This document shows positions 1-64,000 of a stretch of 64,000 nt of DNA, in pieces. Made by a program: the position numbers and the translations under genes. The notes beneath the pieces were generated by a model, which did not search any database, was not told the origin of the DNA, and worked only from the letters and a program-made list of their open reading frames with translations. The stretch spans positions 1 through 64,000 of the forward strand of contig JAICGN010000002.1 of the NCBI GenBank assembly GCA_025923075.1. The letters are read 5' to 3'. How positions within the stretch are numbered: position 1 is the stretch's first letter; each line of letters starts with the position of its first letter. Source of the DNA: Chitinophagaceae bacterium (GTDB lineage Bacteria; Bacteroidota; Bacteroidia; Chitinophagales; Chitinophagaceae).

Positions 1-559
1 CTTTAAATTTATACATCGTCATTCGCAGCACATCAATTATTTCATGAAAACCAGAGCCTGTTTGCAATGGGTATTGCACTACTACGACTTTACTTCCGAA
101 ATGTGCTTTTGCTTCACGCACGGTCCGATCATAATCCGCATTATCGTCATCCAGTTTACTCACAGCAAAGATCATCGGCGTCCTAAACTTCTCTGTATAT
201 TCCCAGATAATGTCGGTTCCTACTTCCACTCCCATTACCGCGTTTAGAAGCATTACACCAGTATCAGCAACTCTTAATGCAGAGATCACTTCACCAACAA
301 AGTCATCATAACCGGGCGTATCGAGAATATTTATTTTATAGCCGCGCCATTTGGTGTGCATGAGCTTGCTAAAAATAGAATTACCACGTTCTTGTTCAAG
401 CTCGTGGTAATCCCCGGTAGTGTTTCGTTCGGCTATGCTGCCGCGGCGTGATATTATTCCAGCTTCAAACAGCATGCATTCCGCTAATGTGGTCTTACCC
501 GAGCCGGCATGGCCGAGCAAGACAATATTTTTTACGTGTGAGGTATCAAATTCAGGCAT
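1..559 (-). CDS. EF-G-like translational GTPase (partial, C-terminus beyond left edge)
   Basis: The first 186 residues of a translation-factor GTPase are present; the rest lies outside the window. Translation starts with MPEFDTSHVKNIVLLGHAGS. The P-loop GHAGSGKTT is at residues 16-24, the switch I region has ERGNSI (57-62) where canonical EF-G has ERGITI, G3 is DTPGYDDF (80-87) where canonical EF-G has DTPGHVDF, and G4 is SKLD (134-137) instead of NKxD. The family is the Bacteroidota EF-G paralogue rather than housekeeping FusA. Loss of the catalytic His of G3 suggests weak or altered GTP hydrolysis. A Bacteroides EF-G2 that works without GTPase activity has been reported, and this may be its relative (inference). 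The small coiled-coil gene ending at 740 lies upstream on the same strand. Confidence 0.85.
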   Translation of the reverse strand, partial: MPEFDTSHVKNIVLLGHAGSGKTTLAECMLFEAGIISRRGSIAERNTTGDYHELEQERGNSIFSKLMHTKWRGYKINILDTPGYDDFVGEVISALRVADTGVMLLNAVMGVEVGTDIIWEYTEKFRTPMIFAVSKLDDDNADYDRTVREAKAHFGSKVVVVQYPLQTGSGFHEIIDVLRMTMYKFK

Positions 560-665
560 AGCAATGTGTTTTTAAAGGCAAGTCATGGCTTGTCTTTGCG
601 TTATTAATTATTTTTAATTGGTCCTTCAGAGGTGGAGTAACAAGGAGACGGGCGATAAATCCAGT

Positions 666-684
666 ATCCTGGTTAATCCAGGAT
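666..684. repeat. Short inverted repeat between the coiled-coil gene and the EF-G-like gene
   Basis: ATCCTGG (666-672) and CCAGGAT (678-684) form a perfect 7-bp inverted repeat with a 5-base spacer. It sits in the 180-base gap between two minus-strand genes. No T-run follows on either strand, so an operator or leader hairpin is as likely as a terminator. Confidence 0.4.
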
Positions 685-739
685 GTTCAAATAAGGTGGC
701 AGTTAAATTGTTTAACTATTAGAGCCTTAATATATTTTC

Positions 740-1120
740 TTACGACGCTCGATGAACAAAATCCCCAAATTCTTCACGGAGATTCTTAATTGTGTTGTCG
801 AGTGATTGAAATTCTTCAAATAGTCTTTCATGTTCCGCAATAGTGTCTTCAGATAGTTGCCCACTATTAGCAGCGGTTTCAAATTGTACACGACGATCAT
901 GTACTTTGATAGATTGTTTCAGGTCGTGCACGTTGATAAGTTGAATGTGAAACTGGTTGTGATAACGTTCTACATCATGTAGCTGGTCTTTCGATAGATG
1001 TCGACTTGCTGTTTGTTGAAGTTGTTTCTTAAAATTGTTTAGATCTTCGCGGCAGGAACGCAACGAATCCCTCCAGGTATTGCATTCCCCAGAGAGCTGT
1101 GAGATGTCAACTGTAACCAT
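740..1120 (-). CDS. Small coiled-coil protein of unknown function (126 aa)
   Basis: I do not recognise the family. The protein is soluble, has no signal peptide or membrane segment, is rich in Glu, Gln, His and Leu, and reads as two or three long amphipathic helices. The start MVTVDISQLS is the only reasonable ATG. It lies 180 bases upstream of the EF-G-like gene on the same strand and points away from dnaG. A weak -7-like TACATTTC lies upstream. Adjacency to the EF-G paralogue might indicate a ribosome-related role, but that is only a guess. Confidence 0.65.
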   Translation of the reverse strand: MVTVDISQLSGECNTWRDSLRSCREDLNNFKKQLQQTASRHLSKDQLHDVERYHNQFHIQLINVHDLKQSIKVHDRRVQFETAANSGQLSEDTIAEHERLFEEFQSLDNTIKNLREEFGDFVHRAS

Positions 1121-1302
1121 GGGATTTTAATTTTAAGGTGAAAAAAGCAACCGTCCGAGGGCGGAAATGTATGTATATAAATTTAAGCCAGTTTATTCAT
1201 AAAGTCAAGATTTTTTTTCAACCACAGGTTCACATTGTGGCCTCTATTTAGGATATTCGCTGCCTGGTTTTTTCCTAGTTTCATTACAGATTTTGTCATC
1301 GT

Positions 1303-3348
1303 TTGATTACACAGAATACCATACAACAGATCCTCAGCCGCATTGATATTATTGATGTTATCGGTGGGTTCGTAAAGTTGAAGAAAAGGGGCACCAATTA
1401 CCTTGGCCTTTGTCCTTTTCATAATGAAAGAACCCCATCGTTTACAGTTTCCCCCTCAAAAGAAATTTATAAATGTTTTGGCTGCGGGAAAAGCGGAAAC
1501 ACCATCAGCTTTTTAATGGATCACGAGAAGTACAGCTATGTTGACTCGCTTCGATGGCTGGCAAATAAGTACGGGATCGAGATCGAGGAAACGTTTGCCA
1601 GCGACGAACAGAAACAGCAAATACGGGTGGCAGACAGTCTGTACATTATTAACAGTTTCGCGCAGCAGTTTTTCACTACAACACTTTTTGAAACTGAAGA
1701 AGGCCGTGATATCGGGTTAAGTTATTTAAAAGAAAGAGGGTTCAGGGAAGATATCATTAAAAAATTTCAACTAGGCTATAACCCCGAAGCGAGAGACAGT
1801 TTTGCAAAAGCAGCAATCGCCGGTCAATACAATAGCGAGTTATTATTAAAAACCGGCCTCGTGGTTACCCGGAATGATCAGCTGACAGATAATTATCGTG
1901 GCCGGGTGATCTTTCCCGTACATAATCACAGTGGTAAAATATTGGGATTTGGTGCAAGGATTCTTAAAACAAATGATAAAGCACCTAAGTACATTAATAC
2001 CCCCGAAAACGAGATCTATGTTAAAAGCAAAATTCTTTATGGAAGCTATTTTGCCCGTATGGCAATTGACAAAGCCGATGAGTGTTTGCTCGTAGAAGGA
2101 TATACTGATGTTATTTCACTTCACCAGGCAGGTATAGAAAATGTGGTTGCTTCCGGGGGAACCTCATTGACACTTGATCAATTAAGACTCGTTCGAAAAT
2201 ACAGTAACAACCTTACTATTATTTATGATGGTGACGCTGCAGGTGTCAAAGCAGCGTTGCGTGGTCTTGACCTTGCACTGGAAGAAGGCTTGAATGTAAA
2301 ACTTGTTTTAATACCTGATAAGGAAGATCCTGACAGTTATGTAAACAATGTTGGAGCTTCTGCATTCAATGAATTTGTCAGAAGTCATAAAAAAGATTTT
2401 ATATTATTTCAGCTTGAAGTTGAATTAAAAGATGCGGGCGCCGATACTATAAAAAAATCCGAGGTAGTAAACAACATTGCCGAAACGATCTCAAAGATCA
2501 ATAAGGCGGAGGATTTTACCAAACAACAGGATTATATCAAGCAATGTTCACAAATTTTGAAGATTGATGAATCCGGATTGCACGCATTGGTTAATAAGTT
2601 TATCCGTAACAGGATAAGCACACAGGAAAAGGCCCTCCCTCCCGATCGCTATCGGGATGAAGAGGTAAGATCGCATGAGGAAAATGCGCAAAAAGCTGCG
2701 GCGACTGATTATGACGATACAACTTTCAATCTACTATTCAAAGATGAGTTGCAGGAAAAAGAATTTGCCAGAGTGTTGTTAGAACATGGTAATAAGAAAT
2801 GGAATGGTGGTACAATTGCCGATCATATGCTTGATGAAATTCTTGATGAACAATTGTTCGATAGTGCTGACGTGGTCAAACTTATTAATGTATACAAAAC
2901 AGTTTTGAAAAATGAAAATATAAAACCCGATAAGAATTTTTTTGTTTACCATAGCGATCCCGCGATTAGCTCCTTTACCGTCTCGCTGCTTAACTTTCCT
3001 TACGAAGCAAGCGAGCATTGGAAAAGAGAATTCAGTAGCTCAACAGGCTATCAGCAAAGGCTATTTGAACAGAGTTATGAAGATTTTTTGCGCTCCGTAA
3101 GTGTCGGCAATGAAACCGAGCTAATGACTTTTCTTAAAATGGATGAAGATAAAACGCATGTCGAAGTTGAGTCGGCACTTAATTATTTAAAACTATGTAA
3201 GATAAAAAGGATGATGCTGGAGAACCAGGTTGACCTTGAAAAAAAACATACTCCTGAGGAATATCAAAATCTTGCTCAAACGCATGAGCATTTAAAACAA
3301 ATGGAAAAAGAAATTTCCGATAAATTGGGTGCTGTAATTATCAAATAG
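1303..3348 (+). CDS. dnaG: DNA primase DnaG
   Basis: DnaG synthesises RNA primers at the replication fork. The 681-residue protein has an N-terminal CHC2 zinc finger (C37, H40, C58, C61 in LCPFHNERTPSF and YKCFGCGKSGN). Next come the catalytic core with TOPRIM motifs (LLVEGYTDV, IYDGDAAGVKAA) and a C-terminal helicase-interaction region with charged helices. Length is normal for the family. The start is a TTG: an in-frame TAG stop lies at 1276-1278 and there is no ATG between it and the conserved N-terminus. No Shine-Dalgarno is visible. The 3' end overlaps the convergent CYTH gene by 8 bases. Confidence 0.97.
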   Translation: MITQNTIQQILSRIDIIDVIGGFVKLKKRGTNYLGLCPFHNERTPSFTVSPSKEIYKCFGCGKSGNTISFLMDHEKYSYVDSLRWLANKYGIEIEETFASDEQKQQIRVADSLYIINSFAQQFFTTTLFETEEGRDIGLSYLKERGFREDIIKKFQLGYNPEARDSFAKAAIAGQYNSELLLKTGLVVTRNDQLTDNYRGRVIFPVHNHSGKILGFGARILKTNDKAPKYINTPENEIYVKSKILYGSYFARMAIDKADECLLVEGYTDVISLHQAGIENVVASGGTSLTLDQLRLVRKYSNNLTIIYDGDAAGVKAALRGLDLALEEGLNVKLVLIPDKEDPDSYVNNVGASAFNEFVRSHKKDFILFQLEVELKDAGADTIKKSEVVNNIAETISKINKAEDFTKQQDYIKQCSQILKIDESGLHALVNKFIRNRISTQEKALPPDRYRDEEVRSHEENAQKAAATDYDDTTFNLLFKDELQEKEFARVLLEHGNKKWNGGTIADHMLDEILDEQLFDSADVVKLINVYKTVLKNENIKPDKNFFVYHSDPAISSFTVSLLNFPYEASEHWKREFSSSTGYQQRLFEQSYEDFLRSVSVGNETELMTFLKMDEDKTHVEVESALNYLKLCKIKRMMLENQVDLEKKHTPEEYQNLAQTHEHLKQMEKEISDKLGAVIIK

Positions 3349-3868
3349 TGTCATTCACCTTCAACAGCATATCACTATATGATCCGGCAATCAGATCTTC
3401 TTCTTTTATCCTGAACTCCTTCAAATAAAAATTACATTGTTCGGATAATTCTTCTTTTGTTTTGAGCGCTAAAATGTTCCCAGCCTCTATTTCAATAAAA
3501 CATCCAAGCTCCGGAACGTTATCTATATGAAATTTTACATTATCAATATAATAGATCTCTCTTTTTTTTCTGACTATCATTTTTACACCACAGGATTGTT
3601 CCAATACTTCTTTTAATCCTTTCGCGTCTTCAATTTTTACAAGAAGAAAATGGGAACTCTTGGGACCGGCCTGGTCATTTCGGTTGTAAAAGATGAGGTT
3701 GTTTTCAATATTGCCTTCCCGCAATTTTAGTCTGCCGGTGAAAACATTGAAATAAGTGTCTGTCTGTTCATCTAATCCTTTAAAATCGGCGCTATGTTCT
3801 GCGAGGTAATTCCTGACAAATGACGGATCGGTACACCGGGCTTTTATTTCAACATTGAGGTGAGACAT
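3341..3868 (-). CDS. CYTH-domain protein (class IV adenylate cyclase-like / triphosphate tunnel enzyme)
   Basis: CYTH proteins form a triphosphate-binding beta tunnel and act as class IV adenylate cyclases, thiamine-triphosphatases or inorganic triphosphatases. The N-terminal signature is HLNVEIKAR (residues 3-11), followed by basic and acidic strand motifs such as RLKLREGN and VRKKREIYYIDNVKFHID, and EIEAGN near the end. I chose the ATG at 3868 because the conserved EIKAR motif follows at once. A longer reading frame to 3913 would run through the preceding terminator hairpin. The exact reaction cannot be decided from sequence. The end overlaps dnaG by 8 bases, so transcripts of the two genes are antisense at their 3' ends. 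Confidence 0.85.
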   Translation of the reverse strand: MSHLNVEIKARCTDPSFVRNYLAEHSADFKGLDEQTDTYFNVFTGRLKLREGNIENNLIFYNRNDQAGPKSSHFLLVKIEDAKGLKEVLEQSCGVKMIVRKKREIYYIDNVKFHIDNVPELGCFIEIEAGNILALKTKEELSEQCNFYLKEFRIKEEDLIAGSYSDMLLKVNDTI

Positions 3869-3873
3869 AAAAA

Positions 3874-3902
3874 AAATAACCATGAAAATATCATGGTTAT
3901 TT
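3874..3902 (-). terminator. Intrinsic terminator after the gene at 3922-4359
   Basis: AAATAACCATGA (3874-3885) pairs with TCATGGTTATTT (3891-3902) around a 5-base loop. On the minus strand it is followed by an unbroken T-run that ends only a few bases before the CYTH ATG at 3868. Confidence 0.85.
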
Positions 3903-3921
3903 CTCTTAGCCAATAAAATTT

Positions 3922-4359
3922 TTAGGCTTCCATTGCAGCCATTTCTCTGCGGCTGATCCTTATCCCTTCAACCAACTCACCCTTACAATAACGGGTGGCA
4001 CTCCAAACATGATCTAATGCTACCTGGTCAAGGCATTCGTAACCGGCTTTAGTCAGCTTTTGCCAACTGCATTCACGGTTCAGATCTGTGACAATTTTGG
4101 AGCTGGTCTTGGGAGAAGCAACCCAGAATTTAGAATCACTCTTTAATGCAGGCATTACCTCTTGCAATATGCTGTTAAGCTGATTTTCGTTCACGGCAAA
4201 GACCAGTGCAAAATCAATTTTACGGCTCTTGAGGAGCGGCGTAACATTCTTTGCAAAGGACAGTTTGCTGAACTGCTTTTCAATTGAAGAAGGTAAACCT
4301 TGAATCAGAAGATTCTTTTCGTCTGCAAGCTGAAGCTTTTCGAGAAGCGTTTGAGACAT
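3922..4359 (-). CDS. Small conserved protein of unknown function (145 aa), possibly DUF3052-like
   Basis: The protein begins MSQTLLEKLQLADEKNLLIQ and has no signal peptide or membrane segment. Features include GLPSSIEKQF, a strand-rich centre (IDFALVFAVNE, SDSKFWVASPK) and a C-terminal GIRISRREM. This layout resembles small Bacteroidota proteins labelled DUF3052, but I am not certain. It has its own apparent promoter (-7 box at 4439-4446), a leader of about 75 bases that can form a CCGGT/ACCGG hairpin, and a strong terminator at 3874-3902. It therefore looks monocistronic. Confidence 0.75.
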   Translation of the reverse strand: MSQTLLEKLQLADEKNLLIQGLPSSIEKQFSKLSFAKNVTPLLKSRKIDFALVFAVNENQLNSILQEVMPALKSDSKFWVASPKTSSKIVTDLNRECSWQKLTKAGYECLDQVALDHVWSATRYCKGELVEGIRISRREMAAMEA

Positions 4360-4438
4360 ACCTTAAATTGGTGTTTTTTAGGTTTCCGAAACCGCCCGGT
4401 TCGAAGACCGGCTTCAGTATACACAAATTAGCGGGGCA

Positions 4439-4446
4439 CAAATGTA
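4439..4446 (-). promoter_or_regulatory. Promoter -7 box (TACATTTG) for the gene at 3922-4359
   Basis: On the minus strand the sequence TACATTTG matches the Bacteroidota -7 consensus TAnnTTTG, about 80 bases upstream of the ATG at 4359. No clear -33 TTTG is seen. Confidence 0.5.
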
Positions 4447-4483
4447 CGAAGAATAGTTTGTCGGTGAGCTTCTTGCAAAAGAA

Positions 4484-4514
4484 ATTCCGGCCAACCACTG
4501 AAATTAGCCGGAAT
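4484..4514 (-). terminator. Terminator of the M48 protease gene
   Basis: ATTCCGGC (4484-4491) and GCCGGAAT (4507-4514) are perfect 8-base arms. Read on the minus strand, the hairpin is followed by TTTCTTTTG. It lies 36 bases past the stop of the M48 gene. Confidence 0.7.
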
Positions 4515-4550
4515 ATGAATTCTAATCAAGTTTTTTAAACGGTTGACCGC

Positions 4551-5366
4551 TTAGTTTTTAGCAATCGGCTTGTAGTACTTCATTGCCTCAGGCATGTATC
4601 GCTGAAGTTGTTCAATTCTGCTGCCTTCACTAGGGTGAGTGCTTAAGAATTCCGGTGGTTTTTGGCCTTGTGAAGCCGCTTCCATTCTTTCCCAGAGCGG
4701 AATGGCTTCCTGAGGGTTATAGCCAGCCATTGCTGTCCAGATCAATCCAAATCGGTCAGCCTCCAATTCCTGGTTTCTGGAAAAAGGAAGCATAATTCCT
4801 ACTGTTGTTCCGGCTCCGTAAGCTGCTAAGAACAAATTCTGAGTTTCGGCAGGTTTATTAGCAACTGCGACTGAAAGTGCCACTCCTCCCAACTGCTGGA
4901 GCAGGCCCTGGCTCATTCTCTGGTTTCCATGTTGAAGTAGTGCATGTGACACTTCGTGTCCCATCACAACTGCCAGTGCAGCCTCATTTTGCGAAATGGG
5001 TAGTAATCCCGTATAAACAACGATCTTTCCTCCCGGCATACACCAGGCGTTTACTGCTTTATCATCCACCAAATTATACTCCCATCTAACACCACTTAAT
5101 TTATCGCTTATGCCATTCTGTGCATAATACGTTTCTACTGCCCGTGTAATGCGCTGTCCTACTCTCCTCACCATTTCCGCATCACGATTATTTGATGGAC
5201 TAACAACTCTGTTAGTGGATAAAAATTGCTGGTATTGCTGGGTTCCCATTGCCTGAAGTTCAGATTCAGGTAATAATGTAAGCTGCGATTTTTTAGTCAA
5301 TGGATTTGTGCTGCATGCAATCGTAAATGATGCGGCAACAAATAGGGTCGTTAATATCCTGGTCAT
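4551..5366 (-). CDS. M48-family zinc metalloprotease, lipoprotein
   Basis: This is a membrane-attached periplasmic peptidase of the LoiP/BepA/YcaL type, presumed to act in envelope quality control. The signal peptide ends in the lipobox FTIAC (Cys18 from the chosen start MTRILTTLF). The zinc motif HEVSH is near residue 137, and ELEADRFG near residue 200 supplies the third ligand. A conserved HPSEGSRIEQLQ is close to the C-terminus. At about 271 residues it is the usual single-domain size without a TPR tail. An upstream in-frame ATG at 5384 adds six residues and is possible. The gene is followed by its own terminator and preceded by plsY on the same strand. Confidence 0.92.
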   Translation of the reverse strand: MTRILTTLFVAASFTIACSTNPLTKKSQLTLLPESELQAMGTQQYQQFLSTNRVVSPSNNRDAEMVRRVGQRITRAVETYYAQNGISDKLSGVRWEYNLVDDKAVNAWCMPGGKIVVYTGLLPISQNEAALAVVMGHEVSHALLQHGNQRMSQGLLQQLGGVALSVAVANKPAETQNLFLAAYGAGTTVGIMLPFSRNQELEADRFGLIWTAMAGYNPQEAIPLWERMEAASQGQKPPEFLSTHPSEGSRIEQLQRYMPEAMKYYKPIAKN

Positions 5367-5446
5367 AGTAATTGTTTTTATCACTAATTCAATGATTATA
5401 CCAAATTATGTCAGGTGATTGGTTGGAAAATGATAAGAAGTTGATT

Positions 5447-6118
5447 CTAAAGCTTATTTCGATCCGCATTACCCTTGCGGCGCTGCCTACGACGGTCACG
5501 ATGTTTGAGAATGGGGACTTTGCTCTCATTACCCTGCAAAAGTCTTCCGATATTTTTTTGGTGTGTGATAAGTACCATAAGAGCAACAGCGATTGCGAAA
5601 ATTCTATAAAGGTCTTCAGGTTCGTTAAAGATAACAAGTATAAAAACCGGGAATGCTATGCTTGCAAGTATTGAACTTAATGAAACAAATCTTGTAAGAT
5701 ACAGCACCAGCAAAAACACGCCTACACAACAAACGGCAACAATAGGTTGAATTCCGAGCACCATTCCAAAAACCGTTGCAACTCCCTTACCTCCCCTAAA
5801 CTCAGCCCAAATAGGGAAAATATGTCCCACAACAGCTGCTAATCCAAGTCCGATTTGGAGGTTTGTCATTTGTGTTTCATGATCCAGGTAGTAAGGTAAA
5901 AGGAATGCAAGTTTTACCGCAATTATGCCCTTCAGCATATCAGCTATCATTACGATAGAACCCCAGTTTGGCCCTAATGTTCTAAATGTATTGGTAGCAC
6001 CGGCATTACCACTACCATAGTCACGGATGTCAATACCAAAAAAGTATTTGCTGACCCAGACAGATGAAGGAATACTTCCAATCAGATATGCGAGAACGAT
6101 CAATAGAAATTCGTTCAT
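5447..6118 (-). CDS. plsY: Glycerol-3-phosphate acyltransferase PlsY
   Basis: PlsY transfers the acyl group from acyl-phosphate to glycerol-3-phosphate to make lysophosphatidate in the inner membrane, the first step of phospholipid synthesis. The protein has about five membrane segments and the three family motifs: GSIPSSVWVSK, GSGNAGATNTFRTLG and EFRGGKGVATVFG. The tail is strongly basic (HRDRRRQRRKGNADR). The start MNEFLLIVLAYLIG at 6118 is preferred, because a more upstream ATG (6145) falls in the predicted promoter. prmA lies upstream on the same strand and the M48 gene downstream. Confidence 0.95.
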   Translation of the reverse strand: MNEFLLIVLAYLIGSIPSSVWVSKYFFGIDIRDYGSGNAGATNTFRTLGPNWGSIVMIADMLKGIIAVKLAFLLPYYLDHETQMTNLQIGLGLAAVVGHIFPIWAEFRGGKGVATVFGMVLGIQPIVAVCCVGVFLLVLYLTRFVSLSSILASIAFPVFILVIFNEPEDLYRIFAIAVALMVLITHQKNIGRLLQGNESKVPILKHRDRRRQRRKGNADRNKL

Positions 6119-6142
6119 GTAGCCATTGTTAAAGTTGGAGTA

Positions 6143-6150
6143 CAAATATA
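6143..6150 (-). promoter_or_regulatory. Promoter -7 box (TATATTTG) for plsY
   Basis: TATATTTG on the minus strand fits TAnnTTTG and lies 25 bases before the chosen plsY ATG. It overlaps the longer reading frame's upstream ATG and so supports the shorter start. Confidence 0.5.
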
Positions 6151-6200
6151 ATACAAACGAAACAGAGTTAATAGTAATTTAATACACAGTTCAGACACAC

Positions 6201-7013
6201 TTAATTGTGCAGTTGCAGGGCAAGCCAATTGTTTCGAATTAACTCTTTTTTGAGGCTAAGGTGTAATTCAGTAGCAATACTTAGTATTTCACCTTTATCA
6301 TCCTGTAATAACCCGCTGATCAACATCTTTCCGTCTTTGTTTAATTGACCACTTAGCGCACTGAAATTTTCAAGAATGACATTCTTATTGATATTTGCAA
6401 GAATGACGTCATACTTCATTTTCGAAGAAACTTCTGAAGCCTTTCTTAAAATTATTTTATTACAATTATTTTTTTTAAAATTTTCGTCTGCGTTCGATAT
6501 ACTCCAGTCGTCATTGTCTAATGCATGAATTTTGCCTGCTCCCGACTTTTCGGCAAGTATGGCAAGTATTCCTGTACCCGTACCAAAATCAAGCACCGAT
6601 TTTCCCGTCAGATCAATTTCCTTGATCAATTCAATCATCATATAAGTAGTAGCATGATGACCCGTACCAAAACTCATCTTTGGAGTAATGACAATTTCAA
6701 ATTTTGTAGTTGAGATTGGTTGGTGAAAGTCTGCGCGTATCGCCACATACTCGTCTACTACTACAGGCTGAAAATTCGATTCCCAGATTTGGTTCCAGTT
6801 GGTTTCTGCAATTTTTTCTGACGTATACGACGTTTGATATTTAAAAGCAATTTCATTTAACAGTGAATTATCGAAACGAAGCTCACCTATAAATGCATCA
6901 AGAGTTGTGTCTGTTTCTTCGAACCCCTCATATCCCGCATCCGCAAGTTGGGCAATCAATATTTCTTTTTGTTCGGGTTGCAGATCAGCAAAAGTGATTT
7001 TTATATGATCCAT
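6201..7013 (-). CDS. prmA: Ribosomal protein L11 methyltransferase PrmA
   Basis: PrmA trimethylates ribosomal protein L11 using S-adenosylmethionine. The 270-residue protein has a divergent N-terminal substrate-binding domain. A class I methyltransferase fold follows: SAM motif LDFGTGTGILAILAEKSGAG, acidic motif HALDNDDWSISNADENF, and the family signature ILANINKNVILEN. The sequence SFGTGHHATTYMMIELI just before the SAM motif is also typical of PrmA. A candidate -7 box directly upstream overlaps the tail of the pnp terminator, so prmA may be transcribed separately from pnp. Confidence 0.95.
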   Translation of the reverse strand: MDHIKITFADLQPEQKEILIAQLADAGYEGFEETDTTLDAFIGELRFDNSLLNEIAFKYQTSYTSEKIAETNWNQIWESNFQPVVVDEYVAIRADFHQPISTTKFEIVITPKMSFGTGHHATTYMMIELIKEIDLTGKSVLDFGTGTGILAILAEKSGAGKIHALDNDDWSISNADENFKKNNCNKIILRKASEVSSKMKYDVILANINKNVILENFSALSGQLNKDGKMLISGLLQDDKGEILSIATELHLSLKKELIRNNWLALQLHN

Positions 7014-7020
7014 TTAGATA

Positions 7021-7028
7021 CAAAATTA
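7021..7028 (-). promoter_or_regulatory. Candidate prmA -7 box (TAATTTTG) overlapping the pnp terminator tail
   Basis: TAATTTTG on the minus strand fits TAnnTTTG and is 8-15 bases before the prmA ATG. It begins within the T-tract that follows the pnp terminator stem. No -33 element is recognisable because the stem occupies that place. Confidence 0.4.
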
Positions 7029-7032
7029 AAAA

Positions 7033-7050
7033 CCCCGGCGGTTACCGGGG
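7033..7050 (-). terminator. Terminator of pnp
   Basis: CCCCGG (7033-7038) and CCGGGG (7045-7050) form a GC-rich stem with a 6-base loop. On the minus strand it is followed by TTTTTAATTTTG. It is six bases past the pnp stop. Confidence 0.85.
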
Positions 7051-7056
7051 CTATTA

Positions 7057-9219
7057 TTAATTGTTTGCAGGTTTATCTTGCCTCTCGGGTTTTGGTATCA
7101 ATGCTTTTCTTGAAAGTTTGAATTTACCCGACTTTGGATCCGTCCCTATCAATTTCACTTTTATCACATCGCCTTCGTTTAATACACCTTCCAGGGTCTC
7201 AAGTCGTTTCCAGCTCACTTCACTTATGTGTACCAGGCCTTGTTTACCCGGTAAAAATTCTACGAATGCTCCGAATGGCATAATTGATTTTACGGTCGCC
7301 TCGTACACATCCCCAACAACAGGAACTGCAACAATGCCTTTTATCCATGCTTCAGCTTTTTCCACTCCTTCTTTATTTACACCAAATACACTGACCTCTC
7401 CCATGTTGTTGATCTCCTCTATATTGATAGTAGTACCGGTAACTCTTTGCATTTCCTGTATCACCTTACCACCTGGCCCGATAACTGCGCCGATAAATTC
7501 TCTATCAATAAACATTTTTATCATTCTCGGTGCATGCGGTTTCACTTCACTCCTGGCCTCAGGCATGCAATTGTACATCGCATCAAGGATATGCAATCTT
7601 CCTCGGCGGGCCTGTTGCAATGCCTGTCCCATTACAGCCATACTTAAGCCATCCACTTTAATATCCATTTGCACTCCGCAAATTCCATTACGGGTACCCG
7701 TAACTTTAAAATCCATGTCACCCAAATGATCTTCATCACCAAGTATATCGCTAAGGATCGCATATTTATCACCTTTTGTGATCAATCCCATCGCAATGCC
7801 ACTGACATGTTTTGGAAAAGGAATGCCCGAATCCATCAGTGCCAAAGAACCAGCACAAACAGTGGCCATTGATGAAGAGCCATTCGATTCCAGAATATCA
7901 CTAACAACACGAACGGTATAAGCAAAATTCTCAGTCGGCATCATTTGCTTCAGCGAGCGCATTGCAAGGTTGCCATGACCAACTTCCCTTCTGCCGGGTC
8001 CTCTCATCATTTTTACTTCACCAGTTGAGAATGGTGGGAAATTATAATGCAAAAAGAATTTTGAGTCAAAAGATTTTGCTGCACTTTCCACAAGCAATTC
8101 ATCCAAAGGCGTCCCCAACGTAACTGTGGTGAGCGATTGCGTTTCGCCACGGGTAAATAATGCGGCCCCGTGCGGAGAAGGTAACACATCTACTTCCATG
8201 TCCAGCTGACGTACATCCTCAAGTGCCCGGCCATCCAAACGAATTTTTTCATCAAGGATCATATCACGGACTACATTATACTGCAGATCGCCATAGTAAT
8301 TGCCTACCAGTTTTTTGGTAAGAGGAGGCATTTCTTCACCTTCGGGCAAATTCAATCCGGCTTTGATATGTTCTATCAATTCATCTTTTACAACGCTGAA
8401 TCTGTCACTACGTTCTGATTTACTCAATTTGCTTTTTGCAATTTCATACACTTTTGCTTTGGCAAATGCATTGACCTTTTCACGCAATGCTTCATCCTGA
8501 TCTGGTTTTTTATAGTCTCTTTTTCCTTTCACACCCACCATATCACGAAGTTCTTCCTGCGCCTTTATTTGTACGCGGATTGCATCATGTGCTATTTCCA
8601 ACGCCTTTATCAGATCATCTTCGCTGCATTCCTGCGCCTCACCTTCAACCATCATCAGGTTCTTATCTGTTGCCGCAATGATGAAATCAAGATCTGCTTT
8701 CTCAAATTCTTCACGGGTTGGATTGATGATAAACTGGCCATCGATTCTCGACACACGAACTTCAGAAATAATTTCTTTAATGGGAATATCTGAAACTGCC
8801 AGCGCAGCCGATGCAGCTAAACATACCATTGCATCGGGCATCACTTGTTCGTCACTCGAGATAAGCGTGATCAGGACCTGCACCTCGCATAAATAATCGT
8901 CCGGAAATAACGGACGTAATGCACGGTCAGTAAGTCTCGACGTCAATATTTCATAATCGTTTAGTCTGGCTTCACGTTTGAAGAATGAACCAGGGATCCG
9001 GCCAGCTGCGGCAAATTTTTCCTGGTAGTCGACAGACAGCGGAAAGAAATCCTGCCCTTCCCTTGGTTCTTTATTTGCCACCACTGTAGCAAGCAGCATA
9101 CATTTACCCATGCTTACGGTAACTGCACCGTCAGCCTGGCGGGCAAGTCGCCCGGTTTCAATGGTGACCATGCGGCCACCGCCTATATCAAAGGTTTTAC
9201 GAATAGGTTGTTGTAACAT
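7057..9219 (-). CDS. pnp: Polyribonucleotide nucleotidyltransferase (PNPase)
   Basis: PNPase degrades RNA 3' to 5' by phosphorolysis and is a core part of mRNA turnover. The 720-residue protein has two RNase PH domains separated by a helical linker (about residues 1-230 and 320-550). Conserved text includes GRIPGSFFKREARLNDYEIL, FFLHYNFPPFSTGEV and MRGPGRREVGHG. A KH domain follows (VIGPGGKVIQEMQ, near 570), then an S1 domain (GDVYEATVKSIMPFGAFVEF, near 630-700). Length is normal. It lies downstream of rpsO on the same strand, the classical rpsO-pnp order. The 200-base gap contains one copy of a dispersed repeat. Confidence 0.98.
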   Translation of the reverse strand: MLQQPIRKTFDIGGGRMVTIETGRLARQADGAVTVSMGKCMLLATVVANKEPREGQDFFPLSVDYQEKFAAAGRIPGSFFKREARLNDYEILTSRLTDRALRPLFPDDYLCEVQVLITLISSDEQVMPDAMVCLAASAALAVSDIPIKEIISEVRVSRIDGQFIINPTREEFEKADLDFIIAATDKNLMMVEGEAQECSEDDLIKALEIAHDAIRVQIKAQEELRDMVGVKGKRDYKKPDQDEALREKVNAFAKAKVYEIAKSKLSKSERSDRFSVVKDELIEHIKAGLNLPEGEEMPPLTKKLVGNYYGDLQYNVVRDMILDEKIRLDGRALEDVRQLDMEVDVLPSPHGAALFTRGETQSLTTVTLGTPLDELLVESAAKSFDSKFFLHYNFPPFSTGEVKMMRGPGRREVGHGNLAMRSLKQMMPTENFAYTVRVVSDILESNGSSSMATVCAGSLALMDSGIPFPKHVSGIAMGLITKGDKYAILSDILGDEDHLGDMDFKVTGTRNGICGVQMDIKVDGLSMAVMGQALQQARRGRLHILDAMYNCMPEARSEVKPHAPRMIKMFIDREFIGAVIGPGGKVIQEMQRVTGTTINIEEINNMGEVSVFGVNKEGVEKAEAWIKGIVAVPVVGDVYEATVKSIMPFGAFVEFLPGKQGLVHISEVSWKRLETLEGVLNEGDVIKVKLIGTDPKSGKFKLSRKALIPKPERQDKPANN

Positions 9220-9272
9220 TTTGTTCGAAGTTTAATGGCTGAGATTTTCATCTCGCATAATTTGAAGAATAA

Positions 9273-9323
9273 TTATTTGCCCGGCTTATTGCTGCTATTT
9301 AGCTTCCGTTGCGTCGCACTCTT
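9273..9323 (+). repeat. Dispersed intergenic repeat, copy A (rpsO-pnp gap)
   Basis: This roughly 51-base element ends in TTGCGTCGCACTCTT and contains CCCGGCTTATTGCTGCTAT. It is about 85% identical by eye to copy C at 62925-62976 (opposite strand) and more weakly similar to copy B at 16806-16850. All three are in gaps next to housekeeping genes. It has no coding capacity. Confidence 0.65.
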
Positions 9324-9393
9324 GTAGGTCCGTATCGCTATTCAGCAATTTTCAAACTAGCAAATCCAAATGCGGGCTGGTAGAAACTAAGAG

Positions 9394-9410
9394 CTCCGCA
9401 TTAAGCGGAG
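9394..9410 (-). terminator. Hairpin after rpsO
   Basis: CTCCGC (9394-9399) and GCGGAG (9405-9410) form a short GC-rich stem 12 bases past the rpsO stop. The downstream tract on the minus strand is only moderately T-rich, so it may be a processing or stability hairpin rather than a full terminator. Confidence 0.5.
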
Positions 9411-9421
9411 TTCGGGGTTGT

Positions 9422-9691
9422 TTATTTTCTGATACCAAGTTTTTCAATCAGCTGGCGATAACCTGTAAGGTCCTGTTTTTGCAGATAGTTCAGTAAACGC
9501 TTGCGCTTACCAACCAATTGCATCAGGCCGCGGTGAGTAGAAAAATCTTTTTTGTTTGTCTGAAGATGTGAGGCAATCTGGTTCATACGCTCTGTTAATA
9601 AAGCGATCTGACCTTCAATTGATCCTGTGTTCGACGATTTTGCGCCATATTGAGTAATGACGTCTTGTTTTTTTTCTTTTGTTAATGGCAT
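9422..9691 (-). CDS. rpsO: 30S ribosomal protein S15
   Basis: This primary-binding protein of the 16S rRNA central domain has 89 residues, the standard length. The conserved S15 signature is visible: SSNTGSIEGQIALLTERMNQ, then HLQTNKKDFSTHRGLMQLVG and KRKRLLNYLQKQDLTGYRQL. It is transcribed from a full Bacteroidota-type promoter (9743-9773) with a leader of about 45 bases. It is divergent from miaE and is followed by pnp. Confidence 0.98.
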   Translation of the reverse strand: MPLTKEKKQDVITQYGAKSSNTGSIEGQIALLTERMNQIASHLQTNKKDFSTHRGLMQLVGKRKRLLNYLQKQDLTGYRQLIEKLGIRK

Positions 9692-9742
9692 CTGTTTATT
9701 TTTTTAATTTCATCCGATTTTACATCCGATTATTTGTGGCGG

Positions 9743-9773
9743 CAAAGGTAGGGTAATGACCCTAAAATACAAA
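9743..9773 (-). promoter_or_regulatory. rpsO promoter with internal palindrome
   Basis: Minus strand: -33 TTTG (9770-9773), 19-base spacer, -7 TACCTTTG (9743-9750). Both boxes and the spacing match the Bacteroidota sigma factor consensus. The palindrome AGGGTAATGACCCT (9750-9763) sits between the two boxes and could be an operator. Confidence 0.75.
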
Positions 9774-9822
9774 GAAAACAAGCTATTTTGATTTAGCTTC
9801 GCAGCTCCTCAATTTCTCCAAA

Positions 9823-10440
9823 ATGTTTGAAGACGGATTATCAGAAGATACCCGGAATATACTTGGCCTTCAACTTCCTACAGACCCGCGTTGGGTTGAC
9901 CTGGCAGGTAAATCAATTCAGGAAATTCTGACCGATCATGCCTATTGTGAACAAAAAGCGGCTACCTCCTGTATCTCACTTATTCAACGATACAGCGAAA
10001 GGGAAAAGCTGGTGAAAGAACTCGCTCCTATTGTGACTGAAGAATGGGGACATTTCAGGTTAGTGTTGCAGGAATTGGAAAAAAGGAATCTGAAACTTGG
10101 TAAACAGCGAAAAGACAACTATGTCAACAAACTGATCGATTTTCAGAAAAAAGGCGGCGGCATAGAAGATAGAATGCTTGATCAATTATTGACAATGGCC
10201 TTGATCGAAGCCAGAAGCTGTGAACGCTTCAAAAGATTAAGTGAAGGACTGAACGATGAATATCTCCGAAATTTTTATCGTCGTTTTATGGAGAGTGAAG
10301 CAGGTCATTACACGCTTTTTATTGAACTGGCCGAAACTTATGTTGACAAAGAAAAAGTGAGAAAGCGTTGGGCTGAATGGTTGGTATACGAAGCCGGCGT
10401 AATTAACCATCTTGAAGTAAGGGGTGATAGAATTCATTAA
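9823..10440 (+). CDS. miaE: tRNA-(ms2io6A)-hydroxylase MiaE
   Basis: MiaE is a di-iron oxygenase that hydroxylates the isopentenyl group of ms2i6A37 in tRNAs reading UNN codons. The 205-residue four-helix protein opens with LGLQLPTDPRWVDLA, diagnostic of the family. Iron ligands are E43, the ExxH of EEWGH (around residues 73-77) and a second pair around IEARSCERF and ESEAGH. Length is normal. A TATTTTG sequence at 9784-9790 is a possible imperfect -7 box. The 3' end overlaps the convergent galK gene by 4 bases. Confidence 0.93.
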   Translation: MFEDGLSEDTRNILGLQLPTDPRWVDLAGKSIQEILTDHAYCEQKAATSCISLIQRYSEREKLVKELAPIVTEEWGHFRLVLQELEKRNLKLGKQRKDNYVNKLIDFQKKGGGIEDRMLDQLLTMALIEARSCERFKRLSEGLNDEYLRNFYRRFMESEAGHYTLFIELAETYVDKEKVRKRWAEWLVYEAGVINHLEVRGDRIH

Positions 10441-11609
10441 GTAACTGGCGTTGTCTTTAATTCTTTTACTCCATCTCCGGTTTCAGATGCAAACACGTCA
10501 GGTTTATAACCGATCTTTTCTTCATAATATGATGTAAGCTTTGAAAAAAAATCATCAAACTTATTTTTCTTCACTAATGCAATAGCACAGCCACCAAAAC
10601 CTGCGCCGGTCATTCTTGCGCCGATGCAATCTTCATAAGTTTTACAAAACTCAACAATGGTATCTAATTCTTTGCCGCTTACTTCATACCAGTCTTTTAA
10701 AGATTGATGCGATGCATACATCAATTTTCCAAAACTGGCAAGATCATTTGCTTTTAATGCATCTTTCGCCTCTCCAACTCTAAAGTTTTCACTGATCACA
10801 TGCAGGGCCCTTTTATCCAATACAGGATCATCAATAAGATGGCGATGCTCTTCAAATGTATTAAGATCTATGTCGCAGAGATGAGTTACGTTCAATTTCT
10901 TTTTTAAAGCCTTCAATACCCTTCCACACTCAGCAAAGCGATCATTGTACTTTGAATCAGCCAATCTCCTTTGTTTATTACTGTTGATTATTACTAAAAT
11001 ATATTCACCGGTTTCGAAAGGCAGGTATTCATATTCCAATGTATCACAATCAAGCAGAATTGCTTTATTCTTTTTCCCCATAACTACCGCAAACTGATCC
11101 ATGATCCCGGAATTAACACCGATAAATTCGTTTTCCACTTTCTTCCCCATTAATGCGATGTCCTTATTTGAAATTTTCATTCCAAATAATTGGTTTAAAG
11201 CAAAAGCCGTCAACACTTCGATCGATGCTGAAGACGATAAACCAGCACCAATTGGAAGATTGCCGTTAAATAGCATATCAAGACCGGAAATCATATTTCC
11301 TTCCTGGAGAAGCTCATTGATCATTCCTAAGGGATAATTAAACCACGTTTTTCCTGTTTTAGAATAGCTCTCCTGCAAATGCAGTTCAATCGTCTCGGGA
11401 AAATTGAGCGAATGAAAGCGCAACAGTTTGTCCTTGTTTTTTGAAATCGCCAGGTAAGTTCCTAATGAAATAGCACATGGCATTACTTTGCCACCATTGT
11501 AATCTATATGCTCGCCGATAAGATTTACCCGGCCGGGGCAAAAGAAAATATGTTCGGGACGCCTCTCAAACCGTGATGAAAATTCGTTTATCATTGCATT
11601 CGCATCCAT
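10437..11609 (-). CDS. galK: Galactokinase
   Basis: GalK phosphorylates alpha-D-galactose at C1 with ATP, the entry to the Leloir pathway. All GHMP-kinase motifs are present: GRVNLIGEHIDYNGG near residue 26, PIGAGLSSSASIEV in the centre (ATP loop) and GARMTGAGFGGCAIALV near the C-terminus. At 390 residues its size is typical. It is divergent from galM with only 11 bases between the two ATGs, so at least one promoter must lie inside the opposite coding region. An internal ATG at 11594 is an alternative start. No galT or galE lies next to it. Confidence 0.96.
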   Translation of the reverse strand: MDANAMINEFSSRFERRPEHIFFCPGRVNLIGEHIDYNGGKVMPCAISLGTYLAISKNKDKLLRFHSLNFPETIELHLQESYSKTGKTWFNYPLGMINELLQEGNMISGLDMLFNGNLPIGAGLSSSASIEVLTAFALNQLFGMKISNKDIALMGKKVENEFIGVNSGIMDQFAVVMGKKNKAILLDCDTLEYEYLPFETGEYILVIINSNKQRRLADSKYNDRFAECGRVLKALKKKLNVTHLCDIDLNTFEEHRHLIDDPVLDKRALHVISENFRVGEAKDALKANDLASFGKLMYASHQSLKDWYEVSGKELDTIVEFCKTYEDCIGARMTGAGFGGCAIALVKKNKFDDFFSKLTSYYEEKIGYKPDVFASETGDGVKELKTTPVT

Positions 11610-11620
11610 TGCTATTGTTT

Positions 11621-12673
11621 ATGCCTGTTGACCAAAAACTTTGTTTTAAAAATAATCGGGGTGAAGATATTTATTTGTTTTCATTCAGAAACAAACATGG
11701 GACCACAGTTTCCATCACCAATTACGGTGCCATTATTACTGCAGTCAAAGTAAAAATGAATGATGGAACTTTCAACGACATTGTTCTTGGTTTTGATAAG
11801 GTAGAGGATTATTTATCGGAACCTTATTTAAAAAACTATGCCTACCTCGGGGCTGTTTGCGGCCGTTATGCTAATAGAATTAAAAACGGAAAATTTGTTT
11901 TAGATGGAAAAGAGCATCAACTCACGAAGAATATGGGCAATGATCAATTGCATGGAGGAAAAGAAGGCTTTGATAAAAAAACATGGCAGTTGGTTTCACT
12001 AAAAGAGTTTCCGAAATCAACTCTCGAATTAAAGTACCTGAGCAAGGATGGTGAGGAAGGGTTTCCCGGAAATCTTGAAACAATTATCCGCTTTGAATTG
12101 AACGATGAAAACGAACTCAGCTATGAATTTTTCGCAAGTACTGATAAATCAACTGCAGTAAATCTAACCCACCATAGCTATTTTAATTTAAATAATGGAA
12201 AGGGAACAATTGAAGATCATGAAATAAAAATCACGGCCTCACACATCCTTGCCCAGGATGAAGGGCTTGTTTGCAACGGTGAATACATAGCTGTTGCAAA
12301 CAACCAATATGATTTTAGAATTTTTAAGTCAATCAATATGGATTGGAATAAAGCCGATGGATATGATCAATGTTTTATAGCCGATAGCACGACTGATGAA
12401 TTAAGTTTAGTGGCAGAAGCAAGATCATTGGTTTCCGGTCTGAGATTGCAGGTTTTATCTACTGAGCCGGCAGTACAATTTTATACAGGACAAGGATTAG
12501 GAAATTTCAAAGGGAAAGGAGAAAATCAGTACGGGCCTTTTTCGGGATTTTGTCTTGAGACACATAAACATCCGAATGCGATCAATATTCCCCATTTTCC
12601 CAATACGGTTTTAAGACCTGGCGAAAGATATTATCAGAAGAGTATTTATAAGTTAGTTCACTTAGAGAAATAA
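11621..12673 (+). CDS. galM: Aldose 1-epimerase (galactose mutarotase)
   Basis: GalM interconverts beta- and alpha-galactose and so feeds galactokinase. The protein has about 350 residues in a galactose-mutarotase beta-sandwich. Key motifs are GAVCGRYANRIKNGKF, LHGGKEGFDKKTWQ (first catalytic His region), NLTHHSYFNLNN (second catalytic His) and the catalytic Glu in GFCLETHKHPNAIN. I chose MPVDQKLCF at 11621; a longer frame back to 11573 would run into galK. The end overlaps the convergent GSCFA gene by 16 bases. Confidence 0.95.
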   Translation: MPVDQKLCFKNNRGEDIYLFSFRNKHGTTVSITNYGAIITAVKVKMNDGTFNDIVLGFDKVEDYLSEPYLKNYAYLGAVCGRYANRIKNGKFVLDGKEHQLTKNMGNDQLHGGKEGFDKKTWQLVSLKEFPKSTLELKYLSKDGEEGFPGNLETIIRFELNDENELSYEFFASTDKSTAVNLTHHSYFNLNNGKGTIEDHEIKITASHILAQDEGLVCNGEYIAVANNQYDFRIFKSINMDWNKADGYDQCFIADSTTDELSLVAEARSLVSGLRLQVLSTEPAVQFYTGQGLGNFKGKGENQYGPFSGFCLETHKHPNAINIPHFPNTVLRPGERYYQKSIYKLVHLEK

Positions 12674-13668
12674 TCTATTTCTTCCGTAAGATCAAGGAAA
12701 GGGCATTTTACCTGTAGATCTTTTGCCTTTTGAAGATGGGCTTTTAAAAAAAGTTTATGGGCACCTGTTTCCGGTTGAAAGGCCTTATGTTTTCTTGCGA
12801 TAACAACCCTTTTTATTTCTTCCATTAGCTGTTGTGATTCTTCATCAACAAAATTTTCCCTGAATTTTTCCATTACAAATTCAGTGGCTGGGTAATTTGG
12901 GTGAACCATGTCAATATCATAAAACCGGTAATCTCTTAGCACATCGATCACGAGTTCATAAGCAGGGAAATAATAAAGACCCGGATACTTATTGATCACG
13001 TTATGAACAGCTTCGATTAACCTGGCTTTGCTCCGATTATTCTCAATAACACCATCTCTTATGTGTCTTACAGGACTGATGGTAAAAATGATTTTCAGGT
13101 TTGGATTAAATTCCTTTAACCGCTGACAGGTGGCACCAAGCTGTGAAATTATTTCATCAATATTCAGTAAGTATTTATTAAACCATTGCGACGGAGCCCG
13201 GTGACAGTTTGCGACGCCGGCTCCCTCTACGTCTCCGCCGTTGGGGGAGATTTTTGAAAACTCCGATGTTAAACGATAAGAAAAAGATGAGCCTAATGTT
13301 ATGATTAGCCAATCAGCTTCTTTGATAAAGTTATGTGCCTGCTGCTGTGATCTGTTGATGGCCCGCAAACACTCGTCTGCGTTTATATTTGAAAAACGCG
13401 AATGATGCTGCCAGCTGTTCCAGACCTCATTTAAATAAAACAGATCGCTTTTCTTATATTCTTTGTTATTGATGTATGAGGCCAAGGAGCTGCAAACACT
13501 CCGCGGGTCGAACAAAATTCCATTCGGATTTTGAAGAACTGAAAACTTTAATTCGGCAAGCGAATTCCCAATATGTTCAGTAAAACAAGAACCGGTCAGC
13601 AAAATCTTATCGCGGTAATTTATCCGTGTCTCAGGTGGTTTTATTTGTATTGGTAATTGGAATTGCAT
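12658..13668 (-). CDS. GSCFA-domain protein (SGNH-hydrolase-like)
   Basis: The family is named for the GSCFA motif, seen here as ILLTGSCFTEHIGNSLAEL near residue 30. Further conserved parts are ADWLIITLGSSFSYR, KIIFTISPVRHIRDG and DIDMVHPNYPATEFV, which resemble the Ser, Gly/Asn and Asp-His blocks of SGNH esterases. GSCFA domains are thought to be hydrolases or acyl-modifying enzymes; the substrate is unknown. No signal peptide is visible. It is the last gene of a tight minus-strand run (RlmB-type, HMG-CoA lyase, GSCFA) with a 6-base gap to the lyase gene. Confidence 0.88.
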   Translation of the reverse strand: MQFQLPIQIKPPETRINYRDKILLTGSCFTEHIGNSLAELKFSVLQNPNGILFDPRSVCSSLASYINNKEYKKSDLFYLNEVWNSWQHHSRFSNINADECLRAINRSQQQAHNFIKEADWLIITLGSSFSYRLTSEFSKISPNGGDVEGAGVANCHRAPSQWFNKYLLNIDEIISQLGATCQRLKEFNPNLKIIFTISPVRHIRDGVIENNRSKARLIEAVHNVINKYPGLYYFPAYELVIDVLRDYRFYDIDMVHPNYPATEFVMEKFRENFVDEESQQLMEEIKRVVIARKHKAFQPETGAHKLFLKAHLQKAKDLQVKCPFLDLTEEIDYFSK

Positions 13669-13674
13669 GGTTGA

Positions 13675-14544
13675 TCAAACAAAAATTTCTTCAGCTATTC
13701 TTAAACTGTCCTGTAAAGCACTTTTATCAAGTCCGGTACTCATTCCGTTTGTTTCAAAATAATTTATCATCCATTCTGTATTCATGTTACCCACCAGTTG
13801 ATCATGGGCCATTGGGCATCCACCGATTCCTTTTAAGGCGCCATCAAATCTTTTGCAACCAGCATTTATACCGGCATGAAGTTTTTGCTGCCAGTTTTCA
13901 AACGTTGAATGAAGATGAACCCCGATTTCGGTTGCAGGAAGAGATTCCACCAGGTAACTGGTAATTTCATAGACCTGTTCCGGGGTGGCAACTCCAACCG
14001 TATCAGCAAGTGAAATAATCTCGATATCTAATTCAACAAGTCTTTCCACCCAATTGAACACAATGTCCGCATCATATGGGTCATCATAAGGATTGCCAAA
14101 AGCCATTGAAATATAAATAACCAGTTTCTGGTTTTTATTAATGCATAGGTTCTGTATCTCTTCTACCCTTTTCAAAGATTCATCTATTGATGAATTTGTA
14201 TTTCGTTGCTGAAAAGTCTCAGATACAGAAAAAGGAAAACCGAGATAGGTTATTTGGTCGAATGCTGATGCTTCTTCTGCTCCCCGAAGATTAGCGACAA
14301 TCGCCAATAGCTTTGAATTACTGACTCCCGACTCCAGACTACTGACTACTTCCTTTGTGTCTGCCATTTGAGGAATTGCTTTGGACGAGACAAAACTTCC
14401 AAAATCAATAGTATCAAATCCCACTTTCAATAAAGAATTGATGTATTCAATCTTTTTTTCAGTCGGTATAAAATTTTTCCAGCCCTGCATCGCATCCCGG
14501 GGACATTCAATAAGTTTTATCAGATTTCCGGATTTTGTTTCCAT
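13675..14544 (-). CDS. mvaB: Hydroxymethylglutaryl-CoA lyase
   Basis: HMG-CoA lyase cleaves HMG-CoA to acetoacetate and acetyl-CoA in leucine and ketone-body metabolism. The 289-residue TIM barrel has the DRE-TIM motif ECPRDAMQGW near the N-terminus (here PRDAMQ replaces the usual PRDGLQ). It also has the metal-binding GVHLHSTFENW and the flexible catalytic-Cys loop IGGCPMAHDQLVGN. Its ATG overlaps the stop of the upstream methyltransferase gene (TGATG), which suggests translational coupling. Related DRE-TIM aldolases cannot be excluded, but the Cys loop favours the lyase. Confidence 0.9.
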   Translation of the reverse strand: METKSGNLIKLIECPRDAMQGWKNFIPTEKKIEYINSLLKVGFDTIDFGSFVSSKAIPQMADTKEVVSSLESGVSNSKLLAIVANLRGAEEASAFDQITYLGFPFSVSETFQQRNTNSSIDESLKRVEEIQNLCINKNQKLVIYISMAFGNPYDDPYDADIVFNWVERLVELDIEIISLADTVGVATPEQVYEITSYLVESLPATEIGVHLHSTFENWQQKLHAGINAGCKRFDGALKGIGGCPMAHDQLVGNMNTEWMINYFETNGMSTGLDKSALQDSLRIAEEIFV

Positions 14545-15308
14545 CAGCTTACCCTCTGCTTCATTGTTTCATATAAGATGATGCCTGCGGCAACCGAAAC
14601 ATTCAACGACTCAAATCCACCTGCCATCGGGATTTTAATTTTTTCATCACAGACTTTTAATAACGGAGGATAGATTCCCCTTTCTTCGCTACCCATCACG
14701 ATTGCACATGGTTCAGTAAAATCAATTTCGGTGAAAATTTTTTCAGCCTTTATTTCCGTAGCATAAACTTTTATCCCGTTCAAATGAAGTTCATCAACAG
14801 CTTTCATTAAACTATTGACACGGCAGATCGCTATTTTTTCCAATGCCCCCGCGGAAGTAAGGACTGCATCTTCATTTAGTGCGCCAACCCCCTTATCCGG
14901 AATAATTATCGCATGTACTCCCGTACAATACGCTGTCCGTGCTATGCCACCAATGTTCCTGATATCCGTAATGCCATCCAGGATAAGGAACAGTGGAACT
15001 TCGCCGCTTTCAGTAACAAATGAAATTATGTCCTGCAGGTTTTGATATTGAACTTTTGCTATTTGCGCGATGCAACCCTCATGATTAGTTACATTAAATC
15101 CATTCAGTTTTGCCACCGGTACGTAACTGACAGGAACGGTATATTGAGCAGCAAGTTTTTTTACCTGTAATATTTTATCGCCAATTGCCTTTGTATCAAG
15201 ATAAATCTTGTCGAGTTGTATACCGTTTTGCATCGCTTCGACCACAGCGGTCCTTCCGATAACTAATGAACTCTTTTTGGGACGTTGTTGATGTCTGAAA
15301 CTTTTCAC
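14544..15308 (-). CDS. rlmB: RlmB-type 23S rRNA Gm2251 2'-O-methyltransferase (SpoU/TrmH family)
   Basis: SPOUT methyltransferases of this type methylate ribose 2'-OH; RlmB acts on G2251 in the peptidyl-transferase P-loop. The protein has the small N-terminal substrate-binding domain (SLVIGRTAVVEAMQNG to TNHEGCIAQ). The three SpoU motifs follow: LDGITDIRNIGGIART, AIVMGSEERGI and IPMAGGFESLNVSVAAGIIL. At 254 residues it is the usual size. It heads a minus-strand unit with HMG-CoA lyase and GSCFA. A long purine-rich inverted repeat separates it from metK. Confidence 0.92.
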   Translation of the reverse strand: MKSFRHQQRPKKSSLVIGRTAVVEAMQNGIQLDKIYLDTKAIGDKILQVKKLAAQYTVPVSYVPVAKLNGFNVTNHEGCIAQIAKVQYQNLQDIISFVTESGEVPLFLILDGITDIRNIGGIARTAYCTGVHAIIIPDKGVGALNEDAVLTSAGALEKIAICRVNSLMKAVDELHLNGIKVYATEIKAEKIFTEIDFTEPCAIVMGSEERGIYPPLLKVCDEKIKIPMAGGFESLNVSVAAGIILYETMKQRVS

Positions 15309-15321
15309 TGTTCAAAAATAG

Positions 15322-15420
15322 GCCTAAGAGAGTAAAGGAGAAAAAGAGAAAAGGAGTGAGCACAAAAATTATAATCCTTTTAAATCTTTTTGCCTCCTTT
15401 TCTCTTTTAAACTCTTAGGC
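15322..15420. repeat. Two-part long inverted repeat, purine/pyrimidine-rich
   Basis: Outer arms GCCTAAGAG (15322-15330) and CTCTTAGGC (15412-15420) are perfect over 9 bp. Inner arms AAAAGAGAAAAGGAG (15342-15356) and CTCCTTTTCTCTTTT (15394-15408) are perfect over 15 bp. An 11-base purine-rich insert is present on one side only. The element fills the gap between rlmB and the metK terminator. Confidence 0.75.
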
Positions 15421-15430
15421 AAATAAAAAA

Positions 15431-15451
15431 CCTGTATGTCCACCATACAGG
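15431..15451 (-). terminator. Terminator of metK
   Basis: CCTGTATG (15431-15438) and CATACAGG (15444-15451) form a perfect 8-bp stem. On the minus strand it is followed by TTTTTTATTT. It lies 36 bases past the metK stop. Confidence 0.9.
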
Positions 15452-15486
15452 CTCTTCATCAAATCCCTTTTAGAGGATGTGGGGGT

Positions 15487-16764
15487 TTATACTCCAAATG
15501 CTTTTTTCACTTCGTTTACCATATCCAGTTTTTCCCAGGTAAACAATTCAACCTCGATTGTCTTTTCATTGTCTTTTCCTTTATTAAAAACTTTTTTCAC
15601 CACTTTTGGCTCACGACCCATATGACCATAGGCCGCTGTCTCTGCATAAATAGGATTGCGAAGTTTCAAACGTTGCTCGATCGCATAAGGACGCATATCA
15701 AAAATCTTTTCAACCTTCCTTGCAATCTCACCGTCAGTCATATCAACTTTTGCAGTGTTATACGTATCAATAAATAATCCGCATGGTTTTGCCACACCGA
15801 TTGCATAAGAAACCTGGACAAGCACTTCATCACAAACACCAGCAGCTACCAGGTTTTTTGCAATATGTCGTGTAGCATACGCGGCGCTACGATCAACCTT
15901 GCTTGGATCTTTACCGCTAAAAGCGCCCCCACCATGTGCACCCTTGCCACCATACGTATCAACAATGATCTTTCGGCCAGTTAAGCCAGTATCACCATGC
16001 GGACCACCGATCACAAACTTTCCCGTAGGATTGATGTGATAAGTGATCTTATCATTAAATAATTTTTGAATAGAAGGTTTGCATTGCTTTTTGACTCTTG
16101 GAACAATAATATTTATCACATCCTCACGGATCTTATCGAGCATCTTTTTGTCAGTATCAAAATCATCATGCTGTGTGGAAACAACAATCGTATCGATCCG
16201 AATCGGATTATTATTATCATCATATTCGATTGTCACCTGACTTTTCGCATCAGGACGAAGATATTTCATCTCTTTTCCTGCACGACGTGTTCGTGAAAGC
16301 TCCTGTAATATTTTGTGTGCAAGATCAAGTGCCAGCGGCATATAATTCTCCGTTTCCCTGGTGGCATAGCCAAACATCATTCCCTGGTCACCGGCGCCTT
16401 GTGCATTTGCCTTGGCATCAAAACTTAAATTCTTTACACCCCTGTCGACACCCCGGTTGATATCCGCACTCTGCTCGTGAATCGCAGAAAGTATACCACA
16501 GCTGTTGGCTTCAAACATATACTCCGACTTTGTATAGCCAATGCTCCGGATTACGTCGCGGGCAATATCCTGTACATCCAGGTAGCTCGTTGATTTTACT
16601 TCGCCGGCAAGTACAACCTGGCCAGTTGTTACCAATGTTTCGCAAGCCACTTTGCTTTGGGGATCGTAAGCCAGGAAATTATCAATTAATGCATCGCTGA
16701 TCTGGTCAGCCACTTTATCCGGATGTCCTTCGGATACGCTTTCAGATGTAAATAAATAAGGCAT
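15487..16764 (-). CDS. metK: S-adenosylmethionine synthetase
   Basis: MetK makes SAM from methionine and ATP. The 425-residue enzyme carries the family signatures [20 protein letters not shown] near the N-terminus, [12 protein letters not shown] and [19 protein letters not shown], plus [20 protein letters not shown]. It is slightly longer than the E. coli enzyme (384), as usual in this phylum. It has its own terminator. The roughly 165-base leader contains a terminator-like hairpin and one copy of a dispersed repeat, so leader regulation is possible. Confidence 0.98.
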
Positions 16765-16805
16765 GTCGATTTTAGAATTTAATATATGAGTTAAGCATGG
16801 TGTTT

Positions 16806-16850
16806 TTATTACCCCGGCTTCTGTCTATCCATTTAGCTCCAGTTGCGTCG
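16806..16850 (+). repeat. Dispersed intergenic repeat, copy B (metK leader)
   Basis: This copy shares TTATT, CCCGGCTT, ATTTAGCT and GTTGCGTCG in the same order and spacing as copies A and C, but is the most divergent. It lies inside the metK leader. Confidence 0.45.
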
Positions 16851-16903
16851 TGCCGGCTTACCCGGGACACGATTGGTTCGCTATGAGCATAAAGGAAATT
16901 CAA

Positions 16904-16927
16904 AAGCCCCTTCACAGCTCGGGGCTT
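16904..16927 (-). terminator. Terminator-like hairpin at the start of the metK leader
   Basis: AAGCCCC (16904-16910) and GGGGCTT (16921-16927) pair around a 10-base loop, and TTTTGAATTT follows on the minus strand. It could end the DUF4270 transcript. Because it lies downstream of the predicted metK -7 box, it could also attenuate metK. Confidence 0.65.
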
Positions 16928-16935
16928 AGCGGGTG

Positions 16936-16943
16936 CAAAGATA
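16936..16943 (-). promoter_or_regulatory. Promoter -7 box (TATCTTTG) for metK
   Basis: TATCTTTG on the minus strand is an exact TAnnTTTG match. A TTG lies only 15 bases upstream of it, shorter than the 19-base spacing at rpsO and tRNA-His. Predicted transcription start is near 16930. Confidence 0.55.
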
Positions 16944-16978
16944 GCACACGGATAAATTCAACATTTTTATGTTATCCA

Positions 16979-18424
16979 CTAAATTTTTGTGTATATGATT
17001 CTCAGCCGCATCCGTTGCGTGGCATGGTTGCCCCCACCTACTCTCACCCTGCCAAATGCAAATTGAGAGTTAATAGGCGCACCATAAAATGTGTATCCTC
17101 CTGCAACAGTTAAACGTTGAAATACACCTTTAGCGGTAAACAGGCGAAAATCATGCACAGGTTCCCGTTTGGTTAACATGTTCTGAATATATCTTGTCAG
17201 ATTAAATTTCCAGACCCTGATTGGATTGCCGAACCCGTCTGCAGTGTTTTTCCCATACATGCCATATGATGGATCAGGAGCCCCGGAACGATCCACCGTA
17301 AAGTCGTAAGGCGTAAATTTATAAGCTTCCAAAGTAGAGTCATAAACATCAAGCATTAAGGCTTCTGGTGGAGTAAATTTCAGATCTGATGGATCAAAAA
17401 GTTGCTCAACAATCAACTCGGCCCTGTTAATTACGTTATTGCTAAGATTTCTGAGTCCAGGAACTTTTACTGTTGTATAACTGCCGGGTGTATTTATAAG
17501 ATAGACGATGTCATCCTGGCCGGGTGTGCTTGAAGCCGCGGCTAGCGGAGTACCGGTGAAATTGAATCTTTCGATGTAATTATGTTGTGCCGAAGCTTCT
17601 GGATTGAAGCGAAAATAATTAACTGTGGTGTCATCTTGTCCACCTTTTGTATAGCGATAGTAAATTGCCAATTTCGTCTTAGGATTATTTAAAAGACCGA
17701 ATGCCATCAGCGCGTTGCCACCAAATGATTCGTCAGCCTCCACTTCAAATCCCCTAAAATATGTTTTAAATGCAGAATCGGATTTATAAGCATTTGTTGT
17801 ATCATAATCCAACAATCTTCTTCCGAAACTGTTGTCCAATTTTATCCGAAGCTGACCGGCTGTTGTATCCTGGAAAGCCTTAATTGAGTCTTTCAACTGG
17901 TATGGGAAAAAATCTGTTGTACCAAGTAGCGTCGTATGTGTAAAATACTCGTTGCGCAACGAATAGAAAGAATCAATTCTGAATTCCACATTTGGATCCA
18001 TTTCCCACACTCTTACCCTTTGTTGTGCCATTGTATCCCCATAAGTACCATTCCAGCCAAGCACCATCACAACAGAATCAATGTATAAGCTGTCTTTGTT
18101 ATGTACGCCTGAAAAATTCCATGGATAAGTTTCAGGCTTTAATTCAAGAAATATTTTCGCATTTGTTTTTCCAAAAAAAGGATCATTGGATATATGCCCC
18201 AGTATATGATCATTCCCTCTTCCCACTCTTATCGAATCCTTAAGCGGGTCGAATATGGTGTCGTAGGTTTCGACCAATAACGAAGTATCAAAAGTATTTA
18301 CCCCGTCCACCCCGGGTATGATGTCATCGCCAAGATCAGTAGCCTCGTTTATTTTTTTGCAGGATGAAATAAGTAAGAGTAACGACAAACTAAAAAGTAA
18401 AAATCGGAAAAGTCTAATTGTCAC
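16979..18424 (-). CDS. DUF4270 family lipoprotein
   Basis: This is an exported lipoprotein of 481 residues with a hydrophobic N-terminus ending in the lipobox LLISSC, followed by KKINEATDLGDDIIPGVDGV, typical of DUF4270. The remainder is beta-rich, with many Asp-Thr-Tyr strands and an RYIQNMLTKRE segment near the C-terminus. The function of DUF4270 is unknown; members are Bacteroidota-specific and presumably face the periplasm or the cell surface. It follows the glycogen-synthase-like gene by 44 bases on the same strand and probably shares its transcript. Confidence 0.9.
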   Translation of the reverse strand: MTIRLFRFLLFSLSLLLLISSCKKINEATDLGDDIIPGVDGVNTFDTSLLVETYDTIFDPLKDSIRVGRGNDHILGHISNDPFFGKTNAKIFLELKPETYPWNFSGVHNKDSLYIDSVVMVLGWNGTYGDTMAQQRVRVWEMDPNVEFRIDSFYSLRNEYFTHTTLLGTTDFFPYQLKDSIKAFQDTTAGQLRIKLDNSFGRRLLDYDTTNAYKSDSAFKTYFRGFEVEADESFGGNALMAFGLLNNPKTKLAIYYRYTKGGQDDTTVNYFRFNPEASAQHNYIERFNFTGTPLAAASSTPGQDDIVYLINTPGSYTTVKVPGLRNLSNNVINRAELIVEQLFDPSDLKFTPPEALMLDVYDSTLEAYKFTPYDFTVDRSGAPDPSYGMYGKNTADGFGNPIRVWKFNLTRYIQNMLTKREPVHDFRLFTAKGVFQRLTVAGGYTFYGAPINSQFAFGRVRVGGGNHATQRMRLRIIYTKI

Positions 18425-18468
18425 AAAGCGTTTTTTATGGAATAAATCAGGTGTTTGGTATTGGTTAT

Positions 18469-19284
18469 TTACTTGCCCGCAAGGTCGTTATACAATTGTA
18501 AATAGTCTGTTAAATCAGACTCCGCATTATACAATAGCGTTTTTTTGCCGCGAACCTTCGTGAACTCATCAAGCAATTTCTTTTCGATCTTTTCAGCGCC
18601 AAACGTTATCGCATCAGCATAAGTGGCGCCGCCACGATACATAGCAGTGTTATTCGCTTCTTTAAAAGGCTCAAGATCCTTCTCTTTTATTGTAGGGTGT
18701 ATCAAGGCTTTCTTTAAAAACTGTGACCCCAATTTTTCTTTGAATACAGTTGGGCCAATCGTAAATATTACTTTACTGTGTGAGAATACAGGCTCCTTCT
18801 TATACACAGTTTTCAGATAAGCAGGAATAAGCCCTGTCATCCAACCACTGCAATGAATAATATCGGGCGGCCATCCGAATTTCTTTACCGTTTCAAGAGC
18901 TCCTTTACAAAAGAAAACGGTACGAAGATCATTGTCGTCATACCATTTTTCATGCTCATCAGTAAAGATGAACTTTCTTTTAAACAAGTCTTCATTATCC
19001 AGGAAATAAACCTGCAGTCTTGCATTGGGAAGTGAGGCAACTTTGATCTGCAACGGAAGATCGTCGTTATCGACCGAAACATTAATTCCCGAGAGACGAA
19101 CTACCTCATGCAAGCGGTGGCGGCGTTCATTAATCACACCAAAGCGGGGCATAATACATCTTACCTCAAAGCCAGAATCGTTTGACTTTATCGCCAACCT
19201 GTTCACGATTTCCGAAAACTCTGTTAGTTCCAGATAAGGAGACATTTCGTTAGCAATAAATAATATTCTTTTCTTTGCTGACAT
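18469..19284 (-). CDS. Glycogen/starch synthase-like protein, GT5 N-terminal domain only
   Basis: The 271-residue protein matches the N-terminal Rossmann domain of glycogen synthase: KRILFIANEMSPYLELTEFS, RLAIKSNDSGFEVRCIMPRF, then DIIHCSGWMTGLIPAYL. It ends near TYADAITFGAEKIEKKLLDE without the C-terminal GT-B donor-binding domain of true GlgA (about 480 residues). The ADP-glucose-binding KxGGL motif at the N-terminus is replaced by LELTEFSEIV. Similar short proteins occur in Bacteroidota next to panC, so this looks like a conserved family and not a local truncation. A classic glucan-synthase activity seems unlikely. A -7 box is at 19344-19351. Confidence 0.85.
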   Translation of the reverse strand: MSAKKRILFIANEMSPYLELTEFSEIVNRLAIKSNDSGFEVRCIMPRFGVINERRHRLHEVVRLSGINVSVDNDDLPLQIKVASLPNARLQVYFLDNEDLFKRKFIFTDEHEKWYDDNDLRTVFFCKGALETVKKFGWPPDIIHCSGWMTGLIPAYLKTVYKKEPVFSHSKVIFTIGPTVFKEKLGSQFLKKALIHPTIKEKDLEPFKEANNTAMYRGGATYADAITFGAEKIEKKLLDEFTKVRGKKTLLYNAESDLTDYLQLYNDLAGK

Positions 19285-19343
19285 CTTGGGTCTGTTTAAT
19301 TAAATCACCGAAAGATTGCCAGGGCTTTTTTTCGGGATGGCCG

Positions 19344-19351
19344 CAAAGGTA
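19344..19351 (-). promoter_or_regulatory. Promoter -7 box (TACCTTTG) for the glycogen-synthase-like gene
   Basis: TACCTTTG on the minus strand, identical to the rpsO -7 box and followed by GCGG as well. It is about 60 bases before the ATG at 19284. No clear -33 element. Confidence 0.55.
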
Positions 19352-19406
19352 ATCCTTTTATTCCGAAATTGATCTACGAAATAGTGCCTGATGTAAATGC
19401 CGTCAT

Positions 19407-20261
19407 ATGATAATTATAAAGAAGCCAAAAGAACTGCAGGACTTTCTTGAGAGCAACAGGAATGAGGGAAAAAGAATAGGTTTTGCGCCGACAATGGGCG
19501 CCTTGCACGCAGGTCATTTATCATTGGTAAATGAGAATAAAAAACAAAATGATGTTGTCGTGTGCAGCATATTTGTGAATCCTACACAGTTCAACGATCC
19601 TGAAGATTTTAGGAAATACCCTGTCACGATTGAAAAAGATATTCTACTGCTTGAGGATGCCGGGTGTGATGTGCTTTTTCTTCCGTCGGTCCAGGATATT
19701 TACCCATCCGGCACGAATGATCTAAATCATTATGAACTTGGTTTTTTGGAAACGGTTTTAGAAGGCAAATTTCGCCCAGGTCATTTCCAGGGAGTTTGCC
19801 AGATTATGCACCGCCTGCTGGAAATAGTTTTGCCTGATAATTTATACCTGGGGCAGAAAGATTACCAGCAGTGTATGGTGATCAAGAGATTAATTAAATT
19901 GATCGGATTGGATGATAAAGTTAAAGTGACGGTCTGTCCCACTCTTCGCGAAAAAGATGGGCTGGCAATGAGTAGTCGTAATGCCAGGCTACTTCCTGCT
20001 GAAAGAATAAAAGCTACAACCCTATTCGCATCGTTGCGTTATATAAAGGAAAATTTAAATCCTGGCACCACTAAGAAAATTAAAGACGCCGGTAAACAAA
20101 TGCTTTTACAGAACGGATTTCGTACAGATTATATTGAAATAGCAGACGCCAATACACTGCAACTGGTCGAAAACTGGAACGGGAAGCAAAAAATTGTTGT
20201 GCTCGCGGCAGCGTTCATTAATAATGTACGATTGATTGATAACCTCCAGGTCAATACATAA
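19407..20261 (+). CDS. panC: Pantothenate synthetase
   Basis: PanC joins pantoate and beta-alanine with ATP to give pantothenate. The 284-residue protein has the nucleotidyltransferase motif FAPTMGALHAGHLSLV (H34 and H37 bind ATP). Further family motifs are SIFVNPTQFNDPEDFRKYP, the pantoate-binding VCQIMHRLLEIVLPDNLYLG and QKDYQQ, and the KMSKS-like LAMSSRNARL. It is followed after 36 bases by panD, which supplies beta-alanine, and is divergent from the glycogen-synthase-like gene. Confidence 0.97.
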   Translation: MIIIKKPKELQDFLESNRNEGKRIGFAPTMGALHAGHLSLVNENKKQNDVVVCSIFVNPTQFNDPEDFRKYPVTIEKDILLLEDAGCDVLFLPSVQDIYPSGTNDLNHYELGFLETVLEGKFRPGHFQGVCQIMHRLLEIVLPDNLYLGQKDYQQCMVIKRLIKLIGLDDKVKVTVCPTLREKDGLAMSSRNARLLPAERIKATTLFASLRYIKENLNPGTTKKIKDAGKQMLLQNGFRTDYIEIADANTLQLVENWNGKQKIVVLAAAFINNVRLIDNLQVNT

Positions 20262-20284
20262 CTTTTCCTTTAGGTTCAATCATG

Positions 20285-20292
20285 TATTTTTG
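20285..20292 (+). promoter_or_regulatory. Possible panD -7 box (TATTTTTG)
   Basis: TATTTTTG fits TAnnTTTG and ends 5 bases before the panD ATG, so any transcript from it would be leaderless or nearly so. No -33 element is seen. panD may equally be read from the panC promoter. Confidence 0.35.
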
Positions 20293-20297
20293 TTTTT

Positions 20298-20642
20298 ATG
20301 CAAGTCGAAGTATTAAAATCAAAAATTCATCGTGCTGTGATTACGGAAGCAAATCTGAATTATGTGGGCAGCATCACCATTGATGAAGATCTTATTGAAG
20401 CGGCAAATATTGTTGAAAATGAAAAAGTGCAGGTGGTAAATGTAAATAATGGCGAAAGAATAGAGACCTATGTTATTCGCGGAAAGAGAGGTTCGGGCAT
20501 CTGCTGTTTGAACGGACCGGCAGCAAGAAAAGGAATGGTTGGCGATGTTATTGTTATCATTTCTTATGCATCGATGGACTTTGATGAAGCAAAAAAATTT
20601 AAACCTTGGATCGTATTTCCAAGAGAAGGTAATAAAATATAG
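20298..20642 (+). CDS. panD: Aspartate 1-decarboxylase proenzyme
   Basis: PanD makes beta-alanine from aspartate with a pyruvoyl cofactor formed by self-cleavage. The 114-residue protein has the cleavage site NYVGSITID with Gly24-Ser25 at exactly the usual position. K9, active-site Tyr22 and the [12 protein letters not shown] loop are also present. It lies between panC and a membrane protein gene on the same strand. Confidence 0.97.
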
Positions 20643-20657
20643 AATCACGGCACCTTT

Positions 20658-21716
20658 ATGAAAGCAAAATTTCTTACTATTCTAAAATATCTTTTCTTCC
20701 TTGCATTGGGTGCATTTTTTGTATGGTTATCCGTAAGGAATATTGATCACGAAAAATGGGAACAAATAAAGCATGCTGTAGCCCGGGGCCGCAAGTGGGT
20801 CATTCTACCGGTCATAGCTTTTTTGTTGATCGCTCACTATAGCCGGGCTATCCGCTGGAAATTGCTGATGGAACCTCTTGGTTATAAGCCTTCGAATTTT
20901 AATGCATTTGCAACTGTGATGATCGGTTACCTCGTGAATTCGGGGGCACCACGTCTTGGAGAAGTATTTAAATGCACTTTACTCGCACGATATGAAAAAT
21001 TCAAGATAGATAAACTCATCGGTACGATCCTTGTCGAAAGAGCGGTGGATCTGGTTTGTCTTATTTTGGTTTTTATTGCAGCACTGATATTGCAAGGGGA
21101 CATTTTCGGGCAAATGATGACCAACCTCCTTAGAGAATTTTTTCATGATAAAACGGGAAATCTTTCTACTGAAAAATTAGTAATTGCGCTCGGCATTTTT
21201 ATTATAGTTCTTTTTATCTTCTATTTAATATTAAAACGATTTGGCCATATTGACATCATTGCTCGCATAAAAAAATCGATTAAGAACATTATACATGGAC
21301 TTTCAAGTATTAATAATCTTGAGCATAAGGGCTGGTTTATTTTTCATAGCATATTGATATGGACTATGTACTGGTTTGCCTCAACTGCCGGCCTGTATGC
21401 ACTAAGAGAAACGCAATACCTTGGCCTTTCCGGGGGGCTTGCAGCCTTGGTTGTCGGAACTATTGGGATCATTTTAACTCCGGGTGGAATTGGCGCCTAC
21501 CCGGTTCTTATTGCCCAACTGTTAGGCTTATATGGGCTCGATCCTGATACTACAGGTATCGCCTCCGGCACACTTATGTGGGCCGCACAAACAGCGATCA
21601 TTCTGATTGGTGGCATGATATGTTTTCTATTGATAACGAGATATAATAAAAAAAAGGTCAGCATCTCTTCGCTTTCAGAAGAAGCTATTCAAGCAGATTC
21701 TGCAGTCAAAAATTAA
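20658..21716 (+). CDS. Lysylphosphatidylglycerol synthase TM-region/UPF0104-type membrane protein
   Basis: This 352-residue inner-membrane protein has about eight membrane segments and matches the flippase-like TM domain of MprF (YbhN/UPF0104). Visible family features are HYSRAIRWKLLMEPLGYKPS, YLVNSGAPRLGEVFKCTLLA, GTILVERAVDLVCL and the C-terminal GGIGAYPVLIAQLLGLYG. The aminoacyl-transferase domain of full MprF is absent. The role in lipid or isoprenoid-linked transport is uncertain. The start is 16 bases after the panD stop, so cotranscription is likely. Confidence 0.88.
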   Translation: MKAKFLTILKYLFFLALGAFFVWLSVRNIDHEKWEQIKHAVARGRKWVILPVIAFLLIAHYSRAIRWKLLMEPLGYKPSNFNAFATVMIGYLVNSGAPRLGEVFKCTLLARYEKFKIDKLIGTILVERAVDLVCLILVFIAALILQGDIFGQMMTNLLREFFHDKTGNLSTEKLVIALGIFIIVLFIFYLILKRFGHIDIIARIKKSIKNIIHGLSSINNLEHKGWFIFHSILIWTMYWFASTAGLYALRETQYLGLSGGLAALVVGTIGIILTPGGIGAYPVLIAQLLGLYGLDPDTTGIASGTLMWAAQTAIILIGGMICFLLITRYNKKKVSISSLSEEAIQADSAVKN

Positions 21717-21774
21717 TATTTTTCATGGGGTCACTTCCTTAATTTTATCCATTATAGAATACGAGAGATAGTTT

Positions 21775-23874
21775 ATGAATCCGGATAAAAAGCATAAAAC
21801 GATTTTCAGAGATGTTAGCTGGCTTTCCTTTAACGGCAGGGTTTTGCAGGAGGCCGCAGATTCGACCGTGCCATTGCGCGAGCGAATTAGGTTTCTCGGC
21901 ATTTTTTCTAATAATCTCGACGAATTTTTCCGTGTCCGTGTGGCGACCCTGCGGCGAATGGTAAGTATGGGTGAAAAATCAAAGATGCACCTGGAAGACA
22001 ATCCCCAGGAGATACTTGATGATATTCAAATGACGGTATTAAACCAGCAAAGTGAATTCAATCGTATTTGGGAAAATATTTTTGCTGAACTAAAAAATGA
22101 AAAAATATTCCTGGTAAAAGAAAATGAATTGAACCGTGAACAGCAGGAATTTGTAACGCAATACTATGAGAATGAGGTAAGCACTAACATTATTCCCCTC
22201 ATGATCGAGAGTATTCCCAATTTTCCAGCGCTCAGGGATAAATCAATTTACCTGGCCGTTGTAATGTGGAAAAAGGAAAGTGCATTAAAGAGAAAATACG
22301 CACTGATTGAAATTCCAAATGTATTGAATCGTTTTGTAGTACTCCCCTCTCCCCGCCCTGATGAACATCATATCATTCTTTTGGAAGATGTTATTCGTTT
22401 TAATCTTCCGGAAATTTTTTCTTTTTTTGGTTACGATCAATATTCATCTTATATATTTAAAGTTACCCGTGATGCAGAAATAGATATTGATAATGACATC
22501 CACACGTCTATTATTCAAAAACTTGAAAAGGCACTGAAGAACCGGAAGAAGGGTAAGCCCGTTCGTTTTGTATACGATCGTGAAATGGATCCGGGTATGC
22601 TGGAATATTTGATCCGTCGTCTTAACCTTTCAAAAAGAGATAATTTAATTCCCGGAGGACGCATTCATAATTTTCGCGACTTTATGGAATTCCCTGAACA
22701 TATTTTTAAAGTGAAAGGTCAGCGACGCAAACCATTTGATCATCCGGAGTTGCAGGATGGGCACAGAGTTACAGATATAGTTATGAAGAAGGATATTATG
22801 TTTCATTTTCCTTATCATTCTTTCAGTCCCCTCATCGATCTGCTTCGTGAAGCAGCAATTGATCCCGAAGTGACCACAATAAAAATTACGGGGTACCGAC
22901 TTGCACCGCAATCAAAGATCATGAATGCCCTGGTAAACGCCGTGCGCAATGGCAAGCAAGTAACCGTAATACTTGAGTTGCGGGCAAGATTTGATGAAGA
23001 AGCAAACCTGGAATGGAAAGAACGTTTAGAAGAAGAGGGCGCAAGAGTGTTGATCGGCATCCCGGATATGAAAGTGCATGCTAAAATCTGCCTCATAAAA
23101 AAGAGAGTGCATGATAAAACTATTCAATATGGTTTTGTCAGCACCGGAAATCTTAATGAGAGAACAGCAAGAATATACGCTGATCATTGCCTGCTCACCA
23201 GCAATAAAGAGATCATGACGGATGTAAACAGGATATTTAATTTCCTGGAAACACCGCGACTCGGTACCCAGTATCTTAAGGATTGTTCAATAGTATTTCC
23301 CAGTCCCGATATTCTCAGACAAAAAATCTTCAACCATATTGAAACAGAAATTAAGAATGCAAAAAGTGGAAAACCTGCGGCAATTACCCTTAAGATGAAC
23401 TCACTTTCTGATGAGTCGCTTATTATGAAGTTAAATGAAGCTGCAAAGGTTGGTGTAGATCTGAATTTGATAGTAAGGGGAATCTTCTGTATGCGTTCTG
23501 AAAGTAAAAAGTATGTGAAACCGGTAAATGCGATCAGTATTGTGGATGAATACCTGGAACATGCAAGGGTGTGGGTATTTCACAACAATGGCAAAGAGAA
23601 AGTTTATATATCTTCGGCTGACTGGATGGTGCGAAATCTTGATCATCGTGTTGAAGCCAGTTGCCTGATAACGGATGAGCAAATCAAAAAAGAATTGAAG
23701 GATATTCTCGAAATACAGTTAGTCGATAACGTCAAGGCGCGCCGGCTGAATAATGAACTTAGTAACGATTACATTAATAGCGGAAGGAAAAAGGTTCGTA
23801 GCCAGGTTGAGACCTATAAATATCTTTATAAAAAAACCCAAACACCTGTAAACGTTGAGATTGGCAGCAATTGA
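21775..23874 (+). CDS. ppk1: Polyphosphate kinase 1
   Basis: PPK1 reversibly transfers the ATP gamma-phosphate to polyphosphate. The 699-residue protein has the N-terminal domain (SWLSFNGRVLQEAAD, FSNNLDEFFRVRVATLR) and two phospholipase-D-like catalytic domains. The phosphohistidine is in MKVHAKICLI at residue 435, the same number as in E. coli. STGNLNERTARIYADHCLLT and SSADWMVRNLDHRVEA supply the remaining catalytic residues. Its 3' end overlaps ppx by 20 bases, so kinase and phosphatase are probably translationally coupled. Confidence 0.97.
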   Translation: MNPDKKHKTIFRDVSWLSFNGRVLQEAADSTVPLRERIRFLGIFSNNLDEFFRVRVATLRRMVSMGEKSKMHLEDNPQEILDDIQMTVLNQQSEFNRIWENIFAELKNEKIFLVKENELNREQQEFVTQYYENEVSTNIIPLMIESIPNFPALRDKSIYLAVVMWKKESALKRKYALIEIPNVLNRFVVLPSPRPDEHHIILLEDVIRFNLPEIFSFFGYDQYSSYIFKVTRDAEIDIDNDIHTSIIQKLEKALKNRKKGKPVRFVYDREMDPGMLEYLIRRLNLSKRDNLIPGGRIHNFRDFMEFPEHIFKVKGQRRKPFDHPELQDGHRVTDIVMKKDIMFHFPYHSFSPLIDLLREAAIDPEVTTIKITGYRLAPQSKIMNALVNAVRNGKQVTVILELRARFDEEANLEWKERLEEEGARVLIGIPDMKVHAKICLIKKRVHDKTIQYGFVSTGNLNERTARIYADHCLLTSNKEIMTDVNRIFNFLETPRLGTQYLKDCSIVFPSPDILRQKIFNHIETEIKNAKSGKPAAITLKMNSLSDESLIMKLNEAAKVGVDLNLIVRGIFCMRSESKKYVKPVNAISIVDEYLEHARVWVFHNNGKEKVYISSADWMVRNLDHRVEASCLITDEQIKKELKDILEIQLVDNVKARRLNNELSNDYINSGRKKVRSQVETYKYLYKKTQTPVNVEIGSN

Positions 23875-24748
23875 TATCGGGAGTAACGCAGCACGCCTTC
23901 TAATTTCCGATGTAATCAAAGGCCCGCAAGGCAATCCGGAGTTTATTAAAGCGGCACTGGTCCGTGCGCCACTCAGACTCGGATTTGAAGTCTTTGATAA
24001 AGGCGAGATTCCCCTTAATAAGGTTGAGAAGATCATTAAGACAATGAAGAGTTATAAGCTTCTGCTTGATGTATATGAAGTGAAACATGTGACAGCCTGC
24101 GCCACGTCTGCCATGCGCGATGCTTCTAATGGTGCAGAGATCATTCGTAAAGTGAAAGCAGAGACTGGGATTGAGATCAGGATTATTTCCGGACAAGAAG
24201 AAGCCTCCCTGATTTATGAAAATCATATTGCAGAGGGAATGACAAAAGAAGAATCCTATTTATATATAGATGTTGGGGGTGGAAGCACCGAGCTTACCTT
24301 TTTTAGCGATGGTAAACTTGTTTTTAAAGAATCATTTAATATAGGTACCATCCGTTTATTGAAAAACCAGGTAAATGAATCCCTGTGGGATGAGATGAGA
24401 GAGTTTATTAAGGAGCGAACAAAGGGATACCATCATGTAACTGCTATTGGATCCGGTGGAAACATCAATAAAGTATTTTCTCTTTCAAAACGAAAAGAAG
24501 GAAAACCATTAACACTTGATCTGCTGAGGGATTATTTTAAAGAATTCAGCAATCTTTCAATTAATCAACGGATGACTTTGTATCATTTGCGTGAGGATAG
24601 AGCCGATGTAATTGTTCCAGCACTTTTAATTTATATAAATGTTCTGCGTTGGGCTGATGCTGACGTGATTTATGTCCCAAAAATTGGTTTAGCTGATGGG
24701 CTTATACATACTTTATATGAAGAAGTAAAAGAGCCACGATTAACTTGA
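23855..24748 (+). CDS. ppx: Exopolyphosphatase (Ppx/GppA family)
   Basis: Ppx/GppA enzymes hydrolyse terminal phosphates of polyphosphate or the gamma-phosphate of pppGpp. The 297-residue actin-like fold shows [16 protein letters not shown] (phosphate 1), [26 protein letters not shown] and [12 protein letters not shown] (phosphate 2). It lacks the C-terminal HD domain of E. coli Ppx, as is common in short bacterial forms. The start is a TTG inside the end of ppk1, because the conserved motif begins two codons later and no ATG is available. Confidence 0.93.
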
Positions 24749-24896
24749 CAATTCAGGATACGAGAAAAACCAGTATAATTTCCCAAACAAATTAGAGGTT
24801 AATGGAATTAGGTCAAATCAGCAGATTTTTTCTATAGGAAGAAAAATAGCCATAACTTTTCCGCCAAATCCGTTTAATCCGGAAAATCCTGGTTCT

Positions 24897-25712
24897 ATGT
24901 CAATAAATAAGGAAGTAAAGAAAGTAACTACAAATACGCTGCAGAAAATGAAAACTGCAGGAGAAAAGATAAGCATGCTGACAGCGTATGACTTTTCTTT
25001 CGCACGGATTATTGATACTGCAGGTATCGACATCATTCTTGTTGGAGATTCCGCTTCCAATGTAATGGCCGGTCATGAAACAACATTGCCGGTTACTCTT
25101 GATCACATGATCTATCATGCTGCTGCCGTTATTCGCGGCGTAAACAGATGCCTTGTGGTAGTTGATCTTCCTTTTGGTTCTTATCAATCCAATTCTGATA
25201 TTGCTCTTGCCTCTGCTATTCGCATCATGAAAGAAACAGGCGCACACTCAATAAAACTGGAAGGCGGCGAAGAAGTTATTGATTCAGTAAGAAGAATTGT
25301 TTCTGCAGGGATTCCCGTAATGGGTCATTTAGGATTAACACCGCAATCAATCTATAAATTCGGTACTTATACTGTTCGTGCAAAAGAAGATGAAGAAGCA
25401 AATAAATTAAGACGGGACGCAAAGATCCTTGAAAAAGCAGGCTGTTTTGCCATAGTGCTGGAAAAGATCCCTGCGCAATTGGCAAAAGAAGTGACTGAAA
25501 GTTTACATATACCCACTATCGGCATCGGTGCCGGCATGTATTGCGATGGCCAGGTACTGGTGATGCATGACATGCTTGGCATCAATACCGAATTTAAGCC
25601 ACGTTTTCTTCGCCAGTATTTAAATCTAAATGAACAGGTGACCAGGGCTGTTCAGCAATACATTACCGATGTAAAGGGAAGATCTTTTCCAAACGAATCG
25701 GAGCAGTATTAA
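24897..25712 (+). CDS. panB: 3-methyl-2-oxobutanoate hydroxymethyltransferase
   Basis: PanB adds a hydroxymethyl group from 5,10-methylene-THF to alpha-ketoisovalerate, the first committed step to pantothenate. The 271-residue TIM barrel has [20 protein letters not shown], the metal site in [47 protein letters not shown] and the C-terminal [20 protein letters not shown]. It is separated from panC-panD by three genes, but all lie on one strand. Confidence 0.97.
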
Positions 25713-25832
25713 ATGACAGGTATTCGTCCAATCCAAATAAAACACGATTCATTTTAGGCCTGGTATACAATTATTTTGTCGCAGCATATTTTCCTCAGCT
25801 TGTATTTCATTTCTTTTATGATCATCGATCAG

Positions 25833-25840
25833 TACTTTTG
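25833..25840 (+). promoter_or_regulatory. Promoter -7 box (TACTTTTG) for the ALDH gene
   Basis: TACTTTTG fits TAnnTTTG and ends 17 bases before the ATG at 25858. No convincing -33 box. Confidence 0.45.
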
Positions 25841-25857
25841 CCTTATAAATTAATGAA

Positions 25858-27381
25858 ATGGATTTTTTGAAAACTTTACATATCGATCTAAATAACGAGG
25901 GAGTAAGTACAGGAAGCAAATGGTTAACTACGACAAGTGAAAAAATCGATTCCTACTCCCCTGTTGATGGCAAACTTATCGGTTCAGTAAATGCAGCAGA
26001 CAAAAACAGCTATCAAAAAGTAATTCAAAGTGCCGAAGATGCATTTAAAAAGTGGCGAATGATCCCAGCACCACAGCGCGGTGAACTTGTAAGGCAAATC
26101 GGGGAAGCATTAAGAAAATATAAAGAACCATTGGGCAAACTTGTTTCTTATGAGATGGGTAAAAGCTTGCAGGAAGGTTACGGTGAAGTACAGGAGATGA
26201 TCGACATCTGCGATTTTGCGGTTGGTTTATCAAGACAGCTTTATGGATTAAGCATGCATAGTGAACGTCCCGGTCACCGCATGTATGAACAATGGCATCC
26301 TTTGGGTATTGTTGGAATTATTTCTGCATTTAATTTTCCGGTCGCCGTATGGAGTTGGAATAGCATGCTTGCTTTGGTATGTGGTGACGTTTGTGTGTGG
26401 AAGCCCTCAGAAAAAACTCCATTGTGTGGCATTGCATGTCAACATGTAATTTCGGAGGTGTTTGCAAAAAATAATGTACCGGAAGGTGTTTCTTGTTTAC
26501 TCATTGGAGGCCGTGATGTTGGCGAATGGATGGCAAACGATACGAGAATTCCACTTGTTTCAGCAACAGGATCTACAAGAATGGGAAAAGCTGTTGGGGC
26601 GGCAGTTGGTGCAAGATTAGGAAGATCGTTGTTAGAGCTCGGTGGAAATAACGCTATCATAATTTCAAAAAATGCAGACATTGAAATGGCTATTCGCGGC
26701 GCTTTGTTTGGCGCTGTTGGCACTGCCGGCCAACGTTGTACCAGTACAAGAAGATTAATTATTCACGAAGACGTTTATGAGAATGTAAAACAAAAATTAA
26801 CAATTGCTTATTCTCAATTAAGAATAGGAAATCCTTTGGATGAAATTAATCATGTAGGCCCATTGATCGATAAAGATGCTGTGAAAATGTATGAATCATC
26901 AATTGATGCATGTAAAAAAGAAGGTGGAAAATTTATTGTCGAAGGTGAAGTTTTAAAGGGTGATGGTTTTGAAAGCGGGTGTTATGTAAAACCATGTATT
27001 GCCGAAGTGGAACCGGGTTATAAAATTGTGCAGCACGAAACATTTGCTCCGATTCTTTATCTATTAAAATATAAAACTGTTGATGATGCCATCGCAATTC
27101 AAAACGGAGTTCCGCAAGGCCTCTCGTCAGCCATAATGACCTTGAATCTTCGTGAAGCCGAGCAATTCCTTTCTGCGTCAGGTAGCGATTGTGGTATCGC
27201 TAATGTAAATATTGGCACAAGCGGCGCGGAAATCGGCGGAGCATTCGGAGGTGAAAAAGAAACCGGTGGCGGTCGTGAAAGCGGCAGCGATTCGTGGAAA
27301 AATTATATGCGCAGGCAAACAAACACTATCAATTTTGGCAACAGTCTTCCTTTGGCCCAGGGAATAAAATTTGATATTTAA
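25858..27381 (+). CDS. ALDH7-type aldehyde dehydrogenase (aminoadipate-semialdehyde dehydrogenase-like)
   Basis: This NAD(P)-dependent dehydrogenase has 507 residues and matches the antiquitin (ALDH7) group, which oxidises alpha-aminoadipic semialdehyde (piperideine-6-carboxylate) in lysine breakdown. Active-site residues are C294 in AGQRCTSTRR and E260 in LLELGGNNAII. The cofactor loop SATGSTRMGKAVG, the WHPLGIVGIISAFNFPVAVW segment and the C-terminal GGEKETGGGRESGSDSWKNY are family hallmarks. It stands alone between panB and the OmpA-like gene, and a hairpin lies just after the stop. Substrate assignment is by family resemblance. Confidence 0.92.
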   Translation: MDFLKTLHIDLNNEGVSTGSKWLTTTSEKIDSYSPVDGKLIGSVNAADKNSYQKVIQSAEDAFKKWRMIPAPQRGELVRQIGEALRKYKEPLGKLVSYEMGKSLQEGYGEVQEMIDICDFAVGLSRQLYGLSMHSERPGHRMYEQWHPLGIVGIISAFNFPVAVWSWNSMLALVCGDVCVWKPSEKTPLCGIACQHVISEVFAKNNVPEGVSCLLIGGRDVGEWMANDTRIPLVSATGSTRMGKAVGAAVGARLGRSLLELGGNNAIIISKNADIEMAIRGALFGAVGTAGQRCTSTRRLIIHEDVYENVKQKLTIAYSQLRIGNPLDEINHVGPLIDKDAVKMYESSIDACKKEGGKFIVEGEVLKGDGFESGCYVKPCIAEVEPGYKIVQHETFAPILYLLKYKTVDDAIAIQNGVPQGLSSAIMTLNLREAEQFLSASGSDCGIANVNIGTSGAEIGGAFGGEKETGGGRESGSDSWKNYMRRQTNTINFGNSLPLAQGIKFDI

Positions 27382-27397
27382 ACGTAAACCCGCCCAA

Positions 27398-27424
27398 TTC
27401 GCAGATTGCTATGATTTCTGCGAA
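27398..27424 (+). terminator. Hairpin after the ALDH gene
   Basis: TTCGCAGA (27398-27405) and TCTGCGAA (27417-27424) form a perfect 8-bp stem followed by ATATTTTC. It may be a weak terminator or, since it lies 55 bases before the next gene, an operator of the OmpA-like gene. Confidence 0.5.
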
Positions 27425-27479
27425 ATATTTTCAACCTTTGTACGTTGAATATCAGTCAATATCTCTGAAAAATCATCCG

Positions 27480-28982
27480 ATGAAAAAACCTTTACTTCTC
27501 GCAGTCATACTGCTTGTTTGCTGGCAAATTTCAAGTGCTCAATTGAGAATAGCGCTTGCCGCTGGAGCCCACTCCTCAACAATTAATGAAACCAACGACC
27601 TTCCGAATTGGGATGAAATAAAAAACAATTACAGTAGCCGGGTCGGAGCACATTTTGGTTTTATCGCCGATTTGCAATTAGGACCGAAATCAAAATTCTA
27701 TGCACAGCCCGGAGTCATGTTTTATAACAAGGGCCGAAAATTCTCCAGCACCTATGATACCGCTGTTTATGATTATTTCAGTATCGATGCAAAACAGTTT
27801 GTCAACTATGTTGATATTCCGTTGAATCTTGTTTATAAAATTCCACTAAGTGATAAAACCAAATTCTTTTTAGGCGGTGGCCCCTATCTTTCCTTTTTCT
27901 ATAACGGGTTAGAAAGAAAAGAAACATATCTTAAAAACGGAAAATTCGAAACAGAAGAAAACAAAGATCTTGCTGTTGGTAATGCACCTGGAAATTACAA
28001 AACATTTGACCTGGGTGTAAACGGAACTGCCGGAATTGAATTTGGCGGTGTTTTTATAGCAGCCAATTTTAGTCGTGGGCTTACTGATATATATACTGCC
28101 ACTTATGAAGGTAGTTTCAAAAACCAGGTTATCGGCGCTACGCTTGGTATTTTCATTGGCAAGCCAATTCCTCTTGTTGATGCACCAAAAGATACAGATA
28201 ACGATGGCATTGTTGATAATGAAGATCTCTGTGTCACTGAGCCGGGACCGCTGGTAACAAAAGGTTGTCCGGATACTGATGCAGATGGGATTACTGATAA
28301 AGAAGATAAATGCCCAACCGAAAAAGGATTGGTTTCAAACTTTGGCTGTCCGCTTACAGATACCGACAGGGATGGCATTACTGATGATAAAGATAAATGT
28401 GTGACCGTGCCGGGGGTTGCAAAATATGAAGGATGTCCAATTCCGGATGCAGATAATGATGCGATCAATGATGATGACGATAAGTGTCCTACGGTACCAG
28501 GCCTCGGCCGTTACAGTGGCTGCCCTATTCCTGATACAGACGGCGATGGCGTAAATGACGAAGAAGATAAATGCATAAGTGAACCGGGCCTTAGAGAAAA
28601 CAGTGGATGTCCTGAGATCAAAAAAGAGATCATACAGAAGGTGGAATATGCGGCAAGAAAGATACAATTCAATTTTGCAAAGTCTACTTTATTAAAAGAG
28701 TCAGAAAAAATCCTCGATGAGATTGCTGAATTACTCATTAAGCAGCCAGAGCTTATGCTTGATATAGAAGGTCATACAAGTAATGACGGAAGCTTCAATG
28801 CAAACATGAAGTTGTCAAACGAACGGGCCCAAACCGTGAAAAACTACCTGATTGTAAAAGGCGTTGACCCTTCGCGGCTGAGCTCCCAGGGCCTTGGCCC
28901 AACTAAACCCTTGAATGAAAGCAAAACAGAACAGGAAAGAGCTCTTAACAGAAGGGTTGAGTTAAAACTGAGAAACAATTAA
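27480..28982 (+). CDS. Outer-membrane porin with TSP3 repeats and OmpA C-terminal domain
   Basis: The 500-residue protein has a signal peptide (MKKPLLLAVILLVCWQISSA) and an N-terminal region like an outer-membrane beta-barrel. Five thrombospondin type-3 calcium-binding repeats follow (DTDNDGIVDNEDLC, DTDADGITDKEDKC, DTDRDGITDDKDKC, DADNDAINDDDDKC, DTDGDGVNDEEDKC). The C-terminal OmpA domain has IEGHTSNDGSFNANMKLSNE and RALNRRVELKL, which bind peptidoglycan. I chose the ATG at 27480 because it starts the signal peptide; an upstream ATG at 27411 lies in a hairpin loop. It is followed by a strong terminator. Confidence 0.93.
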   Translation: MKKPLLLAVILLVCWQISSAQLRIALAAGAHSSTINETNDLPNWDEIKNNYSSRVGAHFGFIADLQLGPKSKFYAQPGVMFYNKGRKFSSTYDTAVYDYFSIDAKQFVNYVDIPLNLVYKIPLSDKTKFFLGGGPYLSFFYNGLERKETYLKNGKFETEENKDLAVGNAPGNYKTFDLGVNGTAGIEFGGVFIAANFSRGLTDIYTATYEGSFKNQVIGATLGIFIGKPIPLVDAPKDTDNDGIVDNEDLCVTEPGPLVTKGCPDTDADGITDKEDKCPTEKGLVSNFGCPLTDTDRDGITDDKDKCVTVPGVAKYEGCPIPDADNDAINDDDDKCPTVPGLGRYSGCPIPDTDGDGVNDEEDKCISEPGLRENSGCPEIKKEIIQKVEYAARKIQFNFAKSTLLKESEKILDEIAELLIKQPELMLDIEGHTSNDGSFNANMKLSNERAQTVKNYLIVKGVDPSRLSSQGLGPTKPLNESKTEQERALNRRVELKLRNN

Positions 28983-28991
28983 AAGAGTTAA

Positions 28992-29020
28992 AAAACCTCC
29001 TCATGCAACCGGGAGGTTTT
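28992..29020 (+). terminator. Terminator of the OmpA-like gene
   Basis: AAAACCTCC (28992-29000) and GGAGGTTTT (29012-29020) flank an 11-base loop, with CTTTTGGCTCTTTT following. Confidence 0.85.
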
Positions 29021-29138
29021 CTTTTGGCTCTTTTATTGTCATGAATTCTCAGTTTCTTGTGAGGATTTTACCAAAATTGTATGGATGGTTCATTTAATTT
29101 TGCTCGTTTTTTAATCTTTGTATTTAAATCAAATAAAA

Positions 29139-30839
29139 ATGAATAGAATCGTAACGGGATGTGTGATTATAGCTTTGGCTTTAGCTACTAATACGGCATC
29201 TGCCCAGACCAGTGTGAAAGATCCCCTGCCCAATGGATGGCATTTACTGGATCCGAAAGAAAGCGGCGTTAATGGGATTAGCCTTGATAAAGCTTATCAA
29301 TTTGTAAAAGGAAAGAAAAGTAAGACGGTGTTGGTTGCGGTGATTGACTCGGGTGTTGATACCCTTCATGAAGACCTGAAAGAAGTTTTATGGCGTAATC
29401 CGAAAGAAGTTCCGGGTAACGGAGTCGATGATGACAAAAACGGGTATATCGATGATATTTATGGTTGGAATTTTATTGGTGGAAAAGACGGTAAAAACGT
29501 AACTGTAGACTCCTATGAAAGAGACCGCGTTTACCACCAGTATAAAGATAAATACGAAGGAAAAGACATTGATGCCAACTCATTGCCAAAGGATGAAGCC
29601 GCTATTTATGAAATGTGGAGCAAAGCAAGAGACGAAATGTATGGAGCATCTGATGGTCCTGAAATCGATATTGCTATTTTAAAAGTGGCTTACGAAAATC
29701 TTGCAAAAAGCGACAGCATGCTGCAAGTTGCCTTGGGCAAAAAAGAATTTACCGGCAAAGAACTTGAAAAAGCCGAGCTGAACGACTTGAAGGTTATGAA
29801 TGCAAAAAATGCATTATACGGTTTAATGAAGGCCAACGATGCATTGGATATTACAAACAAAGACTTCATGGATGGATTCAGGGATTTCGTTAATGGCGAG
29901 CAAAGAAAGGCCGATGCAAAAGAATTAGCACCAAAAAATTATCGTGATGATATTGTAAAGGATAATTACAAGGATTTTAATGATAAATATTACGGAAACA
30001 ATAATGTTTTTGTTGATAATAAAAGTGCTTTTCATGGCACTCACGTTTCAGGTATTATTGGGGCAAAAAGAAATAATAAAATAGGGGTTGACGGTGTTGC
30101 TGATAATGTAAAAATCATGACGCTTCGCGCAGTGCCCGATGGTGATGAGCATGATAAGGACATTGCCCTGGCCATACGATATGCAGTAGATAATGGTGCA
30201 CAAGTTATCAATATGAGTTTTGGCAAAAGCTTTTCTCCCGAGAAGAAGTGGGTGGACGAGGCGGTTGAATATGCAAAATCGAAGGGCGTATTGCTTGTTC
30301 ATGCAGCAGGTAATGACGCAAAGAACATAGATACCACATGGAACTTTCCGAGTCCGGTTTACCAGGAGAATAAGAAAAGGGCCAGCAACTGGATCACCGT
30401 TGGTGCCAGTGGTGACTTATCAATTGACCAGGCTACTGCGGAGGGCTTGAGATATAATTCTTTGACAGCGGGATTTTCTAATTATGGAAAAGAGGAAGTA
30501 GATGTTTTTGCTCCCGGCATGAAAATTTATTCTACAATTCCCGGTGGAAACACTTATGGTAATGCACAGGGAACAAGTATGGCTTCACCGGTGGTCGCTG
30601 GTCTTGCAGCATTGATCCTTGAATATTATCCGAACCTTAGCGCCGAACAGGTAAAATATGTTATTGAAAAATCTGCCGTTGTCCCTTCGTTTGACGTAAA
30701 TCTTCCCTCTTCAGATAAAAAAGTAAAGCTTTCTGATATTTCAAAAAGTGGTGGTGTGATAAATGCTTATGAAGCATTGAAGCTTGCTTCAACATTGAAA
30801 GGTGAAAGGACATCTGGAAATCAGTTAAAAGCATTCTAA
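29139..30839 (+). CDS. S8 (subtilisin-like) serine protease, exported
   Basis: The 566-residue protease has a signal peptide (MNRIVTGCVIIALALATNTA, then SAQ). The catalytic triad is D70 (VAVIDSGVDTLHEDL), H299 (FHGTHVSGIIGA) and S480 (QGTSMASPVVAGLAA), with oxyanion Asn in HAAGNDAKN. About 190 more residues than in subtilisin separate Asp and His; this insert is charged and helical. No type IX secretion C-terminal domain is visible, so it is probably periplasmic or outer-membrane linked. The ATG at 29139 is chosen because it begins the signal peptide. A TAATTTTG at 29095-29102 could be its -7 box. A strong terminator follows. Confidence 0.93.
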   Translation: MNRIVTGCVIIALALATNTASAQTSVKDPLPNGWHLLDPKESGVNGISLDKAYQFVKGKKSKTVLVAVIDSGVDTLHEDLKEVLWRNPKEVPGNGVDDDKNGYIDDIYGWNFIGGKDGKNVTVDSYERDRVYHQYKDKYEGKDIDANSLPKDEAAIYEMWSKARDEMYGASDGPEIDIAILKVAYENLAKSDSMLQVALGKKEFTGKELEKAELNDLKVMNAKNALYGLMKANDALDITNKDFMDGFRDFVNGEQRKADAKELAPKNYRDDIVKDNYKDFNDKYYGNNNVFVDNKSAFHGTHVSGIIGAKRNNKIGVDGVADNVKIMTLRAVPDGDEHDKDIALAIRYAVDNGAQVINMSFGKSFSPEKKWVDEAVEYAKSKGVLLVHAAGNDAKNIDTTWNFPSPVYQENKKRASNWITVGASGDLSIDQATAEGLRYNSLTAGFSNYGKEEVDVFAPGMKIYSTIPGGNTYGNAQGTSMASPVVAGLAALILEYYPNLSAEQVKYVIEKSAVVPSFDVNLPSSDKKVKLSDISKSGGVINAYEALKLASTLKGERTSGNQLKAF

Positions 30840-30861
30840 TCATACATATAAAAGGACTTCG

Positions 30862-30890
30862 AAAACCTTCGCGGCATATGCGGAGGTTTT
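30862..30890 (+). terminator. Terminator of the S8 protease gene
   Basis: AAAACCTTCGC (30862-30872) pairs with GCGGAGGTTTT (30880-30890), with one G-T pair, and is followed by TTGTTTATT. The remaining 177 bases to the next gene show only very short reading frames and no clear promoter. Confidence 0.85.
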
Positions 30891-31067
30891 TTGTTTATTA
30901 CAAGAGCTGAACCCAAATTGCTTGTCGAAACGCGCGCCTTTACCGGCAATGAAAAACTCACGTTTCTTTATTCGGTTTTTGTATTTAACTTCAGATGAAT
31001 AGAAATAACCAAAAAAGAGCCCTTTGATAAACTAACCATCTTTGTATACCATAAATTTTACTGGTTT

Positions 31068-32501
31068 ATGAAATATTTCCTCACTGGTTTTATTCTGTTC
31101 TTGTCTGTTCAGAGATCATTCTCTCAACAGCAGCCATTAGACTTTACGGATGCGCTTCATTTGATCAATTCCTGGATAGAGGCACAAAGGGATTATGCGG
31201 ATATACCTTCAATCTCGGTCGCTATTGTGAAAGATCAGGAAACGATCTGGCGTAAAGCATTTGGAATGGCTAATTACGACGGGAAGGTTCCAGCTTCAAC
31301 GAATACACTTTACAGCATTTGCTCCATATCCAAACTTTTTACTTCAGTCGCAATAATGCAACTGTATGATGCTGGCAAACTCCGGCTTGATGATAACATT
31401 GAAACTGTTCTTCCAAATTATAACCTAAAGCAACAATACAAAGAGAGTGGACCTATTACTATTCGCTCGTTATTAACGCATTCTTCAGGGTTGCCGCGTG
31501 AATCAGACTTTCCATACTGGACCGGTCCTGATTTTCCCTTTCCTTCACAAGAACAATTGAATGCTAAATTAGGTGAGCAACAAACGCTGTATCCCTCATC
31601 AACCTATTTTCAGTACAGCAATTTAGGAATCACATTGCTGGGAGAGGTTGTTGAAAAAATTTCAGGAAAACCTTACGATATGTATGTTGAGGAAAATATT
31701 CTGAAACCTTTGAAGCTGACTTCTACCCGTACTTACATTCCTAAGGCAGACTGGGGAAAGCAAATGGCAGTTGGGTATGGAGCGATTAAACGCGAGGGAC
31801 CGAGGGACAAGATCAATTTATTCGATGCAAAAGGCATAAAAGCAGCAGCAGGATACTCTTCAAATGTGGAAGACCTTGCTAAGTTTGCATCATGGCAATT
31901 CAGATTGCTAAGCAAGGGAGGTGCTGAAATCCTCAAATCTTCCACCTTAAAAGAGATGCATCGCGTTCAATGGATCGATCCTGACTGGAAAACATTTTGG
32001 GGACTTGGTTTCAGTATCTCCCAGCAAGATGGAACTACTATTATCGGGCATGGAGGATCTTGTCCAGGCTATCGAACTACATTCCAACTTGATCCAAGAG
32101 AAAAAATGGCTTATATCGTTATGATGAATGCAGGTGGTGAAAGCCCGGATTTATTAGCGAAAGAAATTCGTGAGATCATCTCTAAAATTCCAAAGGAAAA
32201 AAGCGCTAAAAAGAACAAGATTAACCCCGAACAGTATTTAGGCAGCTACACATCACAACCATGGGGTTCAGAAAAGATCATTACTTCCTGGTATGGAGAC
32301 TTAGTGATGTTGAGCTTACCTAACGATAATCCTGATGAAACCATGATGATACTACAACATGTTTCAGGCGACATATTTAAAAGACTTCGGAAGGATAAAA
32401 CGCTTGGAGAAGAAATCAGATTTGAAAGAGATAGTTCGGGAAAAGTGATCAGGGTCTTACAACATAGCAATTATTCAAACAGAATTCTCGACAAAAAATA
32501 A
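31068..32501 (+). CDS. Serine hydrolase of the beta-lactamase / penicillin-binding (S12) family
   Basis: The 477-residue protein has a signal peptide (MKYFLTGFILFLSVQRSFSQ) and the class C-type active site: nucleophile in SISKLF (SxxK), YSN in FQYSNLG and HGG in IGHGGSCPGYR. A roughly 90-residue C-terminal domain follows (INPEQYLGSYTSQPWG onward), as in many DUF3471-type extended S12 proteins. Such proteins are D-amino-acid peptidases, esterases or lactamases; the substrate here is unknown. The gene is monocistronic, preceded by a terminator and followed by DinB. Confidence 0.9.
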   Translation: MKYFLTGFILFLSVQRSFSQQQPLDFTDALHLINSWIEAQRDYADIPSISVAIVKDQETIWRKAFGMANYDGKVPASTNTLYSICSISKLFTSVAIMQLYDAGKLRLDDNIETVLPNYNLKQQYKESGPITIRSLLTHSSGLPRESDFPYWTGPDFPFPSQEQLNAKLGEQQTLYPSSTYFQYSNLGITLLGEVVEKISGKPYDMYVEENILKPLKLTSTRTYIPKADWGKQMAVGYGAIKREGPRDKINLFDAKGIKAAAGYSSNVEDLAKFASWQFRLLSKGGAEILKSSTLKEMHRVQWIDPDWKTFWGLGFSISQQDGTTIIGHGGSCPGYRTTFQLDPREKMAYIVMMNAGGESPDLLAKEIREIISKIPKEKSAKKNKINPEQYLGSYTSQPWGSEKIITSWYGDLVMLSLPNDNPDETMMILQHVSGDIFKRLRKDKTLGEEIRFERDSSGKVIRVLQHSNYSNRILDKK

Positions 32502-32537
32502 AGCTGGATCCGGCGCATAGCGCATCAATGAGAATCA

Positions 32538-32545
32538 TAACTTTG
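32538..32545 (+). promoter_or_regulatory. Candidate -7 box (TAACTTTG) for the DinB gene
   Basis: TAACTTTG fits TAnnTTTG, about 58 bases before the ATG at 32604. No -33 TTTG at the expected place. Confidence 0.4.
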
Positions 32546-32603
32546 CTGCCGATTTCAGAATAGCAGCAAAAACCCTTGACCGCAAATTGTAAAACATTCA
32601 ATC

Positions 32604-33113
32604 ATGCCTCGTCCAGATTTGTCCCGTGTACCTGAGTTTTTTCACGGATACATTAGCAAAGTAAAAGAAGATGATCTTATGTCAGCCCTGGCAAATAGTA
32701 CGTCTGAATTATTTATTCTTTTAAAATCGATACCTGTAGAAAAGCATGATTATCGCTATGCTGATCGAAAATGGACAGTGAAAGAAGTTGTTCAGCATAT
32801 GATCGATGGGGAAAGGGTGTTTACCTATCGCGCACTTCGGTTTGCAAGAAAAGATGATACTCCCCTACCCGGGTTTGATGAAAATCTTTTCGCCCAAACA
32901 GCTAAGGCAGATAAAAGAAACTGGAACGATTTAATTGATGAATTCCGGGCTTTGCGCAAGGCTTCAGAGGCAATGTTTGCGTCATTTGACAATGAACAAT
33001 TGGAGGCTGCAGGAGTTGCCAGCGAAAGTCCTATTTATGTATTGGGAATTGGCTTTGTAGTTGCCGGCCATGTCAATCATCATTGCCAGATAATAAAAGA
33101 AAGATACTTGTAA
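32604..33113 (+). CDS. DinB-family four-helix protein
   Basis: The 169-residue DinB/YfiT-like protein has metal-binding histidines in WTVKEVVQHMIDGERVFTYR and, near the C-terminus, VVAGHVNHHCQIIKERY. The family includes thiol-dependent S-transferases (bacillithiol or mycothiol) and damage-inducible proteins; the reaction here is unknown. The start MPRPDLSRVPEFFHGYI is usual for the Bacteroidota group. It ends at a bidirectional terminator shared with the convergent S41 protease gene. Confidence 0.85.
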   Translation: MPRPDLSRVPEFFHGYISKVKEDDLMSALANSTSELFILLKSIPVEKHDYRYADRKWTVKEVVQHMIDGERVFTYRALRFARKDDTPLPGFDENLFAQTAKADKRNWNDLIDEFRALRKASEAMFASFDNEQLEAAGVASESPIYVLGIGFVVAGHVNHHCQIIKERYL

Positions 33114-33115
33114 AA

Positions 33116-33148
33116 AATAACCCTCTGGCCTTATGCGAGAGGGTTATT
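33116..33148. terminator. Strong bidirectional terminator between the DinB and S41 genes
   Basis: AATAACCCTCT (33116-33126) and AGAGGGTTATT (33138-33148) are perfect 11-base arms. A T-run follows on the plus strand and a shorter one on the minus strand. Confidence 0.95.
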
Positions 33149-33166
33149 TTTTTTTTTTATTGATAG

Positions 33167-35314
33167 TTAAAACGGCTTTTTTACTTCTTCAGTCTTGTTC
33201 TGAACAAGATTCTTTTGCATCACCATATCAGCAGTTACTTTCGCCGCCTGGTCTATATAAATGTCCTTGCGAAGATTTTTTATCCACTGATCAAAGCGAT
33301 CTTGTTTCCCTTTATCATAACTAAACCTGTTTGCATCCTGTGGCAGAGAACTTACTTCCATCTCAACCTGCAATTTCTTTAATAATTCGATCTGCCGAAC
33401 AGTTGCTCTGATTGCTTTTTGTTCTTTCTGATATTTTTCAAAATTCAAGGAATATTCCCTGTCGTTTTGTTTTGCCAGCCATTCAGTATTTTCTTTTATC
33501 AGTCTAAAGGCTTCATTTGTTTGCAATCTTGCATCACTTAATTTTTGAATAGTAGAAAGCTCGTAGCCTGATCTCCAATTATTGATAGGTGCCTTCTTAA
33601 TTTCATCCCAGGGCAAGGCATCTGGCTCATCCTTTTCACGGAATTTCAGATATTCATAATTATCTGGCAATACGATATCAGAAACAACGCCTTTTAATTG
33701 AGTTGATCCACCATTTACCCTATAGAATTTTTGCAGCGTTAATTTAATCGTTCCCAGATCTGAATTAGAATTCAAATAGCCTGATTCAGGATCAAGACCA
33801 AGATTGCGTTGGACAGTTCCCTTACCGTAAGTAGAAGTACTGCCGATCACAACACCCCGGCCGTAATCCTGAATCGCAGCGGCAAAAATTTCTGAAGCGG
33901 AAGCACTGAATTCATTTACCATCACTGTAAGCGGACCATCGTATAATACCTCGCGGTTTTTATCTTCAAGAATATTGGGTTTACCATCGCGATCTTTTAC
34001 CTGCACAATCGGGCCCTTTTCAATAAAGAGGCCTACCATTTGCACTACATCGTATAATGAACCTCCGCCATTATTACGCAGGTCCATTATGATACCATCC
34101 ACCTTATCTTCTTTAAGTTTGATGATCTCTTTCGCAACATCGATATAACAACGAGCCCCATTTGGCCTGTCAAAGTCAGCATAGAATTCAGGAAGATAAA
34201 TATATCCGAGTCTTGAATTGCCGTTATTAATAATAGCACTGCGTGCGAATGATTCGTCCTGAACTATTTCATCGCGAACCAACGTCACCACCTTGACAGA
34301 ACCATCTTGTTTTCTCAACGTCAGTCTAACCTCTGTGCCCTTTTTGCCACGAATTAGTTTTACCGCATCTTCAACAACAAAGCCTGTAAGTTCCGTTGAT
34401 TCTTCCTTACCCTGTCCCACTTTTAAAATCACGTCACCTACCTGTACCTCGCCGCTTTTCCAGGCAGGGCTTCCGGCAACCAATGTATTTATTTTGATAT
34501 TGCCTTCATCATAAAGAAGGGAAGCTCCTATTCCAAAAAAGCGACCGCTCATTTGCTCGTCAAAATATCTTTTATCTACCGGTGGAAAAAACTCCGTATG
34601 GGGATCCATTGTGTTGGTGATGATACTTACAAATAAGTTGAATTTATCGTCATCAGAAAACTTGAAACGGTACCTTTCAAAAGTCCTTTCCATGACCTTG
34701 CCTACTTTTTCCCTCGACTCAACCTCCAACTCGTCGTTTGATTTTACTTTAAAGTCCTGCCGGTCTTTATTTTTTTCTCTTGTTTCTATCAATTCAACAT
34801 ACCTGTCGAGGGATTGATATTTAAGCCATTTTCTCCAGCTTTCTTTTTTGTCGGCAATGGACGCTGGGAACTTTACTTTATCAGGGTCACCAGCAAACGT
34901 TTCATCTATAGTATAATTAAAAGGCCTGCTCAGCACATCCTTGTATATTAATGCCGCCTCTTCCATTCTTTTATTAAAGATTTGAGCAACTGCTTTGAAA
35001 AATTCAACATCAGCGCCTTTCATTTCATCATCAATTCTAAATTCAAATTTTCTGAGGGATTCAATATCTTCTTTTAAAAAAATATTCTTATTGGGATCAA
35101 GCACTTCAAAATACTTGTAAAATATTTTCTTAGAAAAACTGTCATCGATAAGCTTAGGACTATAATGCGCTTCCTTCAACATATCGGTAACATTATGAAG
35201 TATCTTTTCATATTTACCGGGCGGATCAGTTTCTTTTTTCACAGAACCGGCAAAAAACACGCCTGCAACAAGCAGCAGGATGATCAGGATTGGGAATCTC
35301 TTAAAGTTTGTCAT
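33167..35314 (-). CDS. prc: Carboxy-terminal processing protease (S41, Tsp/Prc type)
   Basis: This large tail-specific protease of about 715 residues is anchored in the inner membrane or exported by the N-terminal segment FPILIILLLVAGVFFAGS. It has a helical N-terminal domain, a PDZ domain (FGIGASLLYDEGNIKINTLV, SPAWKSGEVQVGDVILKVG) and the S41 catalytic core. The nucleophile Ser is in VNEFSASASEIFAAA and the general-base Lys in STYGKGTVQ. A long charged C-terminal domain follows, as in E. coli Prc. I chose the ATG at 35314; longer frames would run into the tRNA-His terminator. An ATG at 35335 is also possible. It probably trims periplasmic and envelope proteins. Confidence 0.93.
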   Translation of the reverse strand: MTNFKRFPILIILLLVAGVFFAGSVKKETDPPGKYEKILHNVTDMLKEAHYSPKLIDDSFSKKIFYKYFEVLDPNKNIFLKEDIESLRKFEFRIDDEMKGADVEFFKAVAQIFNKRMEEAALIYKDVLSRPFNYTIDETFAGDPDKVKFPASIADKKESWRKWLKYQSLDRYVELIETREKNKDRQDFKVKSNDELEVESREKVGKVMERTFERYRFKFSDDDKFNLFVSIITNTMDPHTEFFPPVDKRYFDEQMSGRFFGIGASLLYDEGNIKINTLVAGSPAWKSGEVQVGDVILKVGQGKEESTELTGFVVEDAVKLIRGKKGTEVRLTLRKQDGSVKVVTLVRDEIVQDESFARSAIINNGNSRLGYIYLPEFYADFDRPNGARCYIDVAKEIIKLKEDKVDGIIMDLRNNGGGSLYDVVQMVGLFIEKGPIVQVKDRDGKPNILEDKNREVLYDGPLTVMVNEFSASASEIFAAAIQDYGRGVVIGSTSTYGKGTVQRNLGLDPESGYLNSNSDLGTIKLTLQKFYRVNGGSTQLKGVVSDIVLPDNYEYLKFREKDEPDALPWDEIKKAPINNWRSGYELSTIQKLSDARLQTNEAFRLIKENTEWLAKQNDREYSLNFEKYQKEQKAIRATVRQIELLKKLQVEMEVSSLPQDANRFSYDKGKQDRFDQWIKNLRKDIYIDQAAKVTADMVMQKNLVQNKTEEVKKPF

Positions 35315-35427
35315 ATAATTTATCAGCTTTAGCATTCTTCGTAAAAATAACGCAAAAACGCGGTTTTTCTTACTCGGGATTCCTTTTAACAGCTCTTTTT
35401 GATGAATGGTGGATAGAATGAAAATAA

Positions 35428-35453
35428 AAAACCTTCCGAAGACAGAAGGTTTT
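35428..35453 (-). terminator. Terminator of the tRNA-His transcript
   Basis: AAAACCTTC (35428-35436) and GAAGGTTTT (35445-35453) form the stem. On the minus strand TTTTTTATTTT follows, 9 bases past the tRNA. Confidence 0.9.
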
Positions 35454-35461
35454 ACTGTTTG

Positions 35462-35536
35462 GGTAACCAATGGGGTTCGAACCCACGACCCTCAGAACCA
35501 CAATCTGATGCTCTAACCAGCTGAGCTATGGCTACC
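35462..35536 (-). tRNA. tRNA-His (anticodon GTG)
   Basis: The cloverleaf reads on the minus strand. The acceptor GTAGCCA pairs with TGGTTAC and an extra 5' G (G-1) sits opposite C73, the identity element of tRNA-His. The D-arm is GCTC-AGCTGGTTA-GAGC. The anticodon stem is TCAGA/TCTGA with loop TTGTGGT, which puts GTG at positions 34-36. The T-arm is GTGGG-TTCGAAC-CCCAT. A complete CCA end is not encoded. It is a single-gene unit with its own promoter and terminator. Confidence 0.97.
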
Positions 35537-35550
35537 ATTTTGGGCGACTG

Positions 35551-35581
35551 CAAAAATAAATAATTACTGACTGTATGCAAA
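35551..35581 (-). promoter_or_regulatory. tRNA-His promoter
   Basis: Minus strand: -33 TTTG (35578-35581), 19-base spacer, -7 TATTTTTG (35551-35558), ending 15 bases before the tRNA 5' end. Boxes and spacing match the rpsO promoter. Confidence 0.8.
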
Positions 35582-35633
35582 ATGAGATTTTGAGTCCGGG
35601 TGTTGTTTCTGTTTCTTTGTCTAAACTTCTTAA

Positions 35634-36254
35634 TTGAATTATTTGCTCCTGATCCAGTTTATCGTAATCCCTCTGATCTCGGCTTTCATTGGTTGGTTCA
35701 CAAACTGGGTTGCTATTAAAATGCTTTTTCATCCAAGGGACCCAAAAAGAATTCTCGGAATAACCTTTCATGGAATTTTCCCCAAACGTCAAAGAATATT
35801 TGCGGAAAAACTCGGAAAGATGATCAGTGCCGAGTTTCTCTCTTTTGAAGACATTGCAGAAAAAATAGCCAATCCTCAGAACCTGAAAAAACTTATGCCC
35901 ATGATTGAAGATCATGTTGATAAATTTTTGCGCAATAAACTTAGTGATGAAATGCCTTTTCTAAGTTTATTTATCGGTGATAGAACAATTGCCTCGCTGA
36001 AAAGGATTTTTATGCAGGAATTAGAAATCCTGTTTCCACAATTAATGAAAAGCTATGCCGGGCACTTACAGGAAGAACTGGATCTCGAAATGATCGTCAC
36101 AGAGAAGGTGTCTGCATTTTCATCTGATAAATTGGAAAGCATACTTTTCCAGATAATGAGCAAGGAATTCAGGTTTGTTGAGATTCTTGGTGGTGTAATC
36201 GGATTTATAATTGGTATTGTGCAGGTATTAATTACCTTTCTCTTTCCCACTTGA
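35634..36254 (+). CDS. DUF445 family membrane protein
   Basis: The 206-residue protein has an N-terminal membrane segment and the DUF445 signature SAFIGWFTNWVAIKMLFHPR. LGITFHGIFPKRQRIFAEKL, a helical centre and a C-terminal hydrophobic segment (GGVIGFIIGIVQVLITFLF) follow. It is a short member of a family with unknown function, thought to sit in the inner membrane. The start is a TTG directly after an in-frame TAA (35631-35633); a second TTG three codons later is the only close alternative and there is no ATG. Confidence 0.87.
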   Translation: MNYLLLIQFIVIPLISAFIGWFTNWVAIKMLFHPRDPKRILGITFHGIFPKRQRIFAEKLGKMISAEFLSFEDIAEKIANPQNLKKLMPMIEDHVDKFLRNKLSDEMPFLSLFIGDRTIASLKRIFMQELEILFPQLMKSYAGHLQEELDLEMIVTEKVSAFSSDKLESILFQIMSKEFRFVEILGGVIGFIIGIVQVLITFLFPT

Positions 36255-36313
36255 TTCTTATCAAATTGGGGTTATCATAATCATTTTCCATTTATGATGG
36301 CCAACTACCTTTT

Positions 36314-36350
36314 GTCATTTAAAAATGACATTTACAGAAGGTTAAATGAC
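36314..36350. promoter_or_regulatory. Palindrome plus third half-site upstream of the receptor gene
   Basis: GTCATTTAAAAATGAC (36314-36329) is an almost uninterrupted palindrome with 7-base arms. A further TTAAATGAC lies at 36342-36350. The arrangement is 31 to 67 bases before the ATG at 36381 and looks like a binding site for a dimeric regulator. Confidence 0.45.
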
Positions 36351-36380
36351 CTTTGCACGTCTAATTCCAAAACTCGCATA

Positions 36381-38996
36381 ATGAATAAGTTAGTTCTCGT
36401 GTTTTTAGTAAACCTTACCAGCCTTTACTTATTTGCCCAAAATCCTATGATGCAACGACCCGGAGGTGCCGGAAATGGTCCGCAAATGAATGGTCGTATG
36501 TATGGGAAAGTAGTGGAAACTCAAACCGGCAAAGCGGTTGATGCGGCTTCGGTTCAGCTAGTTCAAAGCCGTGTTGATACTGCAACCAAAAAAAGAAAAG
36601 AGGTAGTGATCGGTGGAATGCTCACAAAAGCTAATGGTGAATTTTCTCTGGAAAATGTTCCTCTTTTTGGGCAATCCAAATTGAAAATAACAGCAATCGG
36701 GTTTAAGCCGCTGGAGCAGAATGTCGGCTTTGATATCAAGATGCAGCCTGGCGCAGACATGAGTGCTATGCTTAATGCAATTGATAAAGATCTTGGTAAT
36801 ATTAAACTGGAAATAGATGCGCAAGTACTGGGGGGCGTTACTGTGGTTTCTAACAAGCCTCTTTTTCAATTAGGTATAGACAGAAAAGTCTATAATGTCG
36901 AAAAAGATGTAATTGCTGCGGGTGGTACAGCCGTAGATGTGATGAAGAATGTTCCTTCGCTTTCTGTTGACCTTGATGGAAACGTTTCTCTTCGTAACAA
37001 TACACCGCAGATTTTTGTTGATGGTCGTCCCACTACGATGCAGCTTGAGCAAATTCCTGCCGATGCAATTGAATCAGTTGAAATCATTACCAATCCTTCG
37101 GCTAAATACGATGCGTCCGGAGGTACTTCAGGTATTTTAAATATTGTTTTAAAGAAAAATAAAAAAATTGGGTATAACGGTAGTATCCGTTCCAGTATTG
37201 ATTCAAGAGCAAAAATCGGTTTGGGCGGTGATTTCAACCTTCGTCAAAATAAGATAAACATATTCGGTAGCGCCAACTACAATCAACGTAAATCAATTAG
37301 TACGGGTTTCACCGACAGGTATAATATTCTTGATCAGCCCAATACTATGCTGCACCAGGATGATAGAAGCGAAATGCTCGGTAATTTTAGATTCTTCAGA
37401 GCGGGACTTGATTTTTTTATTACTAACAGGAATACGCTATCCGCCAGCGGTACGATGGGCAATGGTACATTCCGCCCAGAATCAATTAGTGAATTACTGG
37501 TAGATTCTCTTTATACGATAAAGAAAACGTCATACCTCGAGAGATTGACGAATTCAGAGGGTAATTTTAAATTCAGAGGTGCCCAGCTGAGTTTCAAGCA
37601 TAATTTTCCAAAAGCAGGAAGAGACTGGACCGCAGATGTCACCTATAATAAGAGATCAAACACAAATGAAAGTCTTATTAGAACAGATTATTATGATTAT
37701 CCATCGGACATCATCGCGAGTCAATACGCTCAGCGACAAAATATTGCCGGCACCGCTCAAAGCCTTATACTACAGACTGATTTCACAAACCCCATAACTG
37801 AAAAGTCAAAAGTAGAAATGGGATTAAGAGCGGCTATAAACAAAGGTAGCAGCACAAGTGCATTTTATTTTGTGGATCCCGCTACCGGTGAGATAACACT
37901 GCAACAAGCTTCGCAGATCGATTATGAAAGCGAAGATCATGTACTGGCAGGCTATACAACGTATACAAACCAATTAAAATCTTTCGGGTATCAGCTGGGT
38001 CTTAGAGTGGAGAGCTCAGGTTATGATGGTAAACTGCTGAAAACGGGTGAGACATTCAGCAATAGTTTTCCTATTAGCTTTTTTCCAAGTGTTTTTCTTA
38101 GTCAAAAGATGAAGAAGGAGCAGGAGCTCCAATTGAATTATACAAGGAGGATCAATCGTCCGAACTTTTTCCAATTAACACCATTTACTGATTCGTCCGA
38201 TTTTCTTAACCCGAGAAAAGGTAATCCCGATCTCGAACCTGAGTTTACAAATTCATTTGAGCTATCGTACCAGAAAATATTTAAGAACAAAGACAATTTT
38301 CTTGCTTCCCTTTATTATAAGCACACAGACAATCTGATCACGACCTACCAGGAGAAATTTACTAGCCCGGTAAATAATAAAGACTATGTACTCACTACTT
38401 ATATAAATGCAAACTCAAGTTATGTTACTGGTCTTGAGCTTACGATGAAGAATAAAGTCGCAAAATGGTGGGATCTTACCTCGAATCTAAATCTGTATAC
38501 GTCGAAGATCAATATTGACGATCCCGCGCAACCTGAACAAGATCAGTTCGCAAGCTGGTTTGGAAAGGTTAACAATACATTCAGGTTGCCAAAGAATTTT
38601 TCTGTGCAATTATCGGGAGTATACAATTCTAAAACAGTACTTCCCCCCGGAGGCAGTGGCGGTGGCGGTGGCATGGGAATGATGTTTGGTCCGTCATCAT
38701 CAGCACAGGGCTATGTCCGCTCAAATTATTATGTTGATATGGGGATCAGATATGAATTCTTAAAAAACAAGGCAGCTGCTATTTCTCTTAACATGAATGA
38801 TGTGTTAAGAACCCGTCGCTCTTATACGCATTCAGAAACCCAGTATTTTGTTCAGGATGTATTCCGTCGCCGTGACCCACAAGTACTGCGTCTGAACTTT
38901 AGCTGGCGGTTTGGAAAATTTGACCCGAGTCTTTTCAAACGTAAAAATATGAAAGGTGAAAGGGAGGGAATGAATACAGGTGACATTATGCAATAA
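36381..38996 (+). CDS. TonB-dependent-receptor-like outer-membrane beta-barrel protein
   Basis: The 871-residue exported protein starts with a signal peptide (MNKLVLVFLVNLTSLYLFAQ). A carboxypeptidase-regulatory-like domain follows (MYGKVVETQTGKAVDAASV to GFKPLEQNVGF), then a plug-like region (AAGGTAVDVMKNVPSLSVD, IFVDGRPTTMQLEQIPADAI, SIEIITNPSAKYDASGGTSG-like). The rest is a long barrel of the outer-membrane beta-barrel type 3 group, ending in an aromatic strand. A Gly-Met-rich loop (PPGGSGGGGGMGMMFG) is in the C-terminal third. There is no SusD partner or TonB box, so the substrate is unknown. The start at 36381 is chosen for the signal peptide. Confidence 0.9.
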   Translation: MNKLVLVFLVNLTSLYLFAQNPMMQRPGGAGNGPQMNGRMYGKVVETQTGKAVDAASVQLVQSRVDTATKKRKEVVIGGMLTKANGEFSLENVPLFGQSKLKITAIGFKPLEQNVGFDIKMQPGADMSAMLNAIDKDLGNIKLEIDAQVLGGVTVVSNKPLFQLGIDRKVYNVEKDVIAAGGTAVDVMKNVPSLSVDLDGNVSLRNNTPQIFVDGRPTTMQLEQIPADAIESVEIITNPSAKYDASGGTSGILNIVLKKNKKIGYNGSIRSSIDSRAKIGLGGDFNLRQNKINIFGSANYNQRKSISTGFTDRYNILDQPNTMLHQDDRSEMLGNFRFFRAGLDFFITNRNTLSASGTMGNGTFRPESISELLVDSLYTIKKTSYLERLTNSEGNFKFRGAQLSFKHNFPKAGRDWTADVTYNKRSNTNESLIRTDYYDYPSDIIASQYAQRQNIAGTAQSLILQTDFTNPITEKSKVEMGLRAAINKGSSTSAFYFVDPATGEITLQQASQIDYESEDHVLAGYTTYTNQLKSFGYQLGLRVESSGYDGKLLKTGETFSNSFPISFFPSVFLSQKMKKEQELQLNYTRRINRPNFFQLTPFTDSSDFLNPRKGNPDLEPEFTNSFELSYQKIFKNKDNFLASLYYKHTDNLITTYQEKFTSPVNNKDYVLTTYINANSSYVTGLELTMKNKVAKWWDLTSNLNLYTSKINIDDPAQPEQDQFASWFGKVNNTFRLPKNFSVQLSGVYNSKTVLPPGGSGGGGGMGMMFGPSSSAQGYVRSNYYVDMGIRYEFLKNKAAAISLNMNDVLRTRRSYTHSETQYFVQDVFRRRDPQVLRLNFSWRFGKFDPSLFKRKNMKGEREGMNTGDIMQ

Positions 38997-39016
38997 TTAA
39001 TGCAATCAAGATTTTT

Positions 39017-39044
39017 GAACCCTTTGCCGATAAGTAAAGGGTTC
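39017..39044 (+). terminator. Terminator of the receptor gene
   Basis: GAACCCTTT (39017-39025) and AAAGGGTTC (39036-39044) are perfect 9-base arms followed by TTTCTTTTTTAT. Confidence 0.93.
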
Positions 39045-39105
39045 TTTCTTTTTTATAGGTTGTAAAAGAGAATCATTATAATTGTATAAGATTAACCAAT
39101 ATATA

Positions 39106-40170
39106 TTGGAAACTATTTTTCATATTGTGGGAAACCGGCCACAGTTCGTAAAGCTTGCGATATTATATAAAGAACTATCAAACGCCCGATTTTCACAAAA
39201 GATCATACATTCCGGGCAGCATTCAAGTGCTGAAATGAGTGATATTTTCTTTTCACAATTAGCTCTCCCGGAAATCGATTTCTTCCTGCAACAGCAAAGC
39301 ACATATTCTCCGGACACCTTCATTGCCGAAGCTTCAGTATCATTACAGGATTATTTGGGTTCATATACGGATAGTTATGTATTTGTATATGGAGATACAA
39401 ACACTACGTTAGCCGGCGCAACAGCAGCACATAATTTGAGTATCCCGTTATTTCATGTCGAAGCAGGAGTGCGTACCGGAGACAGCAGTATGCCTGAGGA
39501 AGTAAACCGGGTATCAACCGATAAGATCGCAACTACCAATTATTGCTGTACTGAAAAAAATTATTTTACGATGGTTGCTGAGGGTTATGGTAATACAATC
39601 AAGAATCGTGTGAAGTTAACAGGTGACCTTATGTACGATGCCTTTTTAAAAGTACCTTTTGCGCCACAGAAAACAATCGTACAAAAAAATTATGTTGCAG
39701 CAACTATTCATCGTGCCGCAAATATCGTCTCAAAGGATAATCTTTCTGCGATCGTTGAAGGGTTGAACAATATTCATAAAGAAATACCGGTTGTTATGCC
39801 GTTACACCCGCACACTAGGAAAAGAATCATTGAACATGGTTTGAGTCCTGAATTTTTTATTATTGATCCGCTCGGCTACCCTGCTATGAAAACATTTCTT
39901 ACCCATTGTTCCTATGTAATTACTGATAGCGGCGGCGCAGCAAGGGAGGCTTTTTTTTGTAAAAAAAGATCGTTGATAGTAATGGAATATCCTTTTTGGC
40001 CGGAGATAATAGAAGCAGGTTGTAGCACTAATGTTGCTGCCGAGTCTCTCCAGCTCTATGAGTCTTTTCTTAAATTGCCGTCGTTGTGCCCGGATTTCGA
40101 AACGCCTATTTTTGGAAACGGAAATGCTGCCCAATTAATAAGTGAGGATATTTTGCTTTTACAAGATTAA
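39106..40170 (+). CDS. wecB: UDP-N-acetylglucosamine 2-epimerase (WecB-like)
   Basis: This family converts UDP-GlcNAc to UDP-ManNAc for surface polysaccharides. Family motifs are FHIVGNRPQFVKLAILYKEL at the N-terminus, IHSGQHSSAEMSDIFF, VYGDTNTTLAGATAAHN, FHVEAGVRTGDSSMPEEVNR and ITDSGGAAREAFFCKK. The usual C-terminal ReTERPE-type block is replaced by MEYPFWPEIIEAGCSTNVAA, so the exact substrate may differ. I prefer the TTG at 39106 (METIFHIVGN), which gives the usual short N-terminus; another TTG at 39082 adds eight residues. It heads a three-gene polysaccharide unit with two glycosyltransferases. Confidence 0.85.
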   Translation: METIFHIVGNRPQFVKLAILYKELSNARFSQKIIHSGQHSSAEMSDIFFSQLALPEIDFFLQQQSTYSPDTFIAEASVSLQDYLGSYTDSYVFVYGDTNTTLAGATAAHNLSIPLFHVEAGVRTGDSSMPEEVNRVSTDKIATTNYCCTEKNYFTMVAEGYGNTIKNRVKLTGDLMYDAFLKVPFAPQKTIVQKNYVAATIHRAANIVSKDNLSAIVEGLNNIHKEIPVVMPLHPHTRKRIIEHGLSPEFFIIDPLGYPAMKTFLTHCSYVITDSGGAAREAFFCKKRSLIVMEYPFWPEIIEAGCSTNVAAESLQLYESFLKLPSLCPDFETPIFGNGNAAQLISEDILLLQD

Positions 40171-40201
40171 ATTTTATTGATCCTGCTGAATAATGCTGTC
40201 C

Positions 40202-41317
40202 ATGAAAAGAAAAACCATAACAGTTTCAGTTATCTCGGAGCTAACAACAGATCAGCGTGTCATTCGTATCTGCAGCACGCTACAGGAAATGGGATTCGAT
40301 GTAAAAGTGATAGCACGAAAATTTTCCGATAGTCTTCCTTTGGACAAGTATAATTTCAGCGCAACGCGTATCTCGTGTTTTTTTCGAAAAGGGTTTATGC
40401 AGTTTGCTGAGTTCAACACAAAGCTTTTTTTTTATCTTCTTTTTTCCAAAACAAATTATTTTTTAGCGAACGATCTGGATTCTTTAGTGCCAAATTACAT
40501 GGTAAGTAAATTAAGAAGCAAGAAATTATTTTATGACACGCATGAATATTACACGGGCGTTCCTGAGTTAAAGGATTCGCCGGTTAAGAAGAGGATCTGG
40601 AAGTTTTTCGAGGATTGGATATTCCCAAAGTTAAAAACGGTCTATACTGTAAACGATTCTATTGGCAAATTGTATCATGAAGAATACGGGAACAGTATTT
40701 CAGTAATTAGAAATGTTCCCGTGTCAATGACGATTGATAGCAAACCCATGCCTGAACATTGGAAGGGTAAAATAATCCTGTTGATGCAGGGAATAGGAAT
40801 TCATCCAAACCGTGGGGGGCTTGAGCTTCTTGAAATGATGAAGTTTTTACCGGATAAATATTACCTGGTTTATATAGGAGGAGGTAGCTTATGGAATACA
40901 ATTGTCCAAAAACGAAAAGAGTGGGGTCTTGAGCGTAAAGTCGAAATGATCGGCAAAATGTCACCTGTTCAATTGAAACAGCATACACAGCTTGCTCATT
41001 TTGGATTTTCGCTCGATGGCTTTGAAAATATTAACTATTTATATAATCTCCCCAATAAAATATTTGATTACATACATGCGGGTGTGCCAGTGATCGCAAC
41101 GGCTATCCCTGAAGTAAAAGCAATTATCCAACAGTATAAATGTGGTATTTGTCTTACGACACAAAACCCTGAGGAGATGGCCGAACAAGTAGCTGAGCAA
41201 ATAGAGAATAATGAATGCTATCAAATAATGAAAGCAAATACCGTTATAGCAGCCAGGGAACTATGCTGGGAGAAAGAAAAAAATAAGCTTATCGATATTT
41301 ATCAACCATTTTTATAA
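40202..41317 (+). CDS. Glycosyltransferase (GT4-like)
   Basis: The protein of about 371 residues has a GT-B fold: N-terminal VSVISELTTDQRVIRICSTL, an acceptor domain with LFYDTHEYYTGVPEL, and a donor half with VIRNVPVSM, ILLMQGIGIHPNRGGLELLE and LYNLPNKIFDYIHAGVPVIA. A catalytic Glu lies in AIPEVKAIIQQYKCGICL. No membrane segment is present, so it is a cytoplasmic or peripheral membrane enzyme. The start may be the ATG at 40193, three codons upstream. Its stop overlaps the next ATG by one base (TAATG). The sugar specificity is unknown. Confidence 0.87.
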   Translation: MKRKTITVSVISELTTDQRVIRICSTLQEMGFDVKVIARKFSDSLPLDKYNFSATRISCFFRKGFMQFAEFNTKLFFYLLFSKTNYFLANDLDSLVPNYMVSKLRSKKLFYDTHEYYTGVPELKDSPVKKRIWKFFEDWIFPKLKTVYTVNDSIGKLYHEEYGNSISVIRNVPVSMTIDSKPMPEHWKGKIILLMQGIGIHPNRGGLELLEMMKFLPDKYYLVYIGGGSLWNTIVQKRKEWGLERKVEMIGKMSPVQLKQHTQLAHFGFSLDGFENINYLYNLPNKIFDYIHAGVPVIATAIPEVKAIIQQYKCGICLTTQNPEEMAEQVAEQIENNECYQIMKANTVIAARELCWEKEKNKLIDIYQPFL

Positions 41318-42438
41318 TGGAAAAATACCTTCATATTATATGTCATGATGTGCCCTGGCCTGCTGATTACGGTGGTGTGGTTGACCTGTTTTTTAAGATA
41401 AAGGCATTGCATGAAGAAGGTGTAAAAATAAAACTTCATTGTTTCGATTACGGAAGAGGCAAAGCAGATGAACTGAATAAATATTGTGAAGCAGTATATT
41501 ATTATGAAAGGGCAAGGGGCTGGAAAGGAGTTTCACTTTCCGTGCCTTATATCGTAAAATCAAGAGCAAATCCCCTGTTACTCGAAAATCTTCTCAAGGA
41601 TGAACATCCTGTTCTAATGGAAGGAATTCATTGCACCGCATTTTTAAAACCTTTGCACGAAAGAAACAGGAAAGTTTTTTTAAGACTGCACAATGTTGAA
41701 TTTCTTTATTACAGCCAATTATTTCAAAGCGAAAAGAATCTATTCAAAAAGCTTTACTTTCTTAATGAGAGCATGTTTTTAAGACAATATGAAAAAAAAT
41801 TACCAGAGAACCTGCCTGTGATTGCCGTATCGAATAATGATGCAGTTTTTTATAAGGAAGAGCTGGATAAAAGCCTGACAACATATTTACCTGTTTTTAT
41901 TCCATATACCCAATTAAATTGTCCTGAAGGAATTGGAAGATATTGTCTTTATCATGGAAACCTTTCTGTGGCGGAAAATGAAAAAGCGGCCATGTGGTTG
42001 CTAAATAAAGTTTTTTCACTCGCAAAAGTTCGCTTTATTATCGCTGGTAAGGAGCCGTCAAAACGTTTGACCAGGAAAGTGCAACGGAATAAAAATGCCA
42101 TCATGATCAGCAATCCTTCAAATGATGAATTAAATGACCTGATCGCCAAAGCGCAAATTCATGTACTGCCATCCTTTAACAAAACAGGCATAAAACTTAA
42201 ATTGATCAATGCACTTTATAATGGCAGGCATTGTGTCGTTAATCATGACGCGGTTGAAGGCTCAGGGCTTGAAGATGCTTGTCATATTGGAACGACAAGT
42301 CAGGCCATTGCTTCTATAATTACACAACTCTACCATCATCCATTTGGTGAAGAAGAGATAGGACTTAGGAAAAAATTACTTGGTCAAATTTTTAATAACA
42401 CGGAAAATGCCCGGCAGCTTATTCAATTGATATGGTAG
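41317..42438 (+). CDS. Glycosyltransferase-like protein (GT-B)
   Basis: The 373-residue protein has a GT-B layout: ICHDVPWPADYGGVVDLFFK at the N-terminus, VFLRLHNVEFLYYSQLF, IAVSNNDAVFYKEEL, CLYHGNLSVAENEKAAMWLL and the donor-binding HVLPSFNKTGIKLKLINALY (usual GT4 ExxxxG is weakly preserved). It is coupled to the upstream glycosyltransferase by a one-base overlap. The acceptor could be a lipid-linked or surface glycan. Its end overlaps the convergent ftsE gene by 20 bases. Confidence 0.83.
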   Translation: MEKYLHIICHDVPWPADYGGVVDLFFKIKALHEEGVKIKLHCFDYGRGKADELNKYCEAVYYYERARGWKGVSLSVPYIVKSRANPLLLENLLKDEHPVLMEGIHCTAFLKPLHERNRKVFLRLHNVEFLYYSQLFQSEKNLFKKLYFLNESMFLRQYEKKLPENLPVIAVSNNDAVFYKEELDKSLTTYLPVFIPYTQLNCPEGIGRYCLYHGNLSVAENEKAAMWLLNKVFSLAKVRFIIAGKEPSKRLTRKVQRNKNAIMISNPSNDELNDLIAKAQIHVLPSFNKTGIKLKLINALYNGRHCVVNHDAVEGSGLEDACHIGTTSQAIASIITQLYHHPFGEEEIGLRKKLLGQIFNNTENARQLIQLIW

Positions 42439-43108
42439 CATTATCAATAACTCTTCCTCTTTCAGTACGTATCATCCTGGCCGGAAATTTTTGCACTACT
42501 ATATAATCATGAGTTGCCATTACGATAGTCGTCCCAAAATCTTTTGCAATATGGAATAAAAGACTCATGATCTCGTCAGATGTTTCGGGATCAAGATTAC
42601 CTGTTGGTTCATCCGCCAATATTAATTTGGGAGAATTAAGCAATGCTCTTGCTACGTCCACTCTTTGTTGTTCACCACCGCTTAATTCAAAGGGCATTTT
42701 AAATCCTTTGGCTCTTAATCCCACTTTGTCTAACACATCTGATATTTTTTCATCCATCAATTTTCTGTCAGTCCAGCCTGTAGCAGTAAGAACAAACCGA
42801 AGGTTCTCGTTTACGTTTCTATCAGTCAGCAGTTGAAAATCCTGGAAGACGACCCCGAGTGTCCGGCGCAAATAGGGAACCTTTTTCCAATCAAGTTTTC
42901 TTAGGTCAAATCCATTAACGGTCCCCTCTCCTTCTGTCAATGGTAACTCACCATACATTGTTTTCAAGAGGCTTGACTTCCCGGTTCCGGTTTTACCCAC
43001 CAGATAAACGAATTCCCCTTTTCTAACCGATAAGTTTACATCTTGTAAAACAGGACTTGCGCTCTGGTATATATTTACATGCCTTAATTCAATAATATTA
43101 TCAGCCAT
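42419..43108 (-). CDS. ftsE: Cell-division ABC ATPase FtsE
   Basis: FtsE with FtsX activates peptidoglycan hydrolases at the septum. The 229-residue ATPase has Walker A LVGKTGTGKSSLLK, Q-loop GVVFQDFQLLTDRNV, signature LSGGEQQRVDVARALL, Walker B LILADEPTGNLDPETS and switch His in VMATHDYIVV. The Q-loop QDFxLL is typical of FtsE. I chose the ATG at 43108 (MADNIIELRHVN); a longer frame to 43207 adds a non-conserved, hydrophobic leader. ftsX is not adjacent. LolD-type ATPases are the main alternative. Confidence 0.88.
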   Translation of the reverse strand: MADNIIELRHVNIYQSASPVLQDVNLSVRKGEFVYLVGKTGTGKSSLLKTMYGELPLTEGEGTVNGFDLRKLDWKKVPYLRRTLGVVFQDFQLLTDRNVNENLRFVLTATGWTDRKLMDEKISDVLDKVGLRAKGFKMPFELSGGEQQRVDVARALLNSPKLILADEPTGNLDPETSDEIMSLLFHIAKDFGTTIVMATHDYIVVQKFPARMIRTERGRVIDNATISIE

Positions 43109-43302
43109 TTCAATGGGTTTGCTGCAAAATAAGTCAAACAAAGCAAGACAGACCCAAAATTTTTTCCCAAAAGCAAAAAAATTTGATTGTAAAACTAGAG
43201 GATACATGGCATTGGCATATAAAAAGTCAAGGAATAACCCATCTTAATTTATTGCTTATTTTTATATCAGCCGAAATCTCAATTCAATTGGTATTTTTCA
43301 TT

Positions 43303-43977
43303 ATGAGAGTAATTTTGATTTTTCTGTTTGCACTACCCGGAATACCTCTGTTTTCACAAACATCAGATCTTGCTGATTCTACTATAGCAGACGATAGAAT
43401 TTTTGAGAAAGTGGAAGTGGAAGCTACTTTTCCTGGCGGTGAAGGGGCATGGAGAAAATATCTTGAAAAGAACCTGAACCCTAATGTCCCGGTGGAAAAT
43501 GGAGCCCCAATCGGAATTTACACAGTTATTGTTCAATTTATTGTTGATAAAAATGGTAAGATTTCTGATCTAAAAACATTGACAAACTTTGGCTATGGGA
43601 TGGAACAGGAAGTGCTAAGGATCATACAAAAGGGACCTTCATGGTCACCAGCAAGCCAAAGCAAGCGGCCAGTGAAGGCCTATAGAAAGCAGCCCATAAC
43701 TTTTGTAATTGAAGACGCTGCGATTGAAATTGTTATGAATGAAAAATATGTTCTTTATACTGGTAAAGACAACGTAATTAAGATGAATGTATTTAAAGTA
43801 AAGAAGGAGGACATGGAAGTATCTCTTTCACAAGGAGAGATCACTCTTGGTGATGATGGTAATTTTCATATTACTGTAAATAACCCGGGGAAAGCTATTT
43901 TGTATATAAATACAAAAAAAAGGAATAAGGAAATCGGCTCTGTTTATTTTGTAGTTAAGAAAAAAACTAAAAATTAA
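43303..43977 (+). CDS. Exported protein: TonB C-terminal domain fused to a GldM-C-like domain
   Basis: The 224-residue protein has a signal peptide (MRVILIFLFALPGIPLFSQ). Residues 42-137 match the TonB C-terminal domain: TFPGGEGAWRKYLEKNLNP, GTYTVIVQF-like strand, VDKNGKISDLKTLTNFGYGM and GPSWSPASQSKRPVKAYRKQ. Residues about 145-222 (NEKYVLYTGKDNVIKMNVFK, then GKAILYINTKK and IGSVYFVVKK) resemble the last immunoglobulin-like domain of the gliding/T9SS protein GldM. There is no N-terminal membrane anchor that would couple it to ExbB-ExbD. The start at 43303 is chosen for the signal peptide. The end overlaps purM by 11 bases. Confidence 0.8.
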   Translation: MRVILIFLFALPGIPLFSQTSDLADSTIADDRIFEKVEVEATFPGGEGAWRKYLEKNLNPNVPVENGAPIGIYTVIVQFIVDKNGKISDLKTLTNFGYGMEQEVLRIIQKGPSWSPASQSKRPVKAYRKQPITFVIEDAAIEIVMNEKYVLYTGKDNVIKMNVFKVKKEDMEVSLSQGEITLGDDGNFHITVNNPGKAILYINTKKRNKEIGSVYFVVKKKTKN

Positions 43978-45148
43978 TTTGAGCTGTTGATGTCTTTATT
44001 ATCAGCTCTTTTCTATCACTTTCCTCTGCCCTGCCGATAACCTGCGCATCCACTCCAAAACTTCTTCCGACGCTGATAATTGATTCAACATCTTTCTCAT
44101 TTGTATAAATTTCTAATCGTGTACCCATATTAAATACCTGGTACATTTCTTTATCATCCGATTTACTGGCATTTTGTATTAATTTAAAAATAACCGGCGG
44201 CTCGAATAAATTATCTTTGACAATCCGCACATTGTCTGGAACATATTTTAGACATTTTGTTTGCCCTCCCCCACTGCAATGGATCATGCCATTTATTTTC
44301 TCAAAATGATTTTGTAACAATTCTTTTACGATCGGAGCAAATGTCCTTGTTGGACTGAGCAGTAGTTTGCCAATTGTAGTTGAGAATTTATCATTCCGAA
44401 TTGAATATTGGACATTTTCTCTCAACCGGTGCGGGCCGATATACACCACCGATTCATCTAATGAATTATCAAAGGACTCATGAAAATTTTCTGAGTAAAA
44501 TTTCTGCAACATATCATGCCTTGCGCTGGTAAGTCCATTGCTTGCTATCCCGCTGTTGTATTCATCTTCATAATCTGCTTTACCAAAACCTGCAAGACCA
44601 ACAATCACATTGCCAGCTTTTATGTTTTCATTAGTGACCAGTTTTGATTTAGGCCATCTTGAGGTCATTGTGCCATTCACTGTAATTGTTCTAACCACAT
44701 CACCTACATCAGCGGTTTCACCACCCATGTAGGTAATACGTACACCAAAAGTTTTCATTTTATCAAAAAAATCCTGTGTGCCGGTTATTACAGCTTCGAG
44801 CACCTCGGCCGGAATTAGTTTTTTGTTCCTGTCAATAGTAGAAGAAAAAAGTAAGTTATCACAAATGCCTACGCAAAGAAGATCATCCAAATTCATTACG
44901 ATAGCATCCTGCGCAATGCCCTTCCAAACCGAAACGTCTCCTGTTTCTTTCCAATATAAATAAGCAAGAATAGATTTTGTCCCCGCGCCGTCAGCATGCA
45001 TTACATTTACCCACTGCTCATCTCCACATAAAACATCAGGATAAATCCTGCAAAAGGCCCTAGGATAAAGTCCTTTGTCGAGGTGTTTGGTAGCGGTATG
45101 GACTTCTTCCTTTTGTGCTGATACTCCTCTTTTTGAATATAAACTCAT
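43967..45148 (-). CDS. purM: Phosphoribosylformylglycinamidine cyclo-ligase (AIR synthase)
   Basis: PurM closes the imidazole ring of purines, converting FGAM to AIR with ATP. The protein of about 393 residues is the longer Bacteroidota form. Motifs include MHADGAGTKSILAYLYWKE, IAQDAIVMNLDDLLCVGICD, ITYMGGETADVGDVVRT, GLAGFGKADYEDEYNSGIAS and the C-terminal MIHCSGGGQTKCLKYVP. The start MSLYSKRGVSAQKEEVH at 45148 is chosen because the -7 box at 45165-45172 lies just upstream. It is divergent from ribF, and purC is 8 kb away. Confidence 0.9.
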   Translation of the reverse strand: MSLYSKRGVSAQKEEVHTATKHLDKGLYPRAFCRIYPDVLCGDEQWVNVMHADGAGTKSILAYLYWKETGDVSVWKGIAQDAIVMNLDDLLCVGICDNLLFSSTIDRNKKLIPAEVLEAVITGTQDFFDKMKTFGVRITYMGGETADVGDVVRTITVNGTMTSRWPKSKLVTNENIKAGNVIVGLAGFGKADYEDEYNSGIASNGLTSARHDMLQKFYSENFHESFDNSLDESVVYIGPHRLRENVQYSIRNDKFSTTIGKLLLSPTRTFAPIVKELLQNHFEKINGMIHCSGGGQTKCLKYVPDNVRIVKDNLFEPPVIFKLIQNASKSDDKEMYQVFNMGTRLEIYTNEKDVESIISVGRSFGVDAQVIGRAEESDRKELIIKTSTAQINF

Positions 45149-45164
45149 GAATACTGTTAAGCCG

Positions 45165-45172
45165 CAAAAATA
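45165..45172 (-). promoter_or_regulatory. Promoter -7 box (TATTTTTG) for purM
   Basis: TATTTTTG on the minus strand fits TAnnTTTG and is the same box as at tRNA-His. It is 17 bases before the ATG at 45148. The 74-base gap to ribF also carries a TATTTTG on the plus strand (45212-45218), so divergent promoters are packed here. Confidence 0.5.
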
Positions 45173-45222
45173 CTTGAACCGGGAGTATTGGTAATTGAAC
45201 ATTGAACATTTATTTTGCATCC

Positions 45223-46203
45223 ATGCAGGTACACAGAGATATTGATAGATTGCCGGTTTTTCAGAATGCCGTAATTACGATCGGCACGTTTGATGGAGTG
45301 CATGTAGGCCACCGCCAGATCATAAATAAACTGAAAGTTGAAGCCCTGAAAATAAGAGGTGAATCCGTCATCATAACTTTTCATCCACATCCCCGCAAAA
45401 TCATCTCGTCGGCGATTCTGGGCGTAAGACTTATTAATACGCTTGATGAAAAAATAGAGGTCCTGTCCGGTCTGGGGATCGATCATCTTGTAATCGTTCC
45501 CTTTACTGATGCTTTTGCCAACCAGCCAGCCGAAGACTACATCAGAAATTTTTTGTTTGAAAAATTACATCCCGATACAATTATTATTGGCTACGATCAC
45601 CGGTTTGGAAGGGAACGGCTTGGGGACTATAAATTATTGGAAAAAATAGCTCCGCAATTTGGATTTAAAATAAAAGAGATACCGAAACACATATTAGACG
45701 AGATCGCCATCAGTTCGACAAACATCCGTGAAGCAGTTTTGCATACTGACATAGAAATGGCAAACAGACTTCTTGGTTACACATTCTTTTTTGAAGGTGA
45801 AGTTGTCCATGGTAATAAATTAGGCCGGCAATTAGGCTATCCCACTGCCAATTTGAAAGTTCAGGATCCGGAAAAGATCATTCCTGGCGATGGCATCTAC
45901 GCTGTATATGTTGATATCAAACAAAAGTCGGAGGTAAGAAACGAAGAAAGCACAGAAGTAAATTCGATACCTGTCGAGAATGTTCAATACAAGGGAATGA
46001 TGAGCATTGGCTTTCGCCCCACAGTCGATGGTAAAAAAAGAGTGATCGAAGTAAATGTTTTTGATTTTAATAAAGAGATTTATGGAAAAACCATGCGGGT
46101 CTATGTAAAAAAATTTTTAAGAGCTGAAGTGAAATTCAATACGCTTGAAGATTTGGTAAAACAAATTGACCAGGATAAAATTGATAGTTTGCAGGTTCTG
46201 TAG
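45223..46203 (+). CDS. ribF: Bifunctional riboflavin kinase / FAD synthetase
   Basis: RibF phosphorylates riboflavin to FMN and adenylates FMN to FAD. The 326-residue protein has the N-terminal nucleotidyltransferase domain (ITIGTFDGVHVGHRQIINKL, FHPHPRKII, IIIGYDHRFGRERLGDY, AISSTNIREAV). The C-terminal flavokinase domain has GEVVHGNKLGRQLGYPTANL, DGIYAVYVD and VIEVNVFDFNKEIYGKTMRV. I chose the ATG at 45223 (MQVHRDIDRLP). An apparent loose insert of charged residues (KSEVRNEESTEVNSI) sits in the flavokinase domain. A long inverted repeat follows the stop. Confidence 0.96.
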   Translation: MQVHRDIDRLPVFQNAVITIGTFDGVHVGHRQIINKLKVEALKIRGESVIITFHPHPRKIISSAILGVRLINTLDEKIEVLSGLGIDHLVIVPFTDAFANQPAEDYIRNFLFEKLHPDTIIIGYDHRFGRERLGDYKLLEKIAPQFGFKIKEIPKHILDEIAISSTNIREAVLHTDIEMANRLLGYTFFFEGEVVHGNKLGRQLGYPTANLKVQDPEKIIPGDGIYAVYVDIKQKSEVRNEESTEVNSIPVENVQYKGMMSIGFRPTVDGKKRVIEVNVFDFNKEIYGKTMRVYVKKFLRAEVKFNTLEDLVKQIDQDKIDSLQVL

Positions 46204-46215
46204 AAATTGCAATGG

Positions 46216-46275
46216 GCAATACACAATTGGCAACCTGATAATCATATTGCTCTCTTTTTGCCAATTGCTTATTGC
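46216..46275. terminator. Long inverted repeat between convergent ribF and lipoprotein genes
   Basis: GCAATACACAATTGGCAA (46216-46233) pairs with TTGCCAATTGCTTATTGC (46258-46275) with 16 of 18 matches, including a perfect 10-base core. The loop is 24 bases. It probably stops transcripts from both sides, though the arm bases are AT-rich and no long external T-run is present. Confidence 0.6.
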
Positions 46276-46289
46276 TTATTATCGACTTT

Positions 46290-47102
46290 TCAATATTCTA
46301 TTTCATATTCGAAATAAGAGGCGTCTTCAAAAAAATCATCAAGACTGCCTTCAATCGTAACCTTTTTTCGGTCAGTAGAAAGTTTTACTCCTTTGCCCTC
46401 CGCTTTTTTTGCCGGCCTTGGCAAGTTGAATATCGTTTTCATGGTGGAAGATATGCCCATTTGATTCATCTCTTTCAACGACGCGAGTGTTTTATCATTT
46501 TCAACATTAGCATACTTTTCCTTATTAAGCTTTTTAGAAATTTTTCCCTTCTTATATTCATATTTATAATAATCATCCACCTCACTGATGCTACTGTCTG
46601 ATTTCACATCACCCAAAAGCAGATTGTTATCCATGGCTTTTTTTTCATCTGTTCCACTTGTATCACCACCCATGAATTTCTCCATTTGATCAGCCATCAC
46701 ATTCTGTTTTGTTTTCTTTAACAGGTTATTGATAGTAGCGACGTCGGCTGGCTGAGAATAGGGAAATGAAAAGGCCATCGAGAATATTTCATCCGGCATA
46801 TTCATTATCACTTTCAAGGAGGCTTTATCTATCAATTTTTTTTCTGCATCGGAAAGGTTTTTGATACTATCCCTGATGTCTTTTAGGTAGATGGTAGTGT
46901 CTTTTTTCATTTTATCCATATCTTTCATCCCTTCTTTCTCTCCTGCAACCATTTTTACCATCCCCAGCAATTTTCCCATATCCATCGTGCTTACAAACAA
47001 ACCACTCCCATCATCATTAATAGTAGATTCCTGAACAGTATCAAAACATCCAGATAAAATAAGCAGCGCAGCGATAGCAAAAAACCGGGAAAGCTTTTTC
47101 AT
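46290..47102 (-). CDS. Lipoprotein of unknown function (270 aa)
   Basis: The signal peptide ends in the lipobox LILSGC (Cys19), followed by FDTVQESTINDDGSG. The protein is rich in Met, Lys and Asp. A predicted helical segment contains MVKMVAGEKEGMKDMDKMKK, a second region shows DDYYKYEYKKGKISKKLN, and the C-terminus is acidic with alternating aromatic residues (FFEDASYFEYEIEY). I do not recognise a named domain. It lies downstream of holA, whose terminator separates the two, and convergent to ribF. Confidence 0.75.
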   Translation of the reverse strand: MKKLSRFFAIAALLILSGCFDTVQESTINDDGSGLFVSTMDMGKLLGMVKMVAGEKEGMKDMDKMKKDTTIYLKDIRDSIKNLSDAEKKLIDKASLKVIMNMPDEIFSMAFSFPYSQPADVATINNLLKKTKQNVMADQMEKFMGGDTSGTDEKKAMDNNLLLGDVKSDSSISEVDDYYKYEYKKGKISKKLNKEKYANVENDKTLASLKEMNQMGISSTMKTIFNLPRPAKKAEGKGVKLSTDRKKVTIEGSLDDFFEDASYFEYEIEY

Positions 47103-47148
47103 ATAGTTAATTTTAAACTGAATATATTTTTAAAATACAAAGAAACAT

Positions 47149-47173
47149 AATTGCTGCTTGCTAAGCAGCAATT
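47149..47173 (-). terminator. Terminator of holA, containing its stop codon
   Basis: AATTGCTGCTT (47149-47159) and AAGCAGCAATT (47163-47173) form a perfect 11-bp stem with a 3-base loop. The holA stop codon is at 47161-47163, inside the hairpin, and TTTCTTTG follows on the minus strand. Confidence 0.75.
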
Positions 47174-48162
47174 ATTTTATAGACCATTTCTTTCAATAAT
47201 GATGCATCCTCAGTGCCAATATCAGCTATTCCAACCGATCTGAGATTGTAGTGATGCAATAACAGGATCGCTTTTTCAACTTCAGGAAAACTATAGGCGT
47301 TTACGGCCTTCAGGTAATCCTTCACAAAAAAAGGGTTTACACCAAGCGATGCGGCTACGGTTTTTTCATCACGGCTGTTCAGGCCATGGATCATGTATAA
47401 TTTGCTGAAAAAGGAATAAAGTGAAGGAAATATCAATTGTATAGGGGCCGCTTTTGGATTATCTTCAAAATATTGAACTATCCGGATGCAACCGGAAAGG
47501 TCTTTTGCAGCTAAGGCATTTTGAAATTCGAAGACATTAAATTCTTTGCTAATGCCAATGAATTGTTCAATATCATCTTCATTGATAGTTTTTCTTTTGC
47601 CAAGGTTGACCAATATCTTTTCTATTTCATTCTCAATTCTGCTCAGGTCATTGCCAATATGATCTACTAATAACATGATTGCTTTGCGGGAAATCTCGTA
47701 GCCATGATTATTAACAATTTCTTCAGTCCATTGGGGAAGCTGATTTTCATAGATCTTTCTGGTGGAAAGTAAAACACCCCGCTCCTTCAGAAGTTTTGCA
47801 AACTTTGTTCGGCCGTCAATTTTTTTGTCCTTATAGGAAACAACAAGAATTGTAGAGCCCAGGGGGTTCTCAACATATGATTCAAGTTTTTCAATATCTT
47901 TCATTTGTTGGGCCTCTTTCAATAATACTACCTGTCGTTCGGAAAACATGGGGTATCGCCGGCATGCATTAATTACATCGGGCCATGCCGCATCTTTGCC
48001 GTAAAACACCGTTAGGTTAAACCCAGTTTCCGCTTCACTCAGAATATTGTGTTCGGCATAGTCCATTACCTTGTCAATAAAGTACTCTTCCTCGCCTTCC
48101 AGCCAGTAAAAAGGCTTATAAACTTTTTTTTTCCACTCGGTTATGATCTTTTCATGCGACAT
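47161..48162 (-). CDS. holA: DNA polymerase III subunit delta
   Basis: HolA is the wrench subunit of the clamp loader and opens the beta clamp. The 333-residue AAA+-like protein shows PFYWLEGEEEYFIDKVMDYA, FYGKDAAWPDVINACRRYPM, SERQVVLLKEAQQMKDIEKL, then HIGNDLSRIENEIEKILVNL and EDDIEQFIGISKEFNVFEFQ, and the C-terminal collar helices. Length is normal. It stands alone between a lipoprotein gene (downstream) and a divergent coiled-coil gene. Confidence 0.94.
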   Translation of the reverse strand: MSHEKIITEWKKKVYKPFYWLEGEEEYFIDKVMDYAEHNILSEAETGFNLTVFYGKDAAWPDVINACRRYPMFSERQVVLLKEAQQMKDIEKLESYVENPLGSTILVVSYKDKKIDGRTKFAKLLKERGVLLSTRKIYENQLPQWTEEIVNNHGYEISRKAIMLLVDHIGNDLSRIENEIEKILVNLGKRKTINEDDIEQFIGISKEFNVFEFQNALAAKDLSGCIRIVQYFEDNPKAAPIQLIFPSLYSFFSKLYMIHGLNSRDEKTVAASLGVNPFFVKDYLKAVNAYSFPEVEKAILLLHHYNLRSVGIADIGTEDASLLKEMVYKIIAA

Positions 48163-48354
48163 AAGGTGCTAAATTACAAGGATTCATGGATTGAAACATG
48201 AATATTTGTTGACATGATTGAGAAAAACTTTACCCATTTTTGGCATGGTTTTTCTTCAATGAGGTGTGACACGAAATTGAGATACTGTTAATAAATAATC
48301 CATTTTATTTTGCTACGAATCCAATTATTTTGAAACTGTAAAATTCAAATAAAA

Positions 48355-49332
48355 ATGACAAACACTAATTATCCATCTGCTACAACGACAACAACACCGC
48401 AGAGGAGCAACAATTCTAAAAACATCGTTATTGGGTTGCTCGCAGTAGCCCTGCTTGGTTCCTGGGCCTATTTTCTGATGAAAATCAACAGATCTGACAA
48501 AGAAATCCTTTCTAAAACTGAAGAAGGTGTTCATTACATGAGTCAGCGTGATTCACTGGAGTCTCTTTACAAGTTTACACTTGATAAGTATGATTCAGTT
48601 AGCGTTGCTAATAATGACCTGTCAGGCAAATTGACCGGCAAACAAGCTGAAGTTGCCAAGTTAAAAGGTGAGATCAGCAGTATTTTGAGAAAGAAAAATG
48701 CTACGGCATCAGAACTTGCAAGAGCAAAAACACTTATCGAAGAGCTCAATACGCAAATTGAGACATTACAAGCCGAAGTTACACGGTTAACTGGCGAAAA
48801 TCAGGTCCTGACAACTGAGAAAGCGCAGCTGACTGTTGAAAAGGATTCTTTACAAACAAACCTGACTACAACTCAAGGCGAAAAGAAAGTGCTTGAGGAA
48901 ACAGTTGACGTGGGTTCAACTTTCAGTGCAAGTAATATTGGAATTACCGCGGTAAATGAAAAGAGCGGTGGTAAAGAAAAAGAAACTAGTACGGCCAAGA
49001 AAGTAGACAAATTAGTTGTGTCTTTTAATGTAGAAAACAGGATCGCAAAAAGCGGACCGGCTGACATGTATATCATCGTAACGGCTCCTGATGGGAAAGT
49101 TATTTCAACAGAAACTACAGGTGGCGGTACTTTCACAACAAGACAAGACGGTGACCAGGCGTTCACTTACAAGACAACGCTTAACTATGAGCAAGGTACT
49201 CGTCAGAACGTTCAGATACCAGTGATTCAGGAAAAATTCCAGACTGGTGATTATAAAATCCAGGTTTACCACAACGGTTTCAAGATTGGTGAAGGTGTAA
49301 GAACCTTAAAAAAAGGTGGATTATTTAGCTAA
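48355..49332 (+). CDS. Membrane-anchored coiled-coil protein, paralogue 1 (325 aa)
   Basis: I do not recognise a named family. The order is a short polar Thr-rich N-terminus (cytoplasmic), one membrane segment (NIVIGLLAVALLGSWAYFLM, about residues 24-43) and a long heptad coiled coil (about residues 50-180; ELARAKTLIEELNTQIETLQ is a clear piece). A linker rich in Lys, Glu and Thr follows, then a beta-rich C-terminal domain (residues about 215-325; LVVSFNVENRIAKSG, YKIQVYHNGFKIGEG). The next gene encodes the same architecture, so this is a tandem duplication. The coiled coil is expected in the periplasm with the beta domain at its tip. The gene is followed by a strong terminator. Confidence 0.8.
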   Translation: MTNTNYPSATTTTTPQRSNNSKNIVIGLLAVALLGSWAYFLMKINRSDKEILSKTEEGVHYMSQRDSLESLYKFTLDKYDSVSVANNDLSGKLTGKQAEVAKLKGEISSILRKKNATASELARAKTLIEELNTQIETLQAEVTRLTGENQVLTTEKAQLTVEKDSLQTNLTTTQGEKKVLEETVDVGSTFSASNIGITAVNEKSGGKEKETSTAKKVDKLVVSFNVENRIAKSGPADMYIIVTAPDGKVISTETTGGGTFTTRQDGDQAFTYKTTLNYEQGTRQNVQIPVIQEKFQTGDYKIQVYHNGFKIGEGVRTLKKGGLFS

Positions 49333-49365
49333 TCGCAGATTTAATATAGTTTGATCCAATATCTC

Positions 49366-49390
49366 AGTCCCCCGATTTAATCGGGGGACT
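49366..49390 (+). terminator. Terminator of coiled-coil paralogue 1
   Basis: AGTCCCCCGATT (49366-49377) and AATCGGGGGACT (49379-49390) are perfect 12-base arms followed by TTTTTATTTT. It separates the two paralogues transcriptionally. Confidence 0.95.
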
Positions 49391-49465
49391 TTTTTATTTT
49401 AGATTTTTCCACATTGACATTTTGCCTGCTCCTTGTCTTCAATAATTAATTAGCTTGACCCCCCA

Positions 49466-50392
49466 ATGAGAGATAACAAATCACTTCTTTTAGCGCTGAT
49501 GGCGGGCGGGCTCATTATTACCTGGGTTTACCATATCTATGATAAAAGCCAGTATGCCAACCAAACAAGGGAAGTTTTTGTAAAAGATTCCCTGGCGGTG
49601 GCAGCAGCAGTATCTGATTCCTTGAGACAATACTATACCCGTACACTTGATCAGCTTGGCGACGAAAAGCTGGAGATCGATTCTACTAATAACCTATTGA
49701 AAGGTGAATTGGGTGAAAAAATTACAGAGATCAATAAACTTCGGATCGAGATCGGCAATATTCTGAAAAGAAAAAACCTTACGCAGGCTGACCTTACAGA
49801 AGCGAAAACCAAAATTGATGATCTGCAGCAACGAATAGATCATTTAAAAACTGAAAACACTTCGCTTGCTGACGAAAGGACGAAGTTGAATGGCATACTC
49901 GCTCAGCTAAATGGCGAAATGAATTCTCTTCAACAAAATATGCAAAAAGTAAGCGCTGAAAATAGAGAACTTAGTCAGAAAATTAATGACGCCTCTATTT
50001 TTATTGCCTCAGAAATAAAGTTTGCAGCTGTTGACGTCCGGCCTGATCAAAAAGAGACAGAAACAAACCAGCAGAAGAAGGCCAACAAGTTTGTTACCTC
50101 CTTTACTGTGCAAAACAATATCGTTGACCTTGAGAGCGCCGAAGTTGTTGTTGTCGTTTCAGATCCTTCAGGCAAATCCCTGAATACAGAGGTTTGGGAT
50201 GCAGGCAGTTTTGAAACGAAGACTGAGGGGCGGAAAATTTATACAAGGAAGGTGAGATTTGAATATAATAAGGGTGAACCCAAACATTTGATTTTTTCAC
50301 TGGAACCGGAGAGTTTTGAAAAAGGGGTTTACAAGATCAGTCTTTATCACAATGGCGTTCGCATCGGTGAATCAAGTTGGAAGCTTAGTTGA
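49466..50392 (+). CDS. Membrane-anchored coiled-coil protein, paralogue 2 (308 aa)
   Basis: The layout equals that of the preceding gene: membrane segment near the N-terminus (SLLLALMAGGLIITWVYHIY), coiled coil (about residues 35-175), linker with KKANK, and a beta-rich C-terminal domain ending KISLYHNGVRIGESSWKLS (compare KIQVYHNGFKIGEGVRTLKK in paralogue 1). Both also share IGNILKRKNLTQADL / ISSILRKKNATASEL within the coil. The N-terminal polar tail of paralogue 1 is missing. Function is unknown. The start MRDNKSLLLALMAG is the only suitable ATG. Confidence 0.8.
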   Translation: MRDNKSLLLALMAGGLIITWVYHIYDKSQYANQTREVFVKDSLAVAAAVSDSLRQYYTRTLDQLGDEKLEIDSTNNLLKGELGEKITEINKLRIEIGNILKRKNLTQADLTEAKTKIDDLQQRIDHLKTENTSLADERTKLNGILAQLNGEMNSLQQNMQKVSAENRELSQKINDASIFIASEIKFAAVDVRPDQKETETNQQKKANKFVTSFTVQNNIVDLESAEVVVVVSDPSGKSLNTEVWDAGSFETKTEGRKIYTRKVRFEYNKGEPKHLIFSLEPESFEKGVYKISLYHNGVRIGESSWKLS

Positions 50393-50417
50393 CCTGTTAT
50401 CACGTAGTCAAAAAAAA

Positions 50418-50436
50418 CGGCCTCAATCTGAAGCCG
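50418..50436. terminator. Hairpin between convergent coiled-coil and receptor genes
   Basis: CGGCCTCA (50418-50425) and TGAAGCCG (50429-50436) pair with one mismatch. A-rich sequence precedes and T-rich sequence follows, so it can serve both strands. Confidence 0.7.
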
Positions 50437-50463
50437 CTTTGATTTTTGATTGTCGCTCGTCTT

Positions 50464-53370
50464 TTAGAAAATATTATAGCCATAGCTCACATAGTACAGC
50501 CCACCAACATAAGGACTTCCATAACCAGTCCTTGCATAGTGATTAAGTATGTTGGTGCCTCCGATTCTGAATAAGCTTTTGCTTTTTGGCATCCTGTAGC
50601 TTACCTGTGCATCTACCCATGTAAACGCGGGCAGTTGGCCTGCCACAAAAGTTCCTTCGTAATTATTATAATTCTGCCATTTGGCAATTATATTAAAACC
50701 AATCCCCTTCCAAACATTATCATTACGAAGGCTAAGATTTGCCCGAAGGTCAGGTGCATTAAAATAAGTAATAAAACCGTCGGGAACATCTTTTAATTTG
50801 TCAGAGAATACATTACCTGCTATAATATAACGACGTGGAAGTTGGTACTCTAAAGTAACACCCCAACCACTAGCTTTTACAACATCTGTGCTATTTTGTG
50901 TGTAAGAATAGCCTGTTGATGCAAGAGGATTAAGTGCATTTGTTGGAGTCGCCGCTTTTACCACTGCAACACTTGCAAAGAAATTCTGATAGCGACTGTA
51001 ATATGCATAGGCATCAACAAATAATTTCTTTCCAAGAATTCCTTTGTAGCCGATCTCGCCGGACGAAACGCTTTCTGGATTTACGTCAGTGAAAGTAGAC
51101 GGCTGAAGCAAAGCGGGATTAAAGGCAGCTCTTGCTGCAGAAACTGATTCAGCTGTATATGTGCCGGTATTTAAACCATAATAGGCAATAAACTCAGGCA
51201 ATGCGCCTATAAGGGTAACAGAGCCTGTGTTTAAATCTATGTATTGGTTTTGATTCGTTGGAAAGCGATAGGCTGTTTGAAAAGACAAACGGATATTGTT
51301 GTCTTCTGCCACTCTCATTACGGCTGTAACTCTTGGCGTCCAGCGGCCATCAAAATTCGTTTGCACATCATAGCGAATCGCGCCGGTAAGTGTGAGAAAC
51401 TCATCAAATAGTTTTTTCTTTAGTTGCACATAACCTCCCGTTTCACTGATCTTAATTGCTCCCGCACTATCTGCAAAAATTGTCCCTTGTGAATTCATCA
51501 CCCATTGCTTCCATTGCAAGCCTGCGATGATCTCTAATTTGTCTGAGAACTCGAAAGCATCAGAAACATTTACCTGGCCTTCGGCAGCCCACAGGTCAGA
51601 ACGATCAAGAAATTTAGCCCCGCCTTTTCCGATGGGAGTTGTACTTATTCTTTCTTTGGACGCTAGAAATGCTGAAGTGCCAGGCAAAGGCCGTCCGGCA
51701 TCTACTGTAGATCTCGCTGTTGCATGAGCATTTGCCTCACCTGGCGTGGCGCCCGCATTATAAACCGCGTTTTTATATGTGGTATAGGCCATAACATAAG
51801 TCGGATACCATACAGTGCTTGGTGAAAATGCTTCCTGCATTAATCTTCCAAGAGCAGTTGCCTGGTAAGCGCCACCGGCGTTTTCCTGTGTGGTATAACC
51901 ACGAACAAACCAGTTCTTATGGCGGACCTCAAGTTTATGCTGTGCCATAATAAAATCCTTAAGCGAGTAGCGATCGGCACCGGTGTAAACAGTAGTACCA
52001 GTTCCCCAATATGTATTCCATGATGCTTCGATGCCCGGCGTGATCTTATAATGCAGGCCCGCAGTGAATTTAAAATTCAATGCACTATAATCCACAAGGT
52101 CCCTTTCATTATAACCGGTTCTTGACACATTAGCAGTTTGCGCTATCCAGTTGTTCCGTAAGCCCCAATACAGTGGATCAAATTGCATAAGAGTTGGCTG
52201 CAAGGCAGCAGGATACATCGCATATACTGCATTTCTTGTTGCCTGGTTGGCGCCATTTGGTATTTGGGCATTTAAGTTGGTAACAATGTTTGGAATAAGT
52301 CCACCGGAAGCCGTATTAACGCCTGCTATATATGCCTGTTGAACAGCTTGTCCCACAAGAAAAATATTAGCGCTGGTCTCATCGCCGTATACGTTTATTC
52401 CATCATAATTAGGATCGGTATTTCTATCGCCGGGAATTACCTTACTCAGTACACTTGTTCTTGCAACATTATCATAGTCGTTGGCCTCCCAATCTTCTGC
52501 TTTTACCAATTGCCATGTAAGCTTGAAGGCGATCTTATTATTAAATGCTTTTGCCCAACGCATCGTCCAATCATAATAAGGTGCTGCAGGTCTTTGTTTG
52601 CCATCCACATGCATAATGCCTTGCTTGACATTAAAACTAAAACCCTGGTATTTGAAAGGATTCTTGCTGGTAATAAGAAGTGTTCCATTCATTCCACCCG
52701 AACCATATAAAGCAGATGATGCGCCGGATAACAGTTCCATATTATCAACATCGAGTTCTGTAAGACCAACTATGTTGCCAACTGAAAAATTCAAACCCGG
52801 TGCCTGGTTATCCATTCCATCGATCAATTGATTAAATCTTGTATTACCACTACTAACGAAACCACGTGTCGTAATCGTTCTGAAACCGATGCTGGCAGTG
52901 TGCATATCCACGCCTTTAAGGTTTGCCAGTGCTTCATAATAGTTTGGGACAGCAGCATTGCGAAGCGCAGTAGAGCTTAATCTTTCTACTGTAACCGGGG
53001 CGTCAATTATACGTTGTTGTGATCGGGCAGCAGCCACAACGACTTCCTGGCCTATCGTAATTCTGGCAGCCAGCTCAACTTCTAATGGAGAAGTTGTGCT
53101 GCTTATCTCCATTTCTTTCATTTCAAATTCTGCGTGAGTTAAAACCAAGGTAACCGGAAGTTTTGCGGAAGTATTAATTGAAAAATATCCATTATCATCC
53201 GTATACGTTCCTAACGCGGTTCCTTTTATAACAACCGAGACTGCAGGAATCGGATCTTTTGTAGTGGAATTGCGAATGGTTCCGCTTATGGTTACGGCTT
53301 GCGCCAAAGTCTGGAGTGAAAATAATACAGTAATCAGGCAAGCAGCCGTAAAGCGCAGGCTTTTACTCAT
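50464..53370 (-). CDS. TonB-dependent receptor
   Basis: The 968-residue outer-membrane receptor starts with a signal peptide (MSKSLRFTAACLITVLFSLQ, then TLA). A carboxypeptidase-regulatory-like domain follows (TISGTIRNSTTKDPIPAVSV, GTYTDDNGYFSINTS). The TonB plug has APVTVERLSSTALRNAAV, YYEALANLKGVDMHTASIGF, TTRGF and SSALYGSGGMNGTLLITSKN. A long beta-barrel follows, ending in the aromatic strand YVSYGYNIF. The central extracellular loops are rich in Ala, Asn and Thr. No SusD-like gene is next to it, so the ligand is probably not a glycan of the SusCD type; metals, peptides or vitamins are possible. Confidence 0.94.
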   Translation of the reverse strand: MSKSLRFTAACLITVLFSLQTLAQAVTISGTIRNSTTKDPIPAVSVVIKGTALGTYTDDNGYFSINTSAKLPVTLVLTHAEFEMKEMEISSTTSPLEVELAARITIGQEVVVAAARSQQRIIDAPVTVERLSSTALRNAAVPNYYEALANLKGVDMHTASIGFRTITTRGFVSSGNTRFNQLIDGMDNQAPGLNFSVGNIVGLTELDVDNMELLSGASSALYGSGGMNGTLLITSKNPFKYQGFSFNVKQGIMHVDGKQRPAAPYYDWTMRWAKAFNNKIAFKLTWQLVKAEDWEANDYDNVARTSVLSKVIPGDRNTDPNYDGINVYGDETSANIFLVGQAVQQAYIAGVNTASGGLIPNIVTNLNAQIPNGANQATRNAVYAMYPAALQPTLMQFDPLYWGLRNNWIAQTANVSRTGYNERDLVDYSALNFKFTAGLHYKITPGIEASWNTYWGTGTTVYTGADRYSLKDFIMAQHKLEVRHKNWFVRGYTTQENAGGAYQATALGRLMQEAFSPSTVWYPTYVMAYTTYKNAVYNAGATPGEANAHATARSTVDAGRPLPGTSAFLASKERISTTPIGKGGAKFLDRSDLWAAEGQVNVSDAFEFSDKLEIIAGLQWKQWVMNSQGTIFADSAGAIKISETGGYVQLKKKLFDEFLTLTGAIRYDVQTNFDGRWTPRVTAVMRVAEDNNIRLSFQTAYRFPTNQNQYIDLNTGSVTLIGALPEFIAYYGLNTGTYTAESVSAARAAFNPALLQPSTFTDVNPESVSSGEIGYKGILGKKLFVDAYAYYSRYQNFFASVAVVKAATPTNALNPLASTGYSYTQNSTDVVKASGWGVTLEYQLPRRYIIAGNVFSDKLKDVPDGFITYFNAPDLRANLSLRNDNVWKGIGFNIIAKWQNYNNYEGTFVAGQLPAFTWVDAQVSYRMPKSKSLFRIGGTNILNHYARTGYGSPYVGGLYYVSYGYNIF

Positions 53371-53507
53371 ATTAGGTAATTTTGGTTTTAAAATGTAATG
53401 GAAAAATAAGAATAGTAATTTGTTTGTAAAAATCTAATTTGTAGACAGTAAGGATAAGTTGTTGAAATCTTAAACGGTCTCCGATTGCGCAAATTTTCTC
53501 ACCTGTT

Positions 53508-53515
53508 TACTTTCG
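53508..53515 (+). promoter_or_regulatory. Near-consensus purC promoter, possibly leaderless
   Basis: TACTTTCG matches TAnnTTTG at 7 of 8 positions, and a TTG (53485-53487) lies 20 bases upstream. The box ends 3 bases before the purC ATG, so the mRNA would start at or beside the start codon. Confidence 0.4.
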
Positions 53516-53518
53516 GGT

Positions 53519-54457
53519 ATGGCTAATTATCGCTTCCCAAATCAAAGCAATTTTTACAAAGGAAAAGTTCGTGATGTTTATTTTATCGGTGACGATTGGC
53601 TGGTTATGATCGCGTCAGATCGCATTTCTGCTTTTGATGTAATACTACCTCGCCCCATTCCATTCAAAGGCCAGGTGTTGAACCAAATTGCTGCGTATAT
53701 GCTTGGCGAGACAAAAGACATCTGTAATAATTGGTTGGTTGATGTACCCGCTCCCAATGCGTCTGTTGGAAAAAAATGCAAGCCATTTAAAATTGAAATG
53801 GTTGTTCGTGGAAATCTTGTTGGTCATGCATGGAGAACATATAATTCGGGAAAAAGGATTTTATGCGGAGCGACAATGCCAGATGGATTAAAGGAAAATG
53901 ATCCTTTCCCGGAACCGATAATCACTCCTTCAACAAAAGCTGATGCAGGGCATGATGAAGACATTTCTCCGGACGAAATAATTGAAAAAGGTTTGGCCAC
54001 AAAAGATGAATGGAAAAGGCTTAGTCAATATGCTTTGCAACTATTTGAACGGGGAAAACAGATTGCAGCGAAACGGGGATTAATATTAGCAGACACTAAA
54101 TATGAATTCGGAAAATTAGTCAATGAAATATACCTGATGGATGAAGTTCATACGCCGGACTCATCGCGCTATTTTTATGCAGAGGGTTTTGAAGAAAGAC
54201 AAAAAATGGGCGAAAGACAAAAACAATTAAGCAAAGAATTTGTGAGAGAATGGTTGATTGCCAATAATTTTATGGGTAAGGAAGGACAAACTGTTCCGGT
54301 AATGAGTGATGAATGGGTGAATACGATTTCACAACGCTATATTGAACTTTATGAAAAAGTGATCGGGAAAAATTTTGTTGCTGAAAAATTGAGTGATGAG
54401 GAAACTTACAATCGTATCATTTCATCGTTGAATGAATATTCTCCACTTAAAAGTTAA
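53519..54457 (+). CDS. purC: Phosphoribosylaminoimidazole-succinocarboxamide synthase (SAICAR synthase)
   Basis: PurC joins CAIR and aspartate using ATP in purine synthesis. The 312-residue protein has YKGKVRDVYFIGDDWLVMIA, SDRISAFDVILPRPIPFKG, VVRGNLVGHAWRTYNSGKRI, PIITPSTKADAGHDEDIS and IAAKRGLILADTKYEFGKL with DEVHTPDSSRYF, all family hallmarks. It is the longer Bacteroidota form. It is the first gene of a closely spaced plus-strand run; the next start is 6 bases away. Confidence 0.97.
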   Translation: MANYRFPNQSNFYKGKVRDVYFIGDDWLVMIASDRISAFDVILPRPIPFKGQVLNQIAAYMLGETKDICNNWLVDVPAPNASVGKKCKPFKIEMVVRGNLVGHAWRTYNSGKRILCGATMPDGLKENDPFPEPIITPSTKADAGHDEDISPDEIIEKGLATKDEWKRLSQYALQLFERGKQIAAKRGLILADTKYEFGKLVNEIYLMDEVHTPDSSRYFYAEGFEERQKMGERQKQLSKEFVREWLIANNFMGKEGQTVPVMSDEWVNTISQRYIELYEKVIGKNFVAEKLSDEETYNRIISSLNEYSPLKS

Positions 54458-54463
54458 AATAAC

Positions 54464-54901
54464 ATGTCGCCCGATTCAGTTTTTCAAACCTGCAGCACAA
54501 TTGCTATGGCGGGCTGGTTAGTATTGATCGTCATCAGCCCATTCTGGAGCAGCTTCGATAAATTTCTTATTGGTATTGTGATCACGCTGTTTGCCGTTGT
54601 TTATACATGGCTTATTGTCCAGGTTTTTCGACCGGAAGATTTTGAAAAGTTTGGTTCGCTGACTGGTGTGATGGAATTGTTCACCGATAAAACTGCTGTA
54701 ACGGCCGGCTGGGTCCATTATCTGGCTTTTGATCTTTTTACAGGAATCTGGATAAAAAAGAACGCACAGAAATACGGGATTCGTCATTTGATCTTAATAC
54801 CCTGTCTCCTGCTGACTTTTATGCTTGGCCCAATTGGTCTGTTATTATACTTATTGATTCGTGCGGTAAAAACAAAACAATATTTTGCATCAAACTATTA
54901 A
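54464..54901 (+). CDS. ABA4-like (DUF4281) membrane protein
   Basis: The 145-residue protein has four predicted membrane segments. The ABA4/DUF4281 signature is TAGWVHYLAFDLFTGIWI, followed by IRHLILIPCLLLTFMLGPIG. Plant ABA4 is needed for neoxanthin formation; bacterial members have no known function. It begins 6 bases after purC and ends 9 bases before the next gene. Confidence 0.82.
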   Translation: MSPDSVFQTCSTIAMAGWLVLIVISPFWSSFDKFLIGIVITLFAVVYTWLIVQVFRPEDFEKFGSLTGVMELFTDKTAVTAGWVHYLAFDLFTGIWIKKNAQKYGIRHLILIPCLLLTFMLGPIGLLLYLLIRAVKTKQYFASNY

Positions 54902-54910
54902 ATCGCCCAT

Positions 54911-55672
54911 ATGGATTTCTTCACTGAACTTAAAAGAAGAAATGACTTATTGTTTTGGTTTGGCTTTTTCAACCTTGCAGTGGCAATCGCTTGTCTCCTG
55001 TTAATGCCATTTGAAGAAACACAGATACTTGGTGTAAACAGATGGCTTAAGCCGTTTAAATTTTATGCTTCTGTTGGCATAATGGTCCTTACCATGGGAT
55101 GGTTGTTGTATTATTTGAAAAGTGCTAAAAAAATAAAACTTTATTCATGGCTGATCTTTATATCAATGTTTTTTGAAAATGGATTAATTATAACCCAGGC
55201 CATCAGGAATACAACTTCACATTTTAATACTACTTCTTCCTTAAATGGTGTCATCTTCCAGGCAATGGGGTTTTTTATCATTGTATTTACAATTACTGTC
55301 CTATTTGTTTGTATTTCGTTTTTTAGGCAAAAAGAATTTTCAATACCCGGTGCTTATGTATGGGGTGTCAGGCTTGGCATTTTATTTTTTTTATTTTTTT
55401 CATTGGAAGGCGGTATGATGCTGGGTCTGATGAAGCATACAGTGGGTGGTCCTGATGGTGGCGGCGGCCTGCCATTGGTAAACTGGAGTACACAATATGG
55501 TGATCTCCGCATTGCACATTTTGTTGGCATTCATTCGTTGCAAGCTTTACCATTATTTGGACATTATGTTTCAAAAACAAAAACGCAGACTATTTTATTT
55601 TCGGCCGTTTATTTTCTCGTTGCATCAGGCTTATTTTTACAAGCCATGAAAGGAATACCTTTGTTTTTCTAA
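54911..55672 (+). CDS. Multi-spanning membrane protein of unknown function (253 aa)
   Basis: The protein has about seven membrane segments. The more conserved-looking pieces are VNRWLKPFKFYASVGIMVLT near residue 45 and a polar region with HTVGGPDGGGGLPLVNWS and GDLRIAHFVGIHSLQALPLF. The His and Arg residues in this last block could bind a ligand or cofactor. I do not recognise a named family. The start MDFFTELKRRNDLLFWFGFF is 9 bases after the ABA4-like gene, and the next gene is 9 bases downstream. Confidence 0.78.
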   Translation: MDFFTELKRRNDLLFWFGFFNLAVAIACLLLMPFEETQILGVNRWLKPFKFYASVGIMVLTMGWLLYYLKSAKKIKLYSWLIFISMFFENGLIITQAIRNTTSHFNTTSSLNGVIFQAMGFFIIVFTITVLFVCISFFRQKEFSIPGAYVWGVRLGILFFLFFSLEGGMMLGLMKHTVGGPDGGGGLPLVNWSTQYGDLRIAHFVGIHSLQALPLFGHYVSKTKTQTILFSAVYFLVASGLFLQAMKGIPLFF

Positions 55673-55681
55673 TTTGTCTTT

Positions 55682-56548
55682 ATGCAAAAAATATTATTTA
55701 TTGGTGGGTCAGGTATGTTGGGCAGACCGGTAGCACTGGAATTAATGAGATCCGGGTTTCCGGTTACATTCCTTGGAAGAGATGTTGAAAAGCTGCAAAA
55801 GCTTTTTCCAAATGCGGCTGTAGTCAAAGGTGATGTGTTTGATATTTCGTCATTAGAGGCGGCTATGGCGGGGCAGGAGATCGTTTATGCAAACCTTTCT
55901 GTAGCGCAGTCATCGAAGAAAAAGGACCCACAACCTGAAAGAGAAGGAGTAGCTAATATCATTGAGGCGGCTAAAAAATCAGGCATTAAACGCATCGCTT
56001 ATCTTTCCTCACTGATAAAAAATTACCAGGGGATGAATGGCTTTAGCTGGTGGTCATTTGAATTGAAGCAGGCAGCGGTGGATGCCATAAAAAGATCGGG
56101 CTTAAACTATAGTATTTTTTATGCTTCCACATTTATGGAAACACTCGACAGGCAGATGTTACAGGGTACACGTTTAATGGTTGCAGGAAAATCAGAAGCA
56201 CCGATGTGGTTTATTGCCGGAAAAGATTATGGCGTACAAGTGGCATGGGCATTAAAAAAAGCTGGTGACAGCAACCAGGAATACAATATCCAAGGCCTGG
56301 AGCCATTTACTTTTGACGAAGCAGCAAAGGTTTTTACTCAGAATGTAAAGTCACCAATAAAAATTATGAAAGCCCCTCTTGCTCCGTTAAAATACCTTGG
56401 AATTTTAAATCAGCGGGTGAATTACGCTTATCATATTTGCGAAGCGTTAAATAAATACCCGGAGAAATTTGAAAGCGAAAATGCCTGGAATGATCTTGGC
56501 AAACCTTCCACTACATTAGCAGAGTATGCTGCTTCATTAAAACTATAG
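55682..56548 (+). CDS. NmrA/atypical SDR NAD(P)-binding protein
   Basis: The 288-residue protein has a Rossmann N-terminus KILFIGGSGMLGRPVALELM (GxxGxxG). Further SDR pieces are FLGRDVEKLQ, VVKGDVFDISSLEAAMAGQE, GVANIIEAAKKSGIKRIAYL, a YSIFYASTFMETL strand and a substrate region. The catalytic YxxxK of classic SDRs is absent, as in NmrA-like proteins. It may be a redox sensor or a reductase; the substrate is unknown. It sits within the purC run, next to membrane proteins. Confidence 0.87.
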   Translation: MQKILFIGGSGMLGRPVALELMRSGFPVTFLGRDVEKLQKLFPNAAVVKGDVFDISSLEAAMAGQEIVYANLSVAQSSKKKDPQPEREGVANIIEAAKKSGIKRIAYLSSLIKNYQGMNGFSWWSFELKQAAVDAIKRSGLNYSIFYASTFMETLDRQMLQGTRLMVAGKSEAPMWFIAGKDYGVQVAWALKKAGDSNQEYNIQGLEPFTFDEAAKVFTQNVKSPIKIMKAPLAPLKYLGILNQRVNYAYHICEALNKYPEKFESENAWNDLGKPSTTLAEYAASLKL

Positions 56549-56558
56549 AACTATTCCT

Positions 56559-57686
56559 ATGCTAAGATCTGTTTTTCTTTTTGTGGGGTTACATCTTATC
56601 CTTGGCCTCAGTCTTCGCAGCCAAAATGCTAAAGACCAGTTTCTCATTCTTGGCACTTATACTTCAGAGCAAAGCGACGGAGTGTATGTCTATAAATTCA
56701 ATACAGAGACTGGTGAAAACAGTTTCGTTAGTTCTGTAAAAACGTCTAACCCGTCATTTGTTGCTGTTTCGCCCAATAAAAAATTTGTGTATGTTGTAAA
56801 TGAAGATGATCCGGGTAATGTAACCGCCTTTTCATTCAACAGGTCAAATGGTCAGCTTGCTCAATTGAATCAGCAACCGTCCCATGGAAGACATCCATGT
56901 TATATTACGATTGATAAAAACGGTAAATGGGTGATCGTGGGAAATTACAGCAGCGGGACCATCGCAGTGTATCCTACGAACAAAGATGGTTCATTAGGCA
57001 GTGCTACCGACTCTGTTTTGCACGAAGGTAGCAGTGTAAATTCTGAAAGACAGGAAGCTGCACATGTGCATGCAACTGTATTGAATAAAAATAATAAAAC
57101 ATTGTATGTACCTGATCTTGGAATGGACATGGTAGCGATGTACAATCTTGATAACAAAACAGGCAAGCTCAAAGAATTCCCTACTCCCTTTGTGGCTACA
57201 GAACCGGGAGCTGGTCCAAGACATTTAGATATTCATCCCAACGGAAAATATGCTTACCTGATGGAAGAAATGAACGGTGCTGTTTCGGTTTATAAAATAG
57301 AAAATGACGGTTATTTGAGCTTGTTGCAGAATATTTCTGGCTTACCAAGAGATTTTAATGGTGTTGTAGGCAGTGCCGATATTCATGTTTCTCCTGATGG
57401 GAAATTTTTATATTGTTCCAATCGCGGCGAGAGTAATACAATCGGGATCTTTAGTATCAATCAATCCAATGGCCAATTGAATTGGATCGATCATCAGTCA
57501 ACGCTGGGTAAAACGCCGCGCAATTTCAATATTGATCCCACCGGTAATTTTCTTTTAGTTGCCAATCAAAACAGTGACGAAGTAGTAATTTTCAAGAGGG
57601 ATAAACAAACTGGTTTGTTGACAGATACCGGAAAAAGGATCAATGTTTCTAAGCCTGTTTGTTTGAAATGGATACCTGTTGAATAA
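56559..57686 (+). CDS. Lactonase-family seven-bladed beta-propeller protein (6-phosphogluconolactonase-like)
   Basis: The 375-residue protein has a signal peptide (MLRSVFLFVGLHLILGLSLR), unlike cytoplasmic 6-phosphogluconolactonases of the YbhE type, so it is probably exported. Propeller motifs are FLILGTYTSEQSDGVYVYKF, NPSFVAVSPNKKFVYVVNED, ITIDKNGKWVIVGNYSSGTI, GPRHLDIHPNGKYAYLMEEM and HVSPDGKFLYCSNRGESNTI. Export suggests an extracellular lactone or sugar-acid substrate. It starts 10 bases after the NmrA-like gene. Confidence 0.9.
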   Translation: MLRSVFLFVGLHLILGLSLRSQNAKDQFLILGTYTSEQSDGVYVYKFNTETGENSFVSSVKTSNPSFVAVSPNKKFVYVVNEDDPGNVTAFSFNRSNGQLAQLNQQPSHGRHPCYITIDKNGKWVIVGNYSSGTIAVYPTNKDGSLGSATDSVLHEGSSVNSERQEAAHVHATVLNKNNKTLYVPDLGMDMVAMYNLDNKTGKLKEFPTPFVATEPGAGPRHLDIHPNGKYAYLMEEMNGAVSVYKIENDGYLSLLQNISGLPRDFNGVVGSADIHVSPDGKFLYCSNRGESNTIGIFSINQSNGQLNWIDHQSTLGKTPRNFNIDPTGNFLLVANQNSDEVVIFKRDKQTGLLTDTGKRINVSKPVCLKWIPVE

Positions 57687-57742
57687 AATTTTGATCCCCG
57701 GCCTAAAGGCCGCGGCAACTCATTAAAATACTTCAGTCAATT

Positions 57743-58690
57743 TTGGAGATCACACAGCTAGATATCGAGGAAGCCCACGAAAGAATAAAACCTTTTATTC
57801 ATAAAACACCTGTCTTAACTTCTAAAACACTTGATACTATTTCCGGCGTTGACATATTTTTTAAGTGTGAGAATTTTCAAAAGATCGGGGCATTCAAAAT
57901 TCGTGGGGGTATGACTGCGGTGTTGTCCTTGCCGCAAGACAAAAGAAAAAAAGGTATCGCCACTCATTCATCCGGTAATCATGCACAGGCGATTGCTTAT
58001 GCTGCAAGAGAAGTGGAAACGAAAGCTTATATCGTAATGCCGAATAATTCTCCCCATGTTAAAGTGGATGCGGTGAAAGGTTATGGTGCAGAAATATTTT
58101 TTTGTGAGCCAAATCAACAGGCAAGAGAAAAGAAATTACAGGAGGTCGTAGAAAAAACCGGCGCAGCGTTTATCCATCCTTACAATGATCATCGGGTGAT
58201 CACGGGCCAGGCAACTGCTGCAAAAGAGTTGCTCGAAGAAATTCCTTCTCTTGATTTCATGATGACTCCTGTGGGTGGCGGAGGATTGTTGAGCGGCACA
58301 TTATTAAGTGCTCATTATTTTTCGCCGTCTACACTGGTTTATGCCGGTGAACCCGAAGGTGCAGCCGATGCAATTCTTTCTTTAAAAAATCGCCGGATCG
58401 AAAAAGCACCTTTTATAAACACAATTGCTGATGGCTTGCTTACTACACTTGGCGACAAAACTTTTGCCATCATTCGTGAATATGTAAAAGACATTTTGAC
58501 GGTAAGCGATGAAGAGATCATAGAAGCAATGCGGCTTGTGTATGAAAGAATGAAAATTGTTGTAGAGCCAAGTGGTGTGGTTCCGCTTGCGGCATTATTA
58601 AAAAATAAGCACCTTTTTACCGGGAAAAAAGTTGGCGTTATTTTCAGTGGTGGTAATGTTGAGCTAAAAAGGTTGGGCGAGTGGTTTTGA
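57743..58690 (+). CDS. PLP-dependent threonine/serine dehydratase-like enzyme
   Basis: The 315-residue fold-type II PLP enzyme has the PLP-lysine motif KIGAFKIRGGMTAV, SSGNHAQAIAYAAREV (phosphate binding), TPVGGGGLLSGTLLSA and the C-terminal VVEPSGVVPLAALL. It has no ACT-like regulatory domain, so it resembles catabolic threonine deaminase or serine racemase. The start is a TTG, because no ATG lies between the upstream gene and the conserved motif. A 56-base gap with a small GGCC-TAAA-GGCC hairpin separates it from the lactonase gene. Confidence 0.92.
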   Translation: MEITQLDIEEAHERIKPFIHKTPVLTSKTLDTISGVDIFFKCENFQKIGAFKIRGGMTAVLSLPQDKRKKGIATHSSGNHAQAIAYAAREVETKAYIVMPNNSPHVKVDAVKGYGAEIFFCEPNQQAREKKLQEVVEKTGAAFIHPYNDHRVITGQATAAKELLEEIPSLDFMMTPVGGGGLLSGTLLSAHYFSPSTLVYAGEPEGAADAILSLKNRRIEKAPFINTIADGLLTTLGDKTFAIIREYVKDILTVSDEEIIEAMRLVYERMKIVVEPSGVVPLAALLKNKHLFTGKKVGVIFSGGNVELKRLGEWF

Positions 58691-58694
58691 TGGC

Positions 58695-59336
58695 TCACAT
58701 ATTTATCTGATAGCACTGAATTTTAGAAATATCATCATCTAAATCGATCCTGTAATACAATTCATCATCGCCGTTGCCAAATTTCTTATTGTTGTTTTTA
58801 TCATTCTTCCCTTTTACAAGTATCATTTTCTTGTCTTTCGATAACGTCCAGGAAAGGACATAAAAACCTTTGGGTGTGATCTGTTTCAGATTGTCACCTG
58901 TTTTTGTAGAGACATACAAATAAACAGGATCTTGATTGTCAAGTGCATTATCTCCATTGAAATTTTCTGTTCTTGCTAAATACACAATATGCTTAGGTAA
59001 AATATTCGCTGGTATTTCTGTTTCCCTGCCTTTATCATAATAATAATCCCTCTTACTGAATGATTGGATCAATGCTAATTGCCTGTCAAAAAGCTTTTTT
59101 GTTTGCTTCGTGGCTGAGTTATAAAAATAGACATCGATATAATCTCCCCAACTCAAGTACCCAACTCCTTTTCCATAAACATCTTTATTATCGTTGTCAA
59201 CCAGTTCCGGGATTAAGTAATACTCTGAGCTGTCAATTTGAAAAGGATCTGAGAAGTTAATCTCTTCTTTTTTCTGTGCGAAAAGTGTTGAGGAAATAAA
59301 CACGATTAAAAGTAGTGTTCCTATGATCTGTTTCAT
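58695..59336 (-). CDS. Secreted protein of unknown function (213 aa)
   Basis: A signal peptide (MKQIIGTLLLIVFISSTLFA) is followed by a beta-rich domain. Visible pieces are GVGYLSWGDYIDVYFYNSAT, PKHIVYLARTENFNGDNALD, YLYVSTKTGDNLKQITPKGF and KKMILVKGKNDKNNNKKFGN, which resemble blades of a TolB-like or DPP-type propeller fragment, but it is too short for a full propeller. Acidic loops (DNDNKD, NGDDE) may bind calcium. I do not recognise a family. It ends 4 bases from the convergent dehydratase gene. Confidence 0.75.
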   Translation of the reverse strand: MKQIIGTLLLIVFISSTLFAQKKEEINFSDPFQIDSSEYYLIPELVDNDNKDVYGKGVGYLSWGDYIDVYFYNSATKQTKKLFDRQLALIQSFSKRDYYYDKGRETEIPANILPKHIVYLARTENFNGDNALDNQDPVYLYVSTKTGDNLKQITPKGFYVLSWTLSKDKKMILVKGKNDKNNNKKFGNGDDELYYRIDLDDDISKIQCYQINM

Positions 59337-59510
59337 ATGCAAAGGTTTTGGGGTTAATTATTACCTTAAATTTAGTTATGGCAACCTTATGGAAATTCCG
59401 AATTGAGTTAAAATGAATTTAATTCTTGATTGCTTTTCATTGAACAGGCTGTGTCAATGTTCCAATTGAGCCGTTGTAGAGTAGTTTGAAGACTTCAACT
59501 GCTACATTTT

Positions 59511-60442
59511 TCATTTTTGGTCTAATAGCCACTTAATTACCTTTTCAGGGTCAGCGATACTCCATGAATGCGGGTGACGTCGATTCCCGGGTTGTCTATA
59601 GCCTTTACTTTCCGTAGTTACCAAAATGGCTTTTGAATTTCCCAATCGCCTTAATTCGTTAACCATTGCGGCGGCATCTATTATATCCATACTGTAAAAA
59701 TCAACTCCTCGTTCTGACAGCCACCAATTAATGTCAGGCTCTGAAAAAAACATTATAGGAGTCAAAGCGAGAGCCTTAACTGCTTTTTGACTCGTATCCG
59801 TGGCCGAGTATGGCGAATAATTTTGATAGTTATATTTATTAGTTTGGGGTGTTCCGCCTATTTCTTTCTGCAGCCTATCAACCATATAAACAGCTTCCTG
59901 ATTGGGCTGCATATCTTTTGAAAGCCGAATATTGCGACTTGCAACATTATAGAATCGCTCAAAATCTAGCGGTGGATCAATTGCAAAGACAGCGGAAGGT
60001 TTGTATTTATAATTCTTCTGGTTAGCCAGCTCGGCATATTTAACCGCACAAGTTCCTCCAATGGAAAAGCCACCAATGTAAAATTTGACATCAATTAATT
60101 TATGTCTGCTTATTACATGATCCAAAATCTCTAAAAAAGAAGATTGTGTTGCAGTGTCTACTCCTAAAGAATATGGGCCCGTTTTAAACGTTGGAACAAT
60201 CGTCAAAATACCTTGTTGCGCTGCTTCGGTTGGTATTTTGGTTTGTGTTAATACTTATTCGGGGCTTCACCAAAACTTGGTATTAAAAACATAAACCCCT
60301 TCCATGGAATTTTTGGTGGATAAATAATCACATACATATTTGATATACTGTCTAGTGGATTTAAGTAAACTGTTTCCGTCTTCTGTCCAAATGAAACTAA
60401 TGCAACAAGGACAGCCCAAAAGAAAGAGGAAATTTTTTTCAT
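59511..60442 (-). pseudogene. Exported alpha/beta-hydrolase-like gene, frameshifted near 60254-60259
   Basis: Two frames together make one protein. The first (from MKKISSFFWAVLVALVSFGQ at 60442) has a signal peptide and ends at a stop at 60248-60250 just after SFGEAPNKY. The second frame continues from VLTQTKIPTEAAQQGILTIV to the end at 59511. One missing base in the AATAAG stretch (60254-60259) would explain this. The downstream part has the nucleophile elbow YIGGFSIGGTCAVKYAE, a YSMDIIDAAAMVNELR region and a C-terminal HPHSWSIADPEKVIKWLLDQ with the likely catalytic His. Whether this is real decay, a sequencing error or phase variation cannot be told. No slippery heptamer is seen. Confidence 0.75.
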
Positions 60443-60518
60443 AATCATTTCTTTAAGAACTATGAATTTACGCTACTATTCCGTGTTTTTCTTAAATCTT
60501 ATAATCGTTTATGTTGCT

Positions 60519-61094
60519 TCATTGAACTTTATACTCTGCCTGATTAGTTTGATAACAGAGCAAGATGACTCCGGAATGAGATGGTTTTGCATCAATTAGC
60601 TTCAATCCAACTCTTGTATTGATATTTTCAAAAAGTGGCTTTCCCGATCCTAGTATGACAGGGTGAACTGCAAGCCTGTAAACATCGACCAGGCCGAGGT
60701 TAATGAAGGTCGTAATGAGTTTTCCTCCGCCATAAAGCCAAATATTTTTACCAGGCTGTTGCACAATCTCCTCTACTCTTTCCTTGATGTTAGAATTAAT
60801 GAAAGTGGCTTTACCGTCATTTGTTTTTGCAGTTGAAAAAACATATTTCGGTTTACTATGAAGTAAATTATAGGCCTCTTTGAGCTTCGGGCTTGCATTT
60901 TCACCGGGATAATAGTTACCCCACAGACCGTAGCTTATTCGTCCATAAAAAATGGTATCAATGTCAGCAAGAATGTCGGTAAGAATGTCTCCAAAATCTG
61001 CCTCATCATCTTTAACAAGCCAATCAATTTCTCCCTTCGGACCTTCTATAAAACCATCCAGTGTGACGGCCAGGTCCAAAACAATTTTTCTCAT
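60519..61094 (-). CDS. Dihydrofolate-reductase-like (RibD C-terminal domain) protein
   Basis: The 191-residue protein has the DHFR/RibD-C fold: KIVLDLAVTLDGFIEGPKGE, DTIFYGRISYGLWGNY, KPKYVFSTAKTN, IWLYGGGKLITTFINLGLVD and VHPVILGSGKPLFE. Such stand-alone proteins are NAD(P)H-dependent reductases of unknown substrate, common in Bacteroidota. It has no signal peptide. It lies in a loosely spaced minus-strand region with no obvious partner. Confidence 0.9.
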   Translation of the reverse strand: MRKIVLDLAVTLDGFIEGPKGEIDWLVKDDEADFGDILTDILADIDTIFYGRISYGLWGNYYPGENASPKLKEAYNLLHSKPKYVFSTAKTNDGKATFINSNIKERVEEIVQQPGKNIWLYGGGKLITTFINLGLVDVYRLAVHPVILGSGKPLFENINTRVGLKLIDAKPSHSGVILLCYQTNQAEYKVQ

Positions 61095-61233
61095 TTATCT
61101 TTGAAATTTTATTGTGTTGAATGGGCTGTAAAAATTAGTGCTATTACACCATGAATCTTTGTACCAACATGCTGAAGATGAAAGAAGAGGTTTCAGTTAC
61201 ATTACGTGCTGATTCATTCATGAAAAAACTAAT

Positions 61234-61656
61234 TTATTTCGTATTAGGATGTTTACATTCTTCCCAATAATCAACAATCAGCTTAATGGTTTCTTTTAGC
61301 TCGCTATAAGAATTCTTTTTTTGAAAAAAACCCTGGACAGTCATTTTTGTGTACGCTTCATTTACCGTTTTCTGATTTACTACGGTAGAGCAGAAAACAA
61401 ATGGGATACTTTTTTTCCTCAGTTCCTTATCCTCATCTATTTGACGCTTACATTCTATTCCGCTTAACCCCGGTAAATTCACATCGCAAAAAATAATAAA
61501 AGGCTGTTCGGAAGTTTTTTTCAAATATGAAAATGCGTCATCGCAATTTTTAAACCATATTACAGGATTAAGAACTTGTAAATCTTTAAGGATATCCTGG
61601 AAAACATCTTTATCATCAGCATCGTCTTCAATAAGAATTACTGGTCCCGATTTCAT
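61234..61656 (-). CDS. Single-domain response regulator (receiver only)
   Basis: The 140-residue REC domain has the acidic pocket IEDDADD (E10-D12), phospho-acceptor D58 (FIIFCDVNLPGLSG), S90 in FVFCSTVV and K113 in GFFQKKNSY. No output domain is present and no histidine kinase gene lies near it. It could serve a phosphorelay or bind a partner protein. Confidence 0.92.
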   Translation of the reverse strand: MKSGPVILIEDDADDKDVFQDILKDLQVLNPVIWFKNCDDAFSYLKKTSEQPFIIFCDVNLPGLSGIECKRQIDEDKELRKKSIPFVFCSTVVNQKTVNEAYTKMTVQGFFQKKNSYSELKETIKLIVDYWEECKHPNTK

Positions 61657-61733
61657 ACGTCACATTTTTTTTGAAAGATATTGAAATAGATACAGTTGAA
61701 AAAAAGTAAACTCGAAGTCAAAACATGCAGTCT

Positions 61734-62780
61734 TCATGCTTGCGATTTATTTTTTTGCAAATTAATTAGCAGCTGTTTCGACTTATTAAAAACATTTCTC
61801 CCTTTATCGATGCCACTTCTCAATTTTTTTTGTTCTTCTCCCGGTAAATGAATAAAGTCCTGGCATTCTTTGCTGCATGTTCCTTCAAATTTCTTTTTAC
61901 ATTCATCACATTGTATAAATAAAAGGTGACAGGCATCATTCACGCAGTTCACATGCGTGTCTGCAGGTTTGCCACATTGGTGGCATTGCGAAATAATTTC
62001 CTCTGTCACCCTCTCTCCCAGTCTCTGATCAAACACAAAATTCTTTCCGTGAAATTTTAATTCTAATCCTTTTTGTTTTGCTTCATTTACATAATTGATA
62101 ATGCCACCTTCGAGGTGAAAGACATTTTTAAAACCACTATGCTTCATGTATGCAGATGCTTTTTCGCAACGAATGCCCCCGGTGCAATACATGATAATGT
62201 TTTTGTCTTCATTATCCTTCATGATTGCAACAGCCATCGGTAATTGTTCCCGAAAAGTGTCCGAAGGAATTTCAATTGCATTTTCAAAATGTCCAACCTC
62301 AAACTCATAATGGTTCCTCATGTCGATCACGATCGTATCAGGATCATTGGTGAGCTGATTGAATTGTTCTGCATTTACATAACGTCCCCTATTAGCCATG
62401 TCAAATGATGGATCATTGATGCCATCAGCAACAATTTTATTGCGAACTTTTATATCCAGCACATAAAAGCTCTTGCCGTCATCATCTACCGCTATGTTAA
62501 GACGGATCCCATTTAAAGGTCCAATTGAATAGAGATAAGATCGGAATGCTTCGAGGTTGGCGGCAGGTAAACTTATTTGTGCATTGATTCCTTCTGAAGC
62601 AATATAAATCCTCCCCAGCACATTTAATTCCTTCAAATGACGATACAACTCATTCCTGAACTGTGCAGGGTCTTCAATTTTAAAATAACAATAAAATGAA
62701 ATGGTAATACGTGGTGTGGGGTCGTTCTTGATGCGTTCTTTTAACTCCTTACGGGAGATACGGTTGTGTAATGCTGCCAT
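61734..62780 (-). CDS. trhO: tRNA uridine(34) hydroxylase (rhodanese-domain TrhO)
   Basis: TrhO (formerly YceA) adds oxygen at C5 of U34 in tRNAs to form ho5U, starting cmo5U/mo5U synthesis. The 348-residue protein has the N-terminal UPF0176 domain ([32 protein letters not shown]). The rhodanese domain has active-site C199 in [16 protein letters not shown] and the preceding [21 protein letters not shown] Cys-rich zinc-ribbon tail follows ([32 protein letters not shown]). A TATCTTTG promoter box is upstream. Confidence 0.94.
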
Positions 62781-62848
62781 GTTCTTTGAATTTTAATTCT
62801 AATTGCTAAGAACCCCAATTGCAGGTTGGGCAAAATTCTAAAGCGATG

Positions 62849-62856
62849 CAAAGATA
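62849..62856 (-). promoter_or_regulatory. Promoter -7 box (TATCTTTG) for trhO
   Basis: TATCTTTG on the minus strand is identical to the metK box and fits TAnnTTTG, about 70 bases before the ATG at 62780. The -33 zone is occupied by a run of C/G (62863-62884). Confidence 0.55.
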
Positions 62857-62862
62857 AGAAAA

Positions 62863-62884
62863 CCCCCTGTCCCCCTGAGGGGGG
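62863..62884. repeat. C/G-run hairpin upstream of the trhO promoter
   Basis: CCCCCT (62863-62868 and again 62871-62876) is followed by AGGGGG (62878-62883). Either C-run can pair with the G-run. It lies where the trhO -33 element would be and may end readthrough from the DUF5686 gene or hinder the promoter. Confidence 0.55.
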
Positions 62885-62924
62885 AACTTAGGGTTGGATA
62901 TGCTGAATAGAATTGATTAAGTAA

Positions 62925-62976
62925 AAGAGTGCGACGCAAGAGAAGTTATATAGTAGCAATAAAGCTGGGTAAATAA
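62925..62976 (-). repeat. Dispersed intergenic repeat, copy C (between the DUF5686 gene and trhO)
   Basis: On the minus strand it reads TTATTTACCCAGCTT and continues to TTGCGTCGCACTCTT. It is about 44 of 52 positions identical to copy A (9273-9323), with a 15-base fully conserved end. Orientation relative to the numbering is opposite to copies A and B. Confidence 0.65.
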
Positions 62977-62998
62977 GACCAGGAGGAATACTGTCTAC

Positions 62999-64000
62999 TC
63001 AATCATCACTTCCGCGGCCAAGTCTTGAAGTAAGTCCGATTCTGAAATTGTCTCCAAACTTACTTCCATCTTTAAATGCCCAATAGTAATCGATACGGAA
63101 AGACTTGAAAATATTTTCAAGGCCAACAAAGATCTCTCTATATACAGAGCGATCGTAATGGAAGATATTTGCACCGCCTACTAAATACCAGTTAAGTTTT
63201 CTGAACCCGGGAATCTTATTTGTAAGAAAACCATTGAAGTGATGCTCCACGTGGGCTAACATATAAAATTTTGAAGTATTACTAAATTCATATATCGGCA
63301 ATATCTGGAAACTGTTGAGATAGGCAGTGGCTATCCTGGATATGTTTCCATTGAAATGCTGGTAGTCGGGAACTTCCACTTTGTTTCTTTCAATAAAGCC
63401 TCCCATGCCGATGCGATAATTTAAAACACCAAAAAGTTTTAACCGCCAGATATCGGTTACTGAAAAGCGCCATTTGGTGTAGTCAACATCACTTCCGATT
63501 ATTTCATCAAATATGCGGGAATAGCCAATAGAAAAAGTCGGCCACTTAGAACCAATATTAATTTTTCTATCCGGTAGTTCAATATATTTTGCGCCAGGTT
63601 GCCAGGTGATTCCAAAATTTAAGGCGAATGACTGGTGTCTTTTAATATTTTCATTCATCAGCTCGGTTGGATAATTAGGCGTAAACCCTCCATCTTTTGG
63701 ATGAAAAAAAGAATAGTCAGTTGTATTATCCAACGGCATCCTGTCCTGGTATTCAAATCCTGCACTCCATGTGAGTCCATCGCCAATGCCTTTGGTCACT
63801 GTGCCGCGCAAATACCACGCTTCATAAAGTTTCAATAAGTTTTTCCTACCCAAAAGTGTGGCCAGCGTATTACTTCTTGGGCCAATCGGGCTTGCATTAT
63901 TAAATTGGAATACTCTTTTTCCGCCTGATAAATTTATTGATGAAACATATTTTTTGCCATACGTATAAGTAGTGCTGAGCCAGGCGTTAAAATGCCGGTT
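62999..64000 (-). CDS. DUF5686-like outer-membrane protein (partial, N-terminus beyond right edge)
   Basis: The last 333 residues of a larger protein are present, and the frame stays open to base 64000. Visible pieces are GRKNLLKLYEAWYLRGTVTK, WSAGFEYQDRMPLDNTTDYS, WPTFSIGYSRIF, LKLFGVLNYRIGMGGFIE, LAHVEHHFNGFLTNKIPGFR and the end FRIGLTSRLGRGSDD. Alternating aromatic strands suggest an outer-membrane beta-barrel. The HVEHHFNGF block is typical of the C-terminal barrel of DUF5686/CarboxypepD-type proteins. Function is unknown. The gene is followed by copy C of the dispersed repeat. Confidence 0.82.
   Translation of the reverse strand, partial: NRHFNAWLSTTYTYGKKYVSSINLSGGKRVFQFNNASPIGPRSNTLATLLGRKNLLKLYEAWYLRGTVTKGIGDGLTWSAGFEYQDRMPLDNTTDYSFFHPKDGGFTPNYPTELMNENIKRHQSFALNFGITWQPGAKYIELPDRKINIGSKWPTFSIGYSRIFDEIIGSDVDYTKWRFSVTDIWRLKLFGVLNYRIGMGGFIERNKVEVPDYQHFNGNISRIATAYLNSFQILPIYEFSNTSKFYMLAHVEHHFNGFLTNKIPGFRKLNWYLVGGANIFHYDRSVYREIFVGLENIFKSFRIDYYWAFKDGSKFGDNFRIGLTSRLGRGSDD

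Follow-up and report, generated by a model that had tools for sequence, protein, structure and literature searches.

A high-copy, mostly intergenic repeat of Chitinophagaceae, possibly of mobile origin

The window analysed here, a stretch of 64,000 nucleotides from a Chitinophagaceae genome (contig JAICGN010000002.1), holds three gene gaps with a similar short sequence, described preliminarily as an element of about 50 bases in the rpsO-pnp gap, the metK leader and the gap between a DUF5686 gene and trhO. Is the resemblance real, what is the repeated unit, and how might it have reached these spacers? The neighbouring genes were confirmed (rpsO, pnp, metK, trhO and the DUF5686 gene) and the recurrence at all three gaps stands, but the length does not. 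An alignment of 28 copies and a 92-position profile, R1, define the unit as one asymmetric arm of about 85 bp with a head and a tail. The features of the window are as follows, G000 being its own genome and G001 to G003 relatives from the same genus.

9267 to 9352, + strand: copy A, a full arm with its head at 9267 and its tail at 9352 (R1 E 4.6e-18), in the gap between the pnp start (9219, - strand) and the rpsO end (9422)
9310 to 9318, + strand: core dyad of copy A, TGCGTCGCA, read from the sequence
16801 to 16850, + strand: copy B, the head and the first half of the core only (R1 E 2.8e-4), with its head 37 bp upstream of the metK start (16764, - strand)
16851 to 16870, + strand: TGCCGGCTTACCCGGGACAC, occupying the position of the remaining core in G001 and G003
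16902 to 16928, - strand: hairpin AAGCCCC...GGGGCTTTT, next to the tail side of copy B, with the arm on one side of it and a promoter-like box on the other
16936 to 16943, - strand: TATCTTTG, a match to the consensus of the Bacteroidota -7 box; also upstream of metK in several relatives
62861 to 62891, - strand: CTAAGTTCCCCCCTCAGGGGGACAGGGGGTT, another hairpin repeat, frequently adjacent to arms and found beside many other copies
62898 to 62978, - strand: copy C, a full arm (R1 E 5.5e-19), with its head 21 bp past the DUF5686 gene end (62999) and its tail towards trhO (start 62780)
62925 to 62939, - strand: 15-base core of copy C, TTGCGTCGCACTCTT, read from the sequence

The arm and its core

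The match between copies A and C had been put at 44 of 52 positions, which is exact over that span (7 mismatches, 1 gap); their longest local alignment agrees in 58 of 76 columns (E 6e-11). Copy B is indeed weaker, with 35 of 45 columns in its best local alignment with A (E 2e-4). It covers only about the first 50 positions of R1, and the rest of its core is replaced. The perfect 15-base sequence attributed to A and C is present at 9309-9323 (+) and 62925-62939 (-). By itself it does not exceed chance in the window, where two occurrences with up to 3 mismatches were found and 1.25 expected (35 of 100 shuffles reach 2), and thus the evidence for a repeat comes from the complete element and from the genome. 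Genome-wide, the 15-mer occurs 30 times with at most one mismatch (15 per strand), compared with once for a reversed control. The alignments, these counts and the profile matches given below rule out a chance resemblance.

The arm runs from an AT-rich head, TTATTTTTATGTNNCCAGC, through CTATTNAGC, the core TTGCGTCGCACTCTT with its 9-bp dyad TGCGTCGCA, and GTAC, to the tail CTATTCAGCA. CTATTNAGC at column 30 and CTATTCAGC at column 73 form a direct repeat with a spacing of 43 columns. R1 was seeded from copies with near-perfect cores, so that conservation of the core is partly built in; the alignment and column statistics leave out copy B and two loci with an inserted palindrome (L008 and L024). 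Columns 47 and 51 of the dyad covary among 306 distinct copies (265 C-G, 31 T-A, 8 other), and this change may be a single event inherited within one subfamily.

Further palindromic repeats lie within or close to the core of many copies; on an uncounted reading they are CCCGATAGCTATCGGGA, CCGCCTCAGGCGGA, GTTTACCCTGAGCTTGTCGAAGG, CCTGCCTGCCGGCAGGCAGG or a longer stretch from ACGCTCC. At one orthologous site the core is short in G000, and G002 has about 100 bp more at that point. Insertion into the core, or its replacement, can explain head-only matches such as copy B. The motif CGTC lies inside the dyad and precedes the stem in some palindrome-inserted copies. As a separate observation, a Y1_Tnp-like fragment in G000 (locus L064, contig C162, about 150-590) is closely flanked by CCCGATAGCTATCGGG and CCTGCCTGCCGGCAGGCAGG, palindromes that also occur inside some arms and that may be the REPs belonging to a Bacteroidota RAYT.

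Copies in the genome and in the family

The many copies that three in 64 kb had suggested were found. A genome search with the 15-base core and the full element gave, beyond the 15-mer counts above, at least 142 R1 matches at E<=0.1 in G000 (4.98 Mb, 274 contigs), a lower bound from the best 150 of 2032 candidates scored. Context was counted for 114 of these (the 25 weakest and 3 outside the fetched stretches were set aside). The copies are mostly intergenic: the midpoint falls within an ORF of at least 120 aa in 6 of the 114, and a looser rule (ORFs of at least 80 aa, open ends) gives overlaps of more than 30 bp in 19, both counts following our own ORF rules rather than a gene caller. In a few copies inspected by eye for a possible coding role, the reading frames ran into stop codons. 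The ATP synthase operon contains two copies, one after the subunit c gene and one after the delta gene.

The placement is polar in one respect: in 70 of 98 copies it is the head that lies closer to a gene. A T-tract target before the head is unsupported as the source of this polarity: in the 15 bp concerned, T exceeds A in 71 and falls below it in 52 of 133 copies. No external target motif was seen outside the arm. The second repeat, CCCCCTGTCCCCCTAAAGGGGGAACTTAG (62861-62891 in the window, with many loci in G000), is often found immediately 3' of a stop codon, with an arm head following about 75 bp further on; other occurrences have no arm.

A shared regulatory RNA site had been proposed as one explanation, and a regulatory element in 5' or 3' UTRs would suit the metK leader (16764-16943), in which a promoter-like box, a terminator-like hairpin, the arm and the start codon follow in that order. 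It would also suit TANNTTTG: of 48 start-side cases, 10 have this sequence past the tail on the gene strand and 5 have it on the opposite strand, compared with 2.0 in shuffles. Neither orientation towards genes prevails, however: the 89 copies that have both neighbours and no overlap comprise 36 and 31 codirectional, 14 divergent and 8 convergent cases. Folding of the copies, a check suggested at the outset, gave an RNAalifold consensus of 3 pairs with zero covariation, and Rfam gave no match at gathering score at the copies (permissive scans of copies A and B returned one weak match, E 0.36). We therefore rejected a structured RNA, and consider any regulatory RNA element very improbable.

Beyond G000, R1 matches at E<=0.001 occur in 38 of 60 genomes of the family (G000 included) and in none of 39 genomes from other families of the order. 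Among 247 genomes across the phylum, 5 match at E<=1e-6, all within the family. Filters in these multi-genome searches were strict, and absence means no strong match. The distribution is patchy even within the genus: G001, G002 and G003 each have at least 43 matches, and G004 and G005 have none. The 19-mer TTGCGTCGCACTCTTGTAC was found in at least 118 stretches of named genome contigs. The 80 titles among the matches listed comprise Segetibacter, Foetidibacter, Limnovirga, Flavisolibacter, Pinibacter, Niabella, Ferruginibacter, Lacibacter and unclassified Chitinophagaceae, Chitinophagales or Bacteroidetes bacteria, most of these unclassified ones being MAGs. From the named matches we infer that the family in question is the Chitinophagaceae.

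Orthologous sites and single arms

At the rpsO-pnp site of copy A, an arm in the same orientation is present in G003, G032, G043 and G030, and none was found in the other 9 of 13 genomes with the locus. At metK, arms lie head-to-start in G001 and G003 and, more weakly, in G043. Those of G001 and G003 are full arms that keep the second half of the core, which is replaced in G000. In all three (G000, G001 and G003) the arm and hairpin lie between the promoter-like box and the start codon. The metK site of G002 is a clean empty site, with the promoter-like TATCTTTG, a short leader and the start codon; the hairpin at 16902-16928 (-) is missing there, as is the arm. No arm was found at the trhO place of copy C in G001 or G002, and the arm upstream of trhO in G030 is opposite in orientation to copy C. 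The trhO homologues themselves look stop-interrupted or split in G043 (L195/L197) and G005 (L196).

Over 60 site-genome comparisons with G001-G003, a same-orientation arm was present in 33, an opposite arm only in 1, and none in 26. These derive from 30 high-scoring sites plus copy B, of which 26 of 31 were comparable (18 of 78 site-genome pairs gave no comparison). The median spacer change was -149 bp where the arm is absent and -8 bp where it is present; the 26 absences are not all clean, with spacer changes from -544 to +528. The absences would reflect mobility as well as deletion. Near-identical copies were not found, the best nearest-neighbour identity being 0.805 among 74 copies of G000 and 0.818 among 26 copies of the MAG GL140_2_metabat_114; identities no higher than this argue against a recent burst. 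That MAG (JANXWM) is the densest genome seen, with 43 matches in 76 kb fetched (L213, L220, L234, L250 and others), a density biased by the selection of loci for holding the core.

Columns that are informative among core-selected paralogues are better kept between orthologues, with conservation of 0.47, 0.53, 0.63 and 0.80 in head columns grouped by rising information (5, 16, 16 and 5 columns), and information correlates with orthologue conservation in both head and tail columns (Spearman 0.67 and 0.65). The orthologues were found by the core alone (28 pairs, a few of them doubtful, with 3 or 4 mismatches in the core), and the head columns avoid the core-seeding bias. Selection on some columns would produce this pattern, and so would exchange between copies. 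Single sites hinted that the interior changes faster than the spacer; the overall comparison does not bear this out, with 0.74 for the whole element, 0.72 for the head-side spacer and 0.555 for the tail-side spacer.

This constraint bears on the main rival to a mobile origin, namely that the arm is a host-maintained DNA site, bound by a host protein at gene boundaries with its head to the gene, acting on transcription or the nucleoid and kept in its copies by selection. The preference of heads for genes, the retention of informative head columns and the joint change of dyad columns 47 and 51 all favour it. The retained columns could also be kept by exchange between copies, and the dyad change may be that one subfamily event. 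Furthermore, 22 of the 60 family genomes, two congeners included, have no match under the strict filters, the arm is missing in the 26 comparisons above, the whole element is hardly better conserved than its head-side spacer, and the G030 arm at trhO is reversed. We consider a host-maintained site unlikely, if worth serious attention.

Close pairs of arms (<350 bp apart) are strongly oriented in public genomes, with 49 tail-to-tail, 3 head-to-head and 0 head-to-tail among 52; this set comprises 118 loci picked by the 19-mer (888,775 bases, 287 matches). G000 has 5 tail-to-tail and 3 head-to-tail pairs among 8. The median length of a pair unit is 213 bp. The 49 tail-to-tail pairs and the unit length speak for a classical MITE. 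Such an element would be palindromic and about 210 bp long, with inverted arms of 80 bp at its two ends; an IS transposase would have moved it, and single arms would be products of later erosion. But within a pair the arms resemble each other no better than arms taken from different pairs do (identity 0.587, n=45, vs 0.592), and beside 131 single arms no second arm was found by an ungapped score, which can miss gapped partners (on 49 known partners its median is 35.8 and its tenth percentile -54). These results suggest that the unit is the single arm and not the pair. Target duplications were looked for in 46 pairs with flanks and not seen: no length or offset rose above shuffled pairing, within the sensitivity that fuzzy arm boundaries allow. 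Between tail-to-tail copies in public genomes, the longest ORFs of 28 stretches (300-3500 bp) matched other Pfam families in 18 cases and none in 10, with no transposase among them. On this evidence an autonomous parent was rejected among those ORFs, and we regard the classical MITE as improbable.

The pairs also touch on the host-maintained site, which would accommodate an almost exclusively tail-to-tail arrangement of arms that are not alike. Partners of nearest-neighbour arms are only slightly more similar than random ones (0.612 vs 0.591, p 0.005, with a control not matched by genome). Partner arms thus appear barely co-inherited, and each may answer to its own gene.

Known systems and a possible origin

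Three known kinds of element resemble the arm in part. REP/BIME sequences and REPINs (GTAG- and CGTC-tagged) are likewise short, high-copy and extragenic, occur as singletons and dimers, and are rarely head-to-tail, as the arms are in public genomes, although 3 of the 8 close pairs in G000 are head-to-tail. A REP is 20-40 bp with a long stem-loop, however, whereas the arm is about 85 bp, its consensus fold has the 3 pairs noted above, its one inherent palindrome is the dyad TGCGTCGCA, and the other palindromes present look like variable inserts. REPIN/RAYT copies flank a Y1_Tnp gene. G000 has 5 Y1_Tnp genes, and the search for a REP-associated transposase that had been proposed found no convincing arm at any of these loci (the best, L063, has E 0.33 and was not counted), so that a REP with its RAYT was rejected.

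One REP study reports a shortage of head-to-tail dimers among REPs and describes CGTC-type REPs as having no dedicated transposase known (PMC3733652), a likeness to the arm, which has CGTC in its core. A 2018 survey describes Bacteroidetes Y1 genes of subclass 2.6 that have atypical secondary structures on their flanks, copies of which occur at other places in the genome (PMC6006769).

The arm is found in occupied and empty states at orthologous sites. MITEs such as NEMIS/Correia and ERIC/IRU elements are also non-coding, intergenic and present or absent at such sites. Terminal inverted repeats are lacking, both within the arm and, given the dissimilar partners and the partnerless singles, between arms, and neither a target duplication (46 units, fuzzy boundaries) nor a parent insertion sequence was found. 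IS200/IS605 single-strand insertions share the asymmetric unit, the lack of target duplication and the AT-rich left side; the arm differs in having no subterminal hairpins, no external target motif seen and no enzyme assigned. The suggestion of a REP-like or small non-autonomous element thus survives as the best reading, shorn of the defining features of REPs and MITEs.

In that best reading, which we consider about an even call, the arm is an old, high-copy, Chitinophagaceae-specific, REP/BIME-like mobile repeat, probably non-autonomous, with a core that draws in other palindromes. A putative enzyme acting in trans would have inserted single arms into AT-rich spacers, in a REP- or IS200-like way. 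Afterwards the arms would mostly have been inherited and frequently lost, and other palindromic repeats would have come to target the core dyad. The copy number, the patchy distribution and the mix of occupied and empty sites point to a mobile origin, and the lack of close copies to old age; the single asymmetric arm, the absence of target duplication and the few head-to-tail pairs suggest the REP- or IS200-like mode, with a mechanism presumably of a single-strand type.

Several observations count against the mobile repeat. Retention in the same orientation (at rpsO-pnp in 4 other genomes, at metK in 3) and column-specific conservation could reflect host selection. The lack of near-identical copies and of target duplication, the Y1_Tnp loci without an arm, the absence of a Pfam transposase between inverted copies, the head-to-tail pairs of G000 and the 19 copies overlapping an ORF under the looser rule weigh in the same direction. 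A more specific conjecture, which we hold to be rather unlikely, is that arms mark gene boundaries in a polar way: a DNA-binding protein specific to the family would recognise the dyad together with the two CTATTNAGC repeats on either side of it, which are 43 bp apart. The head would face the gene whether at its start or at its end, and the host would keep at least 100 such sites while the unconstrained bases drift.

We found no description of this element in the literature, including for the 11-mer TTGCGTCGCAC (most subscription papers lay outside the search), and the repeat family is apparently undescribed. It adds a high-copy non-coding repeat to the Chitinophagaceae, where no such description was found, and one that fits no standard class: single arms, tail-to-tail pairs with unrelated arms, heads that tend to face genes, a palindrome-bearing core and no transposase found. 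Arms have reached basic genes (metK, pnp and the atp genes), where they sit in leaders and operon gaps and so have changed the spacers. With zero to at least 43 copies within one genus, mobility, loss or host maintenance are directly testable in Segetibacter, Foetidibacter and Limnovirga.

Follow-up and report, generated by a model that had tools for sequence, protein, structure and literature searches.

Two paralogous membrane proteins and their neighborhood

The window, meaning the whole stretch of DNA that was analyzed, comprises 64,000 nt of a Chitinophagaceae bacterium (GCA_025923075.1, contig JAICGN010000002.1, positions 1–64,000, forward strand). Two adjacent genes on its plus strand are the subject of this report: gene A (48355–49332), which encodes a predicted 325-aa bitopic membrane protein with a coiled coil and an Ig-like domain, and gene B (49466–50392), which encodes a 308-aa paralog. 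A first, sequence-only reading of this DNA had proposed both open reading frames and their paralogy. These proposals are borne out: a search of the whole genome with A recovers, apart from A, only B (35% identity across residues 15–315, E = 4.9e-47). The two proteins also share the YHNGxxIGE motif that the reading had noticed, which is conserved across the A/B family; it reads YHNGFKIGE in A (49267–49293, in the last two strands) and YHNGVRIGE in B (50345–50371). B lacks the N-terminal tail of A (TNYPSA...) as well as its C-terminal KKGGLFS. Between the genes, 3′ of A, we confirmed a strong intrinsic terminator on the plus strand (49366–49390; 11 bp, folding energy −20 kcal/mol, z = −5.1), which supports the earlier suggestion that A and B are transcribed separately. 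A similar hairpin also follows A in at least 8 of the 11 relatives scanned.

Upstream lies holA (DNA polymerase III delta; 47161–48162, minus strand), which in most relatives from Chitinophagaceae is transcribed divergently from A. Beside holA, a putative lipoprotein with an LSGC motif and no Pfam family (46290–47102, minus strand) keeps its position mainly in the B-carrying Chitinophagaceae group; three genomes (L097, L144, and L156) have the lipoprotein without B. In other Chitinophagales (L033:6980-7705, L029, L034, L041, L045, and others), the gene divergent from A encodes a PolB-like 3′–5′ exonuclease (DNA_pol_B_exo2), which often adjoins holA, and elsewhere it encodes a TPMT-like methyltransferase. 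One sequence titled Williamsia sp., Actinomycetota (L167, JADCRZ010000037.1), shows a typical Chitinophagaceae holA-A locus and is probably a mislabeled or contaminated genome.

Downstream, a TonB-dependent receptor (50464–53370, minus strand) is adjacent to and convergent with B, as the sequence-only reading had pointed out. This placement raises the idea that the pair works for the receptor, say as an energy link of the TonB kind, which we consider very unlikely. Whether or not a locus has B, the receptor and purC follow (L096, L097, L099, and L107 are loci without it), so the adjacency is background synteny and says little about function. In addition, A sits among very different genes in other parts of the class, and convergent genes are not co-transcribed.

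Both proteins begin with a single N-terminal hydrophobic helix, at residues 21–44 or so in A (48415–48486) and about 6–25 in B (49481–49540), with best 19-residue Kyte-Doolittle means of 2.25 and 1.82, respectively. For about 140–150 residues after this helix, hydrophobicity repeats with a period of 3.5, which is the coiled-coil period (power 7.3 and 8.8, with other periods at or below 2.6). An AlphaFold2 model of A, built with 98 relatives in the alignment (mean pLDDT 82.7), places helices at residues 21–88, 94–112, and 118–186 and strands across 190–319, which form a beta sandwich. We therefore describe A as a predicted transmembrane helix that runs on into a helical rod (residues 45–186, 48487–48912, with breaks at 89–93 and 113–117), followed by an Ig/FnIII-like sandwich without a Pfam family (residues 190–319, 48922–49311). 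By periodicity and homology to A, the coiled-coil region of B covers residues 27–178 or thereabouts (49544–49999), and by homology its beta domain covers 50006–50389. The previously suggested order of membrane helix, coiled coil, and beta domain thus stands, but the separate Lys-rich linker does not, as the stretch in question (about A200–219) is a conserved part of the beta domain that follows the first strand in the model.

Foldseek searches with the A model give their best matches, at E of about 1e-5, to proteins with FnIII/Ig-like sandwiches, including the domains of GH3 beta-glucosidases. However, TM-scores against the GH3 domains are at most 0.27 over the whole query and identities are 10–14%. 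On these model comparisons, the likeness would be one of generic fold and would not imply shared function; a generic Ig/FnIII resemblance is the only one that the beta domain shows. The two helical halves are each about 69 residues long; among relatives they vary in length without one compensating for the other, which is expected if the rod is extended and not folded back as a full hairpin. We rejected a full antiparallel hairpin of the two halves on this independent change in length, the coupling map being too noisy to decide. Some couplings in this noisy map cluster near residue 115 (K113-E120, S109-E120, and L103-E130), and a local kink there is possible.

Two sequence patterns bear on topology. 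Of the two beta-domain cysteines, Cys223 and Cys287, 16 sequences have both, 181 have neither, and none has just one (kinship ignored), which is the pattern a disulfide would give and favors the periplasm. Charge around the membrane helix is biased as well, with the more positive flank on the N-terminal side in 69% of sequences and on the C-terminal side in 8%. Together, these patterns lend indirect support to a periplasmic location of the A/B beta domain. The earlier picture of hetero-oligomeric periplasmic rods holds in part: the proteins appear to be rod-like and probably extracytoplasmic, but we found nothing that shows A-B hetero-oligomers.

A nameless family of the class Bacteroidia and the duplication that produced B

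As the sequence-only reading had it, A and B belong to no named family. Neither Pfam nor NCBIfam offers a model for the beta domain, and the matches listed fall on the coiled coil, below cut-offs; sequence searches of Pfam, NCBIfam, PADLOC, and the PDB returned coiled-coil matches only. A beta-domain profile searched against the PDB had its best match in a sliding clamp (E = 0.06), which we take as chance. Our literature searches found nothing on the A/B family, nor on an exported Ppx in Bacteroidota. The layout itself has precedents. MreC, a cell-shape protein, is likewise bitopic, with a coiled coil and then a beta domain, but the NCBIfam MreC model touches only the coiled coil, at 13 bits against a cut-off of 343, and no MreC model was among the Pfam matches listed for A and B. 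Short matches confined to the coiled coil were also obtained with the Pfam models for DivIC/FtsB (22.1 bits in B against a cut-off of 28.9; not among the matches shown for A) and for the YbgF/TolA-binding trimerization coiled coil (21.5 bits against 30.1).

The family is widespread in the class. An order-level sample yielded a homolog, mostly single-copy, in 40 of 41 genomes, and a first profile (A1) found full-length matches in 91 of the 105 Bacteroidia genomes searched; the remaining 14 fall in three families (eight in f20, five in f21, and one in f1). Outside the class, among the matches listed, this profile covered the rod part only. With a wider profile (A6), each of the 11 further families of the class that were searched yielded full-length members, and the 20 genomes from outside the class yielded none. 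A and B of the window both match by profile at full length, across rod and beta domain. A search of a plasmid collection added a member in a Phocaeicola massiliensis record (E = 5e-59), beside a malate dehydrogenase-like gene, which indicates that Bacteroidales possess the family. Although titled “plasmid 82,” this record (L229, OY726056.1) may be part of a chromosome. On these profile searches, A belongs to an undescribed, usually single-copy core family of Bacteroidia. Such a near-universal, nameless envelope protein, found in gut Bacteroidales as well, makes an attractive subject for genetic work in tractable laboratory strains.

We also considered whether the family belongs to the machinery of type IX secretion or gliding, as GldM/PorM do. 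These Bacteroidota proteins have one inner-membrane helix, a helical periplasmic stalk, and beta domains, a layout similar to that of A and B, and in a Pfam scan of 45 beta domains one member touched GldM_2nd (E = 0.039). Nevertheless, GldM ORFs are about 500 aa long with several domain models, and no GldM domain scored above the Pfam cut-off in A, B, or the 45 beta domains. The presence patterns also disagree in 18 of the 105 class genomes (14 with GldM but not the family, 4 with the family but not GldM), and we reject the identity on this distribution, which leaves the idea extremely improbable. In family f20, all eight sampled genomes (G051, G133, G248, G303, G315, G319, G345, and G362) lack the A family and keep GldM; the wider profile found short or coiled-coil matches only, and the two that were inspected were taken for membrane-fusion proteins.

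The tandem arrangement emphasized in the sequence-only reading does occur in relatives, but it is a secondary feature of a class-wide A family. In the 80 nearest loci, which come from named genomes, B is near A in 41, either directly 3′ of it or one to two genes further. In the tree, the B copies without exception group in one clade (SH-aLRT 100%), whose stem is long (1.17 changes per site). This points to one duplication, fast early change, and then retention; dN/dS was uninformative, as synonymous sites are saturated in most pairs. Based on this phylogeny, B arose by a single duplication inside Chitinophagaceae, and the pair in the window is a local duplication in a normally single-copy family. 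A third, more diverged paralog (31–35% identity to A) directly follows A in L104 and L116 (L116:7187-7885); L116 also has C, a gene described below, and B, and L104 has neither.

The sequence-only reading proposed that A and B could form hetero-oligomeric rods, with their separate transcription setting the ratio of the two. The shared architecture, the tandem genes with a terminator between them, and the similar lengths of the two coiled-coil regions fit such a pairing. However, most of the class has A alone, indicating that A does not need B, and B is without both conserved tails of A. Pairing would also leave unexplained why B tracks gene C, and we consider hetero-oligomeric rods unlikely.

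An exported Ppx/GppA-fold protein that accompanies B

In 23 of the 80 nearest loci, a gene of about 382 codons, here termed C, lies between A and B, on the same strand as both in 22 of the 23. The gap between C and B is at most 78 nt in 18 of 21 loci measured, with no clear terminator, and many loci have terminator-like hairpins after A. This suggests that C and B form an operon-like unit separate from A. In the genome of the window, C is on a different contig (G000:C34:20463-21578) and is 65% identical to the C of L102; Pfam found no match in this C or in the gene directly upstream on the same strand.

Every C protein aligned has a hydrophobic, signal-peptide-like N-terminus, mostly followed by a small-x-small-Gln site, and C is thus predicted to be exported. 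Its motifs YTGIEVGSKGVKMS, FLIDIGSGNTKGG, and NIAVSGGIAWA look like ASKHA-fold phosphate and nucleotide motifs. An AlphaFold2 model of C (mean pLDDT 74.1) has its best Foldseek matches in the PDB to Ppx/GppA (E = 4e-11) and then to NTPDases (5e-9), and on this model C is assigned a Ppx/GppA fold. Pfam finds no match in the Chitinophagaceae C proteins, and the Ppx-GppA model is passed by a Flavobacteriaceae relative only (2e-15), which is encoded two genes away from a member of the A/B family. This Flavobacteriaceae cluster (L205:4253-9866) encodes, all on one strand, the C relative, an MFS transporter, the A/B-family member, and a DUF5686 protein.

C shares with Ppx/GppA and the NTPDases the fold, P-loop-like motifs, and an invariant Glu, E158, which aligns by eye with the catalytic Glu of Ppx (which we take to be E121 in the E. 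coli enzyme), an alignment that serves as a lead and not a test. It differs in having a signal peptide, in the absence of a Pfam match for its Chitinophagaceae members, and in the residue that follows the second phosphate motif, which is Lys rather than Glu (DIGSGNTK).

The presence of B closely follows that of C among close relatives. Across 68 genomes, 40 have both genes, 25 have neither (in five of these, L159, L160, L162, L169, and L170, the absence of B was checked at the locus only), three have B alone (L100, L114, and L127), and none has C alone (Fisher p = 1e-15, kinship ignored). Where B has no adjacent C, whole-genome searches found C elsewhere in 12 of 15 genomes. In L130, L131, and L134, which have C, the B copy is located away from the immediate neighborhood of A. 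On the tree of A, there are six independent contrasts, in which C follows B in five and opposes it in none; the sign test gives p = 0.0625, the lowest value attainable. The co-occurrence is restricted to one clade. Outside the 68-genome set, C in G433 and more distant C-like proteins in G129 and G444 occur without a B-type copy, and neither A nor B was found in G429, which has a C or C-like protein. The rule is therefore not universal. Within the clade, that B is found almost only with C suggests that the two work together, which provides a concrete lead toward a function.

Alternatively, B may be a diverged duplicate with an A-like role, linked to C by clade inheritance and chance gene order. 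Both genes are mainly limited to one subclade, the independent contrasts number only six, and a block deletion of adjacent C and B would remove both together. Against this, B and C are retained together while unlinked in at least 16 genomes (the window genus, G425, G330, L101, L117, L118, L122–L124, L129, L133, L135, and L147), and some lineages (L097 with L156; L146) lack both genes, which in their relatives are unlinked. Furthermore, a related C sits two genes from an A/B-family member in the Flavobacteriaceae genome. We consider inheritance and chance a possible but doubtful explanation.

Proposed roles of A, B, and C

The reading that we favor, at a little less than an even chance, is that A is a structural rod of the envelope and that B is a specialized copy that tethers, docks, or regulates the putative hydrolase C in the periplasm. 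A would start with a short tail in the cytoplasm, cross the inner membrane with one helix, and extend a coiled-coil rod into the periplasm that bears the Ig-like domain at its far end. We infer the oligomeric state of both A and B; A would probably be a self-associating structural or tethering protein. In an ancestor of a Chitinophagaceae subgroup, a single duplication of A gave rise to B, which may then have become dedicated to C, docking, positioning, or regulating this exported, putative phosphoanhydride hydrolase of Ppx/GppA fold, whose gene often lies immediately 5′ of B. We infer physical contact of B with C, as well as the activity and substrate of C. The tracking of B with C suggests that phosphoanhydride chemistry takes place in the periplasm, a compartment not expected to contain ATP.

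A more specific version, which we put forward as speculative and doubt somewhat, is that B and C make up a membrane-tethered periplasmic system in which an Ig-tipped rod, derived by copying from a core envelope protein, recruits an exported, exopolyphosphatase-like C or senses its state, and that A may do likewise for another partner in all Bacteroidia. As a separate observation, L193 encodes a larger exported protein (L193:7132-8541) in which TPR repeats are fused to a C-like Ppx/GppA domain. Adjoining genes encode a membrane protein with a coiled coil and what may be a lipoprotein of the vWA type; this is perhaps another exported Ppx-type system.
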